NCBI GenBank assembly: GCA_018524725.1
Contig: JAEUWP010000174.1
Coordinates: forward strand, 62,001-126,000
Length of the DNA stretch: 64,000 nucleotides
Source of the DNA: Podaxis mareebaensis
Lineage: Eukaryota > Basidiomycota > Agaricomycetes > Agaricales > Agaricaceae
Reading direction: 5' to 3'
Positions 1-64,000 of this stretch are shown piece after piece; position 1 is the stretch's first letter; every line of letters starts with the position of its first letter. A program made the translations under genes and the position numbers. A model generated the notes under the pieces. It searched no databases. It was not told where the DNA came from and saw nothing but the letters and a program-made list of their open reading frames with translations.

Positions 1-3000
1 GGGGAGAGGTGCAGCTTCGTTCGGGAGGGCTTGTCTGAGGCCGGACATGTCGAATGGGTTGTCATCCTGTGCGGGTTTGGGAGGCGGAGGGTTGAGGCGC
101 ATAAGGCTGTCCATTGCGCGGTTCCAGAGGCGAAGCGATTGGAGTAGGAGTTCAATCGACATTGTCAGATCACCCTAAAAGAACCATCGGTAACTGGAGA
201 GGAATCAACCATGTGCGAGCCCGCTGACCTTGCAATGCTGAATCATTGCCACCGTTCGAGCAGCCAAAGCAGCTTTCTCGAGTCTTCTGACTCGCGCATG
301 GATGCGCTGAACCGTACTCCCACTCTTCTCGTCATACTCGATACGCTGGGCGACTGCCAGGGCTTCACAATACACACCAGAGCTGAAAGGATTTCAGAAG
401 ATAAGACAATGTATGCGTTGAACCAACTTTACCTCCGGGGTACGTTCTCAATCAACGCTAGAGATTCAGCGAATCGCAGCAGAAATATTGCGCAGGTCTC
501 ATCTGAGACATGCCCACTACGGACAGATTCGAGTGCTTGATTGAAAATCGACGTTGCGCGGCGTGTTTTACCGATCTTCATGTACTCATGCGCGAGATCC
601 AACGATGCCGATATGTATCCTGAATCGAGTCAGGACAGGATGGAAGGAAGCTCCGGGCAGGCATACCTTCGCAAATAGGACTTCCGTGCACCTCGGCAAG
701 CTTTCGAGACACATCTAGCAGCTGTACCTTAGGTAGGCTTAACGAGAGTAGACCAAGCACCCGCGCAACAGTTTCTACGAAACTCATAAGACCTGGAATC
801 AATGCCATGTTCCAACAACTCACGGAGAACGCCAGAAAATCTATTAAAATCATCAAACACCAACACCCGTTTCACAGCTTCTGCCTTGGTTCTCGGAGGA
901 GTAGCAACATTCAATGACATAGGCTGTAATACTGCAGGGAGAGCTGAGCAATTCAATCACTATAGCAATATAGAACAAACCTCCACGTTTTGGGCCCGGT
1001 GTTATAGCCTCCTTCCTCGTCGCAGACGTCACCTTTCTTATAGTCATAGTCGCAGTAGCACTCGAGGCCACCCTCGTCCTTGTTGTTCTTGTCGCAGTAG
1101 TGGCAGTGGCAGTTGCAGCCACTGTCCGTTTCCGTGCTGTTGCCTTCGCAGGTGGTTTCTGTGGGGTGAGTGACTTCGTGCCCACAACTACTTTCGGACT
1201 ACCAGCTAGCGGTTTAGCGAATGTCGAGCGCAGGATGTGACATGCCTGTTCAACGTGGTTGGCGAAGAGCGGGACCTGATTAGGGATGGCAGCTCGGTGG
1301 GCATGTAGTGCTAGCCAGAGGTGTCCAAGGGCTTGGTATTGCGCTCGATAGGGCTCGAGTTCAGAATCTGCACCTAAGGTCTACGAATCAGGTAAGCCGA
1401 CTAGTCAAAGTAACTAAAACTGAAGAATCACCTCTACAGAAAGACGACTTTCCACCTCTTGAGCCATGGCCTGGATATGCCCAAAAGCCGGGACATCATC
1501 TGCCCGGTACAGTGCCTCTAGAAGCCGCAATGTCACCCGGGCGCGTCGAACAGGCATCTTGGCTTCCCCATCATACACCTTAAGACCGCTCTCCAATAAC
1601 GACCGGATGGCTCGTTGCATTGACTCCTTGGAGCCCCGCTGTTCCAGACTATCGATTTGTTGTTCTATTAGGATACCCACAATTCGGGGATCTTTGAGGA
1701 CATCGTCGGTTGCCCATTTAGATAGCGAATGCTGTAGTGAAACTTGTTCGGCTGATATCAGGAGCTCGTTCAGACCGATGTATGTAACGCGATCGATAAT
1801 GGTTGCGAGTTGCTTAAATTGATTGCTGGCCGAAGCAGACGCAAAGATTGAAAACGGAGGCGCTTTGTCGGACTCTCGGGCGAGGTCATAAAGGGAGTAA
1901 GGGAAGGCCACCAAGGATTGTAGGAATGAGATGTAAGCGTTCTGGGATGATTGTCATCTGGAGAAACGCTAATTTCCAACTCAGGATAACATACCTTCCG
2001 GTCCCCTATCTTCATATGACATATTCCCAATAGCTCCCAACGTCGAAACAAAGTCTCCTCCAGCTGCTTCCAACCCTCCTGTTCCCTGGCCTTCTCTTCA
2101 TGCTCGCCTTTCTCTCTGGAACGACGGGCAAGCGCTTTCCCGCCGATGGTGCATGCGTCCTTCAAGAAAGGGACAGCGGGTCCATGTCTTCCAGCTTGAT
2201 ACAGGCTCCCGGCGAAGTTATAGTATGCTCCGGACAAGCATCGTAGATAATTCCCTAATGGAACGCCCGATGGGTTAATGTTGGTAAGGATGGTGGTTGC
2301 TTTGGAGAGAATGTTGTGCGTAGCAATGTGCGTTTGGGGATCCTGGACTTTCAGCGTGAGTTTTGCGAGGATGAATAGTGAATCTAGAGTCCTTGTAGTG
2401 AAATCGGAAAGTGAAACTAGGACTTGAGACGAGAGTTTCAGCGCCAACATCTATAGTTCCATCAGAGGGCATCATCTGAAGCAGTATTCCACAACGTCAC
2501 CTCCTTAATAGTTAACTCCAATACGTTGGTTATAATCGAGAGCAGCTCCTTTGCCTTCGAAATAACCTGGTCATCATCCGTCACTGAAAATCGTTCAAGC
2601 CACGCAGAGATAATACGCCTGAGCCGTTCCAAAGCTCGATCAACCTTTCCTGCAGCGCGCTTCATCTCTGGCTCTGTTGCATCAGAAGCGACCAAGCTCA
2701 ACAGCGGGACTAATGATGTCGAGACATGCAACGCCTTGGAGCATGATTGTATTCTGTCCACCAGGTCGTCCTCTATAACCAATGAAACACTGCTCCAAAG
2801 CAGATAATATCATACTCACCCCCTGGCTTGCTCTTTTTCTCTTCCAAAGCCTCGTTAACAAGGGCAGTCACCTCGGAGATGAGTGCGTATAATTTGGCTC
2901 CAGCTGCAACGAGTTCGTTGGTCGCATGTTGTGACGAGGGTGAGGATGATGTTGGCTGTGTATTATCTTGTGAGTCCTTTGTCGTCGTAGCCTTGGATGA

Positions 3001-3015
3001 TGTTCTTTTGTGCAT
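1..3015 (-). CDS. Separase (N-terminal part, runs off the left edge)
   Basis: Separase is the caspase-like protease that cuts cohesin at anaphase. Only the N-terminal helical/TPR-like half is in the window; the C-terminal peptidase C50 domain would lie to the left of base 1. The chosen start is the first ATG of the leading exon (MHKRTSSK), since the frame upstream has no ATG. About seven exons can be followed. The most diagnostic stretch is near 2,100-2,300, where the frame reads LRCLSGAYYNFAG followed by LYQAGRHGPAVPFLK, a pattern I recognise from fungal separases. A low-complexity Thr/Ala/Arg-rich segment near 900-1,185 probably belongs to the protein. The last visible exon (1-170) reads LLLQSLRLWNRAMDSL, also separase-like. 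The assignment rests on family memory of the N-terminal region; without the protease domain it stays probable. Confidence 0.7.
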
Positions 3016-3775
3016 AGATGGAGAGATGCTCAACACCCTCAGACCCGATGTGCAGTGGCACCAAAATGGAACGCGTGCAAGCCAGAACTATGGGCACGTG
3101 ATAACCGCGTTATTTATCATCCCCATCTAGAGCAAACAGTATAACCCAAATAACTTTGCCGAATGCTCATCCTCAATCTTCCATTGATGCCAAAAAAATG
3201 GGTGGGGGGACAATTCCAGCATTCAACAATGACCTGACTTTTCGAGGTGGGGAAGTTGACCATGCACGGAATGGTCAATTGAGGGAAGCTGGCTTGGGGG
3301 AGGGGGGGGCGACGCTTGGACAGTTCAAAGAAAATGTGATTAAACAAGGTGTGAACTCTGGAATGACATTGATCACGGGGAGAATATGCTAGATCCAGGG
3401 CTCGCAATTGTCGGTGGGCTCGGCAAGCAGGTTGGCCACGCGAAAGTGGATTACTTTCGGGGGGAAGGTCAGGGAAGGGCCTCTGGTGAGCCAATCATTA
3501 GATCCATGCACGACATACGTATGTGACATTCTCAATGCGGGGGCTGAGCTCTGAGCACTGAGCAGTCGTCGTGGCCATTCCACTCGCCTGGCACATTCTT
3601 GAGATGGGGTGTGTTGTACTCGGTCTGATACCAATGTAATCATTCCTCTCATGAACCATTTCGGGGGAGGCGGCATTAAGCAGAGGTGTGTATGAGTAGG
3701 CGATAACAAGACATACTAATACAACAATCGAGTAAGGAAGCCCAAGATAACCGTATATCACAGCAACTGTCAAAA
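3016..3775. other. Intergenic region between separase and condensin genes
   Basis: This stretch lies upstream of the separase start and downstream of the condensin stop. Only short overlapping frames occur on both strands, with a G-rich run near 3,290-3,310. No gene is supported. It probably holds the separase promoter and the condensin 3' end. Confidence 0.5.
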
Positions 3776-6700
3776 TTACTCATCCTCATCTGCTTCCATA
3801 GCAGCCTGTCGAGCGGAAGGTTTCCGTCTTGTGGAAGCTATCGGATTTTTTTTTTCAGTCCACGTGGATTTAGTCGCCTGGCAAGTATGGACTGACCTTT
3901 TCTTGTCGCTCGTTTTCTCGCAGCCGCTTTTCGTTTCTCGACCAAGTTCTCGAGTACCTGGTCTTCTTCGCCTTGGTTTTTGTGCTCTTCCAAGATCTAT
4001 TTGAGTGTATGTGGTTGGTGCATAATTAGGACGGGCCACAGATGGATGTCGCACCTTCTCGAATTCATCCAGCTCTGTGTCAGGTTTATCCTTCGATTTA
4101 TTACTCCTCGCCTAGAAATTCGTCAACACAGAATCTCGCGAGCAAGCCACGGGACAGACCTTCGTAAGAATCTCGGTGAATCGCTCAAAGACGACTGGCT
4201 CATGCAACTTGTCCCGGTAGAACTGCAATCCTTCGATCAACTTCTTGACAGATCTCTCGCTCTTGAACGGCAACAAGGACAAGCAAAACGCAATGTCGCG
4301 CCATTGTCGTGGGTCATCTGAGAGCCGGAATCGCTGGCAGAGTTTTTCGACGATATTCTCAGCTTGTTTTTCCTGTTTTGAGTCACTAACCATACGACTT
4401 GGATAAAGGGACGCAGAAACCAACCTTGTCGATGAAGGTGAAAATGTAGCGCAGCGTATTCTGGAACATTTCTTCCTCAACTGCATGTTCTCCTGTCGAT
4501 AAGTGACTGATAACTAGAAATGGCCCTGTTAGTCAAGCGCTGAAATGCTCGAAGTCCACTCACCATCCGGCAAATTGTTATAAATCGCGTTCTCCTTTCC
4601 AGACAACTCTTTAAAGAACAGTTTGGCCAAATCTTGAATCCTTGCATCCGGATCCTCCAGACACTTGGCCATCTCTCCAAGTTGCCCTTTAACCTTCACC
4701 ATACCATTCAGAATCAAATGCGTCAACACCATCAACGTGTTCTTCTTCACTTGCACCACGCCATCCGACAAGCCTTTGTACAACTCGTTCGAGTTCTCGT
4801 CAATGATAGACGAGAACGACACGGCAATGTCTCCGAGGGCAATGACGACGTTACTCCTGATAGTTGAATCTTTCGACGTTTCGAGAATCTTGAAGAGGAG
4901 GCGGTGATGCTCCTCGCAGAATCTCGGGCTTACGCAGAGGAATTTACTAAAAGCAATCGTAGCCGTTGTTCGGAGAAGTGGGCTCTGATCCACCAGCGTT
5001 AGCATACGATCAGGCGGCAGAGGCGGCGAAACGAACCTTGTATCTGTGAGGGCTGCCGCATACATGCACCAGCATCGGTCCGTATAGAGATAATAATGAC
5101 TGCTCCCCAAACAACAATTCCGTTTCCCTCACGGCCTGGATTCGGTCTCCAATCTCATCTTCCGCATTTCCCGCGACTTGATCCAATTCCTCTCCATCCT
5201 TGTCCTTTGTGGATTTATTGCCCCCACTTGCTTGCTTCTCCGCTAACAAAACGACAGTTAGCTCTCTATCCGGGAACCTAGACGCGTATCTGTGCGTACC
5301 GGCAAGTTTCTCATCCTTTTGCCTCTTGCATTCCCTTTCCACGAGTTCCAGAAACACAATCTGCTTGATCGCAACATGTCCGACCACGAAGAACAACTGG
5401 CTCAGCTCAAATGCATCCCCAGTATCCTTCTTCCCTCCTTCACTACCTTGAGTTCCTTGCGTCTGTGTAGACTGCTGGGTAAATGTCATGTCAGCTTGTG
5501 ACATCGACACATCCCCATCTTGGTCCTGGTCCTCATCTTCATCTTTCTTTCCATCCTCTTCACCCTCCCCTCCACCCTCTTCCTTATCCTCCTGCATTCT
5601 TTCGTCCTCTTCACCCTCATCCCGATTTTCCTTTGGCCCAAACACTCTCCTCGTCAACTTTTTAATCAGACTCGCGCACCACTCATCTGGGTGCTCGCCC
5701 AAAGCATACACGGTATTAATAGCCTGCTCAGCCAGCCCAAACCAGTCTCTCTGCCTACACGGTCTCTCGACTGCCTTTTCCAACTTCACAAAGATTTGAG
5801 TGTCCATAGGGTACCGGACGGTATTATCTTGGAGCGAACCTTTAACTTTTTTCGCGCTTCCATTGAGCCGTTGGAGTGCAAGACAGGTGTATCGAGCGAG
5901 CGCGAGATCCTCCTATTCAAGACCTGTAAGCATATACCGTAAGAATGGTTTAACAATGTTCGTACTCTGCCGAGTTTGCCTAGGCCGACTTTGAGCATTG
6001 TATCGACATGATCCTCAAGAATGCTCTTTTTCGCCACGGCCAGCATTCCGATGATGATAATAGCCCCGCGACGTTGGGCGGCGGGTATCTTCTTGGATGA
6101 ACCTGAGAACCGTGGGTCGTAAGCGTCCAAGTCAGTAAGAGCACGAAGTAGTATACTTACTATATATCTGCCACAACTTCGCAATGACGTCGGGATGAAC
6201 CCTCTCCTCTTCCATCATAATCCTCATCATCTCCTCCAAACTCGTAAGGTCGGCCAATGTGCAGTCGAAAGTCCGCCTAATTCGATAGACTACATTAGTC
6301 TGTCAAAAAGAGGCATGTGTTTAGGATATACGCACTCAATCATATTCTTCGCGATACGGTTGACTTGTCCTTTTGCGTCGCCCGCCAACTCTGGGTCAGC
6401 TTCGAAGTACAACGAACAATAAACTTCGAGGAGTCGCTGACGGATGCCCTTCAACTCCTTCCCATCTTCTGAGGTCGAAGCGTTGTTATCCTTGACCCAG
6501 ATGAGATGAAGCATCTTCTGGATGCCGTCCTATATTCACATGGATCAGCGCTCATCAATAAACCTCTAATGAAACGAAAGGGCGGAAGCAACTCACCTTA
6601 GCACCCTCAAGCTCGTATTCATACGCAACCCTGAAAAACTCCATAGTCTCCAGCACCTCGGCTTTGTTCGTCGACCCAAGCAACTTCATCAGGGTCTCCA

Positions 6701-8820
6701 TCGAGTTCTCAATCTGACGTATGAACGTCAAGGCCTCCGCGTAATACTTCTTCTTGAGCCTCAAACGAAGGTGTTCGTCAGCCTCGAGGGCGGCGAGGGC
6801 GGCTTGCTCTTGGGTAAGAGCGTTCATATCGAGCTGAGATTTGCGAGGTTTCAGTTTCGACCCTTTGGTTTTCTTTTTCTCTTTGGGCGTTTGTTGGGAA
6901 TCTCCATCGACAGACATAGAGTCTTCATCATCTTCCTCCGAGTCGTCCGATTCTGCCGTCGCGCCTCCTTCGCCGTCTTCGTCAACGTCCATAGCGCTTT
7001 TATCATTACGGCGCTTCTTGGATCTAAAGGCATGAGCATCATATATGTGGTATAAAAGGACGTGTCCAACATACTTCTTGGTCTTCTTAGGGGTAGCATT
7101 TCCATCCTCACCCTCTTCACCCTCCTCTGCATCCTCACCCTCCTCATCCTCATCCTCATCGTCCTCACTTTCCTTCTCTCCCCCTCCTCCTTCACCCTCT
7201 TCCTCCTGCACCTCAACAGCCTTCCCAACTTTCCCTTCGACCTTCTCCAACTCCGATTTTACGGCATTGTACTCCCTATCCCACACCTCATGCTGCAATG
7301 CCCCACCGTGCATCATCCCATACGGGTGCGTGACAAGCAATTTGATCAACAAACTGACCGCCGCCTTCCGCACTGTAGCAGCCTTATCCTCCAGCGCAGC
7401 CGACGCAGCTCTCGTACTCACCAACCGCTGCTTAGGGAATTTGGGCGTTTGGATGTCGAAGATTTTTGAGAGGACTGCGAAAACCTTTGTGCGGACATAG
7501 GATGAGACGTCGAGGATACGCTCATGGAGGAGGTCGAACAGCCCATTGATTTTCTTTTGAGTTTGTTTAGCATCGGTATCGGAGTCCATGCTTGTAGCGA
7601 GTTCTTGGATGATGTAGCCAATCACCTCGACGATGGCTATTCGCATTGGGTAGGCCTTTAATGAACGTGAATGCGCGAAACAGGTTTTGAAGAAGCTCGA
7701 CGTACCTCAGAGTCTAATTGACCCAGTAGCAGACTTAACTGTTTTAGCACCGACCTTGGCGCGTATTCCGCGAACTTGACCAGGAATCTCGCGAAGTTTC
7801 TTGGCCCTTTATTATCCTGCGCGTTGAAAGTCTTTCCAGCAATCTCCCTCAGAATCTCGTCGCCCAATTGCGTGTGATCATACTGTGAAGCGAGAATATG
7901 TAAACATTCGGCGAGGACTTCAGGGAGGTGTTCGTAGAACTGGAGGTTCTGGATAATGTTGGTGTGTGCAGCGAGAATTTGATTGTGGTGTTTGACGGAA
8001 ACGCAGATGACTTTCTCCGCGCCAAGTTTGATCCCTTCAATCTTCATGTACTGCTCGTTTTCTAAAACGTAGTACGCAGGTTTGACCAAGCAGCTTCCCA
8101 GGTACGTCAGTTTGGAATCAACAGCACTAGCCAAGAGGGCTCACCTGACGAACGCTTCCCTCTCTGTGGTCGTAGTCCATATTCTCTGCCAGTGGTTCGC
8201 CAACCTCACCAACACCTTGCTGATCAAAAGCAGCGTCGGCGGGATCTGCGTCTCCCACGACCAATTCTCATCCATCCTAGCAGCGGCAGCTCTCGCGCCT
8301 CTCCCTGCACCAGCCTTTCCACCTCTCCCCCTTCTCGCTTTGGGCGCAGGCGCAGGTGGCCCATTGTCATCCTTGCTTTTAACTTTTTCCGCCGCAGTGA
8401 CGAACCATTGGAGCAGAAATGCAAAGAGCTCGAGTGGAATCCTGTGTGAGGCATAGGCCGCTTGATCACCAGACTCAATGTCGCGCATCGTACTCTCGAT
8501 CTCGCCTTGCAAGCCAGACGTGATCGAGTCGAGCACCTTGTTCATGACGGTGCCAGGCACGGAGCTTGAATATTTCAAGACGCTGCGAAAGACATCAAAG
8601 ACCTCTGGATCGCGGATAGCATCGCTCGAGTTGGCGACAGCTTCGACAGCAGCTGTTTATAATCTGTTAATTGGGTGTCCAGATTGCATAAGACGACGTG
8701 CTCACCTTCAAGGAGCCTTGTAGGGTCTTCTGATGAGAAGTCATGTTCGTTGGGTATTTCGTAGTTTTGTGAATCTTGAGCAAGCGCGTTGAGCTCGTCT
8801 TGTAGCTCAAAGCCATCCAT
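3776..8820 (-). CDS. CND1: Condensin complex subunit 1 (Cnd1/Ycs4/NCAPD2)
   Basis: HEAT-repeat subunit of condensin, which compacts mitotic chromosomes in the nucleus. The N-terminus (MDGFELQDEL at 8,820, then YEIPNEHDFSSEDPTRLLEG) matches the start of fungal Cnd1 proteins; an in-frame extension to 8,931 exists but looks less likely. The middle (6,555-7,646) carries HEAT-like helices around RIAIVEVIGYIIQEL and RKAAVSLLIKLLVTHPYG, then a very acidic Glu/Asp insert near 7,080-7,230. The conserved Cnd1 block is at 4,530-5,110 with RTTATIAFSKFLCVSP, SNVVIALGDIAVSF and VKKNTLMVLTHLILNGMVKV. The C-terminal tail (3,776-4,054) is basic and then ends acidic, as in the family. At least ten exons are joined by short introns. 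The gene is intact over its length, and its separase neighbour works in the same process. Confidence 0.88.
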
Positions 8821-10673
8821 CGTGGTCAAGGCTTCATTAGTCCTAATCACCACAAACTTGTTCAGACGCGTCAAGTCACGTGCAAGACGACGCGCGCGTA
8901 TCGTCACGTTGCCCGTCACAGAGCTCGACACCTTCCAACTCTTTTATTCCTCGATATCAATGTTTCTGACAATCAAAGGTATACCTGCCTACCGGCACTT
9001 GAAGCCTCTTCAACATAGACTCACAGGTTATTGACCGTCAATTTGGGTCCATATATGTCATCTCATTCAGTCGCAATATGCGAGTGCATCGGATCAATGG
9101 GCAACCCTCTGTCCGAGGGATACTTTTTGGACGTCTAGGATCGCCTCGCAAAGACTCACATTATCACAGGATCCTAAGCAGACTAGAAATGCATGCCTGG
9201 ATATTACTAATTTCTCACCCTTCTCACATTTATCCATACGCCCGTTCGGGAGCCGGTCAACGCTATCATCTCGAAGTCGATGTTGGAGGGACGCGCGACA
9301 GCGTGGATATCGTTCCAAGCCCAATTGTTACAGGTATTGCATCCGGCTTGACCATATCCCTCCGCTTGGTTACAATATCTGCAGCATCGCCTGACACAAA
9401 GCTGGAATATTTACGCGTGTCCGTATTGGCGTCATACCCTGGACTTTTATTTTAGCACGTTCCTCCTATCAACGTGGGTCAATCTTAAGAAGCACTTAAT
9501 GTCACTTTTGATCGTGCATAAGAACTAAAGGTACTCACCCAGCCGCCAGTCAATAAACGTCTGCTCATGAACAACGTCCTAGTCCTCTAGTGTAACAGTC
9601 GCAACTTTGTCGCCCAGAGTTTTCAAATACCCAACTAAGCACGGAAATCTCCTGCTAGACCTTCCGACATTAATCCAATATTGAAGGAGAGGAATGTAGG
9701 TCGGCATCAACAAGAAAACGCCACTCTGGCTGTCCACCCCGCGAAGATATTTTCCAGTACCGTCGATCCACATTTCAAAACTCACCTACTCTTCTGCCTC
9801 TGCTTCCTATGTCTTTCATAACAGGACTGGGAAGACAGAATGGTCGGGACGCTGTCAGGCAATACATGACATCATACGACCCGACTCCTGCGCGTTCCCA
9901 TTCTTCTCCTTTGCCTTCCTCCTCCCTCTCATTTCTCCCCTTCGTCACAATTGCCTTCGGCCCCGGCTTACTATCATCGCCGCTACCTCCGCCTCCGCTA
10001 TCGCCCAAACTCAGCTCGGAATCTCAAAGTCCGAGTCTTCTACCGCCCCCTACAGGCATCAGATGCATTTCCCGTTCCCACATCCAATTCTCAGCTATTT
10101 TCTCGTTCCTTTGACCACCCCCTCACCCGAACCCGTCACTCGCATGGATCCATCGCCATCCTCTTCTTCATCTGCACGCCACTGTCATTGTCATCACCAC
10201 CATGGTCACAGTTATATCAGGTAACGTTCATCAAACTCTTCACTACTCCCCCTTTCCGGTTCTTGCTGTTCCGCATTCTGACATGTGGTCCTTTCATCGA
10301 CGTTCTCGTCCAGCTGCGTCCCACGAGGAGCTCCATCCTGCCTGTTCCCCCTTCACCTTCTGACTCTGTTCCTTGGCTCCTTCGCGCATATATGCACCTA
10401 TGTGTATATATGCAGTGTCGACGAGGAACTCTGAAAGTGTAGGAGGAATGTGCGTATCGCGCGAAAAGTCGCGTTCTAATCAAAATCCATCCCGTCACGT
10501 TTCCGTACGTTGTGTCAGGCCTGACATATACAACGCGGGGAGCTGTATTTCTGGTCTTTTCGTGTCCAGGCGGATTGTTGGATATTTGTGAAGCTCGGGC
10601 GATGTTAAAATCCCACTTGATAATTGACAAATACCAATAAACCAGCTAACACCTCACCTTCTGTCCGGCACTG
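8821..10673. other. Gene-poor 1.85 kb between condensin and the Vps3-like gene
   Basis: No conserved protein is visible. A short + strand frame at 10,144-10,221 encodes a Ser-rich then His/Cys-rich peptide (HCHCHHHHGHSYIR) followed by a GTAACG donor-like site, but I cannot extend it into a convincing second exon. The remaining frames are short and show no family signature. The region must include the condensin promoter. Confidence 0.4.
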
Positions 10674-13600
10674 CTACGACTCTCCATCAACATCGTCGCC
10701 CTCACTTTCATTCTCGCGCTCACGCTCACCCCCATCCTCACGCTCATCCTCACCAGGACCCTCACTCCCTTCACGCTCAGCTTCCGCCGGTTCATTTAAA
10801 ACCAAACCCAACGCGCCAAGTGCTTTTTCATCCCCTGCCAGAAGCGATGGTGAAGGAGAAGGCATCTTCTCCCCCCCAGCAGCCAATTTGTCGGCAATCT
10901 CCTCAGCCTGCACATGCGCCGCTTTCTCATCTTCGGAGTCGGGTTCCTCAATGACACACCCTTGTTCACGGACGACCTCCCATGCACATGCGCGTGTCTG
11001 ACAGACATACATATTTTCAGTGATTAGAACCGGTGAAATGAACGAATCCACGCACAGTCAAGTTTTGTCCGGCGCTCAGGTTTTTTAATATCAAGTTCTC
11101 ATGGTAATTGTGTAATGTCCGTCTGAAGTATCGTGCCAAGAACGTTTCGAGGGAAGAGAGTGACCATTGTTCTGGTGCGAACGACACCACCTAAACGAAA
11201 GAAAGTATAATAAGACGCAGTTTTAGAGGGGCACAGACGGAAAGGGAAGTGAAGGAAAACCTACATCCATAACATCCAAATTCACACCCTGTGAATCCAA
11301 CAATCTCGTCGCGCGTTCTGCACCATGCGCCCTGTTGTGCCTCCATAAACCAACATGACTAAGGGACTAGGGCGAAGCAAAAAGACTTACACGTCACTCA
11401 TATAAACGCCTAGCAAATCCCTCAGTAAAGCCCTCTTCATACCCTCCTTCACACTCTTTTGCCTCACCATTGCCGGTGCCTCCAACCCCACGGCCACCTG
11501 CGGTCCCGTCACACCACCCACGCCTCCCCTTTTGCCGCGCCCTGAAGGCAGGGACGGTGGTTCAAACAGTCCAAAGTACCACTCCTTCAGACCTAGTCCT
11601 AGCCAGGGCGACGGCGACGAAAAATCAGCTGTGCTTTCGGCAATAGATAGCGCGACTTTAGCAGGCACCACCTCTCCACCTAGTGTACAATACACCTCTG
11701 CGGAGGTCGAGTCCCGGAGATCATGTACGAGCGTCGACAGTGCTGTTGTGTGGTTTGCGAGCTATATAGCGTCAGCTTAACCAAGGCTATCTCGTGTATG
11801 CTTCCAGGCGCACCTTGCCATCTAGAATGGCGCACTCCAATGCTAACGCGTTCATATTTCCTCCTTTTTGTTCCTTCTCTTGCACCTCCTCTTGTTCTCG
11901 CGTCTCCTTTGTCACCTCCTCTGGCGCCTTCTCTTGTTGCACACGCGTACTCGGTCTGGGTAGGCCCAGGCCCGCGAATAATCGTTCCTGCACGGCTTTT
12001 GCATCATACACCGCGCTCCCAGAGAGCACGAACACGGCTTTGAGGCGCACGCGTTTAGATGCAGAGTCTGGTGTCGTCGAAGCGAAATATGATAAGAACG
12101 GTTGTTGGTGATGTTGGCGGTGTGAGGGGGTACGGGAGAAGATTGGGGGCGATGGAAGCTGTATTGGCGATCGTGATTGCGATGGTTGTTGCGTAGATGA
12201 GGAGGGTAAGGAAGAGGGAGCGGATGGAGACGGGGAAGGGGATGGGGGTGTGCGTGGGAGGTGTGAGGGGGCTGTTGGACGTGTTGAGGCGTATGAGGAT
12301 GCTAGACGTGCATGATAAGGAAGTGTAAGAAAGAGACATATATATGCGTGTACGCGTACCTTTTGCGCGCCATAATTTTGATATTGATTCATCTTTTAGA
12401 CATTGCAGTAGGTCGTCAATACATGCAAGTGCCAGTCGTGTGTGCAAATCCGGCGACTGGTACATGCAATTAGTGCAAGTAGAATTGAGAAGGGGGTGTG
12501 GCGTACCATGTTGCGCTTTGTGAGGACCAGATACTCGAGGAACCGTCGGCCAGCTTCCCCGTTTGCCTCTGTAATTTGTTCAAGTAGCCCAAGCTCGTCT
12601 TCTTTATCCCGGTCTTGATCCCTGCGTTTGGGCATCTCTGCGGGAATAAGGAGCTATGCAAGTTTTTCAGCGTAGATCATTAACCAAAGTAGACGACGCG
12701 TACCCTCATTCCGCGGTCGACATCTCCCTTCCTCAACATCCAAAGACCCCACTTGACCTGCTGTGTCCGGTCCTTATTCGTTCTTGACTCCAGTAACGCG
12801 ACCATATCTTCTAACGGGTTCTGGATATCGGGGTCCTGGTATGTACCCTCGATGCAGCCGGCATAGAGTTCAATAAGCTTCTCTTCCTCCCCGCGTTGTT
12901 TATATAGGTTGGCGAGGGGTGAGAGGAGTCCGAGTGCTCTTAAAGAGGACTCGATCTCAGGTAGCACAACATCGTTGGATTCGGAGAGAAGCATTCGAAG
13001 GTTATCATGCCTGTTAAAGTAAGCGTAGAGCTTCGATAGGACCGTATCTACAACCTTGACGCATTGTTATCACGACTGCAGTTTCAGAGAGAATCCAATA
13101 CCCACCCGGGTAACCTCACTCCTTACATCCTCTTTCCTTTTCTCTACCCTCGCCCTTCTCCTCGATTTTTCCAGAAACACGAGCAACATTTCTCTCGCAG
13201 CCTCACCTAAGACCCTTCTTAGTTCGATAGCAGGCGGTGCTTCGCGGGTGTTGGGCGAGAGGTGCGGAGAGTAGTTCCTGACTATGTTCATTGCGACTGT
13301 TAGTTCCAGTAGAATGGAACACATGCGAAAGAGAAGAGGGAGATTGATGAGTTTGTCGTCATTGTCGGATGGTTCGGAAAGCAAATTAAACGGAGGTGGA
13401 CAAGGGGCTGGGGGTGTAGTAAGAGAGGGAAGAACACTCACTCAGATCGTCTATGTTTTTTTCTTCCGGCATGCGTTCCGCAACGCCAGAGTATACGTCG
13501 ACTTGGTCATCCGGTGAGAAGAGGTCTCCGCTCAGATCTGGGTAGTAGCTGACGAGGACACGCGGGTCGAGTGCGCCGTTGAACAGATTCTTGCCAGCAT

Positions 13601-13914
13601 CCTCGAATAGCGTTTCTCCGAAACACTTGAACCCAATAATCTGGTACACGTACTCCAGTTCCTCTGCCTAATCACACATATGTCACATTAACACGCAAAC
13701 ACGCCGAACCAGCCACGCGCGTACGCACCTCGTCTGGGTCAACAGTCAAGTTCCCCTCGAGCTTGCGTCTTCGCTGGTCCACGAGTACCGCAGCATCCTC
13801 TATACGATGACTGTCCAGCAATTCAGCGACCTGGTCTATTAGTGTGGAGGGTATTAGAGACGAAATGGCATTATTCTGGAGTACGAGGAGAGAGGAACGA
13901 GGGAAGGAGTGCAT
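10674..13914 (-). CDS. Vps3/TGFBRAP1-type tethering subunit lacking its CNH domain
   Basis: The family (Vps39 domain 1; Vps3/TGFBRAP1 in CORVET, Vps39 in HOPS) tethers endosomes and vacuoles. The frame starts MHSFPRSSLLVLQNN and continues LIPSTLIDQVAELLDSHRIE, then VYQIIGFKCFGETLFED and LDPRVLVSYYPDLSG, which is the Vps39-domain-1 core. Next come TPR/clathrin-like helices (12,680-12,994), the RVRLKAVFVLSGSAVYDAK block, WYFGLFEPPSLPSGR, and a C-terminal block VVSFAPEQWSLSSLETFLAR then NLSAGQNLT. It ends in an acidic Glu/Asp tail. The C-terminal blocks resemble Vps3/TGFBRAP1 more than Vps39. What is odd: the usual N-terminal CNH domain of several hundred residues is missing. An in-frame TAA sits seven codons before the ATG, and the divergent TBC gene starts only 116 bases away. 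Confidence 0.78.
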
Positions 13915-14030
13915 GTGGTATAAAGGGAAGAATTACAATATTTATTTATTTACTGGGTAACGTCACTGGTACTTGTATTCTATTTTTGTGTATATAACCT
14001 GAGTGCTTGCAAGACAACTTGCCATCACCG
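13915..14030. promoter_or_regulatory. Bidirectional promoter between the Vps3-like and TBC genes
   Basis: The gap of 116 bases separates two divergent start codons. It is AT-rich and contains a TATA-like TATATAAC at about 13,991-13,998, roughly 35 bases before the + strand ATG. Promoter function is inferred from position only. Confidence 0.4.
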
Positions 14031-16201
14031 ATGACTGACTGGGACTCTCTTCGTCGCCGCTCTTTACAGCCAGCCGGATTTGGCGACGACAGAGTGCATA
14101 TATGGTCCGTGCTTATCCCCCTCCCAACGATATATAACTCTCACAATTTGTAGGCCACGTCTCCTCAATGTCGACCCCACAACCCCTTCCCCTTTCCCAG
14201 ACAACCATGGTCGGCCACCTCACCGCGACGAGCACCAAATCAAACTCGACACTAACCGCAGTTTTGTTCTCTACCCTAACGCCCCAACTGACTCGCAACG
14301 CACCCAACTCCAATCTGACCTTCATGCCCTCATCGTCTCCCTCTTCTGCAAACGGCCCAAACTGAGCTACTTCCAAGGATACCATGACATCGTTTCTGTC
14401 ATCCTCTTGACACTGCCGCGGGAGCTGCAATTTGTATGCCTTGAGAAGCTGAGTCTGCACAGGTTGAGGGACTCGATGGGAGCGGGACTGGAACCTGTGC
14501 TGGGGTTGCTTCGGTGCGTTCGGTTCTCCTTCCACAGAACTTTGTGCTGAGGCTGTCGGATGTAGTGTAATGAAGAATTTGATTAGACTAGCTGACCCAG
14601 AGATGGCCACTATACTCGAACAGTACGTTCTTGAGCTCCCCAGCTCTTCCGGGAATATCTCACAGACAAGCCTTCCGGTAGATCTTCGCAGCTGCCCTTC
14701 TTCGCGCTCTCGAACCTTCTTACACTCTTCTCACACGACATGCCCACACTCCCCCTCATCCAACACGTTTTTGATTACTTGTTGTGTCGACCCCCAATCG
14801 CCATTGTATATCTCGCAACTGCGGTACGCCCAGCGTCCCCTCTAATGGTATCCGATCACTTATTAACCGTATTGTTGCCTTGTGCAGATCACCCTTTCAC
14901 GGAAAGAACAGGTTCGGCGATTACAGGAAGAAGGCGAAGAAGGGATGATCCATTCCCTGTTAAGCGGTTTACCGGACCTGGTTGACGACCCCGAGCCTGC
15001 TCTCGTACACGAACCTGACCCAACGGCTAAGCGGGAATCTGACTTAGACACCCAATCCGATCCTGACAAAGCACAGCTCGCAATGACTCCGCCAACCCCA
15101 AATGGAGCGACCCACCATGTAGATGGCAACGAGGAGGAGGCCAGTTTCTCACTCTCACCCGACGATACCAACACAACGATTGTCGCGACCTCACCCAGTC
15201 CAGGACCCTCTCAAGATCCCGAAGACGATCTACGAACGAAGACGGGGACCGAAGGAACTCTGTTTTCACCACCTCCAGACTCGGATCTGACCCTGGTTGA
15301 CATTCCCGAGCCTCTCGAGCCACCTAATCTTCGCAAAGTCGACAACCACAATGAAGGGAGAACCACTCCGACGGAGGAGAATTTTGACAGCCATACCGTC
15401 ATTCCAATAACGGAAACCGAATCCAACTGGGAAAATCGAGATACGACTGCAGTCCCAGTAACCCCATCCTATCCTTCCGCTCCAACAACTTCACCTTCGC
15501 CGCCTCCCCAAACTACACCCTCACCTTCCTCTTCGCCCAACGGAGCACCGTCCTTTCCACTCAAAACACCCACGTCTCCCCCACTCCCACTTCCAGCCAA
15601 GCAGGCGCTACCTCCCCTAACTCTAACCTCCCTCCTCACACACGCCGACACCCTCTACACCCTCTTCCCTCCTACACATCCCTCCCTCTCCCTCTCCCAA
15701 ATTATGGGTCATCAATCCGTCATCCACACCTGGTCCGAGAACTTCCGCGGGTGGCCAGACGATACAATGGCCGAAGCTATGGTCACCCGTCCTGAACTAG
15801 TCGTCTATCCCTACGTTGAACCCTCCGACGAAGAGAGTGATTTCGACGCTGATAGTGAAGACGACCGCTACGAAGAGGCGCGGAAAGGAACACGAACAAG
15901 AGGGAAGGATAGTAAGAGGCGAAGGAGAAAGTTGAAGAAGACCCCGAAGCAATATCAGAAGGAGAAGGAGAAGAAGGAGAAGAAGAGGGTGAAGTTGCCC
16001 CGCGTGGGTGTGGAGAAACGGACGGTGCTTGCTGGGATGGTGGTCGTGCTCGGGATTGCCATGGCGATGTATAATGTTAAAAGTAAACCTTCTGGATCTG
16101 GTCCGCATTCTGGTGGTGGATTTGGAGGGTTTAGTTTCGGGGCTGGGTTTAGCGGGACTGGGAAGAGTGGGAATGGTGGGTTCTTGCATTTAAGTCTATA
16201 G
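14031..16201 (+). CDS. TBC-domain Rab GTPase-activating protein, TBC1D20/Gyp10 type
   Basis: RabGAPs of this type act on Rab1/Ypt1 at the ER-Golgi interface. Exon 1 (14,031 to about 14,104) encodes MTDWDSLRRRSLQPAGFG and joins to WPRLLNVD. The TBC domain shows the arginine finger IKLDTNR and the glutamine finger YFQG (LSYFQGYHDIV), so both catalytic residues are present. Further exons give GLEPVLGLLR, MKNLIRLADPEMA, PFFALSNLLTLFSHDMPTLP and FDYLLCRPPIAIVYLATA. A long Pro/Ser/Thr-rich linker follows. Near the C-terminus a Lys/Arg-rich stretch precedes one hydrophobic segment (VLAGMVVVLGIAMAMYNV), a tail anchor like that of TBC1D20, and the end is Gly/Phe-rich. About five exons; no defects seen. 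Confidence 0.85.
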
Positions 16202-19200
16202 CCCAGCTGATTCATAGTGTAGGGCGACATTGGCCTTGGTCGTGGTAATGGTCTTCGTTTCAGTCCTATAATGCGATGTATACGATTCCAACTGGGACGG
16301 ATAACCCCACAATATGTTACCCATGTTTGATTTATTCAAGGACTGTTGTACAGACGCACAATGAAATGCAGGGCATAAATTATTCAGATCTCAGTTCCAA
16401 TTTTCAATCCACCTATGCACGTATATATACTACATGGTTTATGTACCTGCTCAACCATCTCTGTTCTAAAAATGACATCTTATTATCGACCATAGTCAAC
16501 CCACTTGTTGACACTGGGAATCACCAGGGAATCACAAAAACTTTGCTTACACAAACCTGAAGACATAAATGTACAACCTTGCGGGTTCGTTTATCCTGGG
16601 CCACTTAACGCTTAAAAAAATGCAATTAGAACAGAGACAAGACCGCGGAAATATAGCAAATTATCTTGTAGACAATCATTCACGGTGGTCAATACCATAG
16701 TTCTCCCTCTCTGTAGCATTTTGTAGCAACTCTCATGCTATTTGATCATCCCAAGAAACCATTGTCAAGAACCTCAAAATTCGTCAACCCTTAGCAACCC
16801 CGCTTTGCGGCAGAAGTGTGCTGGCTTATTAACATGCATGCCAAGTAGCGAACACGCTGCGACGGTGCGTCAACTGCAAATTTATGCATCACGCTCCGTG
16901 ACGAAAGTCACGAAATGGCGAGAGCATGTGGATTTAGATAACGGCTTTCATTCGATGTTAAGATGTGAGATCCTCTGTGAGACCAGGGGCCTGAAGCACC
17001 TACTTAAAAGACAATTATTCAGCATGAAGAGACGAGCCTTATTATTTCAAATCCGTAGGCTAGCAGTGGCACAACCTTCCTAACAAACTGCTTAGAGCCT
17101 TCTTGCAAGACCATCTGGCCAGACCCGGTTTACATACATCCCATCACCGTTTCCGACCTCCATACCTGCTACTAACCAAGGAGGGAAGACATACAAAGAT
17201 ACATTGAAAATGTGGATAAAATAATTCGTGACTAATGCAATCCACGATACCGATTCACCTGGAGAAATCCTCAACGGTGGGCCACTAGGAAGAAATTTGT
17301 TCGGTCACCATCGGCCCTCAGCCACCATGTCAATATTCCACCAAGAAACTTGATGCGCTCGAGATTAAGGGGAACAGTTCTACTGTTTGGCAAATTTCTG
17401 ATGAGCGACGAGTAACATCTCGACCTATTGAGGAGAAAGCATAGCGAATGTTTTCGAGGTGTCAAAAAAATTCAGAGCCAGAACCATTGGATACAGAACT
17501 ATTAGGAGGGTGGCCAAACTGTGTTTAAAGTCGCGCTGAATTCTGTGATATTCCGAAACACGCCCCATTCGGCCCCAGTTGTTGTTAATATGTAAAAACA
17601 AAAAAAAACATATGTTATAACGTGTGAATATGAAGTATCCTGCATAACATGAAGGTTCCCAAACCAATCCCAAAGCTTTTCAACTAAGAAGATGCGTCAA
17701 CCAGGCTTGCGACGCGGGAGTATTTTATATGAACCAGCAAGAGAACAGATACGGAAGATCGGGTTTCAAAAGTGTTTCAAGGAACACTTTGTGCAGGTCA
17801 AATCTGACAGTTTACGTTAGAAATGAAGGCCAGTAGAATCGTGTTTGAGCAGAGCTGCAAATCTTTTACCCAGCTCGAAGTCAGACGAACAAAACAGACA
17901 CGAAGGTCACACGTCTTTGAGGAATGAACCACTAAAAGAAGACCGCAGGAATGACAAGATACCCACACAGGCTGTCGAACCCAATGTATTTCAGCATCCT
18001 TGCGTACAGGTGCCGGAGCCTGAAGGTTCGAGGTGGCGAGGAGCATTTCTGACCGGGTGCGACCCACATATCGAGTGTCTTACTATTCCCACGAGGAGCC
18101 GTGGTCTTCTCTAGGGTTGTAGTGTGAAAACCACAAGGAGTAACACCTTGATCAAACCCTCACCGCCAGCCTGAACCAAACCGGAAGGCGAAATCATGAC
18201 GCACGAACATCGGGTCCATGATGCCCATCTGACGTCGACATAGTAGCGGAAGGACCAAGGACTCAACCTGACAACAGCGCATAGAAGCCATCAACTTGTT
18301 CCACCTAACCTGTGGCGCTCCAGTGCACCAATAATCCCTAGGTTATGATGCAACTTCTGATCCACGAAATGCCCCAGAAGATTTGTCGAGAACTGGAAAC
18401 CTCCGCAAATTCCACCTCGAACGAAGGTCGAATTGTTGGGGCCCGCCGGAATCGCAGATCAGCGAATCACCACTTTATTTCCAGCACTTGACTTCGCCTA
18501 AAAGGTCCCTAATGCAGAAAGCCCACTTCCGGTCGTAGTATATTGGAGTAAACCACATGCCGAGATCGCGCAAAATATCTGCCGCCCTTTCTCGCAATCT
18601 ATGGCCTAGTTACACCAGAATTAGAGAAGCGATGGCCTATAGCAGCCGTGAAGGACACGCCTGGTTCAACTGTGCTAACATATCCACGAAGAGAAAGATC
18701 GCAATCGCAGGGTCACACGAGCTGCCAGAGCGCTCAGGGGAGCGCTTCAGCGTGCACAGTGGGACAGAAGGTGGATAACAAGGCGTAGGGTAGCACTGAC
18801 ACGTGTAGAATCACTGAACATTCTCAATGTTAACGATACAACTGCGCTGACAGCATACTGTCACATTCTTCCCCTACAGGTTCTGACTTCTGATAATGCG
18901 GTAAAGGCCAAGGCGGGAGATACACTCTTTTGTCGTGTTGGGAAGGTCTCCTTCAAATGGGGGCTGTGTAACATGGTGTACTGCGGCGTTAGGCGTCGTC
19001 ACTCATATCCCTGAATCAGTAGGGTCATATTTGAAAGAAACTCGCGTTGATCTTGGCTCCTCGAGATACATCTTGTTTCCGGACGGCACGATGGGGATGT
19101 GGATTTTGATTCAATACATGTCTCCGTGAGCTTTCTTGTGTCGGTAGCATTTCCGAGAAAACTCCCTTCAAAAATCCGCAGTCACGTAAGAAATGGGAGC

Positions 19201-19345
19201 GTATGATTGAATTTAACTCCAATGAAACATCCATTAGATGTCGCTGAGTAGGGCAATGCTACTTAACAAACGACGATGGCACCGTCCGCATTTGCACCGA
19301 TAAGCACCATTTGGAATCTATTGACAAGGAAATTATGTTGCTATT
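16202..19345. other. 3.1 kb region without a recognisable gene
   Basis: Convergent 3' ends flank this stretch (TBC gene from the left, HAD phosphatase from the right). All open frames are under about 115 codons, overlap on both strands and show no family signature. An A-run lies near 17,598-17,607. I see no gene, RNA or clear repeat. Confidence 0.45.
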
Positions 19346-20556
19346 TCAACTAGAAACGACCTGTTCAATCGTTTTCTTTCCGTCAACGATGCTCTGTACG
19401 ATTGGTAATGCCTCCTTGAAGTCCTCGAAGAGAACATGCCTGATGCCTCCTCGTTTGCAATACGTAGCTAAATCATTATCTCCCCCGGGCTTGGACTTGA
19501 CGAAAAGCAAATCTGCATGCCTGGCAGCCGAAATATCTGCGATTTATTTTGGAAACTAAATGAATACAGCCTCTCGCGTCTCCACAGAAGTAACGTACCT
19601 GAAACGCCGTCTCCAAAGAACAAGAGTGTTGGGGGGTTGGGAAGATTCCTATAGTGCAAGATGGCCTGGGATTTATCATGTCCGTAGCCGCTGGAGTCAA
19701 GACATACGTCATCAACATGCGCCACCAAGGCCATAATAAACGTCATGCCCGTTCGTGCTACCATCGAACGAGCAGGTGGTGATTTCGCGCTTACCTGGTA
19801 GGGTGTCTGTACTTGATTTCCCATTTTCCATCTGGTTGAATAGTCACATCATTTGAGATGATCTCAATCTCGTTTGCAGCCTCTTCCCCAAGAAGGTTGG
19901 ACAGGACGGCGCGAATGAGGGGCGCCATCCCGCTGTCGTGCTTTGCGCTTCAGCGGCAATACCGAGACTCTTTCTCGATGAGCACTCACCTCGAAACGAT
20001 AATGACAGGAATGTCCACCGTTTTGCACCATGCGTAGAAATCTTTGAACCCGGGATCGAGTTTGATATCTGTACGGCAGTATGTGATTGCACCAGACAAC
20101 GATCTCAACTTAACTCACTGTCGTGAAGGACTTGTTTACATTCTTCGAAGGTGTGTCCGTTTGCGGCAACGCTCTGTAGCATTTCTCGGAATGCATCTCT
20201 GTTCACAATATCAGTTCTCAAGAACAGTATCACCAGCGAAAGTCACTTCACCTAAAAGTAACATGTCCACCAAGGATTTCCAAGTTCCCTTCTCTGCGTT
20301 TTTCCTTGCCGAAGCCCAAATTATCGGTCATGTCTTCACCGAAGTCAGCACAATGCTATATTCCCTTTTATGGGCATGGTACACTCACAGTCATTGGAGT
20401 CGAACGTCGTTATCGTTCCATCCCTGTTGTTGTTGAGCACGGCGCGGAGAAGATCAAGGTCGTTCGGCAGACCAACCAATCGGATAATATGACAAATTTC
20501 TTGTCTTTGTGGACAGGGGGATAAGGCAGCGTGCTTTCGGGTGCAGGATCTGCCAT
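19346..20556 (-). CDS. HAD-superfamily phosphatase (Ynl010w/phosphoserine-phosphatase-like)
   Basis: A haloacid-dehalogenase-type phosphatase, probably cytosolic, hydrolysing a small phosphorylated metabolite. The first exon ends KKFVILSDW and splices to DGTITTFDSND, so motif I is DWDGT with both catalytic aspartates (the usual Phe is Trp). Then NDYMTDNLGFGKEKRREG. Motif II is VIIVSSGMAPLIRAVLSN. Motif III/IV lies in GYGHDKSQAIL and LLFFGDGVSDISAARHADLL. The end reads HVLFEDFKEALPIV and stops at 19,346. About six exons join without a break and all four HAD motifs are present, so it looks functional. Substrate is unknown. It is the first of three same-strand metabolic genes, next to inositol oxygenase, so an inositol- or sugar-phosphate substrate is possible but unproven. 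Confidence 0.82.
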
Positions 20557-20981
20557 AGCTTTCAGTGGCGATGGGTGAAGGGTTATCTGCTGGTATCCGC
20601 CAGAACCTTAGGCCTTAAGTATACCTGTTACTCCTGCCCCCGATAATCAATGTTATCTAATCATAGACGTCATACCTTCTTTTCTTTTTTATTAAAAAAG
20701 AGTGCTGGACTGACGTCATAGCTTGACACGTCCGCCTCTGTCGATGGGGCTTCAACAATAAATAAATGGATACATTGCTGAAATTATACGACAGAAATAT
20801 TAGGGGATATCATCGTATACATGTTGCGTCTACGAAAGCATAAGAATAAGCACGAACATCTAAGAGTACGAGAGCGCCGATATACGAGTAGATAAGAAAA
20901 ACAAACTATAAATGATAGGATGAAACAGTGGCGGAGAAAATACTTGATGGTCTAGGATAGCGACTTGTTGAAGCAGAGCGT
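20557..20981. other. Intergenic region, HAD phosphatase to inositol oxygenase
   Basis: About 425 AT-rich bases lie between two same-strand genes. No open frame is supported. It should contain the 3' end of the oxygenase gene and the phosphatase promoter. Confidence 0.5.
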
Positions 20982-22217
20982 TCACCACTCGAGGATGGGA
21001 GGGAAGAATTTCGCGATGAGGCCTTCGTAGTAAGGCCGCAACTTGACCGGGTCAACGCGCTCGTCGCTCTTGCTGTAAAGGTCGTAAGGGTTGAAGGCCT
21101 GGACAGCCGCGAGGAGCTTGTTGTCTTCTTCGTTGCAAAGATGTGTGTAGGCGCCCTCGCGATGCCAGGGGTAGAAGCTGTGATACCTGATCATAGCGAG
21201 ACCCTCACGTGGGAGGGTGCATTGATCCTTGAGGACGTGGTAAAGATACTAGAACAGGTTTCAACAAAATGCGCCATCGGAGAACTTTCAGCACATACTT
21301 CATCATGCCCCCAGGACAGCATGACATTTTCGAGACCGCAGTGCGGCTTATAAATGCCATATTTGGTCGAGTACACTGGGTGATGTGCATCCGGGTTCTT
21401 CTCGAAGGTCTCGGGATAGATGCACTTATCTGAAAACGCACATCCGACGACGAAGGTATCCTGCAGGCGTGATAAGTGTTGGTGAAGCGGGGAGGGGTCT
21501 CGTAAAAACTCACCCCGACGACGTCCCACTGTCCCTCGGAGCCAAAGATCAGAAGAAGTTTGCCTAAATCATGGACAAGGCCGGTAACCTGGAAACAGTG
21601 GCGAAGCGATTAGGGATTGATCGGAAGATGAGCAGTCAATAACTGAAGCGAACCTGCATCCATTCGGGTTTCCCGTCGCGTCTGATGGCTTCAGCAGTCT
21701 GAAGCAGATGTTCTATTTGGGAAAGATTGGTCTAAGGTTGTGGTGTCAGACTCGTCAACGAGATGAGGAGAAAAACACGAACATCCGGATCGGACTCATC
21801 CACGAGAGTATTTAGGAGTTCTATGGCCTGCCATACACTCATTTTGACACGCTTGCGTTTGTGAAATGCAGCGCGAGCTTTCAGGTTGAAAGCCATAGTT
21901 TGCTTTTCTGTTCAAGTGTAAAGTTTAGCCACGGATAGAACAATCCTGAGCAAGGAATCACGGACTATGCTGCTCGCGATAGAAACTCTTCACGCGGTCG
22001 CAAGCGCTCAGGTAGTCACGGAACGAGCTCTTGTCTTTGTCCTCATCGAATTCGGACTTGTCGTTCCAGAGTTTTCCCTTGAGGACATTCACTTCAAAAC
22101 GAAGGTCAACATATGGATATGATAACATATGAGGACACAGTTACCGTCATCGATGGCATCAGACACGTCCTCGAGTTCACGACCTCTGCGAGTCGTTTCT
22201 TCGGATATGATAGACAT
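20982..22217 (-). CDS. MIOX: myo-Inositol oxygenase
   Basis: A di-iron oxygenase that cleaves myo-inositol to D-glucuronate with O2. The ATG at 22,217 opens [20 protein letters not shown]. Following exons give [21 protein letters not shown], then [20 protein letters not shown] and [15 protein letters not shown]. Later come [38 protein letters not shown] and [15 protein letters not shown], ending KFFPPILEW at 20,982. The metal-ligand set known from the mammalian enzyme is all visible: His of IEHLL, His-Asp of VHDLG, His of SWGHDE, His of [10 protein letters not shown] and Asp of NPYDLYSK. Length (roughly 310 residues) is normal. About seven exons. The upstream same-strand aldo-keto reductase could use its product. 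Confidence 0.93.
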
Positions 22218-23489
22218 GGCTTAAGAGAAGAGGGACTACAGCAGGATGTCTGTGAGAAGCGGGAGGAGATGGGTGACGAAGAAACGAGCAAAGGGGGGGG
22301 GCTTTTGTAGGTTTTCTTGAAATAGGGCCATTGAGAAGATGAGATAAATTCTCTGTTGGCGATCGGCGGGATCTTTGGCGACACTATTCATGGCTATTCA
22401 TGGGACTCCACATTAAAATTTCAGTTTTAACGGATATTCACGAGGAATGATTCTATCGTTGTTGAGCCAGGTTGAGCCCAGGGCCAGGAGAGATTGGATC
22501 TGGATAAGGCACCAAGCTATTGACCAAATTGTAACCTGAGAAAACCACGTGTCGCCATGGCACATTCGCATGGACGAGCTTGTCTACTCAGTCCCTGTAG
22601 GTTGCAGCCCGGTGCCGAGCCAGATGAGGCCAGATGCCGGCTTCCCTGTCGCAGTGTGACCTTGCCGTTCGTTGTGATGGTCCTGGATTACTCGCATCCC
22701 CCTATACCCATCCAACTACAATCTCATGATCTCCGAGGATTTTCAGAGCCGCGATTGCTCGCGTTCCCCTCCTTCTAACACCCTGAAAAGTTATCTCGCT
22801 TCCACAGTGGTAAGACCGGTCATTGGGCTGGTTCAGTCCGTTATTCGCATGTCCAGTCCGGTCAAAGACGGGAGAAATTACCACCGAAAGTTGTCCAATA
22901 TTTGCCAGGGGGATGCGAGCAACCAGGGAAAAGCTTTTCAATTGAAGGCTGATCAAAAGCAGATTTCCTATTAATATCAAAGGGTTCACTTGGCATCACA
23001 GGTATATCTCAAACTGACTTGCCAATATCAAAGCAGACGCTATTAGATCTAAACTCTGCATTCTCACCGTTCGTGCAGGCCATTCCGTTAGTTGACATCG
23101 TCTGACTCAACATGGTAGAAACTGTCATTAACTCAAAAAGCTTTGTTTGTATTTCCACAATTGACTAGTACTCCAGGAAGTGAAACAGCCATTTTGATCG
23201 CAGAGGCGCATGTTCTGTTCGCATAACTCCTGTTACGTTCAGCGGAACGGTGGTCACCCACAAACCTTGATCCCACAAGCGAAAACATCGCATATCTGAC
23301 ATGTAGATATATTCAGCGTTAGTGCCTGTCGCACCGAAGAATATCTTCATGGAATATACATATGTAAGTTGTACAGGCCACGCGATTCCATCAAACGCAA
23401 AAACTCAATTATTAAAAATAACACCGTCCACCAACGTGATTTCCAGAATTTTCCGTGCTTTGTCTCTGCTCTTGAGTCTTATGGCATCT
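22218..23489. other. Intergenic 1.27 kb upstream of inositol oxygenase
   Basis: Only short frames occur (such as 22,557-22,989 on both strands) with no recognisable domain. It contains the oxygenase promoter and the 3' end of the aldo-keto reductase gene. A G-run near 22,293-22,301 is the only notable simple sequence. Confidence 0.45.
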
Positions 23490-25247
23490 TCAGAGCAACT
23501 TGGGCCAGTGGTCGAACCCAAGGTCGACAGCTAAGTAATCCGAAACAATAATCAGCTATCGGCGTGAGAAGTGGAAAAATGGGAACGTTATACGTACGCC
23601 AAGGTGGAGTGATGAACCTACAAACAGCGTGAGATTATCGGCAGGCCGTCAATGAAAGACTCATATCGTGTAAGTAAGCAAGCGACGAACCTCTTCTGTT
23701 TTCCAGCAGCAGCGAGGGCGTCCAGCCGCTCAACGTCAGCCTTGGTGAGAGTTTCCTTGGTGAGAGTTTCAAAGGCCCTGATGGCACCGGTGAGATTGGC
23801 GGTTATACGGGAGGATGTAACTGATTTAGGCAGGACCACAATTCCTTTTGCAACTGGGTAGCCAAGAGTGAAAATCCTTTTCCAAATATACAATAGGATA
23901 AATGATCTTACGGAGGTATCCAAGCAAAACGTCGGCAGGTTGTAAATTGTGGTGTTTCGCAACATCAACGACGTCGGCATCGGTAAGTAAAGGTGAATTG
24001 GTTGAACCAAGTGGAGAATACGCCTGTGCAGTGATTCCCTTTGATTTCAGGTACTCAAGGAGCTTGTGTTGCGGATTGTATACATGGAGCTCCAACTGGA
24101 GAGGCGACACATACGCGGTCAGTCACATCAAATAGCGTCGATAGATAAACGTTAGCAACCTGATCCACTGCAGGGATAATCTCGGCAGTAGGGAGGATTT
24201 CCTCAAGTTTCGTTTGCGAGAAATTAGAGACACCGATGGACTTGACTTTGCCTAACGATAGCGTAATAAAGACCATATGACCAGTCAGAATAACGATTTG
24301 CCAAAAGGAAGAAACGACTTGCCTTTCTTGAGAACAGCTTCCATTTGCTTCCATGTATCCTTGAGGTCCCATGAATGGTCAACGTCTCGCTTCCCGTTGG
24401 GGAGAGTTGGGAAGATGGGATGATTGCCTTTGGGATTTAATGGCACCGGCCAATGAACGAGATACACTAACAACAAAAGAGTATGGTATCATCTTCGATT
24501 CAATTGAATAACTGACTTGTAGTAACATATACTTACGATCAAGATAATCAGTACCAAGGTTTGCGAGGGTTTGGTCAAGGCACTCTTCCACGCGAGAATG
24601 CCACGTTCCCCAGAGCTTGCTGGTGATCTATTGCATTGAAACAAGCGCGCGTGTGTCAGCAACGCTCACACGAAGTATAGACGCCTGCACAGTCCGGCGA
24701 TGGCGTGAGTTCAGAGAAGAGTTGGACCTACGAAAAGCTCAGACCTAGGGATACCAGAGTCGCGAATACCCTCTCCCACATCCTTTTCGTTCCCATACCC
24801 CCTGGAAAAACCGTAGGGTCAGCCATCATGTTGTTGCACCCAATCTCTCCCTCTAATTCAAAAGATCGCAAAACGGGGATTTGCGGCGCCCGCACGTTGG
24901 TGGAACTTCCCGCAATTTTGAGATACTCACCAAGCACAATCAATGTGTCGATATCCCTCTTTGATTGCGTGGGCAACGGCGGCTTTGACCTCCTCCGGCT
25001 TGGACTGCCAAGTGCCTGTCAAAAAATGCACATGAAAACAGATGTGAAAGTGACGTTAGTCATTGATATGCTTCACAAATGAGGGAAGGCAGTGTAAGGG
25101 AGGCCCTTTCATTGCGGATCTGCCCGAAAGAGCCAAAGGCCCTGAGGAGAAAGAGAGGGAGGGTGGAATGGTGTAAGGCTCACCTAGACCTATGGCTGGG
25201 ATCTCATTGCCGTCGTTAAGCTTTATCTTTGGAACGGTGACAGACAT
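23490..25247 (-). CDS. NADPH-dependent aldo-keto reductase
   Basis: An aldo-keto reductase of the Gcy1/Gld1/aldehyde reductase type, a cytosolic TIM barrel that reduces aldehydes and sugar acids. It starts [22 protein letters not shown]. The catalytic tetrad is visible: Asp in YRHIDCAW, Tyr in GYGNEKDVG (just after an intron), Lys in [12 protein letters not shown] and His in [11 protein letters not shown]. Further signatures are [31 protein letters not shown] and the NADPH-binding [11 protein letters not shown]. Two short terminal exons give RFITPPW and [10 protein letters not shown], with the stop at 23,490. Roughly nine exons. Fungal members of this group reduce glycerol-pathway aldehydes, galacturonate or glucuronate; which one cannot be told here. 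Position beside inositol oxygenase favours glucuronate reduction (inference). Confidence 0.87.
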
Positions 25248-25696
25248 TGCTTCCGCAGACTCTCGAATGTAGTAGATTGGGAGGTGATTATCAATCTGTG
25301 AAGCTTCCTCACTGATACTTGGTATTATACTACCAAGGCGGCCCGCTAGGACGTTAATCGCGCAGCTGAACGGATATCCCGGCCCGCTGGGTGTAATTCC
25401 GCGGCGTATGCGTCCATTTCAGCGTGATCCTGATTTTTTGCCCACCTCGGCTGCGTGGCGATCCCGGATGCTTTCCCACTATTATATTTTATATCTGTCA
25501 TTGGGTACGAACGTTTCAGCTTTAGAACGGCAGCTATATCTTCTCATGGGAACCCGAAGCCAGCATCCCCCTCTAATGCACTCATTTCCATTCAGTTCCC
25601 ACGCAAAGCTTCACCTTGAAATAGCAAAACCTTGAAATCGAATAGTCTATTAGACAATGCCGCAGAATGGGAACCGTACATACTCTACACAGCTCT
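25248..25696. other. Intergenic region upstream of the aldo-keto reductase
   Basis: About 450 bases with two short CG-rich blocks (around 25,330-25,440). No open frame is supported. The reductase promoter should lie here. Confidence 0.4.
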
Positions 25697-26996
25697 TTAC
25701 ACAGCTCTAGGCATATCAAAATGACCAGCATCAGACGGCACGGCAACAGCGTGGGCGGGTCCAAGGAAGGAAACTCGCCGCGCCTGCTGGACTGCCACCA
25801 CGGCTGGCTGACTAGTTACTGTACCTATGGTCTCTAGAGTCTCATCCGACGTCGCCGAATTGGACAACGCCCAGGCCCTTGTTTGGTGAGACACCGTCCT
25901 ACTCGAGTACAACGGCAACATAGGAACAGCGGCTCCCGTTTGTCCTTGTGGATGCCGTACTGCGTACGTTGTGTTGTTTGTTTGATAGCCTGGCGGAGAA
26001 TGGCCATTTGCGACTGTACTGGGGAACTCCGAGAAATTTGGGGTGGTGGTGAAGAATGAAGCGGAATTCCTATAGTGGCTATCTGAAGGTGGTAGTGGGA
26101 AGGGAAACTCGTCCAAAGACGGTGTGACGGTTTGTCGCGAGGCGCCAGACTCTTCGGTCCCGTTTAACGGGGATTCCACTTGGGGACTTGTGGTGTTAAT
26201 TGCTGCAGGCGGTGTGTGCCTGGACCAGGCATAAGCTTCCCGAGGCACATTTCCCCACGACGGGAACGCCCCATTGGATCGATCTCGGCGTAGACTTGGT
26301 CCAGCGTCAGAGGAACGATTTAATGTTGATTTGGTCTCCGTGACTGTGGTGTTTGTAGTGGCAACGTCGACCTCTAGCTTCGGCTTTCTATCACGAGGGA
26401 TGGCTTTGCTACCTGCAGAAGACATGCGATTTGACATTGATTCTTCGTCTATGCGCGATGGTGACATATGACCCGGTGGTCCTGGGATAATGTCCACATC
26501 ATCAGCAGAGATTCCGCTTGTTCCCTTCTGAGGTCTAGTGTGGATTCTTTCGAAACCATCCACCCAGGGGTTGGCCCGCATATACTCCTTGCGCGAAGCT
26601 GATTTATGTTCTGCGTGGCTACTTGATGATGGACCCACTTCGGGGGCCGTTCTTAGGCTTCGCTGAGACCGTGAATGACTCTTATTCATTCGTCGGCGGG
26701 CGCACATGGATAGCAGGCGGCGAGGTACATACCTTGTCAGATGTACTAGTATTTCTCTCGGGCTTTTTTCCCATCCTCTTTTCCCCTCTCCATGGGAACC
26801 TTGGTCGTAGTGTCCGTCCACTCGGACAGCCCCGACAGTAGAATACACATAACCCCACTCCAATTAACCAAAGTGCCAGATAGACTAAGGCGATGACAGT
26901 ACTCAGGGTCGTTCCGACTCTGACTTGACGTTTCACGAGATCGCTGCTCCTTCTGTTCAGCTCCAACCATCGATAGGAAATATCCTCTTGGCTCAC
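25697..26996 (-). CDS. Single-pass membrane protein with Ser/Pro-rich tail, unknown function
   Basis: Not recognised as a named family. The first visible exon (down to about 26,733) encodes a short polar head, then one hydrophobic segment (VIALVYLALWLIGVGLCVFY) followed at once by CRGC and a basic stretch, which predicts a cytoplasmic C-terminus. A 51-base intron (about 26,682-26,732, GTATGT...AAG) joins it in frame to a long exon ending at 25,697. That exon is rich in Ser, Pro, Thr and Arg and looks disordered, with phosphosite-like repeats. No ATG precedes the membrane segment in its own frame, so the true start must be in an upstream exon I could not place. This layout (short head, one TM, long disordered tail) is common among uncharacterised basidiomycete proteins. 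Confidence 0.55.
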
Positions 26997-29106
26997 CCAT
27001 GACCTGCTGCGGAGTCTACTTTGTCACCACTATGACCAGCTATAAGAATGTACATAGTTAAAATGAGCGGGGACGAAAGCCTGGGCAAGGCTCAAGGACG
27101 CGGAGGCAATGACGGTACAGAAGAAGATGGAAACATTACAAGGAGGCCGCAAAATGCTATTTGGTGGTCGCCATTGACGGCGATGCGTATGTTTACGGTA
27201 TGATCCCTTGTTCAACAGGTGGGATGGCGTATGTTGATGATAATTCTGATGAATATATATATCATGACGTTCCATTCTTCACCACGATACCCGTTCATTT
27301 GTTTGATTGTTCTGCATTGTAGTAGACAAAGAACCGACTAGATAAGAGCCGATCTATGTAGGATTGGGCAGCTGCCATTCAAGGTGGAAAATATGATATG
27401 AAGATACCGTTCGTATTACCACTTGTTATCTTCCACGTACGGATAGTGGTTTGTCTGGGCGCTGAGATTCGGAATCCTCCTGATCTTTAATAAGGCGGAA
27501 ATAGCTCTAACAGATGCAGCGGTGGCACACAGCCGGAGAACATGGAGACCCTTCTATAACTGAGGCGTGATGCATGATGATTAATCGAGTTGGGATAAGT
27601 ACACTCCGAGGTTCTATTTATAGCCTGATGGTTAATTGGCATTGATTGGTGCCATCAAGTTGATGTGGCCAAACTCCGCAGCTTGATTTTTTTGCGTGTG
27701 AACAATGAAAAAAAAAAAACTTGGATCTAGTCACGTCAAGTCGCAGGTTAGTGAACTCACTGGTATATCCGGAAGTATGTCTAATCCTGCCATGACCTAT
27801 CCTCCCTTTCAAAACGCACCTAAAATGGGTCCAAGTATGCATCAGATGATGAGGATCAATTGTTCGTCAGGTTATCAGGTTATTAATCCAACTTGGGCCA
27901 ATGTGGAACACTCCCACCTAACTGTGGAAACATCAAAAAGGCTGAACCGGTGAGACAAAAGGGGAGGTGATAATCAAACTTCGAAGAAGCGTTAATGCGG
28001 AGAAGAACACTTCAAGTACGTGTGATTCGTGTGGGTGGAACCCGGAAGTATCTCTTCTGACCGAAGACGTGGTAACTCTCCGCGAGGGATACAAGACTTA
28101 TCAAAAAACAACGACGGTGAGCAGGTTGGCTTATAACCAATCAGTTACGTCTAGAAGCTGCGAGCGAGCCATTAATTCGAGGTTAGGGATTCGGGCTCGC
28201 CTTGAGCCCCGAGACAAAGCCAGGTACATAGGAGGCTCCTCATATGATTTTGTAGTCTTGACAATTCCAGAGTCATGGAAGGTCGTGGATCAGCGTTCGT
28301 ACGGAGTGAGCCGTACTACCAGCTATTCGGTGCTTAACTTTGAAATCTGTCCATTGATGTCACCCTAGTTTGATGTGTGCGTTTATATAACCTCACGCAT
28401 GATGGCCTACCGATAGACCGACAGTTCCACACACCTCCGAGATATGGCCTTGTCGCATAGCCTTGTGATGATCATGACTAGGAAAGCAAGTCGCCTCAAC
28501 GAGTTAACCGGGCCAAAAAACGCAGCAAGCCCGGAGCTTGAGGTTGAGAGTGCCCTAGCAGAGCGCCAATTATGACATATTCCATCTTAATGCCATCAGA
28601 TACCTTAATGGGAGTAGAGGATATTCTGAGCTCTGAGTCGAAAATTTACCGTTGTTACTGCATCACACCGTCTTTTCTCTTGTACTGTGCCCGTGATTGA
28701 CCTTAGCGTATAAGGCTGCGAGCCTCGTGGGGTATTGTGGCGTTGGGACTGGAGAAAATATCTGAACAGGGAATCGTGCGAACTGGAATATTTGTGGTCT
28801 CGTTTGTCCGAGCGCGGCCCTGGGCCTGACAACTCTCGCTGCACACCTCGGCCCAACCTGTTCCTCTCCCCTTCCCTGGCTCTGGTACGTGTTATGTAGG
28901 CTCTGAAATGATGCGAACCTAACGCACTTCATCGCACCGCATTCTTGCGCTCGGTTATTCTTGTCATCACATCATGAAGACCCGATAACCTCTCATACCC
29001 TTGCTCGCGAAACCCCGACGCACTCCTCTCTCTTTTGCTTCGACGGACGCGGGTTTGATTTTTGGAACTCGCGGAACAGAAATACCCGCCCGAATACACT
29101 CCTTTC
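26997..29106. other. 2.1 kb divergent intergenic region
   Basis: This lies between a - strand membrane-protein gene and a + strand Ser-rich gene, so it holds both promoters and probably an unplaced first exon of the membrane protein near 27,000-27,275. An A-run is at about 27,709-27,719. No other gene is supported. Confidence 0.4.
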
Positions 29107-32100
29107 ATGGCTAATTCTTCGCATCCGAACAGTCGTTTTTCTCGTATTGGATTCAACTTGGGCCTGAAGTCGCAGACGGAGTACCGCAATCGGGCGCCCG
29201 GCTCCAGAAAGGGCTACAATGACGAGGAATGGTACATTCCTTACACTGGGCCGTACGAACCTCCACCAGAGCCGCGATCCTCGAGGAACAGGGACAGGGA
29301 TAGCTGGGGTGATCCTATCTTTGGGCCGAGCAACGGGGAGACCTTGGAGGAAGATGGCCTGCATGTCCGCTATGACGGGGACTTAAGCGATCAGCAACGC
29401 TTCAGAACTTCTGGAGAGAGTAGAGTGCGAGGAAGAGGTCGTTCTCATTCAGTGACTTCCTACTACACCGCGTCAACTGGGGTAGATCACAATGGACCAA
29501 GTTCTGATGCACAGCGACGATCCACCGTATCTTCGTATCATCGGCCCCCTGTCCCTTCCTATGTTAACCTGGACGTTGGTGGTGTAGGCGAGTCACCAGT
29601 ACCCCACCTCCGCCAAGCGAAGGACCGGCCGATCTCTCGTCGTGCTAGCCTCGCCAGTGTCTTCAGTACCTTCGGCGTCAAGTCACCTTCCACCCCTGGC
29701 TTCACCGACCGTGGTATAAAGTCACCCTCCCGGAAACGATCAGTTAGACCGAGTACCGGCTCCGGTGCCGACAAGTCTAGCAACAGGCTGTCAACCAACA
29801 ATCATCGACGCACGACCTCTGGAGACACCCATAACAACTCGATACGCGCCAAACATGGTATCAGGGATCCATTACAGAGTGTGGACTCTCGTACAACGAC
29901 AGACGAAGATTATTATAACTCCTACTATTCCACTCTCATACAAACACCTGCGAAAAGTCAAACCTTTAGCTCTGTTAATCCTCTCTCTTCCTCGGACTCG
30001 TCACCTTCCAAACGCGTTCTTTCGACTTCTCAACATCCTTATGCGCTCGCTTTTCCTCAACCGGAAGACCGGATTGAAGATGCCCCCACCAAACCAAAAT
30101 CGGCGCCTCCATCGTCTGAAACACACCCCATCCCCACAATCATCCCTAAACTCACATTTTCCGAATCTCATAATCCATCTTCTCGTCCTCATGGCTCCAC
30201 CTCCGCCCTGCCAAACCACTCATCCAACGGCGCTGTACAGAAAAAGATCAAAGCATCTGTCTCCACTCCCAACCTATTATCCGCAAAGAATACGATGGGC
30301 GCATCTCGTAACCTGCCTAAAGGTATAGATCGGTGGTTCTCAGCGGAGACTTGGTGTGATGCGCTCTTATTTCCACGGCCGCGGCTAAAAATAAAGAACG
30401 AGGGAAGCAGTAATGGAAGGATAGTCAGTCCTCCTGGAAGTCCTGTGCTTTCATCGGACCTTGCGACAAGGGACCAGGTGGCGAGTGTACCGTCCAGGGT
30501 GTTGGCACATTCGAGGTCGCTCGTGAGTTTGACGGAGGCCAGGGAAGAACACCGGCGTGAACAGCCCCAGGTTGGAGTTTCCTTATCCTCCCAGACACAA
30601 CCCCAGACTGTTGCTGAGGGCGCGGGACAAGCAGCTGCGAGTGGGCATCTGAGACCGCCGAGACCGAAGAGTTGGGCTCAGGATGATTTGGATCTCCCAA
30701 GTCCGGTCCCTTCGTTGGCCAAGTAAGTATCTTTCCTAATATCATCGCATTGTGTTGTTAAACTCTGTTCCAGGGTCCTTGAAGATGGCGAGAGACTCAT
30801 CTCCGAACGCAAGAAATGGCAAGACAAAGCCTTCAACTCCTTGGGGAATAAGCAAGCCCGCAGTATTTCCCGTTCGCGTTCCAAGTCCTTGACGGCGAGG
30901 GGAAGGAAGAGGACCAACCAGGTGCAAAGCAACATCGATTTCTTGGCAGCACGCGCTGTCCACGGCAACCAAGACGTTATTCCTGTGGTGCCCTCTGTAC
31001 CCAAGCATCACAAAAACCCTTCACACCGAGGAACAATGTCTCGCTCCTCACACTCTCGCAGTAATTCTCACTCGCAGACGCAGACCAACACGAGTTCCCT
31101 CATTCGTTCCCTTACGCATTCGTCCAAATCACATTCCCGCGACCACTCCCGTAACGATTCTTGGAGCAAATCCGCATTCAAGGCTGTCAAAGCGACTGCG
31201 GCCCCTTGTTGTAACGGCGATGCCACCGTCACTCCCACGGATGAGAAGGACGAGCAGCAGCATAACGAGTTGGAGAATGCTCTCCAACGCGCCGACACCC
31301 GTATCATTCACCTCGCAGATCCGGCTCTCGCGCCTGTTGAACCACTTTCGTTACTGTCGCCCGGTAATGGACCCTCTCCGACCCCTTCTGGCGTTTCTTC
31401 GAGGACTACCGACCCCCGAGTTGGCATTGCCATTTCCACTCCTCTTACCGACGAATCTTACAACCGCGAAAATGTCCGGCTTGCATCACATCCTTACGCT
31501 CAAGGTGGACTATATTCTTATAATGAACGTCCTTCGCACGAGAAACGTGCTGAGTATGTAGGCCCACATCCCGTACAAACCATTCGCACGATGGACGTTC
31601 CAGATGGACCAGCTGCTAGGCATAAACTTCCACCTCACGTCACACTCTCCCATCCCTACGCCCAGGCCCAACCCGCCAACCGGGATTCATACGATGACAG
31701 GCTGGTTCAGCACGTTCGTCCGGATAGTGATGTTCCTCCCCACGCGAAGATGTGGGCACCTTTAGCACCTGGCGTTGTTCGTGAGGTCCTGCCTGCTGAG
31801 TTGAAGTACTCGCCGTTCATTGACGCAGATGGGAAGATGGAGAATGACATGGAGATGGTGATGGCTATGAGTGGGATTGTGGATACTGTAGGTGTCGGTG
31901 AGGCGTTGGCATATGCTGCGGAGTATCAAGAACAGAGTGGTAGAGATAGTGGTATTGGCACAAGCGAGAGTGTCCATGGACCCGGTCCTAGGGAGGGTGT
32001 TGTTAAAGTCGAGATGGTGGAAGATGGTGACCTGACAGCCAGATTAGGTTCGCCTTCGAGGGCACCCGTGCAGTACGACGTTACGAGGCCCATATTCCGA

Positions 32101-33371
32101 TTGCAACATCAACGCGTGCAGCGCTCACCAGAAACGGGGCATACGTTCGCTTCGTCGCCCTTGGAGCATCATTTGACGCCGAGAATCCCGGGGTATGTGA
32201 GAGATACGAATGAGGTGGGGGTGATGACTTCACCGATGGCTAGCTCGGAGAGTTCGTCACGGAGGACCTCGCCACGGCCTCTTGGGAGTCCGAATGACCT
32301 CGTTGGGTTCCAGGATTTGTTCTATAAACCTGGCACTAGCGCCCTGAGAGAGCTGCGCAGCCACGAGTCGTTGAGTGAACGTAGTTCAAATGGCTCGCAG
32401 ACCCGTCTCTCCAGTATCCCCTTCGACCTGAAATCGCCCCACCGGAGACCAGCGAGTGGATTGACGACTCTTGCACGGAAATTGAGTGAGGAGTACGAGC
32501 AACTTTCAGTCCACGATCAGACAAACAGCCAGTATTCGCAGTCGAGTGCGTCACCACGGCCACCCTACGCGAGAAGGCCAACAGAGGGAAGTTTGGAATT
32601 TGTATTTGAGGAGATGACGCACCCCGACTCTCTGTCTAAAGACGCGTATGCCAGTGAGCCCGGGCATATAGGGGTCGTCCTTCCTTTCGGGTCTGAGGAG
32701 AATATACCCGAAGACGTTGCTTCTGCGTCTTCCATGGAAAACGAGAAAGTGGGTGAGGATGACAGTGAGGATCCAACTGGTGTGTTTTTCGCTATGTGTT
32801 CGTTGACGACGGCTGACGAGTGCTCGCAGAGGTCTTCCATATAAAACAAGTTGAGACCGCCACGCCTTCTGCGGTTGAAACAGATCACCGACTCTCGTTC
32901 ACTGGTCAAATGGGCTATCAAGCTGAACGCCACGAAGTTAATGCTCCTCGCTCCGTGTCTCCCATGACCCACATTGTTGAGGGTACTGAAACGAGAGGAG
33001 GCGACAAGGCTGATCATCTTTCCGCTATTTCCAGCCCTACATCCGAAGCTCGGGTTCTGTCAGGTCTACAACCCCCTCTCACCGATGTAACCCGGAGCAG
33101 TTATATCACCACTTCCACAGCATCCCGTATGTCTGGTTTATCAGACTTTCCCGTTCCCCCCAAGGATTTCGCGCATCACCGCATGTCACTCTTATCCGCA
33201 TTCTTCAACGATGCGAACGGTCGTCCTTCGCTGCCAATGAGAGGGGAGAATGGACCATCTGAAATTTCGTCACCTCAGAATTTTAATTCTAATAATCGAC
33301 TAACTTTCGGTGCTGGTGCCGATGCAGAAGAGATCGTCCAGGCTCTTTCTAATCATCCTCGTCCTATCTAG
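29107..33371 (+). CDS. Large Ser-rich protein of unknown function (1,387 residues)
   Basis: Three exons, 29,107-30,722, 30,774-32,779 and 32,830-33,371, with introns of 51 and 50 bases; the joined frame is 1,387 codons plus stop. The ATG at 29,107 opens MANSSHPNSRFSRIGFNLGL. The protein is dominated by Ser, Pro, Arg and His low-complexity sequence, including RS-like runs near the second exon start (SISRSRSKSL, HSRSNSHSQTQ). More ordered islands are GIDRWFSAETWCDALLFPRP just before intron 1, KVLEDGERLISERKKW across it, and a block around YSPFIDADGKMENDMEMVMA. I do not recognise a catalytic domain. It is probably an intrinsically disordered scaffold or regulator conserved among mushrooms, but that is inference. 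Confidence 0.75.
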
Positions 33372-34289
33372 TCTACTCATCTTGACTTATTCGGCATTTT
33401 CTGGGTTTTGGTTATTCTTATAGTGCTTCGAGTTCAAAGTTGTATGTATACCAGATTCCTCTTTCCTTCTTGTTCAAAGTTCTACGCGCTCGTTTACCTT
33501 ACTTGTTCACCCAATAACGGATAATACCGGATGTAGTTTTGTTCGCCCCTCATATAGAGATGTCGGAATTTGTTTCCAATTTTCATTTTCATTATTTATT
33601 TTTTGATCTTGTGTCGAAGATTGCTTCCCTTCCGGTGTCGCTTGATAAATATAACTACGCCCCCGTCGATTTTGCATTTTACCACCTGCTCAATCGTTGT
33701 TGGTATTGCCTGTTGCACACAAACAACAATGAAACTTCCTGGTCTCGCCGTCAGACCCAGCTTCCTGACCTTCATCTAGTCACCCCCCTAAGTACTTAAC
33801 CTTGACGGATGAGCATACAGTCCACTACCACGATAACGAAAGCGTGATCCCAAGCCAAGTGGCTTCCCGCAATGTTTATACCTAATGCTATGGAAGCTGG
33901 GATAACCATTCGCGAGCCGAGGGGAGAGTGTACTGCTCGACTTCATTTCCCGTCTTGGTGTACATTTGGCGAATCGGCAATACCACACGAGGCCGAAAAA
34001 TTCCGCATGGGTATACACCACAGGAAGGAGTTGAAAGGAGAACTGAAAAAATGTGGGAAGAACGCCGGTTGCTTCACCTGGACAGGTTTGGACAGGTTTC
34101 CGCTTCGCTTCGCAAACATGAACGCATCAAGTCGGATATGGGTGAACAACCATAATAGACACACATTCCTTTGACTGATATCATGCGATTAAATTATAGA
34201 TGCGCAAACAGGGTAATCCTACATGTACAGAGACAACTATGAGAGTGAGGCCTAACGGAAGTACACGACATAAAATATAGGGTTAGTCA
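33372..34289. other. Convergent 3' intergenic region
   Basis: About 0.9 kb between the ends of the Ser-rich gene (+) and SMC1 (-). T-rich after 33,580. No gene is supported. Confidence 0.45.
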
Positions 34290-37200
34290 TCATATTGCGT
34301 CAACTAAAAAAGTGGACGTCAGCAACTTGAACGGAGCCGAGGAAGAGGAAGAGGAAGACTCACGTCTAAGGTCAAAGTCCGCGAACTATTCACATCCTGG
34401 TCCCGATAAATTCCTACAAGCGAATGTCCCTTCTCGTACAGTGAACCTTTGAGACTGATGACAATGAACTGAAAAGTGTCAGAGGCGTGCGTGCGGATGT
34501 AGTTCGCTACTTTAGCGACGTTCGTGTTATCTAAGGCGGCGTCGACTTCGTCCAATACGAAGAATGGTGCTGGTTGGTAGCTATGGATGGCGAAGAGGAG
34601 AGCAAGGGCTGCGACGGTCTTTTCACCACCGGATAGCTGTTCCATATCTCGGAAGCGTTTCATCGGAGGCATGGCGTGATATTTGATACCACCCAGGTAG
34701 GGTTCCTTGCACGCTTCAGCTTTGAATTATATCAATGGAATCGCGAGATGACATACTTCACTATCCTCCAAACTGAGGTATGCCACACCTCCCATGGGTG
34801 CGGCCTTTCCCTTGGTAAGGTCCTTGTAAACCTGATCGATGCGATCGGAGATGTGGTTGTAAGCTTTGTTGAACAGGTCACAGCTACAAAGTCGCGTCAA
34901 ATGCCATGTCAGTGTTGATATATGCGAACCCATTGGCGTACCGCTTGTTCTTTATCTCATTGAAATGGTCCCTTGCGTTTTTGGACTCTCTTCTCGCCTT
35001 CTCTGCCTCTTTCTCCGTCTCTGCCAATTTGGACTCAACATCATCCAGTCTAAAAGCACTTCAGACTTTCTACATGCATACTCGACTTCATTACGCACCG
35101 CTCCATTGCCTTCATGTTTGGTGCCATCCTTTCAATATCATTGTTTGCACTCGCAATCTCCTTATCGAATTGTGCGATTATTTCTGCTGGGTCCTGAGTT
35201 CTATCATCTTCATCTATAGAGTCGAAGTTGACTTCGATGCCGTAGTTTGCGACTGCCTTTGGTCTCTGTGTGCCCTCTTCGTCTTCGTCGATATCCATTG
35301 CGACTTCCTCTCGTAGGTTCTGCATGAAGTATGTGAATGAACAAGGTCGGGACGCGGGCAAAAAAAGAACAACACACCTCTTCCATAGGCACATTGCGCA
35401 AATTCCCAGCCCTGAGAGGCAATTTGATCTCCTCCAACCGACACTTGCGGTATATCGATGACCTCTCCAAAGCTAGCTTCTCGATCTCATCGTTCTAGAA
35501 ATGTGTCAATCATCCCCCTTAGCCTAAATCCAAATGCACAACCAGGCCGACTCACGCAAGAACTAATCTCCTTCAACGCCGCATCTAGCACTTTCGCGGA
35601 CCTCGCGCTAACCTTCTTCACCTGCTCCACCACCTTTGTCTTTTCTTCCAACCTTTCCTGGAGCCCACTCAGCTCTTCTCTCAACTCCGCGATCGTGCCC
35701 TCCATCTGCGCCAACTCTTGTTGTATCGTTTCCTTCTGTGTATTTAGGTTCGCGATGTTAACCTGTTCGGCTTGGATGGTCTGGTCGAGCCGTTGGACGC
35801 GTTCACGCGCAGTGATGAGACCTTCAGATTCGAATGCCAGCCTGGATACGGAAGGGTGGGGTTAGCATATGTGTAGAGCAACGAGTGACAGTAAGGGCGT
35901 ACTGGTGGGTTAAGCGGGCAATTTGAGTGTCGAAGCGTAGCCGCGCTTGACTCTCCTTCTGTGCGGCTTTCAACTGGCGTTCTTCATACTCTCTAATATT
36001 CTGCACGCCGATCTTTTGGCAGAATGCACCGAATACGCTATCCTCCGCCTCATTCACCACTGCAGCGAGTTCCTTGATCTGAGTTTGGAGTGCTGACAAT
36101 TGTGTCTGCGCCTATGAAGTATGGAGCGGGTGAGTATATTTGATAGTGAAGCGGAAAAAAGACGCGCTTTCTTCAATTCCGGTGTATTCCGTTTAAGGTC
36201 ATGTTCAAGGTGTCGCAGTTCCTCTTTGATGCCATTGATGCGAAGTTTACACGCGGTCTGGATGGAGGATATCAGTTGTCCGTGAAAAAGCAAAGCTCCA
36301 GTTTAGGGGGATGCGTACCAGGTCGTCTCGCTGCACGGTCAATGTCGACTCCAGCCTCGAAACCTCGGCAAGTAGATTCTCATCCGTCTTTGTTCGCGGT
36401 TTTTGCTTGCTGAGCTCTTTCAGCTGGCTCAACAGTCCTTCACGGACACGGATAAGACCTAAAGCGCGTGATGCATCAGCAGAGGCAGGATGCAGGGAGC
36501 GAAGGGTGGCTTACCTTGTACATCCTTCTCGTCCCATTTCTTATTCGAACTATGCGTACTCCTTCCACCTGTAATAAGCCCACTCTTATGTATAACCGTC
36601 CCTTCCAGCGTCACCGCTAAAAGCACATAAGAGCCATCAGTATATCATCGCTCAAGACCAAGGAAAAACTCACCTTTGACTTCTTGCCCCTTCTCATAAC
36701 ACACATACCTCGCCACCTCCATCGAATCACACACGAGCGCGTTCCCGCACGCATGATGTATTGCCCGTTGAATTGCAGGTTCGTACTGCACCACGTCAAC
36801 TGCTAACCGAGTGCCCTTAGCAAAGGCGCGGAACTTGTCATTAATGGGTTTAACTTGAATCGTGTCGAGTGGGATAAAGGTTGCCTGGCCCGCGCGTTGA
36901 TTGCGCATATACTAAAGGAGGAGGGTATGAGTGGTTGTATGCAGGAGTGGGACGAGGGTGGGTGCGTACTTCGATACAGTCGATAGCGGTTTTCTCTTCG
37001 TCTACAACAATCGCATCGATGTTCCTCCCTAGGACGACCGAAATTGCAGTCTCATATTTCTTAGCTGTGGGCTTGCACAAGTCGACCATTCGTCCTCTGA
37101 CACCTACCGCACAAATCCGTTAGCCCCCGCATATAGCCAGAAAAATGGATCAGATTCACCGGGGAAGAGTTCCTGCAAGCTCGCAAGCGTCTCTCTCAGC

Positions 37201-39169
37201 TTGTTCTCCCGCTCGTTCTCATGCCTGTCGACGCCAGCTTGGAGAAGTTGTTGGTATACGTTTTGAAGCTTTTCGTCTGCTTCTGCTTCGAGTTTTCTGG
37301 TTCACCAGTCGTCAGTGTGATAAGTAGGTGTACAGTACGGGGAGGGACATACGCAATCCTCGCTCGTTCGGATTGTTGTTTGTCCAGATCTGCTTTTGTC
37401 CGAGCCAATTCCGCTTGAAGAGACGAAATTTTCTCTTCCAACTATACCAGGGCTTTTAGCACAGACTCAACAGCGCTGAATTTGAGGAGACGCGCCTCGT
37501 CCTTCTTCGTATTCTGGGTTGCTAGATCTTCACTTCGCGTCCTGATTTTCTCTTCGAGGCCCTGTTGTCTTTCAGCCAGCTGGGTGAGGGCTCGATTGGC
37601 CGTCTTTTCATCCCGAGTAAGAACTTCGAGTTTCTGTCGTTCATCAACCGCAAGAACGCTCGCACGTGCTTTCCTGAGGCCAATCAATTGAAGTGGGTTT
37701 TAGGTGAACGGAAAAGGTTGGCTCACAATTCCTGGTACTCTTCCAAACTCTCTTCGCTTAGAGCAATGTTCTGCTGGGATGCGCGCCGTTGCTCCTCTAC
37801 CGATTATGAACCATGAACAGAAGCCCGACTTGGACAGGAGTTAGGACGCACCTTGAGCCCTATCAGCAGCCCGTTTTACACTAGCCAACTCCTTCTCGTA
37901 TGCCTCAACTTTCTGACTCAAGCTTTGTTCCGTTTTCGCGGACTCGTCCTTGGACTTGAGAGCGTTGCTAAGTTTACGCGTCGCATGCGTGATTTGGGCT
38001 TCGAGTGCGACCAGGTCAGGTTTCTATAGCGCGAATTCACGAGTCAGCAAGAAACAATTGGAGAGTAAGGGACAGACCTTGGCGTCGAGCGTTTTCTCTG
38101 CTTTCTTGATCGTTTTCTCTTTTTGCATGACTGCTGCTCGGGCTCTGGCCTGATCTGCTCGTGCCTCGTCGAGGGCTTTGTCATGCGCGCGTTGTTCGTC
38201 GCGAAGTCCTTTTAGTTCTTTGTTCTTCTTGACGATCGTCTCTGAATTACTTGTGATAGCTTCCTCGATGTGGAATAGTTTGAATAGGATGCGTTGAAGG
38301 ATGAGGTGGTCCTAAAATCCCATTAAGACCAGACTGAGCCAATGAATGGACGAGGAGCACACCCGTTTTTGAACAAGAGCCTCAAACCTCTCCGCCTCCC
38401 CCTTCTGTTCCTTGTACTGCTTAATCTCGCCTGCGATACCTCGACGTTTATTGAAGTTGAAGGTTGCATTTTCTGTTGCTCGGTCCTGAGCCTCTTTGGC
38501 CTTCTCATACTCCCCTGCAAGCTCGAGCGACCCACTGATCTGTTCAATGAGGCGGGAGAGTTCGCGTGGGGATTGTGAGGCAACAGCTTCGACGTCGCCC
38601 TGGAACACGAGGAAATTCTTGGCTTTGACAAGGATGTTGTGCGAGACGAGAGCGGCATTGTATGCAGAGTAGGTAACGACTTTGTCGTTCAGTTTGTATT
38701 CAGATGCACCTGTGGTTGAGATCCTGGATGAACATTAGCGTCTTGACTTAGTAGGAGGTAGTAACGACATACGTTCGTTGAAAACGCCATTCCTTCCCTT
38801 CCCCATCCATAAACACGGCAAGGACCCATGCCTTCTTTGCGGTCCCTTCCCCTTCTTGTTCCTCTTCCTCGTCGCCATCCTGAGCCACAGACCCGTCCTC
38901 GTTGATCTTTGCGAGCCTTCGTCCACGATATACGAGGTCTTTAAGTTGCGAACTTCGTAGTTGAGCACTCTTGACACCCAATACGAAGGAAATAGCATCC
39001 ATGAGATTGGATTTACCCGCTCCATTGGGTCCAATTACAGATGTAAAATTCTTAAATGGGCCAATAGTCTGGTGTCCCCTGCAGTATGGTTAGCGGATGG
39101 TTCTGCAGAGCTTCCAGAGACTTACCTGTAGGACTTGAAGTCGCATACCTCTATGCGCACGAGCGGCAT
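34290..39169 (-). CDS. SMC1: Cohesin subunit SMC1 (Psm1)
   Basis: A core ATPase of the cohesin ring in the nucleus. The start (39,169) encodes [15 protein letters not shown], followed after an intron by [20 protein letters not shown] with the Walker [10 protein letters not shown]. Diagnostic SMC1 blocks follow: [40 protein letters not shown] and [16 protein letters not shown]. Coiled coils fill 35,050-36,450 and 37,200-38,330. The hinge is near 36,600-37,120 ([20 protein letters not shown]). The C-terminal head has the ABC signature [16 protein letters not shown] and Walker [17 protein letters not shown]. Many short introns. The last codons depend on a final intron: read through, the stop is at 34,319; spliced, at 34,290. 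No damage seen. It targets the same sister-chromatid process as separase and condensin in this window. Confidence 0.93.
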
Positions 39170-39331
39170 TTGGTTTGTTTTTGTCCAAGTCGCGTCAATA
39201 ATCCAACGCGATCACGCTCATGTTATTGCTTAGTCATCAGTCTATTCTTAGCCATCACCGCGTGTAGATGCGCGAGAACACAAGTACTTAAACGTTCAAC
39301 ACTCACAACATATCCAACTTATTCTTATACC
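39170..39331. promoter_or_regulatory. Shared upstream region of SMC1 and a NACHT gene
   Basis: Only 162 bases separate the divergent starts of SMC1 (-) and the zinc-knuckle NACHT gene (+). No distinct motif is certain. This marks the border between the housekeeping block and the accessory block. Confidence 0.4.
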
Positions 39332-40420
39332 ATGAACTCCCATTTTAACAACGCCCACGATTTTGTCTTAAACAATCCCACTATATATAATGTCACAATG
39401 TCCACACATCATATGGATGACGATGGTGCGCAACTTCATCGGCTTGCTCTGTCCTCTGCCCACTTTCCTGTATCAGTCCTCAGGCTCATAGCCCCATATG
39501 TCATTGAAGGGGCGGAGTTTGACTCATCTGATCGTGACCCTCCTCCTCGATGTCACCCAGGAACGAGAGAGACCCTCCTGAACCTCATTTTCGTCTGGCG
39601 TCACAACGAGAATCGCCCTAAACGCCTCCTGTGGCTCAAAGGCTGTGCTGGCGTCGGCAAAACCGCGATTATCCAAACCCTTGCCGAAGCCGAAGCCGAA
39701 GGCGCAGGCAACTTGGGGGCAACATTCTTCTTCTCTCGCAGAAATCAACGTTACGCCTTCAATGGTGTCCTCGCAACAATCGCATACCAACTCGCAGTCA
39801 AGGATCCCAACTATCGAGACTACGTCGCCCAACGTATAGCCGCCGATCCCCGCCTCTTCAAGAAATCGATGCCTGCGCAGTTTGAGCTGTTTATTACGCA
39901 GCCTTTTGGTCGGTTGATGCTCTGGCAAGGTCCAGATGCCTATTCAATCTACCTCGATGGCCTCGACGAGTGGTCTGGCGAAAGGGTTCAATGCCAGCTC
40001 ATTGAGCTCATTAGTTCGTTCACGCTCCAGTATCCTCAAGCGCTCCTCATCTGGATCGTCGCCAGCCGCCCAGAAGTCCACCTCCAAGCCCTCTTCGCAC
40101 GCGACGACATTATTCCCAGTTATTGGACCATAACGATCCCGACAAACCGGCATGGGGTACATCAAGGCGTTGACAGAGCCCTCCGCATCGAGCGCGTCAA
40201 CAATGGTACCCACGCCGAAGGTTCGTGCCTTCAATGTGGCGGGGTTGGACACTGGGCTATGGATTGCCCCAACTTCAGGTGTCGAGGATGTCAGCGCACA
40301 GCCCCGGGTCACTATGCCTATGACTGCAACCAGTATCAATGCCCCCACTGTCGTGTTTTCCGACCCGGCCACAGAGCATTATATTGCGAACAGAACCCAC
40401 GAAACAACCCACCATTCTGA
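39332..40420 (+). CDS. Short NACHT NTPase with three C-terminal CCHC zinc knuckles
   Basis: An intronless 362-residue protein. It opens MNSHFNNAHDFVLNNPTIYN, a short leader common before Agaricomycete NACHT domains. Residues 104-111 are the Walker A GCAGVGKT, 204-213 the Walker B region YSIYLDGLDE and 241-246 a sensor-like WIVASR. The NACHT core then stops near residue 270, without the usual winged helix and repeat array. In their place are three zinc knuckles: C299-C312 (CX2CX4HX4C), C317-C332 and C337-C352 (both CX2CX6HX4C), each with the typical GH. NACHT proteins are signal-transducing NTPases used in fungal allorecognition and immunity; zinc knuckles usually bind single-stranded nucleic acid. 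A nucleic-acid sensor is therefore an attractive reading, but it is inference. The frame is intact, and a paralog at 44,767 keeps the same design. Confidence 0.8.
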   Translation: MNSHFNNAHDFVLNNPTIYNVTMSTHHMDDDGAQLHRLALSSAHFPVSVLRLIAPYVIEGAEFDSSDRDPPPRCHPGTRETLLNLIFVWRHNENRPKRLLWLKGCAGVGKTAIIQTLAEAEAEGAGNLGATFFFSRRNQRYAFNGVLATIAYQLAVKDPNYRDYVAQRIAADPRLFKKSMPAQFELFITQPFGRLMLWQGPDAYSIYLDGLDEWSGERVQCQLIELISSFTLQYPQALLIWIVASRPEVHLQALFARDDIIPSYWTITIPTNRHGVHQGVDRALRIERVNNGTHAEGSCLQCGGVGHWAMDCPNFRCRGCQRTAPGHYAYDCNQYQCPHCRVFRPGHRALYCEQNPRNNPPF

Positions 40421-41379
40421 AACCAACAAGTTTATTCTCTTTGGTGGCGACGTTTCCTCGTTTCCAGAGCTCTACTTTCACCGAACCACCATTCCCGTAA
40501 CTCCGACGAAGCAAGACGAAAGATCAAACGACGCCTCTACATCGAGTTCGCAAAAGATAAAGCTGAACATTCCAGTCTTGACTCACCAGCATGCAATGGA
40601 AAATTAGAGCATATACTGCATCAGGGCTTCTGTACTCACTGTTACTCGTTTTATCAGCATAGGATCCACGGCCGAATCCCACTTCAACGACTAGCTAACA
40701 TTCGTTCGCGCTGCCGCCCAAGAGGCAAACGTTCGTACGCAAACTCGAAGAAAGGCGATACTCGCGGCACCGCTCGATCTAACTTAACGCCAAATCATGC
40801 CCAACGTTCTTCCCGCCGCCGTCCGTCGGCACTATCATTGACAACAACCAGCCGGACTGGTATGAAGCTCACGTACCTTTTAACAACTGTGAATTAGATT
40901 TACCGCACCACTGGACCTAATTGTCGACGTGAAGTTCTTGAACAAGTCGATACTCTGACGAAGTACATCGTAACACAGGGCAACAGATGGAACGAACGAA
41001 CGAATATATCAAGGAGAGTGTGGAGGCTCCTTGATCCTGAACCGCCACGTGTGCGGTCGAGACGCCTCCCCAGGGCGGCAAAACGGTCCAGCCTCGTCCC
41101 TAAAGCGAACATGGGACAGGATAGACAACGTCGATGCTATATACAGAGCACGAGGCCTCCATTACGGGAAAAATACCAGTGGGCTTACGTGTCAGAACAC
41201 ATGGGAACCTTCATGTCCACCCAAGACACCTTGTGGGCCCGGCATCCCTTAAACGCAAGGCAATGAACTCTCAACACCTCGAAGCATACACCCCTTTTGC
41301 GGAAGACCCAACAAAGAAGGGAACGACACATCCCAGTCAACGACTCGACAAAACAAGCGCGGCTACAGACCAAGCAGCT
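40421..41379 (+). other. Downstream flank with a 130-codon open stretch
   Basis: After the NACHT stop, another frame stays open from about 40,510 to 40,896. It is basic and holds a CTHC pair near 40,630, so it could be a former C-terminal extension reached by a lost splice or frameshift. I see no start codon or family signature. The rest holds only short overlapping frames. Confidence 0.25.
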
Positions 41380-42420
41380 CGGAGAAAAATCAATGGACCA
41401 AGACGCCGAGAATAGAAGCAGAGGAAATCGGGCACCACCCAACGGATCAAGCCAGGGAGCTGCACCTGGAGTAGAGGCCTCCATCCACTCCCCCACCCTC
41501 AACGTTTCGAAGACGGACATGGCCGCCTCCCCCCCGCCAAAGAGCGAATGGGCGAAGACCCCAAGGCTGGCATTTTGTTCGACCCAGTCCCGCGCAGAGC
41601 CATCCGAAATCACAATCATTACATCCAAGCGCCTCATCTACACCGCCCTACCCACCGAAGAGTTTCCACTTCTCAATAGTCAAGCCGGTTACACAGGACC
41701 TAGCACCTCACATTACCCAATACGTCGCAACCCCTCAAGACCGTTATGCTATCTGGATCAGACCCTAGGCTACGCGCCACATACAGATGATCTCCAAACC
41801 GCCTGTCAGCGCGTTACCGAAACTCTCAAGAAATTCCCCGAACGACCCTGTTCAACCTAATCCAGCCCACAACCGAAGACGGGAAGAGCGCCGACCCCGA
41901 TAGAAACCCCCCGGTACTGCGCCGTTACCGGTCTGACCAAGGAAGATCTCAACCTTACCACCGAAACCAAGGTTGTTGCCTCCCAAACCGCTACGCTCTT
42001 CATAATTCCCCTATCCCAACCCATCCCTCCACACGTCATGATCCTAAAAGGTGTAACCTTTTTCACGAAGCTACAAGACAGTGGGGCGGAAACTATAAGA
42101 GCGGCAGTCATTGACACCCTCGAAAAGAATAAAGGCACACTCAGGAGCATCCTCGCCAAGAGCATCAAAGACCCATGCGCAAATTCTCAACTCACCCTCC
42201 ATCAACAACACCGCCGCCATATCAGTTCGACTAGAAGACGCCAAACGTTACTGCGCAACCGCCTCTGACAACGCCTCCACCGACATATCCGCCTATCACC
42301 GCCTCATGACCCATCTCATGGATCTAAACTACCTAACTCTGGGGTTCTGCATTGAGGGTTCGGGGTGCGTGCATGAACCGCGGATCTCGAGACCACCCGA
42401 CCCTTAACTGCACCTTCTCC
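41380..42420 (+). pseudogene. Frame-broken relic of an unidentified, possibly gag-like gene
   Basis: Coding-like sequence continues on the + strand but jumps frame. One frame (to 41,860) reads SEWAKTPRLAFCSTQ and EFPLLNSQAGYTGPSTSHYP; another (about 41,920-42,268) reads TGLTKEDLNLTTETKVVASQ and PPHVMILKGVTFFTKLQDSG; a third (to 42,407) has AYHRLMTHLMDLNYLTLGF. Together they suggest one older protein broken by small indels. It faintly resembles gag-like proteins of basidiomycete retroelements, but I cannot name the family. Confidence 0.4.
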
Positions 42421-42554
42421 AAATTGTCTCCTGACTGACTCCTCGCGAAGGACGAAGATTTTCTCCGGACTTCGGAGACCGTCAAACGCGAGGGAGGTAG
42501 ATGTAGGAGGGGAGCCCAACGGGTAGAAGAACTGGCCCGTTTTGATTTTTTTAC

Positions 42555-43100
42555 ACTGTATCGCCCTTCCCCACTCTCCTGTATCAGTCCGCAGGGAACG
42601 AGGTTCTCCTGAACCCCATTAGCGCCGCAACGAGGATCGCCATAAACGCCTTTCATGGCTCAACGGCTGTGCTGTGCTAATGCCAGCAAAACCATGGTCA
42701 TCCTAACCATCGCCAAGACAGAAGCAGAAGACACAAGGAGACTGGGACCTTTTTTCGTTCCGTTAACCCATTTTGCGAGTATGATGGGGCATGAAATCGT
42801 CTTGGGGGCTCGCTTGGCTTGAAGAAAGGCTTATCCGCAATTTCTGGTCCTGCCTCACTTTTCCTTCTTTGGCTAGCAAAGCTCAGAAAAGGAATACCAA
42901 AGTAGCCGCTATGGTACAAAGTATATCCAATCGAACGCCTTTAGGTATAAGAATACCGTGTGATCCCTGTTAGGTTAGACGGCTGTGGCTTGAGGTCTAC
43001 GAGCTATTAGACAATGAGGAAGCTCAATGCCGGCTCATCGAACCCATCAGCCCATTCACACTCCAGTATCCCCAGGCATCTTTCGCGCATGTTGCTCGTG
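42555..43100 (+). pseudogene. Shattered third copy of the NACHT gene
   Basis: Nucleotide similarity to the intact NACHT gene is visible by eye in two pieces. Piece one (about 42,563-42,750) matches the stretch from CTGTATCAGTCC through the Walker A region (GGCTCAACGGCTGTGCTG) to the following EAEA codons. Piece two (about 43,009-43,100) matches the part encoding QCQLIELISSFTLQYPQA. Frameshifts and stops break it, and a 260-base segment that is not NACHT sits between the pieces. The zinc-knuckle end is absent. Confidence 0.6.
42750..43010 (+). repeat. Short dispersed repeat, copy A
   Basis: About 261 bases that recur at 46,331-46,593 in the same orientation. Shared blocks include GTTAACCCATTTTGCGAGTA, TTTTCCTTCTTTGGCTAG and GGTTAGACGGCTGTGGCTTG. 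It separates the two halves of a NACHT relic, so it may be an insertion. Exact ends are uncertain because both edges resemble old NACHT sequence. Confidence 0.65.
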
Positions 43101-44766
43101 ACACGTGACAAAGTCTGAATGTACTCCAAACAGCTCAGGATATCCGTCTCTATATCTGAGCAGTCAGCCAGATCGCATTTGATAAACTGGAAAGGTATGT
43201 GTTAACAGTTATCTCGGATGATTTGGTAAATGTTTTGCTTTGGATAAGATGTTACATGAGACCTCTTCCCTATGATGACAGATTCTCTGAGCTAACGCTT
43301 CCGCCTCCACTGGAGATGTGCGACAGGTTATTCACGTACACAACCGAAGGCTCAATATCTGACTGTAGTCGCGTATTGAACTGAGTGACCAAAGACCATA
43401 TATCTTACGAACTCGTCTGGTGGCGTCGACAGCTATCCATCAAATTCGACTTGATCGGCCTCTGGGGTCGACTTCCCGTACATTTGATTTCGCCTTATCC
43501 CACAATATGTAAGTATTGTCATTGACAACAAGTGCCCATCCAGAGAGCAGGAGCCTGGACTCGGCCGGTTCCTCGGGTTAGCCACTTCATGAATGTGCAC
43601 TATTTCACTATGAACTACCTGGCGTTATACGGTGCACTGTCAGGGTGCCGACGCAGCTGCGGCGGCGCACAACTCACCCACTGCCGATTTTTATTGATTC
43701 CATTTCTGGCACCAATCAGCCTCAAAAGGCTCGTCAGTATTCTCGAGTCGTTTGTGCATTTCTGTTCGACGCCCGGCACACATTCATGTTCACATGTAAT
43801 ACAATTTATAGATTTCGGGTGAGATTTCGAGTTCATCAGCACTGAAACACATAAAGAACGTCCCGAGCCCCAGTTCGGAATGTAGATTAATAAAACTTAA
43901 ACACGCTCTGAAAGCCGAAGAATGTACAATTTAATGCCCACCGTCCACCAGCTCCCTCTCGTCAACAGGCATACAGTCCACCCAGTACAATGGCTTCCAT
44001 ATTTTCCCCTTCATTTGTTTGCAACTTCGCTATAAAGTCATCTGTTGTCCCAGGGGCCTCCGACACTCCACTCCCGTCTCAGTCATACAGTGTCAGCAGT
44101 GTCTCTTCGTGGAGTATACGCTTCTCTCTTTCTACCACCAAGTATCTACACTCCATGTCCCCTTTTTCGCGTAACCCATCTCTACCCTTGTATGTAACTC
44201 CACTTGTCACACCCAAAAAATTAGGGCAATGCTTTAACCTTACCCGCGACAGGCCTTAGTCGTCCCAGTTATGCTAACCCCATCCTCTGCGAGCTTGGAA
44301 CCCATTACATTGGCTTAGGCGTTATCTGGGCCAATATAGGGTGATATAAATCTCAGCGAGTTGGTCACCCATATCAACATCTCAAATTGATGAGAAAGTG
44401 GATCACGTTTCACCCATTTTGGAGCCAAAATTTTGACACAGGCCAAATTTCCAACGGAAATTTTTGAAAAATGTGTATTTTGTGCCTATTTCGCTAAGCT
44501 GGGCTCGTTCCCGGAATGTCGCAAAATTCTAACAAGACGATCCCAAGATATATAACTTGTCGAGTTTGATCGTCCGCGACTGTAGGTGAAAGTAAAGGAG
44601 CAGTGAAAAGGCGAGGAAAGCGAGTAGATGGTCAGAGGCCACTGTAAGATCAATGGACTAGAGGCAGTGGGAAGATAAGAGTCGACAATCATACTCGTGC
44701 TGGGAAATTGTCGAGTGAGGAGGAAGAGTTATTGCCAGAGGAACTGGGAACTTGTAAATATCGAAG
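43101..44766. other. 1.7 kb without a supported gene
   Basis: Short frames only. The stretch 44,300-44,500 is AT-rich. No domain, RNA or named repeat could be recognised; it is probably decayed repeat DNA. Confidence 0.35.
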
Positions 44767-45846
44767 TCATGGATCATTTCGTGGGTTCTGATCGCAGTAC
44801 TTCGCTCTGTGGCCGGGTTGAAAGACACCACAGTGGGGACATCGGTACTGACGGCAGTCATAGGCGTAGTGACCCGGAGCGGTGCGATTACAGCCTAGAC
44901 ACCTGAAGCTTGGGCAATCCAAAGCCCAGTGTCCGACGCCACCACATTCAAGACATTGGTCTTCACTATGGGTGTCACTATTATTGCGCCTGGTACGAAG
45001 GTCCTGCTCGGCATCTTGACGTGCTTCGTGCGAGTTTGTAGGAATGGTGATCGGATAGCAACTAGAAGCGATGTCATCTCGTGCGAAGAGGGCTTGGAGG
45101 TGGCTCTTGCGACGGCTGGCGATAATCCAGACAAGGGGCGCCTTCGGGTATCGAAGCGTAAATGAACTGATGAGCTCGACAAGCTGGCATTGAGCTGCTT
45201 CATCGTGACATTCGTCTAGGCCATCCAAATATATTGACCAGGAATCGGGTCCATTGCAAAGCATCTTTTCACCAAAAGGCTGCGTGATGAACAGCTTAAA
45301 TTGTGCGGACACGATTTTCTCAAAGAGGAGGGGGTCTTCGGCCACGCGTCCGGCAATGTAGGCTTGGTAGGTTGAGTCCTTGGCCGCAAGTCGGTATGCG
45401 ATTGTTGCAAGGACGCCATTGAGGTCATCACGTCCGTCTCGGCGGGAGAAAAAGAACGTTGCGCCGAGTTTGCCTGCCCCTTCGGCTTCGGCTTCAGCGA
45501 GTGTTTGGATAATAGCAGATTTGCCAACACGAGCGGAACCGTTGAGCCATAGGAGGCGTTCGGTTCGGTTCTCATTGTGACGCCAGGCGAGGATGATATT
45601 CATGAGCTCCTGATTTGTTCCTGGAAGACATCGGGGAGGAGGATCGCGATCAGAGGAGTCGAACTCTGCGCCCTGAATAACATATGGGAGCATGAAGTGG
45701 AGGGCTAGTACGGGAATGTGAGCAGATTACGCTATGAACCGATCAGGTTGCATACTGTTGGGGACCATATAATAATAGTTGTTGACATCGTATATTGTAG
45801 GGATGTTGAAGACAAAATGGTGGGCATGGCTGAAGTGACCGCTCAT
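44767..45846 (-). pseudogene. Second NACHT/zinc-knuckle copy with one in-frame stop
   Basis: This copy is inverted relative to the one at 39,332 and has almost the same length. From 45,846 the frame reads MSGHFSHAHHFVFNIPTIYD, then meets TAA at 45,727-45,729, and resumes in the same frame as SAHIPVLALHF and MLPYVIQGAEFDSSDRDPP. The 308 codons from the Met at 45,693 are fully open. Walker A is GSARVGKS, Walker B IYLDGLDE, and all three zinc knuckles keep every Cys and His. The stop replaces one Ser codon before the NACHT core, so translation from the internal Met would still give the complete NTPase and knuckles. Many differences from copy one are at third codon positions, which argues for past or present selection on the protein. 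Labelled pseudogene because of the stop; a shortened functional gene is possible. Confidence 0.7.
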
Positions 45847-46330
45847 GATACAAGGGGCTAAACCAGATAATTTGTCAATGTCCGCTACGTCCCCGCGAAT
45901 TAACATACTCGTGGGAAAGACGCCCTCATGGTAATGGCTAAGAATAGATTGCTGACAAAGCAGTGACACGGTTGGGACTGCATGCTCTTCCTCGAAAGCG
46001 CCTGAGGCACCCACCCTAACACGCACATGTTCACCTCACCTCCATCAACTACAAAAAAAACTCATGCCCTCACTTATACCGCTAACCTTTTACCCCAGGC
46101 TCGTGAAATCATATCCCACTCGGACTGTGCCCCAAACGTGTTGCTGACAGCAGTCAAACCGGGTGAGATGATGTCGCTTTTGTTTAGGTTTGTCCATGGA
46201 ACTTCAGGCGGGCGGGATTGAGAAGTTGAGAGGGGTTGCTGCTGGAATGAGGTTTAGTATTCGGCCTTTGGGGAGGATGCGAGGGAAGGGTTATTTTACA
46301 TGGGAGTTTGTGGTAATATAGTAGGGTCAA
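45847..46330. other. Upstream flank of the second NACHT copy
   Basis: The NACHT copy-two frame stays open upstream to 46,026 on the - strand without similarity to copy one. A short A-run lies near 46,053. No separate gene is supported. Confidence 0.35.
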
Positions 46331-46593
46331 CTTTTTTTTTCGCTCTGTTAACCCATTTTGCGAGTACTTATGGGCTATGAAGTCGTCTTGGGTTCGCTTG
46401 AAGAAATAGGTTTATCCGCAATGTCTGGTACCGCCTTACTTTTCCTTCTTTGGCTAGGAAAGCTCATAGAAAGGTAATACCAAAGTAATCGCTATGGTAC
46501 AAAGCATATCCAATTGAACGCCCCTAGTTACAAGAATCAGGCGTAGTTCCCCGTAGGTTAGACGGCTGTGGCTTGGGGTCTGTGAGCTGTTAG
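46331..46593 (+). repeat. Short dispersed repeat, copy B
   Basis: Second copy of the 260-base repeat at 42,750-43,010. It is preceded by a run of nine T and followed by a run of about eleven A. The A-run at the right end recalls a retroposed tail, but copy A lacks it. It lies just past the 3' end of the GTPase-kinase gene. Confidence 0.65.
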
Positions 46594-46621
46594 AAAAAAA
46601 AAAACCAAGCGGATGCTGAGA

Positions 46622-49600
46622 TTAGTTTGTTCCCCGAACGCAAAGAAAATCACTCACCTCGCGCAGGATCATCACGACTTGTTCGAGCTCGACTTTGTTT
46701 GGGACCTCCTCTGTCGGGTTCAGAAGGGTCGAATCACTCTCTGGGCTCGTTGGAGTTTCTGGTCTGTCATCTCGGATATCCAGCTTCCCGAAATGATCTT
46801 GGATGTCCCGAGATGTAGGTCGATCCCCCGGTGCATACCTCCAACAGCGCTCCATCAAAGCCCATATCTGATCATCAATCTCATCCCAGTCATCATGACC
46901 TGGTTCCGGCCGTTGAGGGATTTCTTTTTTGTGTAGAGCAATTATTACTGGAGGGTCTGAGTCATATTGGCAAAATGGAATCCTCCGGGATAGCACCTGC
47001 AAAATTGTCACTCGGTTAGCAGTGAAAGGGCAAGAAGGGTGCCCATACCTCGTAGCATAGACAACCAAATGACCAGATATCCCATGGCTTTGTCGGTCGC
47101 TTCGACTGCTCTTCACCCAGCGATTCTGGGGCTGTCCAGTGCCTCGTACCTCCAATAAGTGATGAAGTATGCTCATGCCCCGCAGTGGCCGTTATGTGGG
47201 ATATTCCGAAGTCCGCGATTAACGCCCGTCCTTCGTCTGAAATCAATACATTTTCCTGCGAAAGACTCCTTGAATAACAGCCTCATACAACATAAAGAAT
47301 CTGTTCTGACCCCTTTAAGATCACTGTGGACGATGTTCAAATCATGCAGGTACGCCAGGCCATCGATGACGTCAGAGAGCTGAGGATCACTCAGCGTAAC
47401 GATCACAAGTAATGCTAACGTAACACCGTCCTCACCAGAGGCATCCGCGACTTTTGTGGGAGTTTTCTTGCGTACTTGCGAAGTGTTCCATTGCTCATCC
47501 ATGGAGAAACAAGGCAGATCTTTGATACCCCGCCGGCCAGGTATACTCCATAAAATGGCAAAATATTACGGTGTGACAGATGAGCCCAGAGCGTCAGTTC
47601 CTTGATATATGCCTGCAAACACTCCTTCAATAGAGACGTAACAGTGTAGGATGGTGGGACCTACGCATAGGGTTTTGTTAGTTTTGTTATTATGGCGGCC
47701 GTGTTTGGGAATCTTGACGCAGACAGGCCGACCCTGGTGCTGTCCTCTGTGCACGTCCGCGAAGCCTCCTGCTGCTATAGGTTCAGGATCGTACTGTACG
47801 TCGTTCAGTGCATGGCACTGAGGGTAAACTCGGGAAGATGTCGCGAGTTTGCAAAGCATAACCAGAATGCGGTTGCCTTCACTGGTCGTGGGCAGGTTTT
47901 CTCCTTGACGGAGGATCTTGAACAATAATGTCTAAGAATCCGAGGCAAGCGGATAATTATGTGAGGACGTACTGTACTTAAGGAATCAGCCACGGTTTGA
48001 GCATTCCTACGATCCATCCCAGATAACAATCTATCGACTTTCTGGGGAGGATTGCCTATGATCTTTGATATCAAAAGGCACAAGTCTTGCATGCCAGTGA
48101 CACCTAGATCCGACGATTTCTTTGGTGCTTCTTTCATCTGTCCCGGGTCATTCTCCTGCCTTTCCACAATGGTTTCAGTGATCCCCTGCGGTTGCTGCAC
48201 AGCAGAGGCAGTAGCCAAGTTGATAGGTATCTGTCGGTGTAACGAGTGATTCACGGTTGTGACACCTGGTCCACAAGGGAACTACCTACCGCTAAATTGC
48301 TTAGGGCGGACTCCATTACATTATTACAATCAATGGTAGCTCGGATATCATCCGGATCGAGCGTAAGCCGGTGCGATGAGGGGGTCAGTTTCAACTTCTG
48401 CGCAATTCGCTCTATCTTCTCCAGTTGCCTAGCGTATAGGTGAGAGCTGGCGGGTCTGGGCTGGGCCATGGGCCACGTACCTGCAAAGTGACTCCATCGC
48501 ACCATTAACTGCCTTGGGATAATGCTCTTGCGTCAGCCGGTCCCGGTCACAAATATCACCAATGAACCGGCTGACATTGACTATCAAGTCGACAAGGGAG
48601 CGGTCTACGTTACTTATTTCCTGCAATCACCTTTAGCAGCGATTTCTTTATAAACAGGCATCCAACCCACCTTTAATATCTCCGCTATTCGTAATGCCAC
48701 TCCGATGCCATTTACAAGGCCAGGTGCGGTGATATCAGTGACAGAAGAAAGGGCAAGCTTCAGTGCCCGAATCGCGCACGTAGGGCCACTTGTGGATAGG
48801 CCGGCATCGGGTCCAACAGGAGCATCGATTTGGGAATTCGCGTTAGGGATGTCGCGGGCAACGTTATGCGGAAGTAAAGCTTCAGGTGGACTTGATTGAA
48901 CCAGTTCCACGGCGATCATGGCAGTCCGCGGCGGAATATTACAGTCCCTGGGTGGAGGCGGTTTGTCAGGGGGTTGAACTGAGTTCAGGTCGCTCCTGGG
49001 GGGAGATTGTTGTTCCTCAATCCCCTCCGATTCAACGCCCGCATTCGCCTTCGGAGGTTTTGTCTCCTCACAACTCCTGCTGTCGACATTACTCAATCCC
49101 ACAAGTGTTGCGGTTTTCTTCTTGGGTCGGGAGATCAGGCGTCCGACTACCTGGACACTGCGACGAAACCAAGCAAACAGGGACAGGACTGCTGATGTTT
49201 CGTGCAAAGGTTTATTTTGATCGACCATCTCCTTTTGGATTTGCAGAGGCTTTGGAGGCATAGGCAATGCGCGAATGATATCCCATGCCGAAGACTTTTC
49301 ATTTTGAAATCGCAGCATCTGCGACCCCCCGTCAAGAAAACACTTCCAAAAGTCATTGCGGAGTCCTTCCTCGTTTCTGATACCCGAAACATCGTCGTCC
49401 TTGAGCTGATTCCACTGTGTCGTTACAAGGATGACATTAGAGAGCGCACCCTCGCCACAGATGTTTTCGAACATGTTCAGGTTCTGCATAAACGAGTTCG
49501 TCATGCGGGGGTGCGTAATCGGATGAAGGTACAAGATCCCGGATAGTTTCACGCCGCCCTGGTACCTATAAAGCCCGTGAGTAGGTGGATCGGGAGTGAA

Positions 49601-50163
49601 GAGACTAAGCGGACGTTTTTTCAAGCCAACGTGCTATCTCTTCCAAAATGGCCAAATCACTCCTGAAAGTATCGTCGAAACCTGGTGTATCCACCAAAAC
49701 AAATTCGCGTCCATCTATTGGATCCTGGCATGGAACGACTTGCAATGTTTGAGTACAAGAAATCAACCCGTCGCCGACCAGGACATCGTCCGCGCCGGTC
49801 GCAGTTTTTACAAGCTATTTTGGCAATAAGGAACTGGACAGCGAACCCAAAGACTTTATGAAACTTACCGTGCTCTTGCCAGCACCCGTAGGCCCCATTA
49901 CACTAGATGCACGAAGTCCACGCAATCAGCCTCGCAGATTCCCATAGGAATAATTCCAAGCACTCACGCGACGATTCTTGGTACGCTTCCAGGGGGATTG
50001 TCACTATTTCTCTGAGTAGTTGGGGCTCCGCGACGACGCTCGCGACCATTTGCCTTTTTGGAGCTCCTTCTCGAAGAACTGGCGGAAGGCGGAGGTCGAG
50101 AAGACTGGGTAATCGGTCAGTCACGGAAATTACCCGTTTCGGCGAAAGCACACGAACCTGCAT
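46622..50163 (-). CDS. Fusion protein: AIG1-like GTPase, MLKL/HeLo-like helical bundle, protein kinase
   Basis: About ten exons. The start at 50,163 is a model: MQ spliced over a 54-base intron into a basic Ser/Arg-rich leader. G domain (about 49,250-49,960): PRIVAVMGPTGAGKST (G1), FVLVDTPGFDDTFRSD (G3) and VILVTTQWNQL at the G4 position, as in AIG1/GIMAP-like P-loop proteins. A Pro-rich linker follows. The helical region (about 48,250-48,790) reads IRALKLALSSVTDITAPGLV, GVALRIAEILK, DLIVNVSRFIGDICDR, LEKIERIAQKL and NVMESALSNLAV, like the MLKL N-terminal four-helix bundle found in many basidiomycete proteins. Kinase (46,830-47,840): glycine loop IAAGGFADVHRG, Lys in VCVKIPK, catalytic loop IVHSDLKGEN (HSD, so non-RD), DFG and WTAPESL. 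All catalytic residues are present. Known bundles of this type permeabilise membranes in cell death; that role here is inference. Confidence 0.75.
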
Positions 50164-51666
50164 CGATATGATGAGGGAGCTTGAGGTCTCTGACCTGAGC
50201 GCAAGAGAATTTGTTGGTGAGCACGGAAAGGGGGTGTACGGTACAGGATGTTTTGCTGAGACACAGCATTGGAGGAAAACGCGAAAAGCACGTGTCAAAT
50301 CATGGGATTGGTGCAAGAAGGCATGGATTTGGCGTTTTGCAGTCTAGACGCTGAACAGATAGCATCAAGGCGCTTCCTCATTTGTTGCAACCTCCACCGT
50401 ATACCCATTCTGTCTTATTCTCCGCTCTACGGCTTTATCGTTCTCTCCATTTGGTCACATCTCGCTTCACTTATCTAGACTTTCCATTGGAAAAGCCCAT
50501 ACATATATCCTATGTTCATTAGCACGCAACAGTTGGACCAGACTCAACCAGACCCACAGAACGAATCCTGCTCACCCGGCCAGCGGCTACTCGGTGCGTG
50601 GTCACACATCACTAGTGCGACCTCCAGCTCAATCTTCCCGGGCATTTCACCACCAACCATACGAGCCTGGGCGAGATTGGCGGCTGGCGATACCCTTGAG
50701 CTCGGAATCAGTTGCTCTCATCGCTCCGATAAACGCAGCATGATAGGAAGTAAGTAGCACGCCGCCGACGTCATTGAAGTTGAAATTAAGGGTGAGTTGG
50801 CACGATTCGAAGTGCTCGGGAACACTCGAGCAAGTACTTCGAAGTCCGGCAGAGTGCGAGTCCTGCGACGCAACTGAGTACCGTCGCTAGTGGGATCAAG
50901 CGGTCCCTCACTATGTGTCTCTAAGTCGGGTTATTGGCCAGAGAACTATTGGCCGATGAATTGGTGACTGCGGCAGAATAAATGGAGACCTTTTTGCAAG
51001 GGTTTGAGCACAGATAAGGCCAGGCGCCAGAAATTAAGTTGTACGGTTGGTCGGTTGCGACAAGCAAAATATTGTTTCAAGCCTTTGGAGTGGACGTGAG
51101 GTAGGTGGGTGGGTGTAGGAGCCGCTTTGTACTATTGTAGTAGAAAGGGTGTTGCAGTAGGTAGTTGGAATTAGAAACAAGACGAATGACAATGAACATT
51201 GAATATGATTTATGTCACGTGGATTGCAGCTCAGATCACATGATGGTGCTGGCTCTGGGAAAGACCTACCTTGAAGAACTGATGAAACATGCCGTTTTGC
51301 TTTTGTACAGAGTTGAACAGAGCAAATGATCAAGATAGGATTGTTTGTGGGATGAGTTGAAAAGTAGGTACCATTATGGGGGGTGGGGAAACCCTTGCCA
51401 AAGCAAGGGAATTGAAGCAATCGCGAAGTAGTTGTTACTTAGCCAACCAAGCCTACAGATACCTTTACCACGTTGCAGAACGTTGCAACCTCCTTGCCCT
51501 TGACTGGGGAAGAAGTACTGAAGCGAAACGAGGCATTTCTTGTACTTCATTATTCACGCCCTCGGATTCCCGAGGAAAGAAGTTCTAGGTGGAAGTGGAT
51601 TCTCAATTGATCATGAACAAATTGAGTGTTAACAACATAATTCCACCACCCAATAGCATGGAACAA
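50164..51666. other. 1.5 kb intergenic region
   Basis: Lies upstream of the GTPase-kinase gene and downstream of the PD-(D/E)XK candidate. Frames are short and overlap; none shows a domain. The GTPase-kinase promoter should lie near 50,170-50,500. Confidence 0.4.
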
Positions 51667-52948
51667 CTAAGTCTGTTCGTCTTTGAAAAACCATTCATCA
51701 CTATCAAACTCGGAAAAGCTATTGGGAACCTAGTAGGACGATTCAATATGTATTAACTTGGCTGAGTCACGTCAACTTACCCAAGAAGAGAGGATACCAG
51801 CAATGAGGGCGGGATCAGACTCATCAGAAGTAACTGGAACAGTGACTTCCAAAGAATTCGAAACCATTTTCGTCCTCCATTCAATCACAGGAGATGCCCA
51901 GTAAGTCGCTCCTTCGTCGTCGCTGTTAAGGTCAACAACAAGGAAGACCCACTTGACACCAGTGGTTAAAGCGCCACGAATATGAGACTTGCTTAAAGGT
52001 GGAAGTGAGTAGGGTTCAAGAGTTACAGAAAGCGACGGACCCAAGGTGCTTCGCACAAGCAACGAGCTCGAGGACGACCTGGGGAATGTATCTTCCAAAC
52101 AGCGTGCCATCGGCGGTACCGGAAGCCTTTGCCTCGGTGGTGAAGAAGGCAACTATATTTTCACTGAAATGCGCTGTGAGCCTCGGGGGGTAGCGAAGAT
52201 ACCTTGCTGCATGTTGAGTGAGCAGACCCATCGAGATCGAGCAACAAAGGCAACGCTACGTACCGGCAGCGCTGGTACTTGCCACAAGAGCCGTGTAATC
52301 AATTACTCCAGAAATGGTGTCCATCTTCGATTTCTTTGGGCGAATGGCAGTTACGGGTTTCTCCAGCATTACGACCACCCTTTGATTGGGAAGAACCATG
52401 GCGGCAGTCCTGAAGAAGAAAGTGTCGATGAACATTCGGGAAGAAGCCTCGTTCCGAAATTGAGGTTAGTGGTATCTTGAGTGTAACATGGAGTAAAAGT
52501 ACCGTGTTGGTGTAGGTATTGGACAAAAACGACAGATGCTTGTACATATTTGTGTCTGACCACAGCTCGCCAGCACCACGCTGTCGGGTAGATTCGATGG
52601 CACTGCGAAGTTCGTCCCCGCCTCGGGGAATCAGCATGCCAGCCTGGGTGATACTCAGCCGATCCAAAACACTTTCATCGGCAGAGGAAAATGACAGAGA
52701 CTGTAGAGGGATCAAAAAGTCGAAGACAAGAAAACAATTCACGGTTGTACAAGCGGGTCATTGGCTCGGGATTCGAGTAGAGCAATCGCTTTATCCAGCT
52801 GGTCACCAAACGTATCGGTCGGTGTTGGATCTGATTCAGGCACTTCTTCGAAAATGAGGGCCTCCCGAAGCTTTCGAAGTTGGGTGAGCGACATTTCAAG
52901 CTCTAGGCCGCTGAGACCTGAGATCTTGCGTTTCTTGGCTGTTGACAT
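51667..52948 (-). CDS. Agaricomycete protein with probable PD-(D/E)XK nuclease fold
   Basis: Start at 52,948 (MSTAKKRKISGLSGLELEMS); an in-frame Met lies 14 codons upstream. About six exons. Blocks in order: LTQLRKLREALIFEEVPE, LDRLSITQAGMLIPRGGDEL, ELWSDTNMYKHLSFLS, FIDTFFFRTAAMVLPNQRVV, SGVIDYTALVAS, ENIVAFFTTEAKASG, YIPQVVLELVACAKHLG, IRGALTTGVKWVFLVVDLNS, and a last exon FSEFDSDEWFF. I know this overall pattern from many uncharacterised Agaricomycete proteins. The Asp of VIDYT, the Glu-x-Lys of TEAKA and the following helix with Gln look like the core of the PD-(D/E)XK fold. Function is unknown; a nuclease or nuclease-like effector is inference. The KKRK near the N-terminus could be a nuclear signal. 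The join to the last exon is uncertain by a few bases. Confidence 0.6.
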
Positions 52949-53039
52949 GGTGGTGGACGAAAGTGGAGTTGGAACTTCGATGGGAAACACGGGGGATTGT
53001 TTGTCCTGGACGCGGTTGCCAAATATCTAGGGACCCACA

Positions 53040-55860
53040 CGTAGTGACCGTGGCAGAACTGTTCTAGGATAGTTCTGCCGGCAGATCGGCAGATCGGCAA
53101 CTGCCAGGGGTGGCAGAACGTGGCGGAATCCTCAACGAAACATTTTCATGATTTTTATCTAACTATAGTTGTAGTACGCTCTCTTCGACGTTGTTCCTTC
53201 ACAGACCAACACTGCCTTCAGAAAGAAGACCATCAATACTCCACACTCTGCTGCTGCTTGCCTCACCTACAAACAGTGCGCCGCTCTCCCTCTCAATGGC
53301 CGGTTCCACTCCCTCAGCAAACTTTGCATACTCCTCGAAGTCATAAACCTCCCCTGCAAGTACCTCTGCTCCATCACACAAGTCGGAGTGCTCAGATACT
53401 CTGACCTCAAGTTCCCTAAACGCCTCGTCAAGCTCCTCCTCCGTGATTGACTCCAGGCCTCCATTGTTGTCATTCTCGGCTGAGCTACTAGCCAACGGAC
53501 CAGTCCAGGTAAAATGTTCTTCGAGTTCTTGAGTGAGACCTATGTTGATCCCAACTTCATTAGGTGTGTGCATGTGTGCATGGGTTCGACGGAGTGATTT
53601 TCCAGAAGACTGGAGATGTTTAGCTAGATGGTAGCTGTAGTTTCCGCGTAATTTGCCAAGAGACTCGAACGTAGAAAGGGCCAAATTACACCTCCTTGCT
53701 GTTTGGACCCCACCCAGTTGAGAAAAGAGTCGCTCGACATCAGCTGCATGGGGAACAATCGAGAGGATCTTGATGGAAAAGATCTTCAATGGATGGTCCC
53801 TGGAGCTCACTGGAAGCCCCTCCCACCACTCAAGACCATGACGATCACCTCCTTCAAAAGGTGGTTGACAACGGTGATATAATTTGAGGTCACTGACAAG
53901 CTTTCGAGCCCTGTCTTCACTCCACCTCCATTGTTGTGCTATTCCAAGTGCCGTAGTAACCATGAATGCAAATGAGTGACCACTTGCTGCTTGAGAGATT
54001 GCAAGACGACGTGCGAGTGGGTGAAGAAAGAGGGCGAGTGAATGAATAGGTGTGTTCATAGCATGAAAACGGCGATTGAATACAGATTTTGCATGCATCC
54101 AAAAGCCTACACTGTCCTCCTCTGAGTCAAAAGGCAGCCTGATCATATCTCGAGCACAGCGAATGAGCTCAAGCATACAGTCAGCTAAAGTGACATCGCG
54201 AGATTCAAGGTTTCCAATGGCATCGACAAGGGGTTTAACAACTTTGATGAGTTGATTGAGACGAGCCCAGAATGTTGCGTCTGAAAGCACAGTTATGTAG
54301 ATATCACTTGGAATGGCAGAGAGGCCATTTGTCTTCTTCTGCGCATCTGGCCGTATACAAATCTTGGAAAGAGGTACCCTGACCATGCAATTGGGTGTTA
54401 ACACAAGGTTCACAAATAGTTATACAACTCATACCTGTGTGACTTAATACTGAGGGCTTGAAGAATAAGAACATACCACCGGGTCTCGCAATTCTTTTGT
54501 AAAGTTTGAGTGACTCCAGCCGCTTTGGCTTCTTGTTTCAGCTGCCCTCCCCAGTAGTGTGATCCATTAAAGAACATCACGATTCTGTTGCACTTCTTGA
54601 TGACGTCTTTCATTTCCGGAAATGATGTAACCTCGCCGATCATGTTGTTGATGGCATGAAGAATGCATGGTAGTGTCTATACATAATAAGAAAATCAAGC
54701 CTTTGGATGTCAATGAATCAACCAACACTTACAAGAACCCAGTAATAGGTTTGCTGAAACTGAGACCAGAACAATTTCATCACAGTTGGGTTGTCTGTGA
54801 CTAGGGCAATTATCCTGGTTCCATCTTCAAGCTCCATTGAGCGCAATGCTCTGATAACGGCAGCATGCAAGTTTCCAGCTGTAGCACGTTCACCAGTCAT
54901 GTCCTCAAGGCTGAGAACAACGGGAAATTGATTGACTTCTGAGACCATGGCACCATACAGACTATGTTGTAAGCGATCCTCCCATCCATCAAAGAGCAAT
55001 GTAAGTCAATCCCGAGCATGTAGCCACTGTATATCTTCCTCTTTGACACAGGCAACCTCAGTGTCCATTACTGAGTGCGAAAGCACATAACAGCTTGCAG
55101 GTGCATATGATGGGCAGATTTCGTTCAGCCATAACTTGAAGAAGTGATTATTGGCAGCAATAAAAGGGATATTCGCATGGACAAAGAACCTTATTTAAGA
55201 TTAGGACTTTGTTATCAGCCAAGAATACCTAATTTGTCTCTCACCGAAACATCTTGATATTTGCACTAAGTTGCTGGCCTTCCGTAAGTGCTGTATCAAT
55301 GTACCCCATCAGTCCTTCAGTCTTGTGCTTCTTCGATCCATCAATTATGATAGAATCATCAGCAATTGATTGCAAAGCAGGGTCCCCTTGTGTCAAAACC
55401 ATGATAGAACTTGAGTTTGCATCCCCTTTTGCTGCAAGAAGTGTACGGGCTGTCCTTCGGACTTCTGAAGGTGCATTTGGACAGAGTTTGGTGTCAATTA
55501 TGTGATTGTAAAGGTGGTTGTCATGGCCCTCAATGCAAGAACCTGGGCTGTTCTCATCTGTACAGTGTTTACACTTCCAGAAGTAATGGCCAGATTTGTT
55601 TCCAAGAGCCTCGAGATGTGTGAAATTGTGAGTGATGAAAGTCGGAGGAGATCTTCCACCTGGCATTGGAAGAGGTCACGAAATACAGTACAATTTTTTT
55701 TTACTCATGGGCACAAACCAAGGAAAGGCGGCAGCAGTTTGGCAGATTTCCCACGGTTCTGCCCTAGTTTTGCTGGTAATGTCATTGATCTGCCTGGCAT
55801 TTGCCATTCTGCCAGCCAGCCATGGCAGAATGGTGGAGCTCTGCCATCAACATTACCCAC
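53040..55860 (-). mobile_element. hAT-family DNA transposon, decayed
   Basis: The element is defined by the transposase and by TGGCAGAA-like motifs in both orientations near its ends (53,049-53,125 and 55,735-55,855). The left GGCAGAACGTGG and the right GGCAGAACCGTGG, read on the opposite strand, look like diverged inverted terminal or subterminal repeats. I could not fix the exact termini or an 8-base target duplication. Confidence 0.65.
53199..55666 (-). pseudogene. hAT transposase with an in-frame stop
   Basis: Cut-and-paste transposase. The N-terminal exon (55,241-55,666) has a BED-like finger (YFWKCKHC with HDNHLYNHI). A middle part (54,410-55,200) reads ANIPFIAANNHFFKLWLNEI, SLYGAMVSEVNQFPVVLSLE, IIALVTDNPTVMKLFW and CNRIVMFFNGSHYW, a DUF659/hAT catalytic layout. 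The large last exon (53,199-54,413) ends in the hAT dimerisation domain (IVPHAADVERLFSQLGGVQT). A TGA at 55,006-55,008 interrupts the frame between WLHARD and LTLLFDGWED, where Arg is expected, suggesting CGA to TGA. Otherwise the frames join well through short introns, so the copy is recently inactive rather than ancient. Confidence 0.78.
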
Positions 55861-57690
55861 ACGGATATGAACATTTTTCCTCACAACACTTCGGAAGTGA
55901 ACAAAACTTCGCCGTGATAAGCTGTGATAATGAAATGTTCATCCATTGTCGCTTACCTCACACAGAACGCTGACGGCCCACTGCCATGGCGCCTTCTGGC
56001 AGCATCGTTTGGCTGTAGGTGACATGTTACCATATTAGCTAGGTATCAGGGCCCTGGGCGTGGACCTTAATAAGACAGATAATACTTTCATTCAAGTTCG
56101 TTCTTACTTATTGTCTATGAGTATGTACATCTGGAAATGAAGTACTGCAACCACATGTCTGATACCTCCCCACCCAACCTTCCCTCACTCTATACTCCCT
56201 TAGCCCCGTGACAGTTAATGTCACCACCACTGACACAGGTGTCTCACCCATCAGCGCGAGTCTCTCCCTCAAATACCCCATACCACCTTACACAACCAAC
56301 ACCAACAACATCGAAATCAATTACTATTACCCTACCACTGGTGTTAAAGAGTAATGCTCTTCCGACTATTCACCATGTCTATGAATGCAAATAGAATACC
56401 ACTCCTTATGGATGCCTGAAACAGAATTCTTGTAATATGCACTGAACCTGTACCATAGTGGTTGTGCAGAATGTGGACGATGTGCTATGGCTGATTAACC
56501 ATCAGGTGGGTTTGCCTGGGCACACGACACAGCAAGAAGGGCATTGATTCCAGGGTTCCACTGACAGGGTTCGGGGTACCTGGCCTCTATGAATGGTTTA
56601 GCAGAAAAGGTCATAGACAAGGTGTGCCTTGGCTTTCTCATGCCCCTCACTAGATGCTCAGTTGACTGTACAGTCCCAATCAAACCACCACGTTGCATCT
56701 ACCCAATGCAACAAAACATTTCTATATTTCATGGTCAACACGAACAGCCTTACCCAAGATATCCTCACGCAGGTGGATGAGTGGAGTGAGTAGTACTATA
56801 CGAATGAGGTGGGCAAGGAGGAGAAACCTGACATCAAGTATTTGTTGTCCAATATCACCAAGTCATTCCATGCCCATCCTCTCAGGAGTGTGAATATCGA
56901 TGCTTTCTTGGTGAATTTGTATTATACATTCGGGCAGGAGGCCACTGGACTCAATTGTTTAGGCAATGGGGGTACTCAGGTATGTTGCCTTCCATCCACC
57001 CACCTCGCACATGCCAAGTTATTTTTGGATTCTGGGTGCTAATTCAATGCAATCTGATTCAGTTGGCTGTGTGCGCCCATGGTTTGGCCTTATTGCTGTT
57101 GGATTTGAGGAATGTGGCAACAAAGAACCACTCACAAAAGGTGCCATCAAACACCTGCTCGACACACCTATGCCAGGGTCAGCAAAGACGCTGAAGATCC
57201 ACAAGCCAAAGCTGGTGTTGCGACATGGCTCAAGCACATAGAAGACTGTGAGACTGAGACATTGCAGATAAGAAAGTGCAATGTGAGCTCCATGTAAAGA
57301 AGTATGGGAGGAGTATGATCAATTAGACGAGGATTTGAGGTGTATATGAGAGAGTATGTGGTTTTGAAGGAGAGTATGGATAAGGCATTGAATCGATCCA
57401 ATGAGATGGGGCTGATTGAGGAGAGTAACCACACAAACTTAGCTAATCTGGAGATGTGGAATTTGAAGGAAGCTGGGATTAGGAAACAAAGTGTGTTGAA
57501 ATGTCTGCTTTATATTGAATACATCATTTCTGATATCTTGTTGGATGTAAATAGTATTTCGATTAACATGACTTGTCATATTGACAACGCAATCAAATGT
57601 GACTGGAAATATGAATTCATTGGGATAAGCAGGTCACCTTGTCACAGCAAGACCTTATGCCTTGCTTGGTTCTACAGGGGATGAGTACAT
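55861..57690 (+). pseudogene. Degenerate coding relic of unknown family
   Basis: Several + strand frames look coding but are broken by stops and shifts: TVNVTTTDTGVSPISASLSL near 56,210, KPDIKYLLSNITKSFHAHPL then SVNIDAFLVNLYYTFGQEAT near 56,830-56,950, GCVRPWFGLIAVGFEECGNK near 57,070, and YMREYVVLKESMDKALNRSN near 57,345. They may come from one older gene. I do not recognise the family. The stretch looks TG/CA-rich and CpG-poor. Confidence 0.3.
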
Positions 57691-58793
57691 GAATGGGTAC
57701 TGGCATTTTGGAGTAGATTATACACGAGGTGACACAGGTGACACATGGGTAGATGCAGGAGAATGAATAGAAATACGCTGCAATTGAGAATCCTGAGGCC
57801 ACAGGTCGGGAGATTGAGACTACAGGGATTAAGATTCGGGATATAACTGCGAGGAGGCATGTATCATGTGTCATTTCGTCCCTGTGGTACTGAAAAACAT
57901 GTTCTTATAGGACTAATAGTTATGCCTTCAACAGAGACATATGCTCTCTTTCAAAAGGCAACACAGGCCTCCACCTCCAATATGCACCTGTCCGTGCCTC
58001 TGTCAGCCACAAAACCTGAAAACTCATGCCTGCTCCAAACACTGACTTGAATCCATGCAGACCCCTTATCTACATGCCTACAGTCCTAGGAAGCCATATT
58101 GCTTCTTGAAGAATACACGGATGTGCTATTCACAGTGCATAAGCTGAATTGGTTGGTGATATTTCTATTCAGCTTGTGTAGGCATGGGATTTCAGCATGA
58201 GGGATATAGTCATTGTGATGGGGGAGAAACATGTGCAGAAGGCGAGGGTGAAGATGATTTTGTTTGAGAAGGTGAGAGAAGTTATTGCTGGTAGGGTGAG
58301 CTTGTCGAGTAATTGGACCCTTGGAAAAGGTGCAAGGAGGGATTACCTTAGTGGTTGCAATAATTTTGTGGGATGTTGTATTTGGCATTCTCCTTTCTTT
58401 TGCTTTATTCTTTCATTGGTGTGAGTTCACTGAATGGACTGTATGTTTCGACAATTGACTTGTTCCATTAAAACAGAGATAAAGAAGGAACACGCACTCC
58501 AAGATAAACCAATTCAGAGGTTCCCCCACAGTTCTTGCAAATCCTCTCTTCCACCAGGGTCACAATGAAAGGGATGCAGAAGGTGGTGGATAGGGTCAGG
58601 AGGACACATCTCATCTCATTAGGTTGTGGAAACATTTCGAAAAGGATACATGATACCCAAAAAAGATATTGCAATGCATCACTGTTGCTTGATTTACCTG
58701 AATCCATGTCAAACTCCAGACCCCTTCCAGTTGTTGCTAGTTGGGACACTCCTATGTCAAACACTCACTTCTTTTCATTATCATGCTGGCCTC
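57691..58793. other. 1.1 kb of unassigned CpG-poor DNA
   Basis: Short frames only. It separates the unknown relic from the kinase relic. No supported feature. Confidence 0.35.
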
Positions 58794-60917
58794 TCACATG
58801 ACAACACACAACAGTGATTCTGGATTCTTATCATCCCTTTTCACTGCATTCAGCACAGGAAACACCTCCACCAGGAACCCCAGCAGACAAACAGGGGAAG
58901 ACCTCAATAGGAGTGATGAAGTATAGTTCTGTGCCCCAGAGGCCATTGTGATGTGTGACAAGCCAAAGTCTGTAATTAATGCTTGCCCTTCATCCGAGAT
59001 CAACACATTTACCTGCCAACAAGGTCTTTAGATCAAGCTTCCTTGACATGAAGAATTTGTACATACACCTTTAAGATTGCTATGCATGATATTCAACTGG
59101 TACAGGTACACTAGGCCATTGATGATGCCACAAAGCTGAGGGTGTCCTGTCACAATTACAGGTAATGTTGGAACAATATTGTCCTCACCAGGGGCATCCG
59201 AGACTTTTGTGGGAGATTCTTTGCATACTTGTCTAGAGTTCCATTACTCATCCATGGGGAAATGGGGTAGATCTTGGAAGTCTCGCCAGCCAGGTGTACT
59301 CCATAAAATGGCAAAATGTTGCAGTGTGACAAATGAGCCCAGAGCACCACCTCCTTGAAATGTGCCTATAGACCAGCTGTTAACAGAGATGAAGTAGAGT
59401 TAGGTGATAGGACCTATGGCTAGGGTTCTGTCATCCAGAAGGTAGTTTCTGGTAACTTTAATACAGACAATCTTATTCTTGTACTGCCCCTTGTGCACAT
59501 CCACGAAGCTGCCTCCTGCTACAGGCCTAGTGTCATATTGTATGTCTTCAAGTACACAGTGTTTGGGGCAAACTCAGGCAGATGCTGCAATTTTGCAAAG
59601 TATAACCAGAATATAACTTCTTTTGTCAGTCACAAGGATGCTGCCTTGACTTAGGACCTTGAGTAAACAATGTGTCAAAAATATCCAAACAGTGGGGAGT
59701 TGCCCAAGAATGTACTATACTAAGGAAATCAGCTATGAGTTGAGCACCTTCATGGTCCATCTTGGCTATCAACCTATTGGCTTCCTGGGAGGAATTGCCT
59801 AAAATCTGGGATATCCATGTATGCACTGTGCCATCTGGACTTGGTGCTTTCTTGCCAAGAATGTCTCTCAGTTTATTGCTGGATGGGGATGACTTGCTGG
59901 ATGGTAATGGCTTGCTGGACTACAGTAGTAATGGTGATGGCACTGGTGGGGACAACAGCACCAGTGATAGTGACAGTGATGGTGACAGCAATGGCTCCCT
60001 GCTGGGGTGCAACGACTCCTCACCTGGGGGTGACAGCTCATTAGGAGTGTGGACAGAGCCTATGTCAGGCTTATGAAGAGACTTTGTGGCTCTCTTCCTC
60101 CAAAGTCAGAGGATTAGGCATTTAATGCAATGAATGATATAATATAACCAAGGGAATGGAGACCAGGTTGCCACTTTTGCACTGACTGTCTCCTGATGCA
60201 ATTTTGCAGGTCTTGAACCAGTAAGCAGCATATTGATAATGCTCCATGTGGAAGGAGGTGTATTGTGGAATCACAACATTTGTGATCCCCCATCAAGAAG
60301 TGGCTTCCAATAATTGTTGTGGAGTTTCTCCTCTTTCTTGATGCCAGAGTCATTACCATCTTCGAGTTGGTCCCAGTGTGTTGTTATACAGATGATGTTG
60401 TGGAGTGGGTTCTTGCCACAGAGCTTTTCAAGCATATTCAGGTACTGCTCAAGTGAATGCAGGGTATGATCATCCATAATGCAATGGAGATACAGGATCC
60501 CAGATAGTTTCCCACTGCCCTGATACCTGTTGTACCTCATAAGCAAGCAGACAGCGAAATGAGTAACTAGGTAAACATTTGTTGAAGCCAACCCTCTATC
60601 TCTTCTAGAATTTCCATGTCACTCCTGCCAATATCACTAAAACCAGGTGTGTCCATGAAAACATAGTCATGTCTCTGTTCCAGATCCTTGCATGGGAAGG
60701 TCTGCAATACTTGGGTGTGAGCATCAACCTGACTCTGTGAGACAGTCACAGTCCTGATAAACTGGTTTGGCAATAAGACACTGGACAATTTGGTCCAGGG
60801 GATTTGTGAAAACCCACTGAGCTTTTTCCAGCACCAATAAGTCCCAAAACACTGGATATGCAAGCCCCACAAACTATCAGCCTCACTAGTTCTGATAGGA
60901 GAACTCCAAGTACTCAC
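58794..60917 (-). pseudogene. Decayed relative B of the GTPase-MLKL-kinase gene
   Basis: Same order and orientation as the intact gene at 46,622-50,163. GTPase part: Walker A GLIGAGKSS near 60,830, VFMDTPGFSDIGRSD, KLSGILYLHCIMDD and ICITTHWDQLEDG. At 60,271-60,273 a TGA stands where the intact gene has CGA (after GGSQML). A weak match to the segment before the kinase, with MDHEGAQLIADFLS, is near 59,720-59,830. Kinase part (58,794-59,660): EVVLWAHLSHCNILPFYGVH, WMSNGTLDKYAKNLPQKSRM, then IMHSNLKG, so the catalytic Asp is Asn. It ends after LITDFGLSHITMAS and lacks the C-lobe. Clearly non-functional as a kinase. Confidence 0.7.
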
Positions 60918-61149
60918 GCAATGATTATTGGTCTACCCTCAGGTAGGTCATCAGTATTATGCTGAGAGGTAGTCTGAGTGTCATGGTAGCAATAAGTTCT
61001 CTTTCTCAGATGTGAAGAAATCACTCATGTCAAGCAAGGCCGTAGCAACTCATTCAGGGTCAGCTTCATGTGGGATATCTTTTGTTGTGCCCTGAGGTGT
61101 CAAATGGCTCCTGGGCCTTGCTGGTGTATTTGACCTATCACCACAGACA

Positions 61150-62509
61150 TCCAGCTCCTTGAAATGATCATGAATGTCCTGAGATGTTGGTCAATCTTCT
61201 GGTGCATATGTCCAGCAGCTCTTCATCAAATTCCACATTTGATCATCAATTTCATCCATGTCATCATGACCTGGTTCTGGTCATTGAGGTATTTGCTTGT
61301 TCCATAGAGCAAAGAGTACTTCATACCCCAGTCGATATTGATAGAATGGAATCCTACATGAAAGCACCTTGGAGTGACCAGTCAGTTGATGCTAAGGAGC
61401 CAAAAATATGACCACACCTCATAGCATAAACAGCTGAATGACCAAATATCCCACACCTTTGTCAGCCACATGTAACCATCTTTGTCCAGAGATTCTGGTG
61501 CCGCCCAATGCATGGAGCCTCTGACCAGTGGTGAAGTACACTTCTCCCCTTCACTGGCTGTTGAGATGTATGATACCCCAAAATCCATGATCAATGCTTG
61601 CCCTTGATCTGAGATCAACATGTTTCGCTGCCAACAAGTCTTTGAGTCAATAGCTTCTTTGAAAAAATGAAGAATTTGCACATACACCTTTAAGATCCCC
61701 ATGCATGATGTTCAATTGGTGCAGGTATGCCAGGCCATTGAGGACATCCAAAAGCTGTTGGTCATTGTCCCAATTACAGGTAATGGTGGCATAACATTCT
61801 CCTTACCAGAGGCATCTGAGACTTTTGTGGGAGCTTCTGTGCATACTCACTCAGTGATCCATTGCTCATCCATGGAGAAACAGGGCAGATTTTTGAAGCA
61901 CCACCAGTCAGGTGTACTCCATAGAACAGCAAGATATTGGGGTGTGACAAATGGGCCCAGAGTGCCAGCCGCTTGATGTGCACCTGTAAACAGGCTTTTA
62001 GTAGGGTGCAGTAGTGAGGTGGTAGGACCTACACCCAGGCTTTCACCATCATGATAATAGTCTTTGATGACTTTGATGCAAACAACCCTATTCTTGTGCC
62101 ACCCTTTATGGATATCTGTGAAGCCACCTCTCATTGTGGGCTCAAGGTCATACTGTACATCTTTGAGTACATAGTGCTGGGGGTAAACCTGGGCAGATGT
62201 TGCAAATTTGCAAAGCATAGCCAGATGGTAGTTTCCCTCATCAGTTACAACAAAGCCTTCTTATCTCAGGTCCTTAAAAGGGATAATATATCAGAATCAC
62301 AATCAAGTGGACAGCTGCCTGAAGACATACTTTACTTAAGAGATTGACAATGGATTGAGCCTTGTCATGGCTCATTCCAGTGATCAATCTACCGAATTCC
62401 TGCATTAATGCCCCTGGCCTATCAACCTCTAGAATGCAGTTTCCTTCATTGGTTGTGAGAATGCCTTTTTCTTCGCTAAGGGTCTTAGGTGATGGAACAT
62501 TAGGGTTTC
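61150..62509 (-). pseudogene. Decayed relative C, kinase part only
   Basis: Kinase domain related to the intact gene: MRGGFTDIHKG (glycine loop), VVCIKVIKDY (Lys), WAHLSHPNILLFYGVHLTGG, IMHGDLKG (HGD), ALIMDFGVS (DFG) and HWAAPESLDKDG (APE). The catalytic residues survive, but the C-lobe has TGA at 61,281-61,283 (intact gene CGG) and at 61,191-61,193 (intact gene CGA in GDRPTS). Upstream of the kinase only part of the segment with LITGMSHDKAQSIVNLLS is left, and an LTR begins at 62,510, cutting off any GTPase part. It lies directly upstream of relative B in the same orientation. Confidence 0.68.
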
Positions 62510-62772
62510 TGTAAGCCTACTGAGGCTTACCTAGAGCGTAGACCTTAAGTTCACACCAACGTACAATAAGCCCGATGTATTGGGATGTACGTAGTGTAGG
62601 TATAAGGTCAGCTGTCGTGACAACAGCTGACAACGAGAATATAAAGGACATTTTCCTGATGGATTAAGTAATCCATCGGGGTTAAGTGACAGTGGGAATT
62701 AAACAATTAATTAATACAATATTGATTACCAAGAAAGGAGACGACCACGATAGTAAGGGCTTAACCCTTACA
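62510..62772 (-). repeat. Long terminal repeat of a retrotransposon (probably the 3' LTR on the - strand)
   Basis: A 263-base block bounded by TGTAAG and CTTACA inverted ends (TG...CA). Read on the - strand it is preceded by a G-run (ACGGGGGG at 62,775-62,782), which fits a polypurine tract. It contains two perfect inverted repeats: GTCAGCTGT/ACAGCTGAC (62,607-62,631) and GATGGATTA/TAATCCATC (62,658-62,677). Orientation is not certain because a TATAAAGG lies on the + strand near 62,640. Confidence 0.6.
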
Positions 62773-62942
62773 CACCCCCCGTTGAGACCGTAAGGTACGG
62801 TCAAGAATTTCATGACACAAGTAACGAGGTTACTTGTGGTGACGAGTGGGAGACGGGGACACAGATAGCGCCCAGTCAGTAGTAAGGTTTAGACGAGGTG
62901 ATGGGTCACCTCGTAGGGGAAGCAGGGCTGGAGTCAACTCGA

Positions 62943-63998
62943 TCACGAAGGTGACGAGGACGAGCGTGAGCGTGAAGAGGCGATCGACAAGGATTCGCTG
63001 ACGGGGTCCTGAGATGAGGAGGCGGAGGCATTGGCCTCAACCAAAACAGCGATGGGTGGGAGATCAGACGCGAGGGCAGAGGCGTTGGCCTCGGTCATGG
63101 TCGCATCAGATGAGTGGGATTCGGCGGCGGTGAGTGTGGATACAGAGGCGTTGGCCTCTATCATTTGTGCGTCCGTATCGAGAGCCGCTTCATCAGGGAC
63201 GGCGGGTGCCACCTCACCGAGAGTTAGCGCGAGGGGATGGGTCAGCTGCAGTTGGGATAGGGGTGGCTCCAGCAGACGCTGAGGGTAGTCGCGGTTCTGT
63301 AGGAGCTGGAAGTAAGGCGAGGCCCCTGCTGGTAACCATCCTCGGGGAACAAAGTGTTCCCCCTTTTCCTGTCGAGTGTTCTTGTACTCAAAGTACAAGA
63401 ATCGATTGAGGTCGTCGTCAGTGGGATGTCTCCATCCATCCCACTCTGGAATTGCCAGTGGTTCATGATACCAGTCGAGGTATTCCACTCGGCAATTGTC
63501 ATGTTCGTCGTATAAATCGTGGTGTAGTTGGTCACCACGATAGGTGTGGTTGAGCCACCACAACCCGAAGAGATATGCATGGTCTACCCATGACGTGGGT
63601 ATACCGTTACGGATGAGGACATGAGCCATGTCGTTGAGGCTCAAATTGTGTGCAGCATAGGAGGTTATGTCCAGGGACCGTATCGAAAATACGGGCCCGT
63701 TTTGCGAGGAGTAGGCGCGTTCTGGGGGAACGCGACTGTTATATCTGGCGATGAATTCCCGGTATAAGTTTGGGGTCGCGACGAGGATAGCGAATAACCT
63801 CATGAACTTCTGCAACGTGCTCTTGTCGGATGGGCTCAGTGCTCGGCCCAAGCCGTAACCGAAGACGCAACAGCGATGGACAAGTCGTCGCCGTTCGAAT
63901 GCAATGCTATTGTAGGCATTGCGAGTGTTGGGGTTTCCGTGGATAAGGAGATATTGACCTAGGAGGTCAATATCGAAGAGCTGAGGGCCGGTCGGCAT
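62943..63998 (-). CDS. ORF of the LTR element, unknown family (351 residues or more)
   Basis: An open frame that may extend past the right edge. The first Met in view is at 63,998 (MPTGPQLFDIDLLGQYLLIH). The globular part has RRRLVHRCCVFGYGLGRALS, KFMRLFAILVATPNLYREFI, DMAHVLIRNGIPTSWVDHAY and IPEWDGWRHPTDDDLNRFLY. The C-terminus is low complexity, with EANAS appearing three times, and ends in a run of Ser/Arg. I see no zinc knuckle, protease, RT or integrase motif. It is most likely a structural, gag-like protein of the element or an accessory ORF beside the 3' LTR; neither can be shown here. Confidence 0.55.
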   Translation of the reverse strand: MPTGPQLFDIDLLGQYLLIHGNPNTRNAYNSIAFERRRLVHRCCVFGYGLGRALSPSDKSTLQKFMRLFAILVATPNLYREFIARYNSRVPPERAYSSQNGPVFSIRSLDITSYAAHNLSLNDMAHVLIRNGIPTSWVDHAYLFGLWWLNHTYRGDQLHHDLYDEHDNCRVEYLDWYHEPLAIPEWDGWRHPTDDDLNRFLYFEYKNTRQEKGEHFVPRGWLPAGASPYFQLLQNRDYPQRLLEPPLSQLQLTHPLALTLGEVAPAVPDEAALDTDAQMIEANASVSTLTAAESHSSDATMTEANASALASDLPPIAVLVEANASASSSQDPVSESLSIASSRSRSSSSPS

Positions 63999-64000
63999 CG

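What the first reader, a model, noticed from the sequence alone, without database searches (positions are those of the whole stretch)
46622..50163. GTPase + MLKL-like bundle + non-RD kinase in one protein
The frame joins an AIG1/GIMAP-like G domain (GPTGAGKST, DTPGF), a helical region resembling the MLKL/HeLo-like N-terminal bundle, and a kinase with complete active-site motifs. MLKL-type proteins in animals and plants put a killer bundle next to a kinase or pseudokinase; here a GTPase is placed in front and the kinase looks catalytically competent. This could be a self-contained fungal cell-death or allorecognition switch. Motifs are read directly; the bundle assignment and role are inferred from helix pattern and position.
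Basis: partly seen in the sequence, partly recalled or inferred. Interest (0 to 1): 0.87.

Follow-up and report, generated by a model that had tools for sequence, protein, structure and literature searches.

The report
Mushroom G-domain, helix-bundle and kinase fusion
A mushroom gene appears to join a nucleotide-binding switch, a helical module and a complete-looking protein kinase in one protein; it may be a defence or self-recognition switch, but whether the helical part is a cell-killing module is not shown.

Summary
The fusion is real at gene-model level. On the minus strand, 14 exons (50163..46524; 13 GT-AG introns of 49-71 nt) encode 971 aa: an AIG1/GIMAP/Toc34-type G domain, a linker, a ~140-residue helical module, a short "PRE" module found before this family's kinases, and a kinase with its catalytic residues (HSD, so non-RD). 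Both domain joints lie inside single exons.

The helical module is a conserved domain: one paralogue in the same genome (C301) and a Macrolepiota protein (P0099) carry G-linker-module without a kinase. Other relatives carry G-PRE-kinase without the module. This is a modular, expanded family; this gene is the only instance seen with all parts.

The MLKL/HeLo label is not established. No Pfam MLKL_N, HeLo or related profile matches, the AlphaFold model is poor (pLDDT 39), and the module is internal, not N-terminal. G4 NKxD is absent, so GTP specificity is unproven too. Fungal HELL-kinase fusions, wheat MLKL_NTD-kinase fusions and Roco GTPase-kinases are known; the three-way combination was not found in my searches. 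New variant of a known kind.

The parts
46524..50163 (-). whole gene model, 14 exons, 971 aa: exons 50163-50158, 50104-49968, 49902-49869, 49814-49615, 49565-48671, 48620-48481, 48428-48290, 48230-47973, 47916-47665, 47612-47436, 47379-47311, 47255-47049, 46996-46658, 46586-46524
   Evidence: manual splicing, all GT-AG, introns 49-71 nt; intron 8 chosen by comparison with P0005 and P0017; last intron uncertain (stop at 46622 without it); the 6-nt first exon is the least certain
49192..49978 (-). AIG1/GIMAP/Toc34-type G domain (aa 45-251), three introns inside; G1 GPTGAGKST, G3 DTPGF; canonical G4 NKxD absent (VTTQW)
   Evidence: Pfam MMR_HSR1 5.5e-8 and AIG1 5.9e-6; best PDB sequence match of relative P0099 is GIMAP7 3zjc; fold of relative P0015 nearest Toc34, GIMAP2 and GIMAP7
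48788..49191 (-). linker, charged and proline-rich (aa 252-385), same exon as the end of the G domain and the start of the helical module
   Evidence: 39% identical to the paralogue over 153 aligned codons of aa 252-404
48203..48787 (-). helical module (aa ~386-527), three exon boundaries shared with the paralogue; MLKL-like only by helix pattern
   Evidence: 66 of 132 positions identical to C301:113.6-114.1 kb and 62 of 132 to P0099; no Pfam match and no convincing PDB sequence match
47808..48092 (-). PRE: short helical module (aa 564-640) that precedes many kinases of this family
   Evidence: window PRE, P0005 PRE or P0018 PRE matches P0001-P0015 and P0017-P0020 among the 27 proteins searched; three helices in the model of P0015 at block pLDDT 47-67
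46775..47793 (-). protein kinase domain (aa 645-912), VCVK lysine, alpha-C IKEL glutamate, HSD, DFG, APE all present; non-RD
   Evidence: Pkinase 1.5e-42, PK_Tyr_Ser-Thr 2.9e-37; 58% to P0014 of Macrolepiota
58901..62278 (-). locus 2: decayed PRE-kinase copy (about 62278-61018) and decayed G-PRE-kinase copy (about 60932-58901) of the same family, without the helical module
   Evidence: tblastn, blastn (69%, 69% and 65% DNA identity to parts of the gene), stops in the matched stretches and CpG observed/expected 0.08
44767..45726 (-). neighbouring open frame on the same strand: NPHP3_N/NACHT domain followed by CCHC zinc knuckles; an in-frame stop (45729-45727) separates it from an N-terminal stretch that reaches 46035, so it may be decayed; not shown to be linked in function
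   Evidence: NPHP3_N 7.5e-18, NACHT 2.8e-6, zf-CCHC 3.7e-6; stop

Best explanation
One intact gene encodes a modular signalling protein of an expanded Agaricaceae family in which an AIG1/Toc34-type G domain is joined to different C-terminal output modules. SHOWN: gene model, the modules, exon-internal joints, a complete-looking kinase active site, the family's module shuffling, and conservation of the helical module. INFERRED: nucleotide-dependent dimerisation of the G domain (as in GIMAP7 and Toc34, recalled) brings copies together; the kinases phosphorylate in trans; the change is passed through PRE to the helical module, which then acts at a membrane or recruits partners as the output. The most likely setting is intracellular defence or non-self recognition. 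Working like MLKL (phospho-triggered release of a helical bundle) is the leading idea for the last step, but it is the least supported step.
For: Gene model and motifs; G domain and kinase profiles; the helical module found twice more without a kinase, C301:113.6-114.1 kb and P0099; G-PRE-kinase without the module in P0015 and at C301:48-50 kb and 51-54 kb; G-tree clade of 7 of 17 rows, support 100/100, mixing G-only, G-module, G-PRE and decayed G-PRE-kinase architectures; fold of the G domain of P0015 nearest Toc34 and GIMAP; dN below dS in G and module; at least 15 of 57 G loci have a same-strand kinase exon within 2.5 kb downstream (lower bound); a NACHT-containing frame next door.
Against: No MLKL/HeLo profile match to the module in the 3 homologues scanned; poor model; module internal, near-neutral (16 K+R, 17 D+E) and, relative to its two homologues, with the conserved C-terminal stretch replaced. 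Only one genome shows all parts together. The neighbouring NACHT frame carries an in-frame stop. No expression, localisation or toxicity data. G4 motif absent, so nucleotide specificity is open.
Confidence: 0.4

Rival explanations
1. The helical module is an ordinary scaffold, dimerisation or autoinhibitory element in a GTPase-kinase signalling protein (a fungal analogue of Roco kinases); it kills nothing, and the output is phosphorylation of other proteins.
Against: Two relatives carry the module without a kinase, so it has a role of its own; the helix pattern (about 15, 39, 28 and 45 residues) is what I recall of basidiomycete MLKL-like domains.
Confidence: 0.32
2. Two adjacent genes, G-linker-module and PRE-kinase, are read as one; the transcripts are separate.
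For: Both halves exist apart: C301 paralogue and P0099 for the first half; P0018, which matches from PRE through the kinase with no G match, and the locus 2 copy at about 62278-61018 for the second.
Against: Exon 48230-47973 is one open frame holding both the tail of the module family (IPINLATA matching IRIGLAVA of the paralogue, same intron in front) and PRE. G-PRE-kinase fusions are found in relatives P0015 and P0005.
Confidence: 0.12
3. A recent by-product of recombination in a churning gene family, expressed weakly or not at all and on its way to decay, like locus 2 about nine kilobases away.
For: Decayed relatives at 58.9-62.3 kb; a single instance of the full combination; the module's conserved C-terminal stretch is replaced here; more lineage-unique residues than in the two homologues.
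Against: The 971 codons read without a stop and CpG observed/expected is 0.92 against 0.08 in locus 2; dN below dS in G and module.
Confidence: 0.13

Closest known systems
MLKL (animals) and plant MLKL / Pm13 (MLKL_NTD plus brace plus Ser/Thr kinase)
   Same: A helical module followed by a linking segment and a C-terminal kinase; Pm13's kinase also keeps all key catalytic residues (PMC10951266, passages).
   Different: A G domain stands in front; the module is internal; no sequence-profile match; MLKL itself has a pseudokinase.
Fungal HeLo/HELL and basidiomycete MLKL-like (BaMLKL) effector domains
   Same: Similar host group; HELL domains joined to kinase/pseudokinase are mentioned in a 2025 review (PMC12881547, passages); hundreds of BaMLKL-type proteins separate from NLRs are reported (PMC9815663, passages).
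   Different: The module here hits none of the HeLo, Helo_like_N, SesA or Goodbye profiles; CDD MLKL_NTD could not be run.
GIMAP/IAN and Toc34 AIG1-type G proteins
   Different: G4 place reads VTTxW instead of NKxD; fused to a kinase; several C-terminal partners. Rab-type proteins follow closely in Z (12.2 and 12.1).
Roco proteins (LRRK2)
   Same: GTPase plus kinase in one protein (recalled; LRRK2 listed).
   Different: Roc-COR pair; no COR match here; the G domain belongs to a different branch.
Tandem PRE-kinase proteins P0001-P0013 (Leucocoprinus, Leucoagaricus; P0001 and P0013 unnamed)
   Same: Same PRE and kinase modules; HSDLKG found in the four checked, P0001, P0002, P0005 and P0013.
   Different: Two or three kinase units, no helical module match; among these a G match only in P0005.

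Membership tests
AIG1/GIMAP/Toc34 G domain | P-loop G1 and DxxG G3 motifs | tested here: met
   GPTGAGKST, DTPGF
AIG1/GIMAP/Toc34 G domain | Pfam AIG1 curated score | tested here: inconclusive
   26.2 bits against 27, E 5.9e-6; MMR_HSR1 is over its own cut-off
AIG1/GIMAP/Toc34 G domain | fold closest to GIMAP/Toc34 among P-loop proteins | tested here: met
GTP-specific G protein | G4 NKxD guanine-specificity motif | tested here: not met
   VTTQW, VTTNW, VTTHW or VSTMW at that place in 5 of 10 proteins checked; the search pattern missed the other 5, of which P0016, P0021, P0024 and P0005 show TTMW, TTMW, TTTW and TSGW in alignments
MLKL | MLKL_N (PF22215) or plant DUF1221 profile | tested here: not met
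   no such hit up to E 10 for the window and C301 modules and for P0099; HMMER filters drop most matches above 0.1. The own-genome PF22215 search rings only elsewhere (C6, E 0.24)
MLKL | four-helix bundle fold with MLKL among structural neighbours | tested here: inconclusive
   model of P0099 has pLDDT 39; MLKL is not among the rows shown, generic bundles only
MLKL | C-terminal kinase or pseudokinase domain | tested here: met
   Pkinase 1.5e-42, catalytic residues present
MLKL | killer bundle at the N terminus | tested here: not met
   385 residues precede it
MLKL | membrane permeabilisation / necrotic death | not testable with these tools
   bench assay needed
HeLo / HELL / Goodbye-like | HeLo, Helo_like_N, SesA or Goodbye Pfam profile | tested here: not met
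   no such hit for the window protein, the two modules or P0099
BaMLKL (CDD cd21037 MLKL_NTD) | CDD MLKL_NTD match | not testable with these tools
   CDD is not among the libraries
catalytically competent protein kinase | kinase profile with intact VAIK lysine, HxD, DFG, APE | tested here: met
   activity itself not tested
TKL group of kinases | group placement by kinome tree or group profile | tested here: inconclusive
   only structural neighbours of relative P0015: Src family, FGFR1, BTK, RIPK1 but also Aurora A and PfPK5
Roco (LRRK2-like) | COR domain next to the G domain | tested here: not met
   no COR hit in the Pfam scan up to E 1
NLR / STAND | NACHT or NB-ARC domain | tested here: not met
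   no NACHT or NB-ARC row for this protein; the neighbouring frame has a NACHT match

The most novel reading that the evidence does not exclude
A lineage of AIG1/Toc34-type G proteins in mushrooms has taken the place that NACHT/NB-ARC ATPases hold in NLRs: the G domain is the switch, the C-terminal module (helical effector, kinase, or both) is swapped between paralogues, and this gene is a single-chain sensor, RIPK3-like kinase and MLKL-like executioner.
Probability: 0.13. Interest if true: 0.82.

Novelty: new variant of a known kind. Interest (0 to 1): 0.48.

Why it matters
If the module proves to be a membrane-active bundle, one polypeptide would hold what animals split between RIPK3 and MLKL, with a GIMAP-like G domain as control. 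That would be a compact system for asking how phosphorylation releases a killer bundle. Even without that, the family (57 merged G loci in a 37-Mb genome, with swapped output modules) looks like an NLR-like repertoire in mushrooms that my paper searches did not find described, and a route into basidiomycete non-self recognition.

Tried and rejected
MLKL assignment by sequence: Pfam scans of the whole protein, of the two module sequences and of P0099, phmmer of the module against PDB (two unconvincing hits, E 0.089 haemoglobin and 1.6), and PF17111, PF22215 and PF17109 searches of the own genome (the PF17109 search rang nowhere, controls included, so it says nothing). All negative or uninformative. 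The L053 ORF found with PF17111 looks HeLo-like by eye and does not resemble this module by eye; not compared by profile.

Fold of the module: AlphaFold on P0099 with 4 rows failed (pLDDT 38.9). Its Foldseek and VIA-align matches are generic bundles in the module part; MLKL does not appear among the rows shown, which shows nothing. Alignments A1, A2 and A4 tried to place the window exons as rows; exon 6 was misplaced each time. A3, which was folded, has part of exon 7 misplaced.

First splice of intron 8 (41 nt) was replaced by a 56-nt intron because P0005 and P0017 lack the five extra residues. An alternative N-lobe splice that would remove the catalytic lysine was considered by eye and rejected: frames of the locus 2 copies suggest the same intron start.

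Homology search with the window module alone found nothing among 740 candidates; the C301 paralogue's module as query found P0099 and P0100 among 1877. Module HMM (built with P0099 in it) against the 100 fetched proteins: P0099 and P0100, then nothing under E 0.77; against 55 DNA sources: the 60 best rows, all that I printed, fall on the window gene or the C301 paralogue.

Papers: ten searches. In what I saw, the top of each listing (several searches had far more papers than listed) and passages of seven papers, none describes a G domain, MLKL-like domain and kinase in one protein. The library holds open-licence PMC papers only.

Full report
WHAT IS THERE. The window is G000:C122:62001-126000 of a 36.95-Mb genome in 429 contigs. 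On the minus strand I built a 14-exon model from 50163 to 46524, 971 aa, 13 introns of 49-71 nt, all GT-AG. The six-base first exon and the last intron are the least certain parts.

ONE GENE. The joint between the G domain and the helical module lies in the 895-nt exon 49565-48671, and the joint between the module and PRE in the 258-nt exon 48230-47973. The latter begins with IPINLATASA, which aligns with IRIGLAVAAQ of the paralogue and follows an intron at the same place, and runs on in the same frame into PRE. So the fusion does not depend on where introns were placed at the joints. Transcripts were not available.

THE HELICAL MODULE IS A CONSERVED DOMAIN. In the own genome it matches one other place, C301:113600-114099 (45% and 59% identity in two exons, E 3.7e-12 and 1.1e-5), behind a G domain and linker and with no kinase match in the 9.9-kb locus. 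In the protein database the window module found nothing, but the C301 module found P0099 of Macrolepiota fuliginosa (E 3.5e-59, 62% over 97%) and P0100, a fragment identical to the C301 protein where they overlap. P0099 is G-linker-module without a kinase. Identities over 132 positions: window-C301 66, window-P0099 62, C301-P0099 87. Module dN and dS between window and C301 are 0.41 and 1.28; for G 0.25 and 3.46, the latter near saturation. The window lineage carries more unique residues than the other two (34 against 9 and 13 in the module; 47 against 12 and 11 in G), as expected if it split before the other two parted, or if it evolved faster.

PRE. The short module in front of the kinase is matched, by the window's, P0005's or P0018's copy, in P0001-P0015 and P0017-P0020 of 27 proteins searched (P0014 only at its start, P0099 only weakly in its linker, E 0.008). 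It has no Pfam match. P0017 of Macrolepiota is G-linker-PRE with the kinase missing from the annotated protein.

A MODULAR FAMILY. The G search of the own genome gives 92 exon matches, merged by me from 61 of them into 57 loci, 21 of these on C301; at least 15 of 57 have a same-strand kinase exon within 2.5 kb downstream (selection of rows told under Tried and rejected). C301:48-50 kb and 51-54 kb are G-PRE-kinase without the module; C301:160.8 and 163.2 kb show G and a short linker only. Among the 25 best database hits, P0005, P0014 and P0015 have both G and kinase matches (P0014 is kinase first, G last). In a G-domain tree of 17 rows the window falls in a clade of 7 (100/100) that holds G-only, G-module, G-PRE and decayed G-PRE-kinase members; its inner order is mostly unresolved. 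So output modules are exchanged between close relatives. The window gene is the only instance seen with all parts.

SURROUNDINGS. Downstream on the same strand lies a NACHT/NPHP3_N frame with CCHC zinc knuckles, 44767-45726, separated by an in-frame stop from an N-terminal stretch that reaches to 46035; it may be decayed or spliced. A diverged inverted copy without that stop sits at 39.1-40.4 kb (72% over 1025 nt). NLR and effector genes lie side by side in some fungal systems (NWD2 next to het-S; PMC10197012, passage), so the neighbour is suggestive only. About 9 kb upstream of the gene, locus 2 holds two decayed copies of the family with stops in the matched stretches and CpG observed/expected 0.08 against 0.92 for the gene.

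MECHANISM, with what is shown and what is inferred. Shown: modules, catalytic residues, family shuffling, constraint. Inferred from family knowledge (recalled): G-domain dimerisation. Inferred: trans-phosphorylation and transmission through PRE to the helical module. Speculative: membrane attack. The scaffold rival is nearly as likely.

NOVELTY. Known already: fungal HELL domains joined to kinase/pseudokinase (PMC12881547, passages), Pm13 with MLKL_NTD and an active-looking kinase (PMC10951266, passages), Roco GTPase-kinases (recalled; LRRK2 seen), and many TKL kinases in Laccaria (PMC2838846, passages). Not found in what I saw of ten paper searches: a G domain, helical effector candidate and kinase in one fungal protein. 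Hence a new variant of a known kind, of moderate interest until the module is identified.

Noticed in passing
window 54000-62000, strongest 58000-62000: Extreme CpG depletion (observed/expected 0.06-0.15 per kb at 58-62 kb, 0.33-0.57 at 54-58 kb, 0.57 at 62-63 kb, 1.00 at 63-64 kb) with TpG/CpA excess over decayed kinase and G-domain copies; looks like methylation-driven decay of duplicated genes.
   Followed up: partly
window 39068-40420 (+) and 44767-46035 (-): Two inverted, 72% identical NPHP3_N/NACHT frames ending in CCHC-type zinc knuckles, an unusual C terminus for a NACHT protein; the minus-strand one has an in-frame stop. Their N-termini (NNPTIYNV, NIPTIYDV) resemble, from memory, short N-terminal motifs of agaricomycete NLRs.
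   Followed up: partly
G000 C301 29-217 kb: 21 merged G-domain loci on both strands with varying C-terminal modules; looks like an NLR-like gene cluster.
   Followed up: partly
proteins P0001-P0013 (Leucocoprinus, Leucoagaricus, two unnamed): Proteins of 974-1207 aa with two or three PRE-kinase units in a row; in P0001 and P0002 the earlier units lack HSD/DFG by eye. Several come from neighbouring gene numbers (D9756_002589 to 002615).
   Followed up: no
window 46335-46597 and 42750-43014: An 83% identical direct repeat of about 265 bp, one copy overlapping the 3' end of the fusion gene.
   Followed up: no
L053 (G000 C282:97434-97814): Open frame with a weak PF17111 match (24.7 bits, cut-off 27.2), a candidate HeLo-like protein of this genome.
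   Followed up: no
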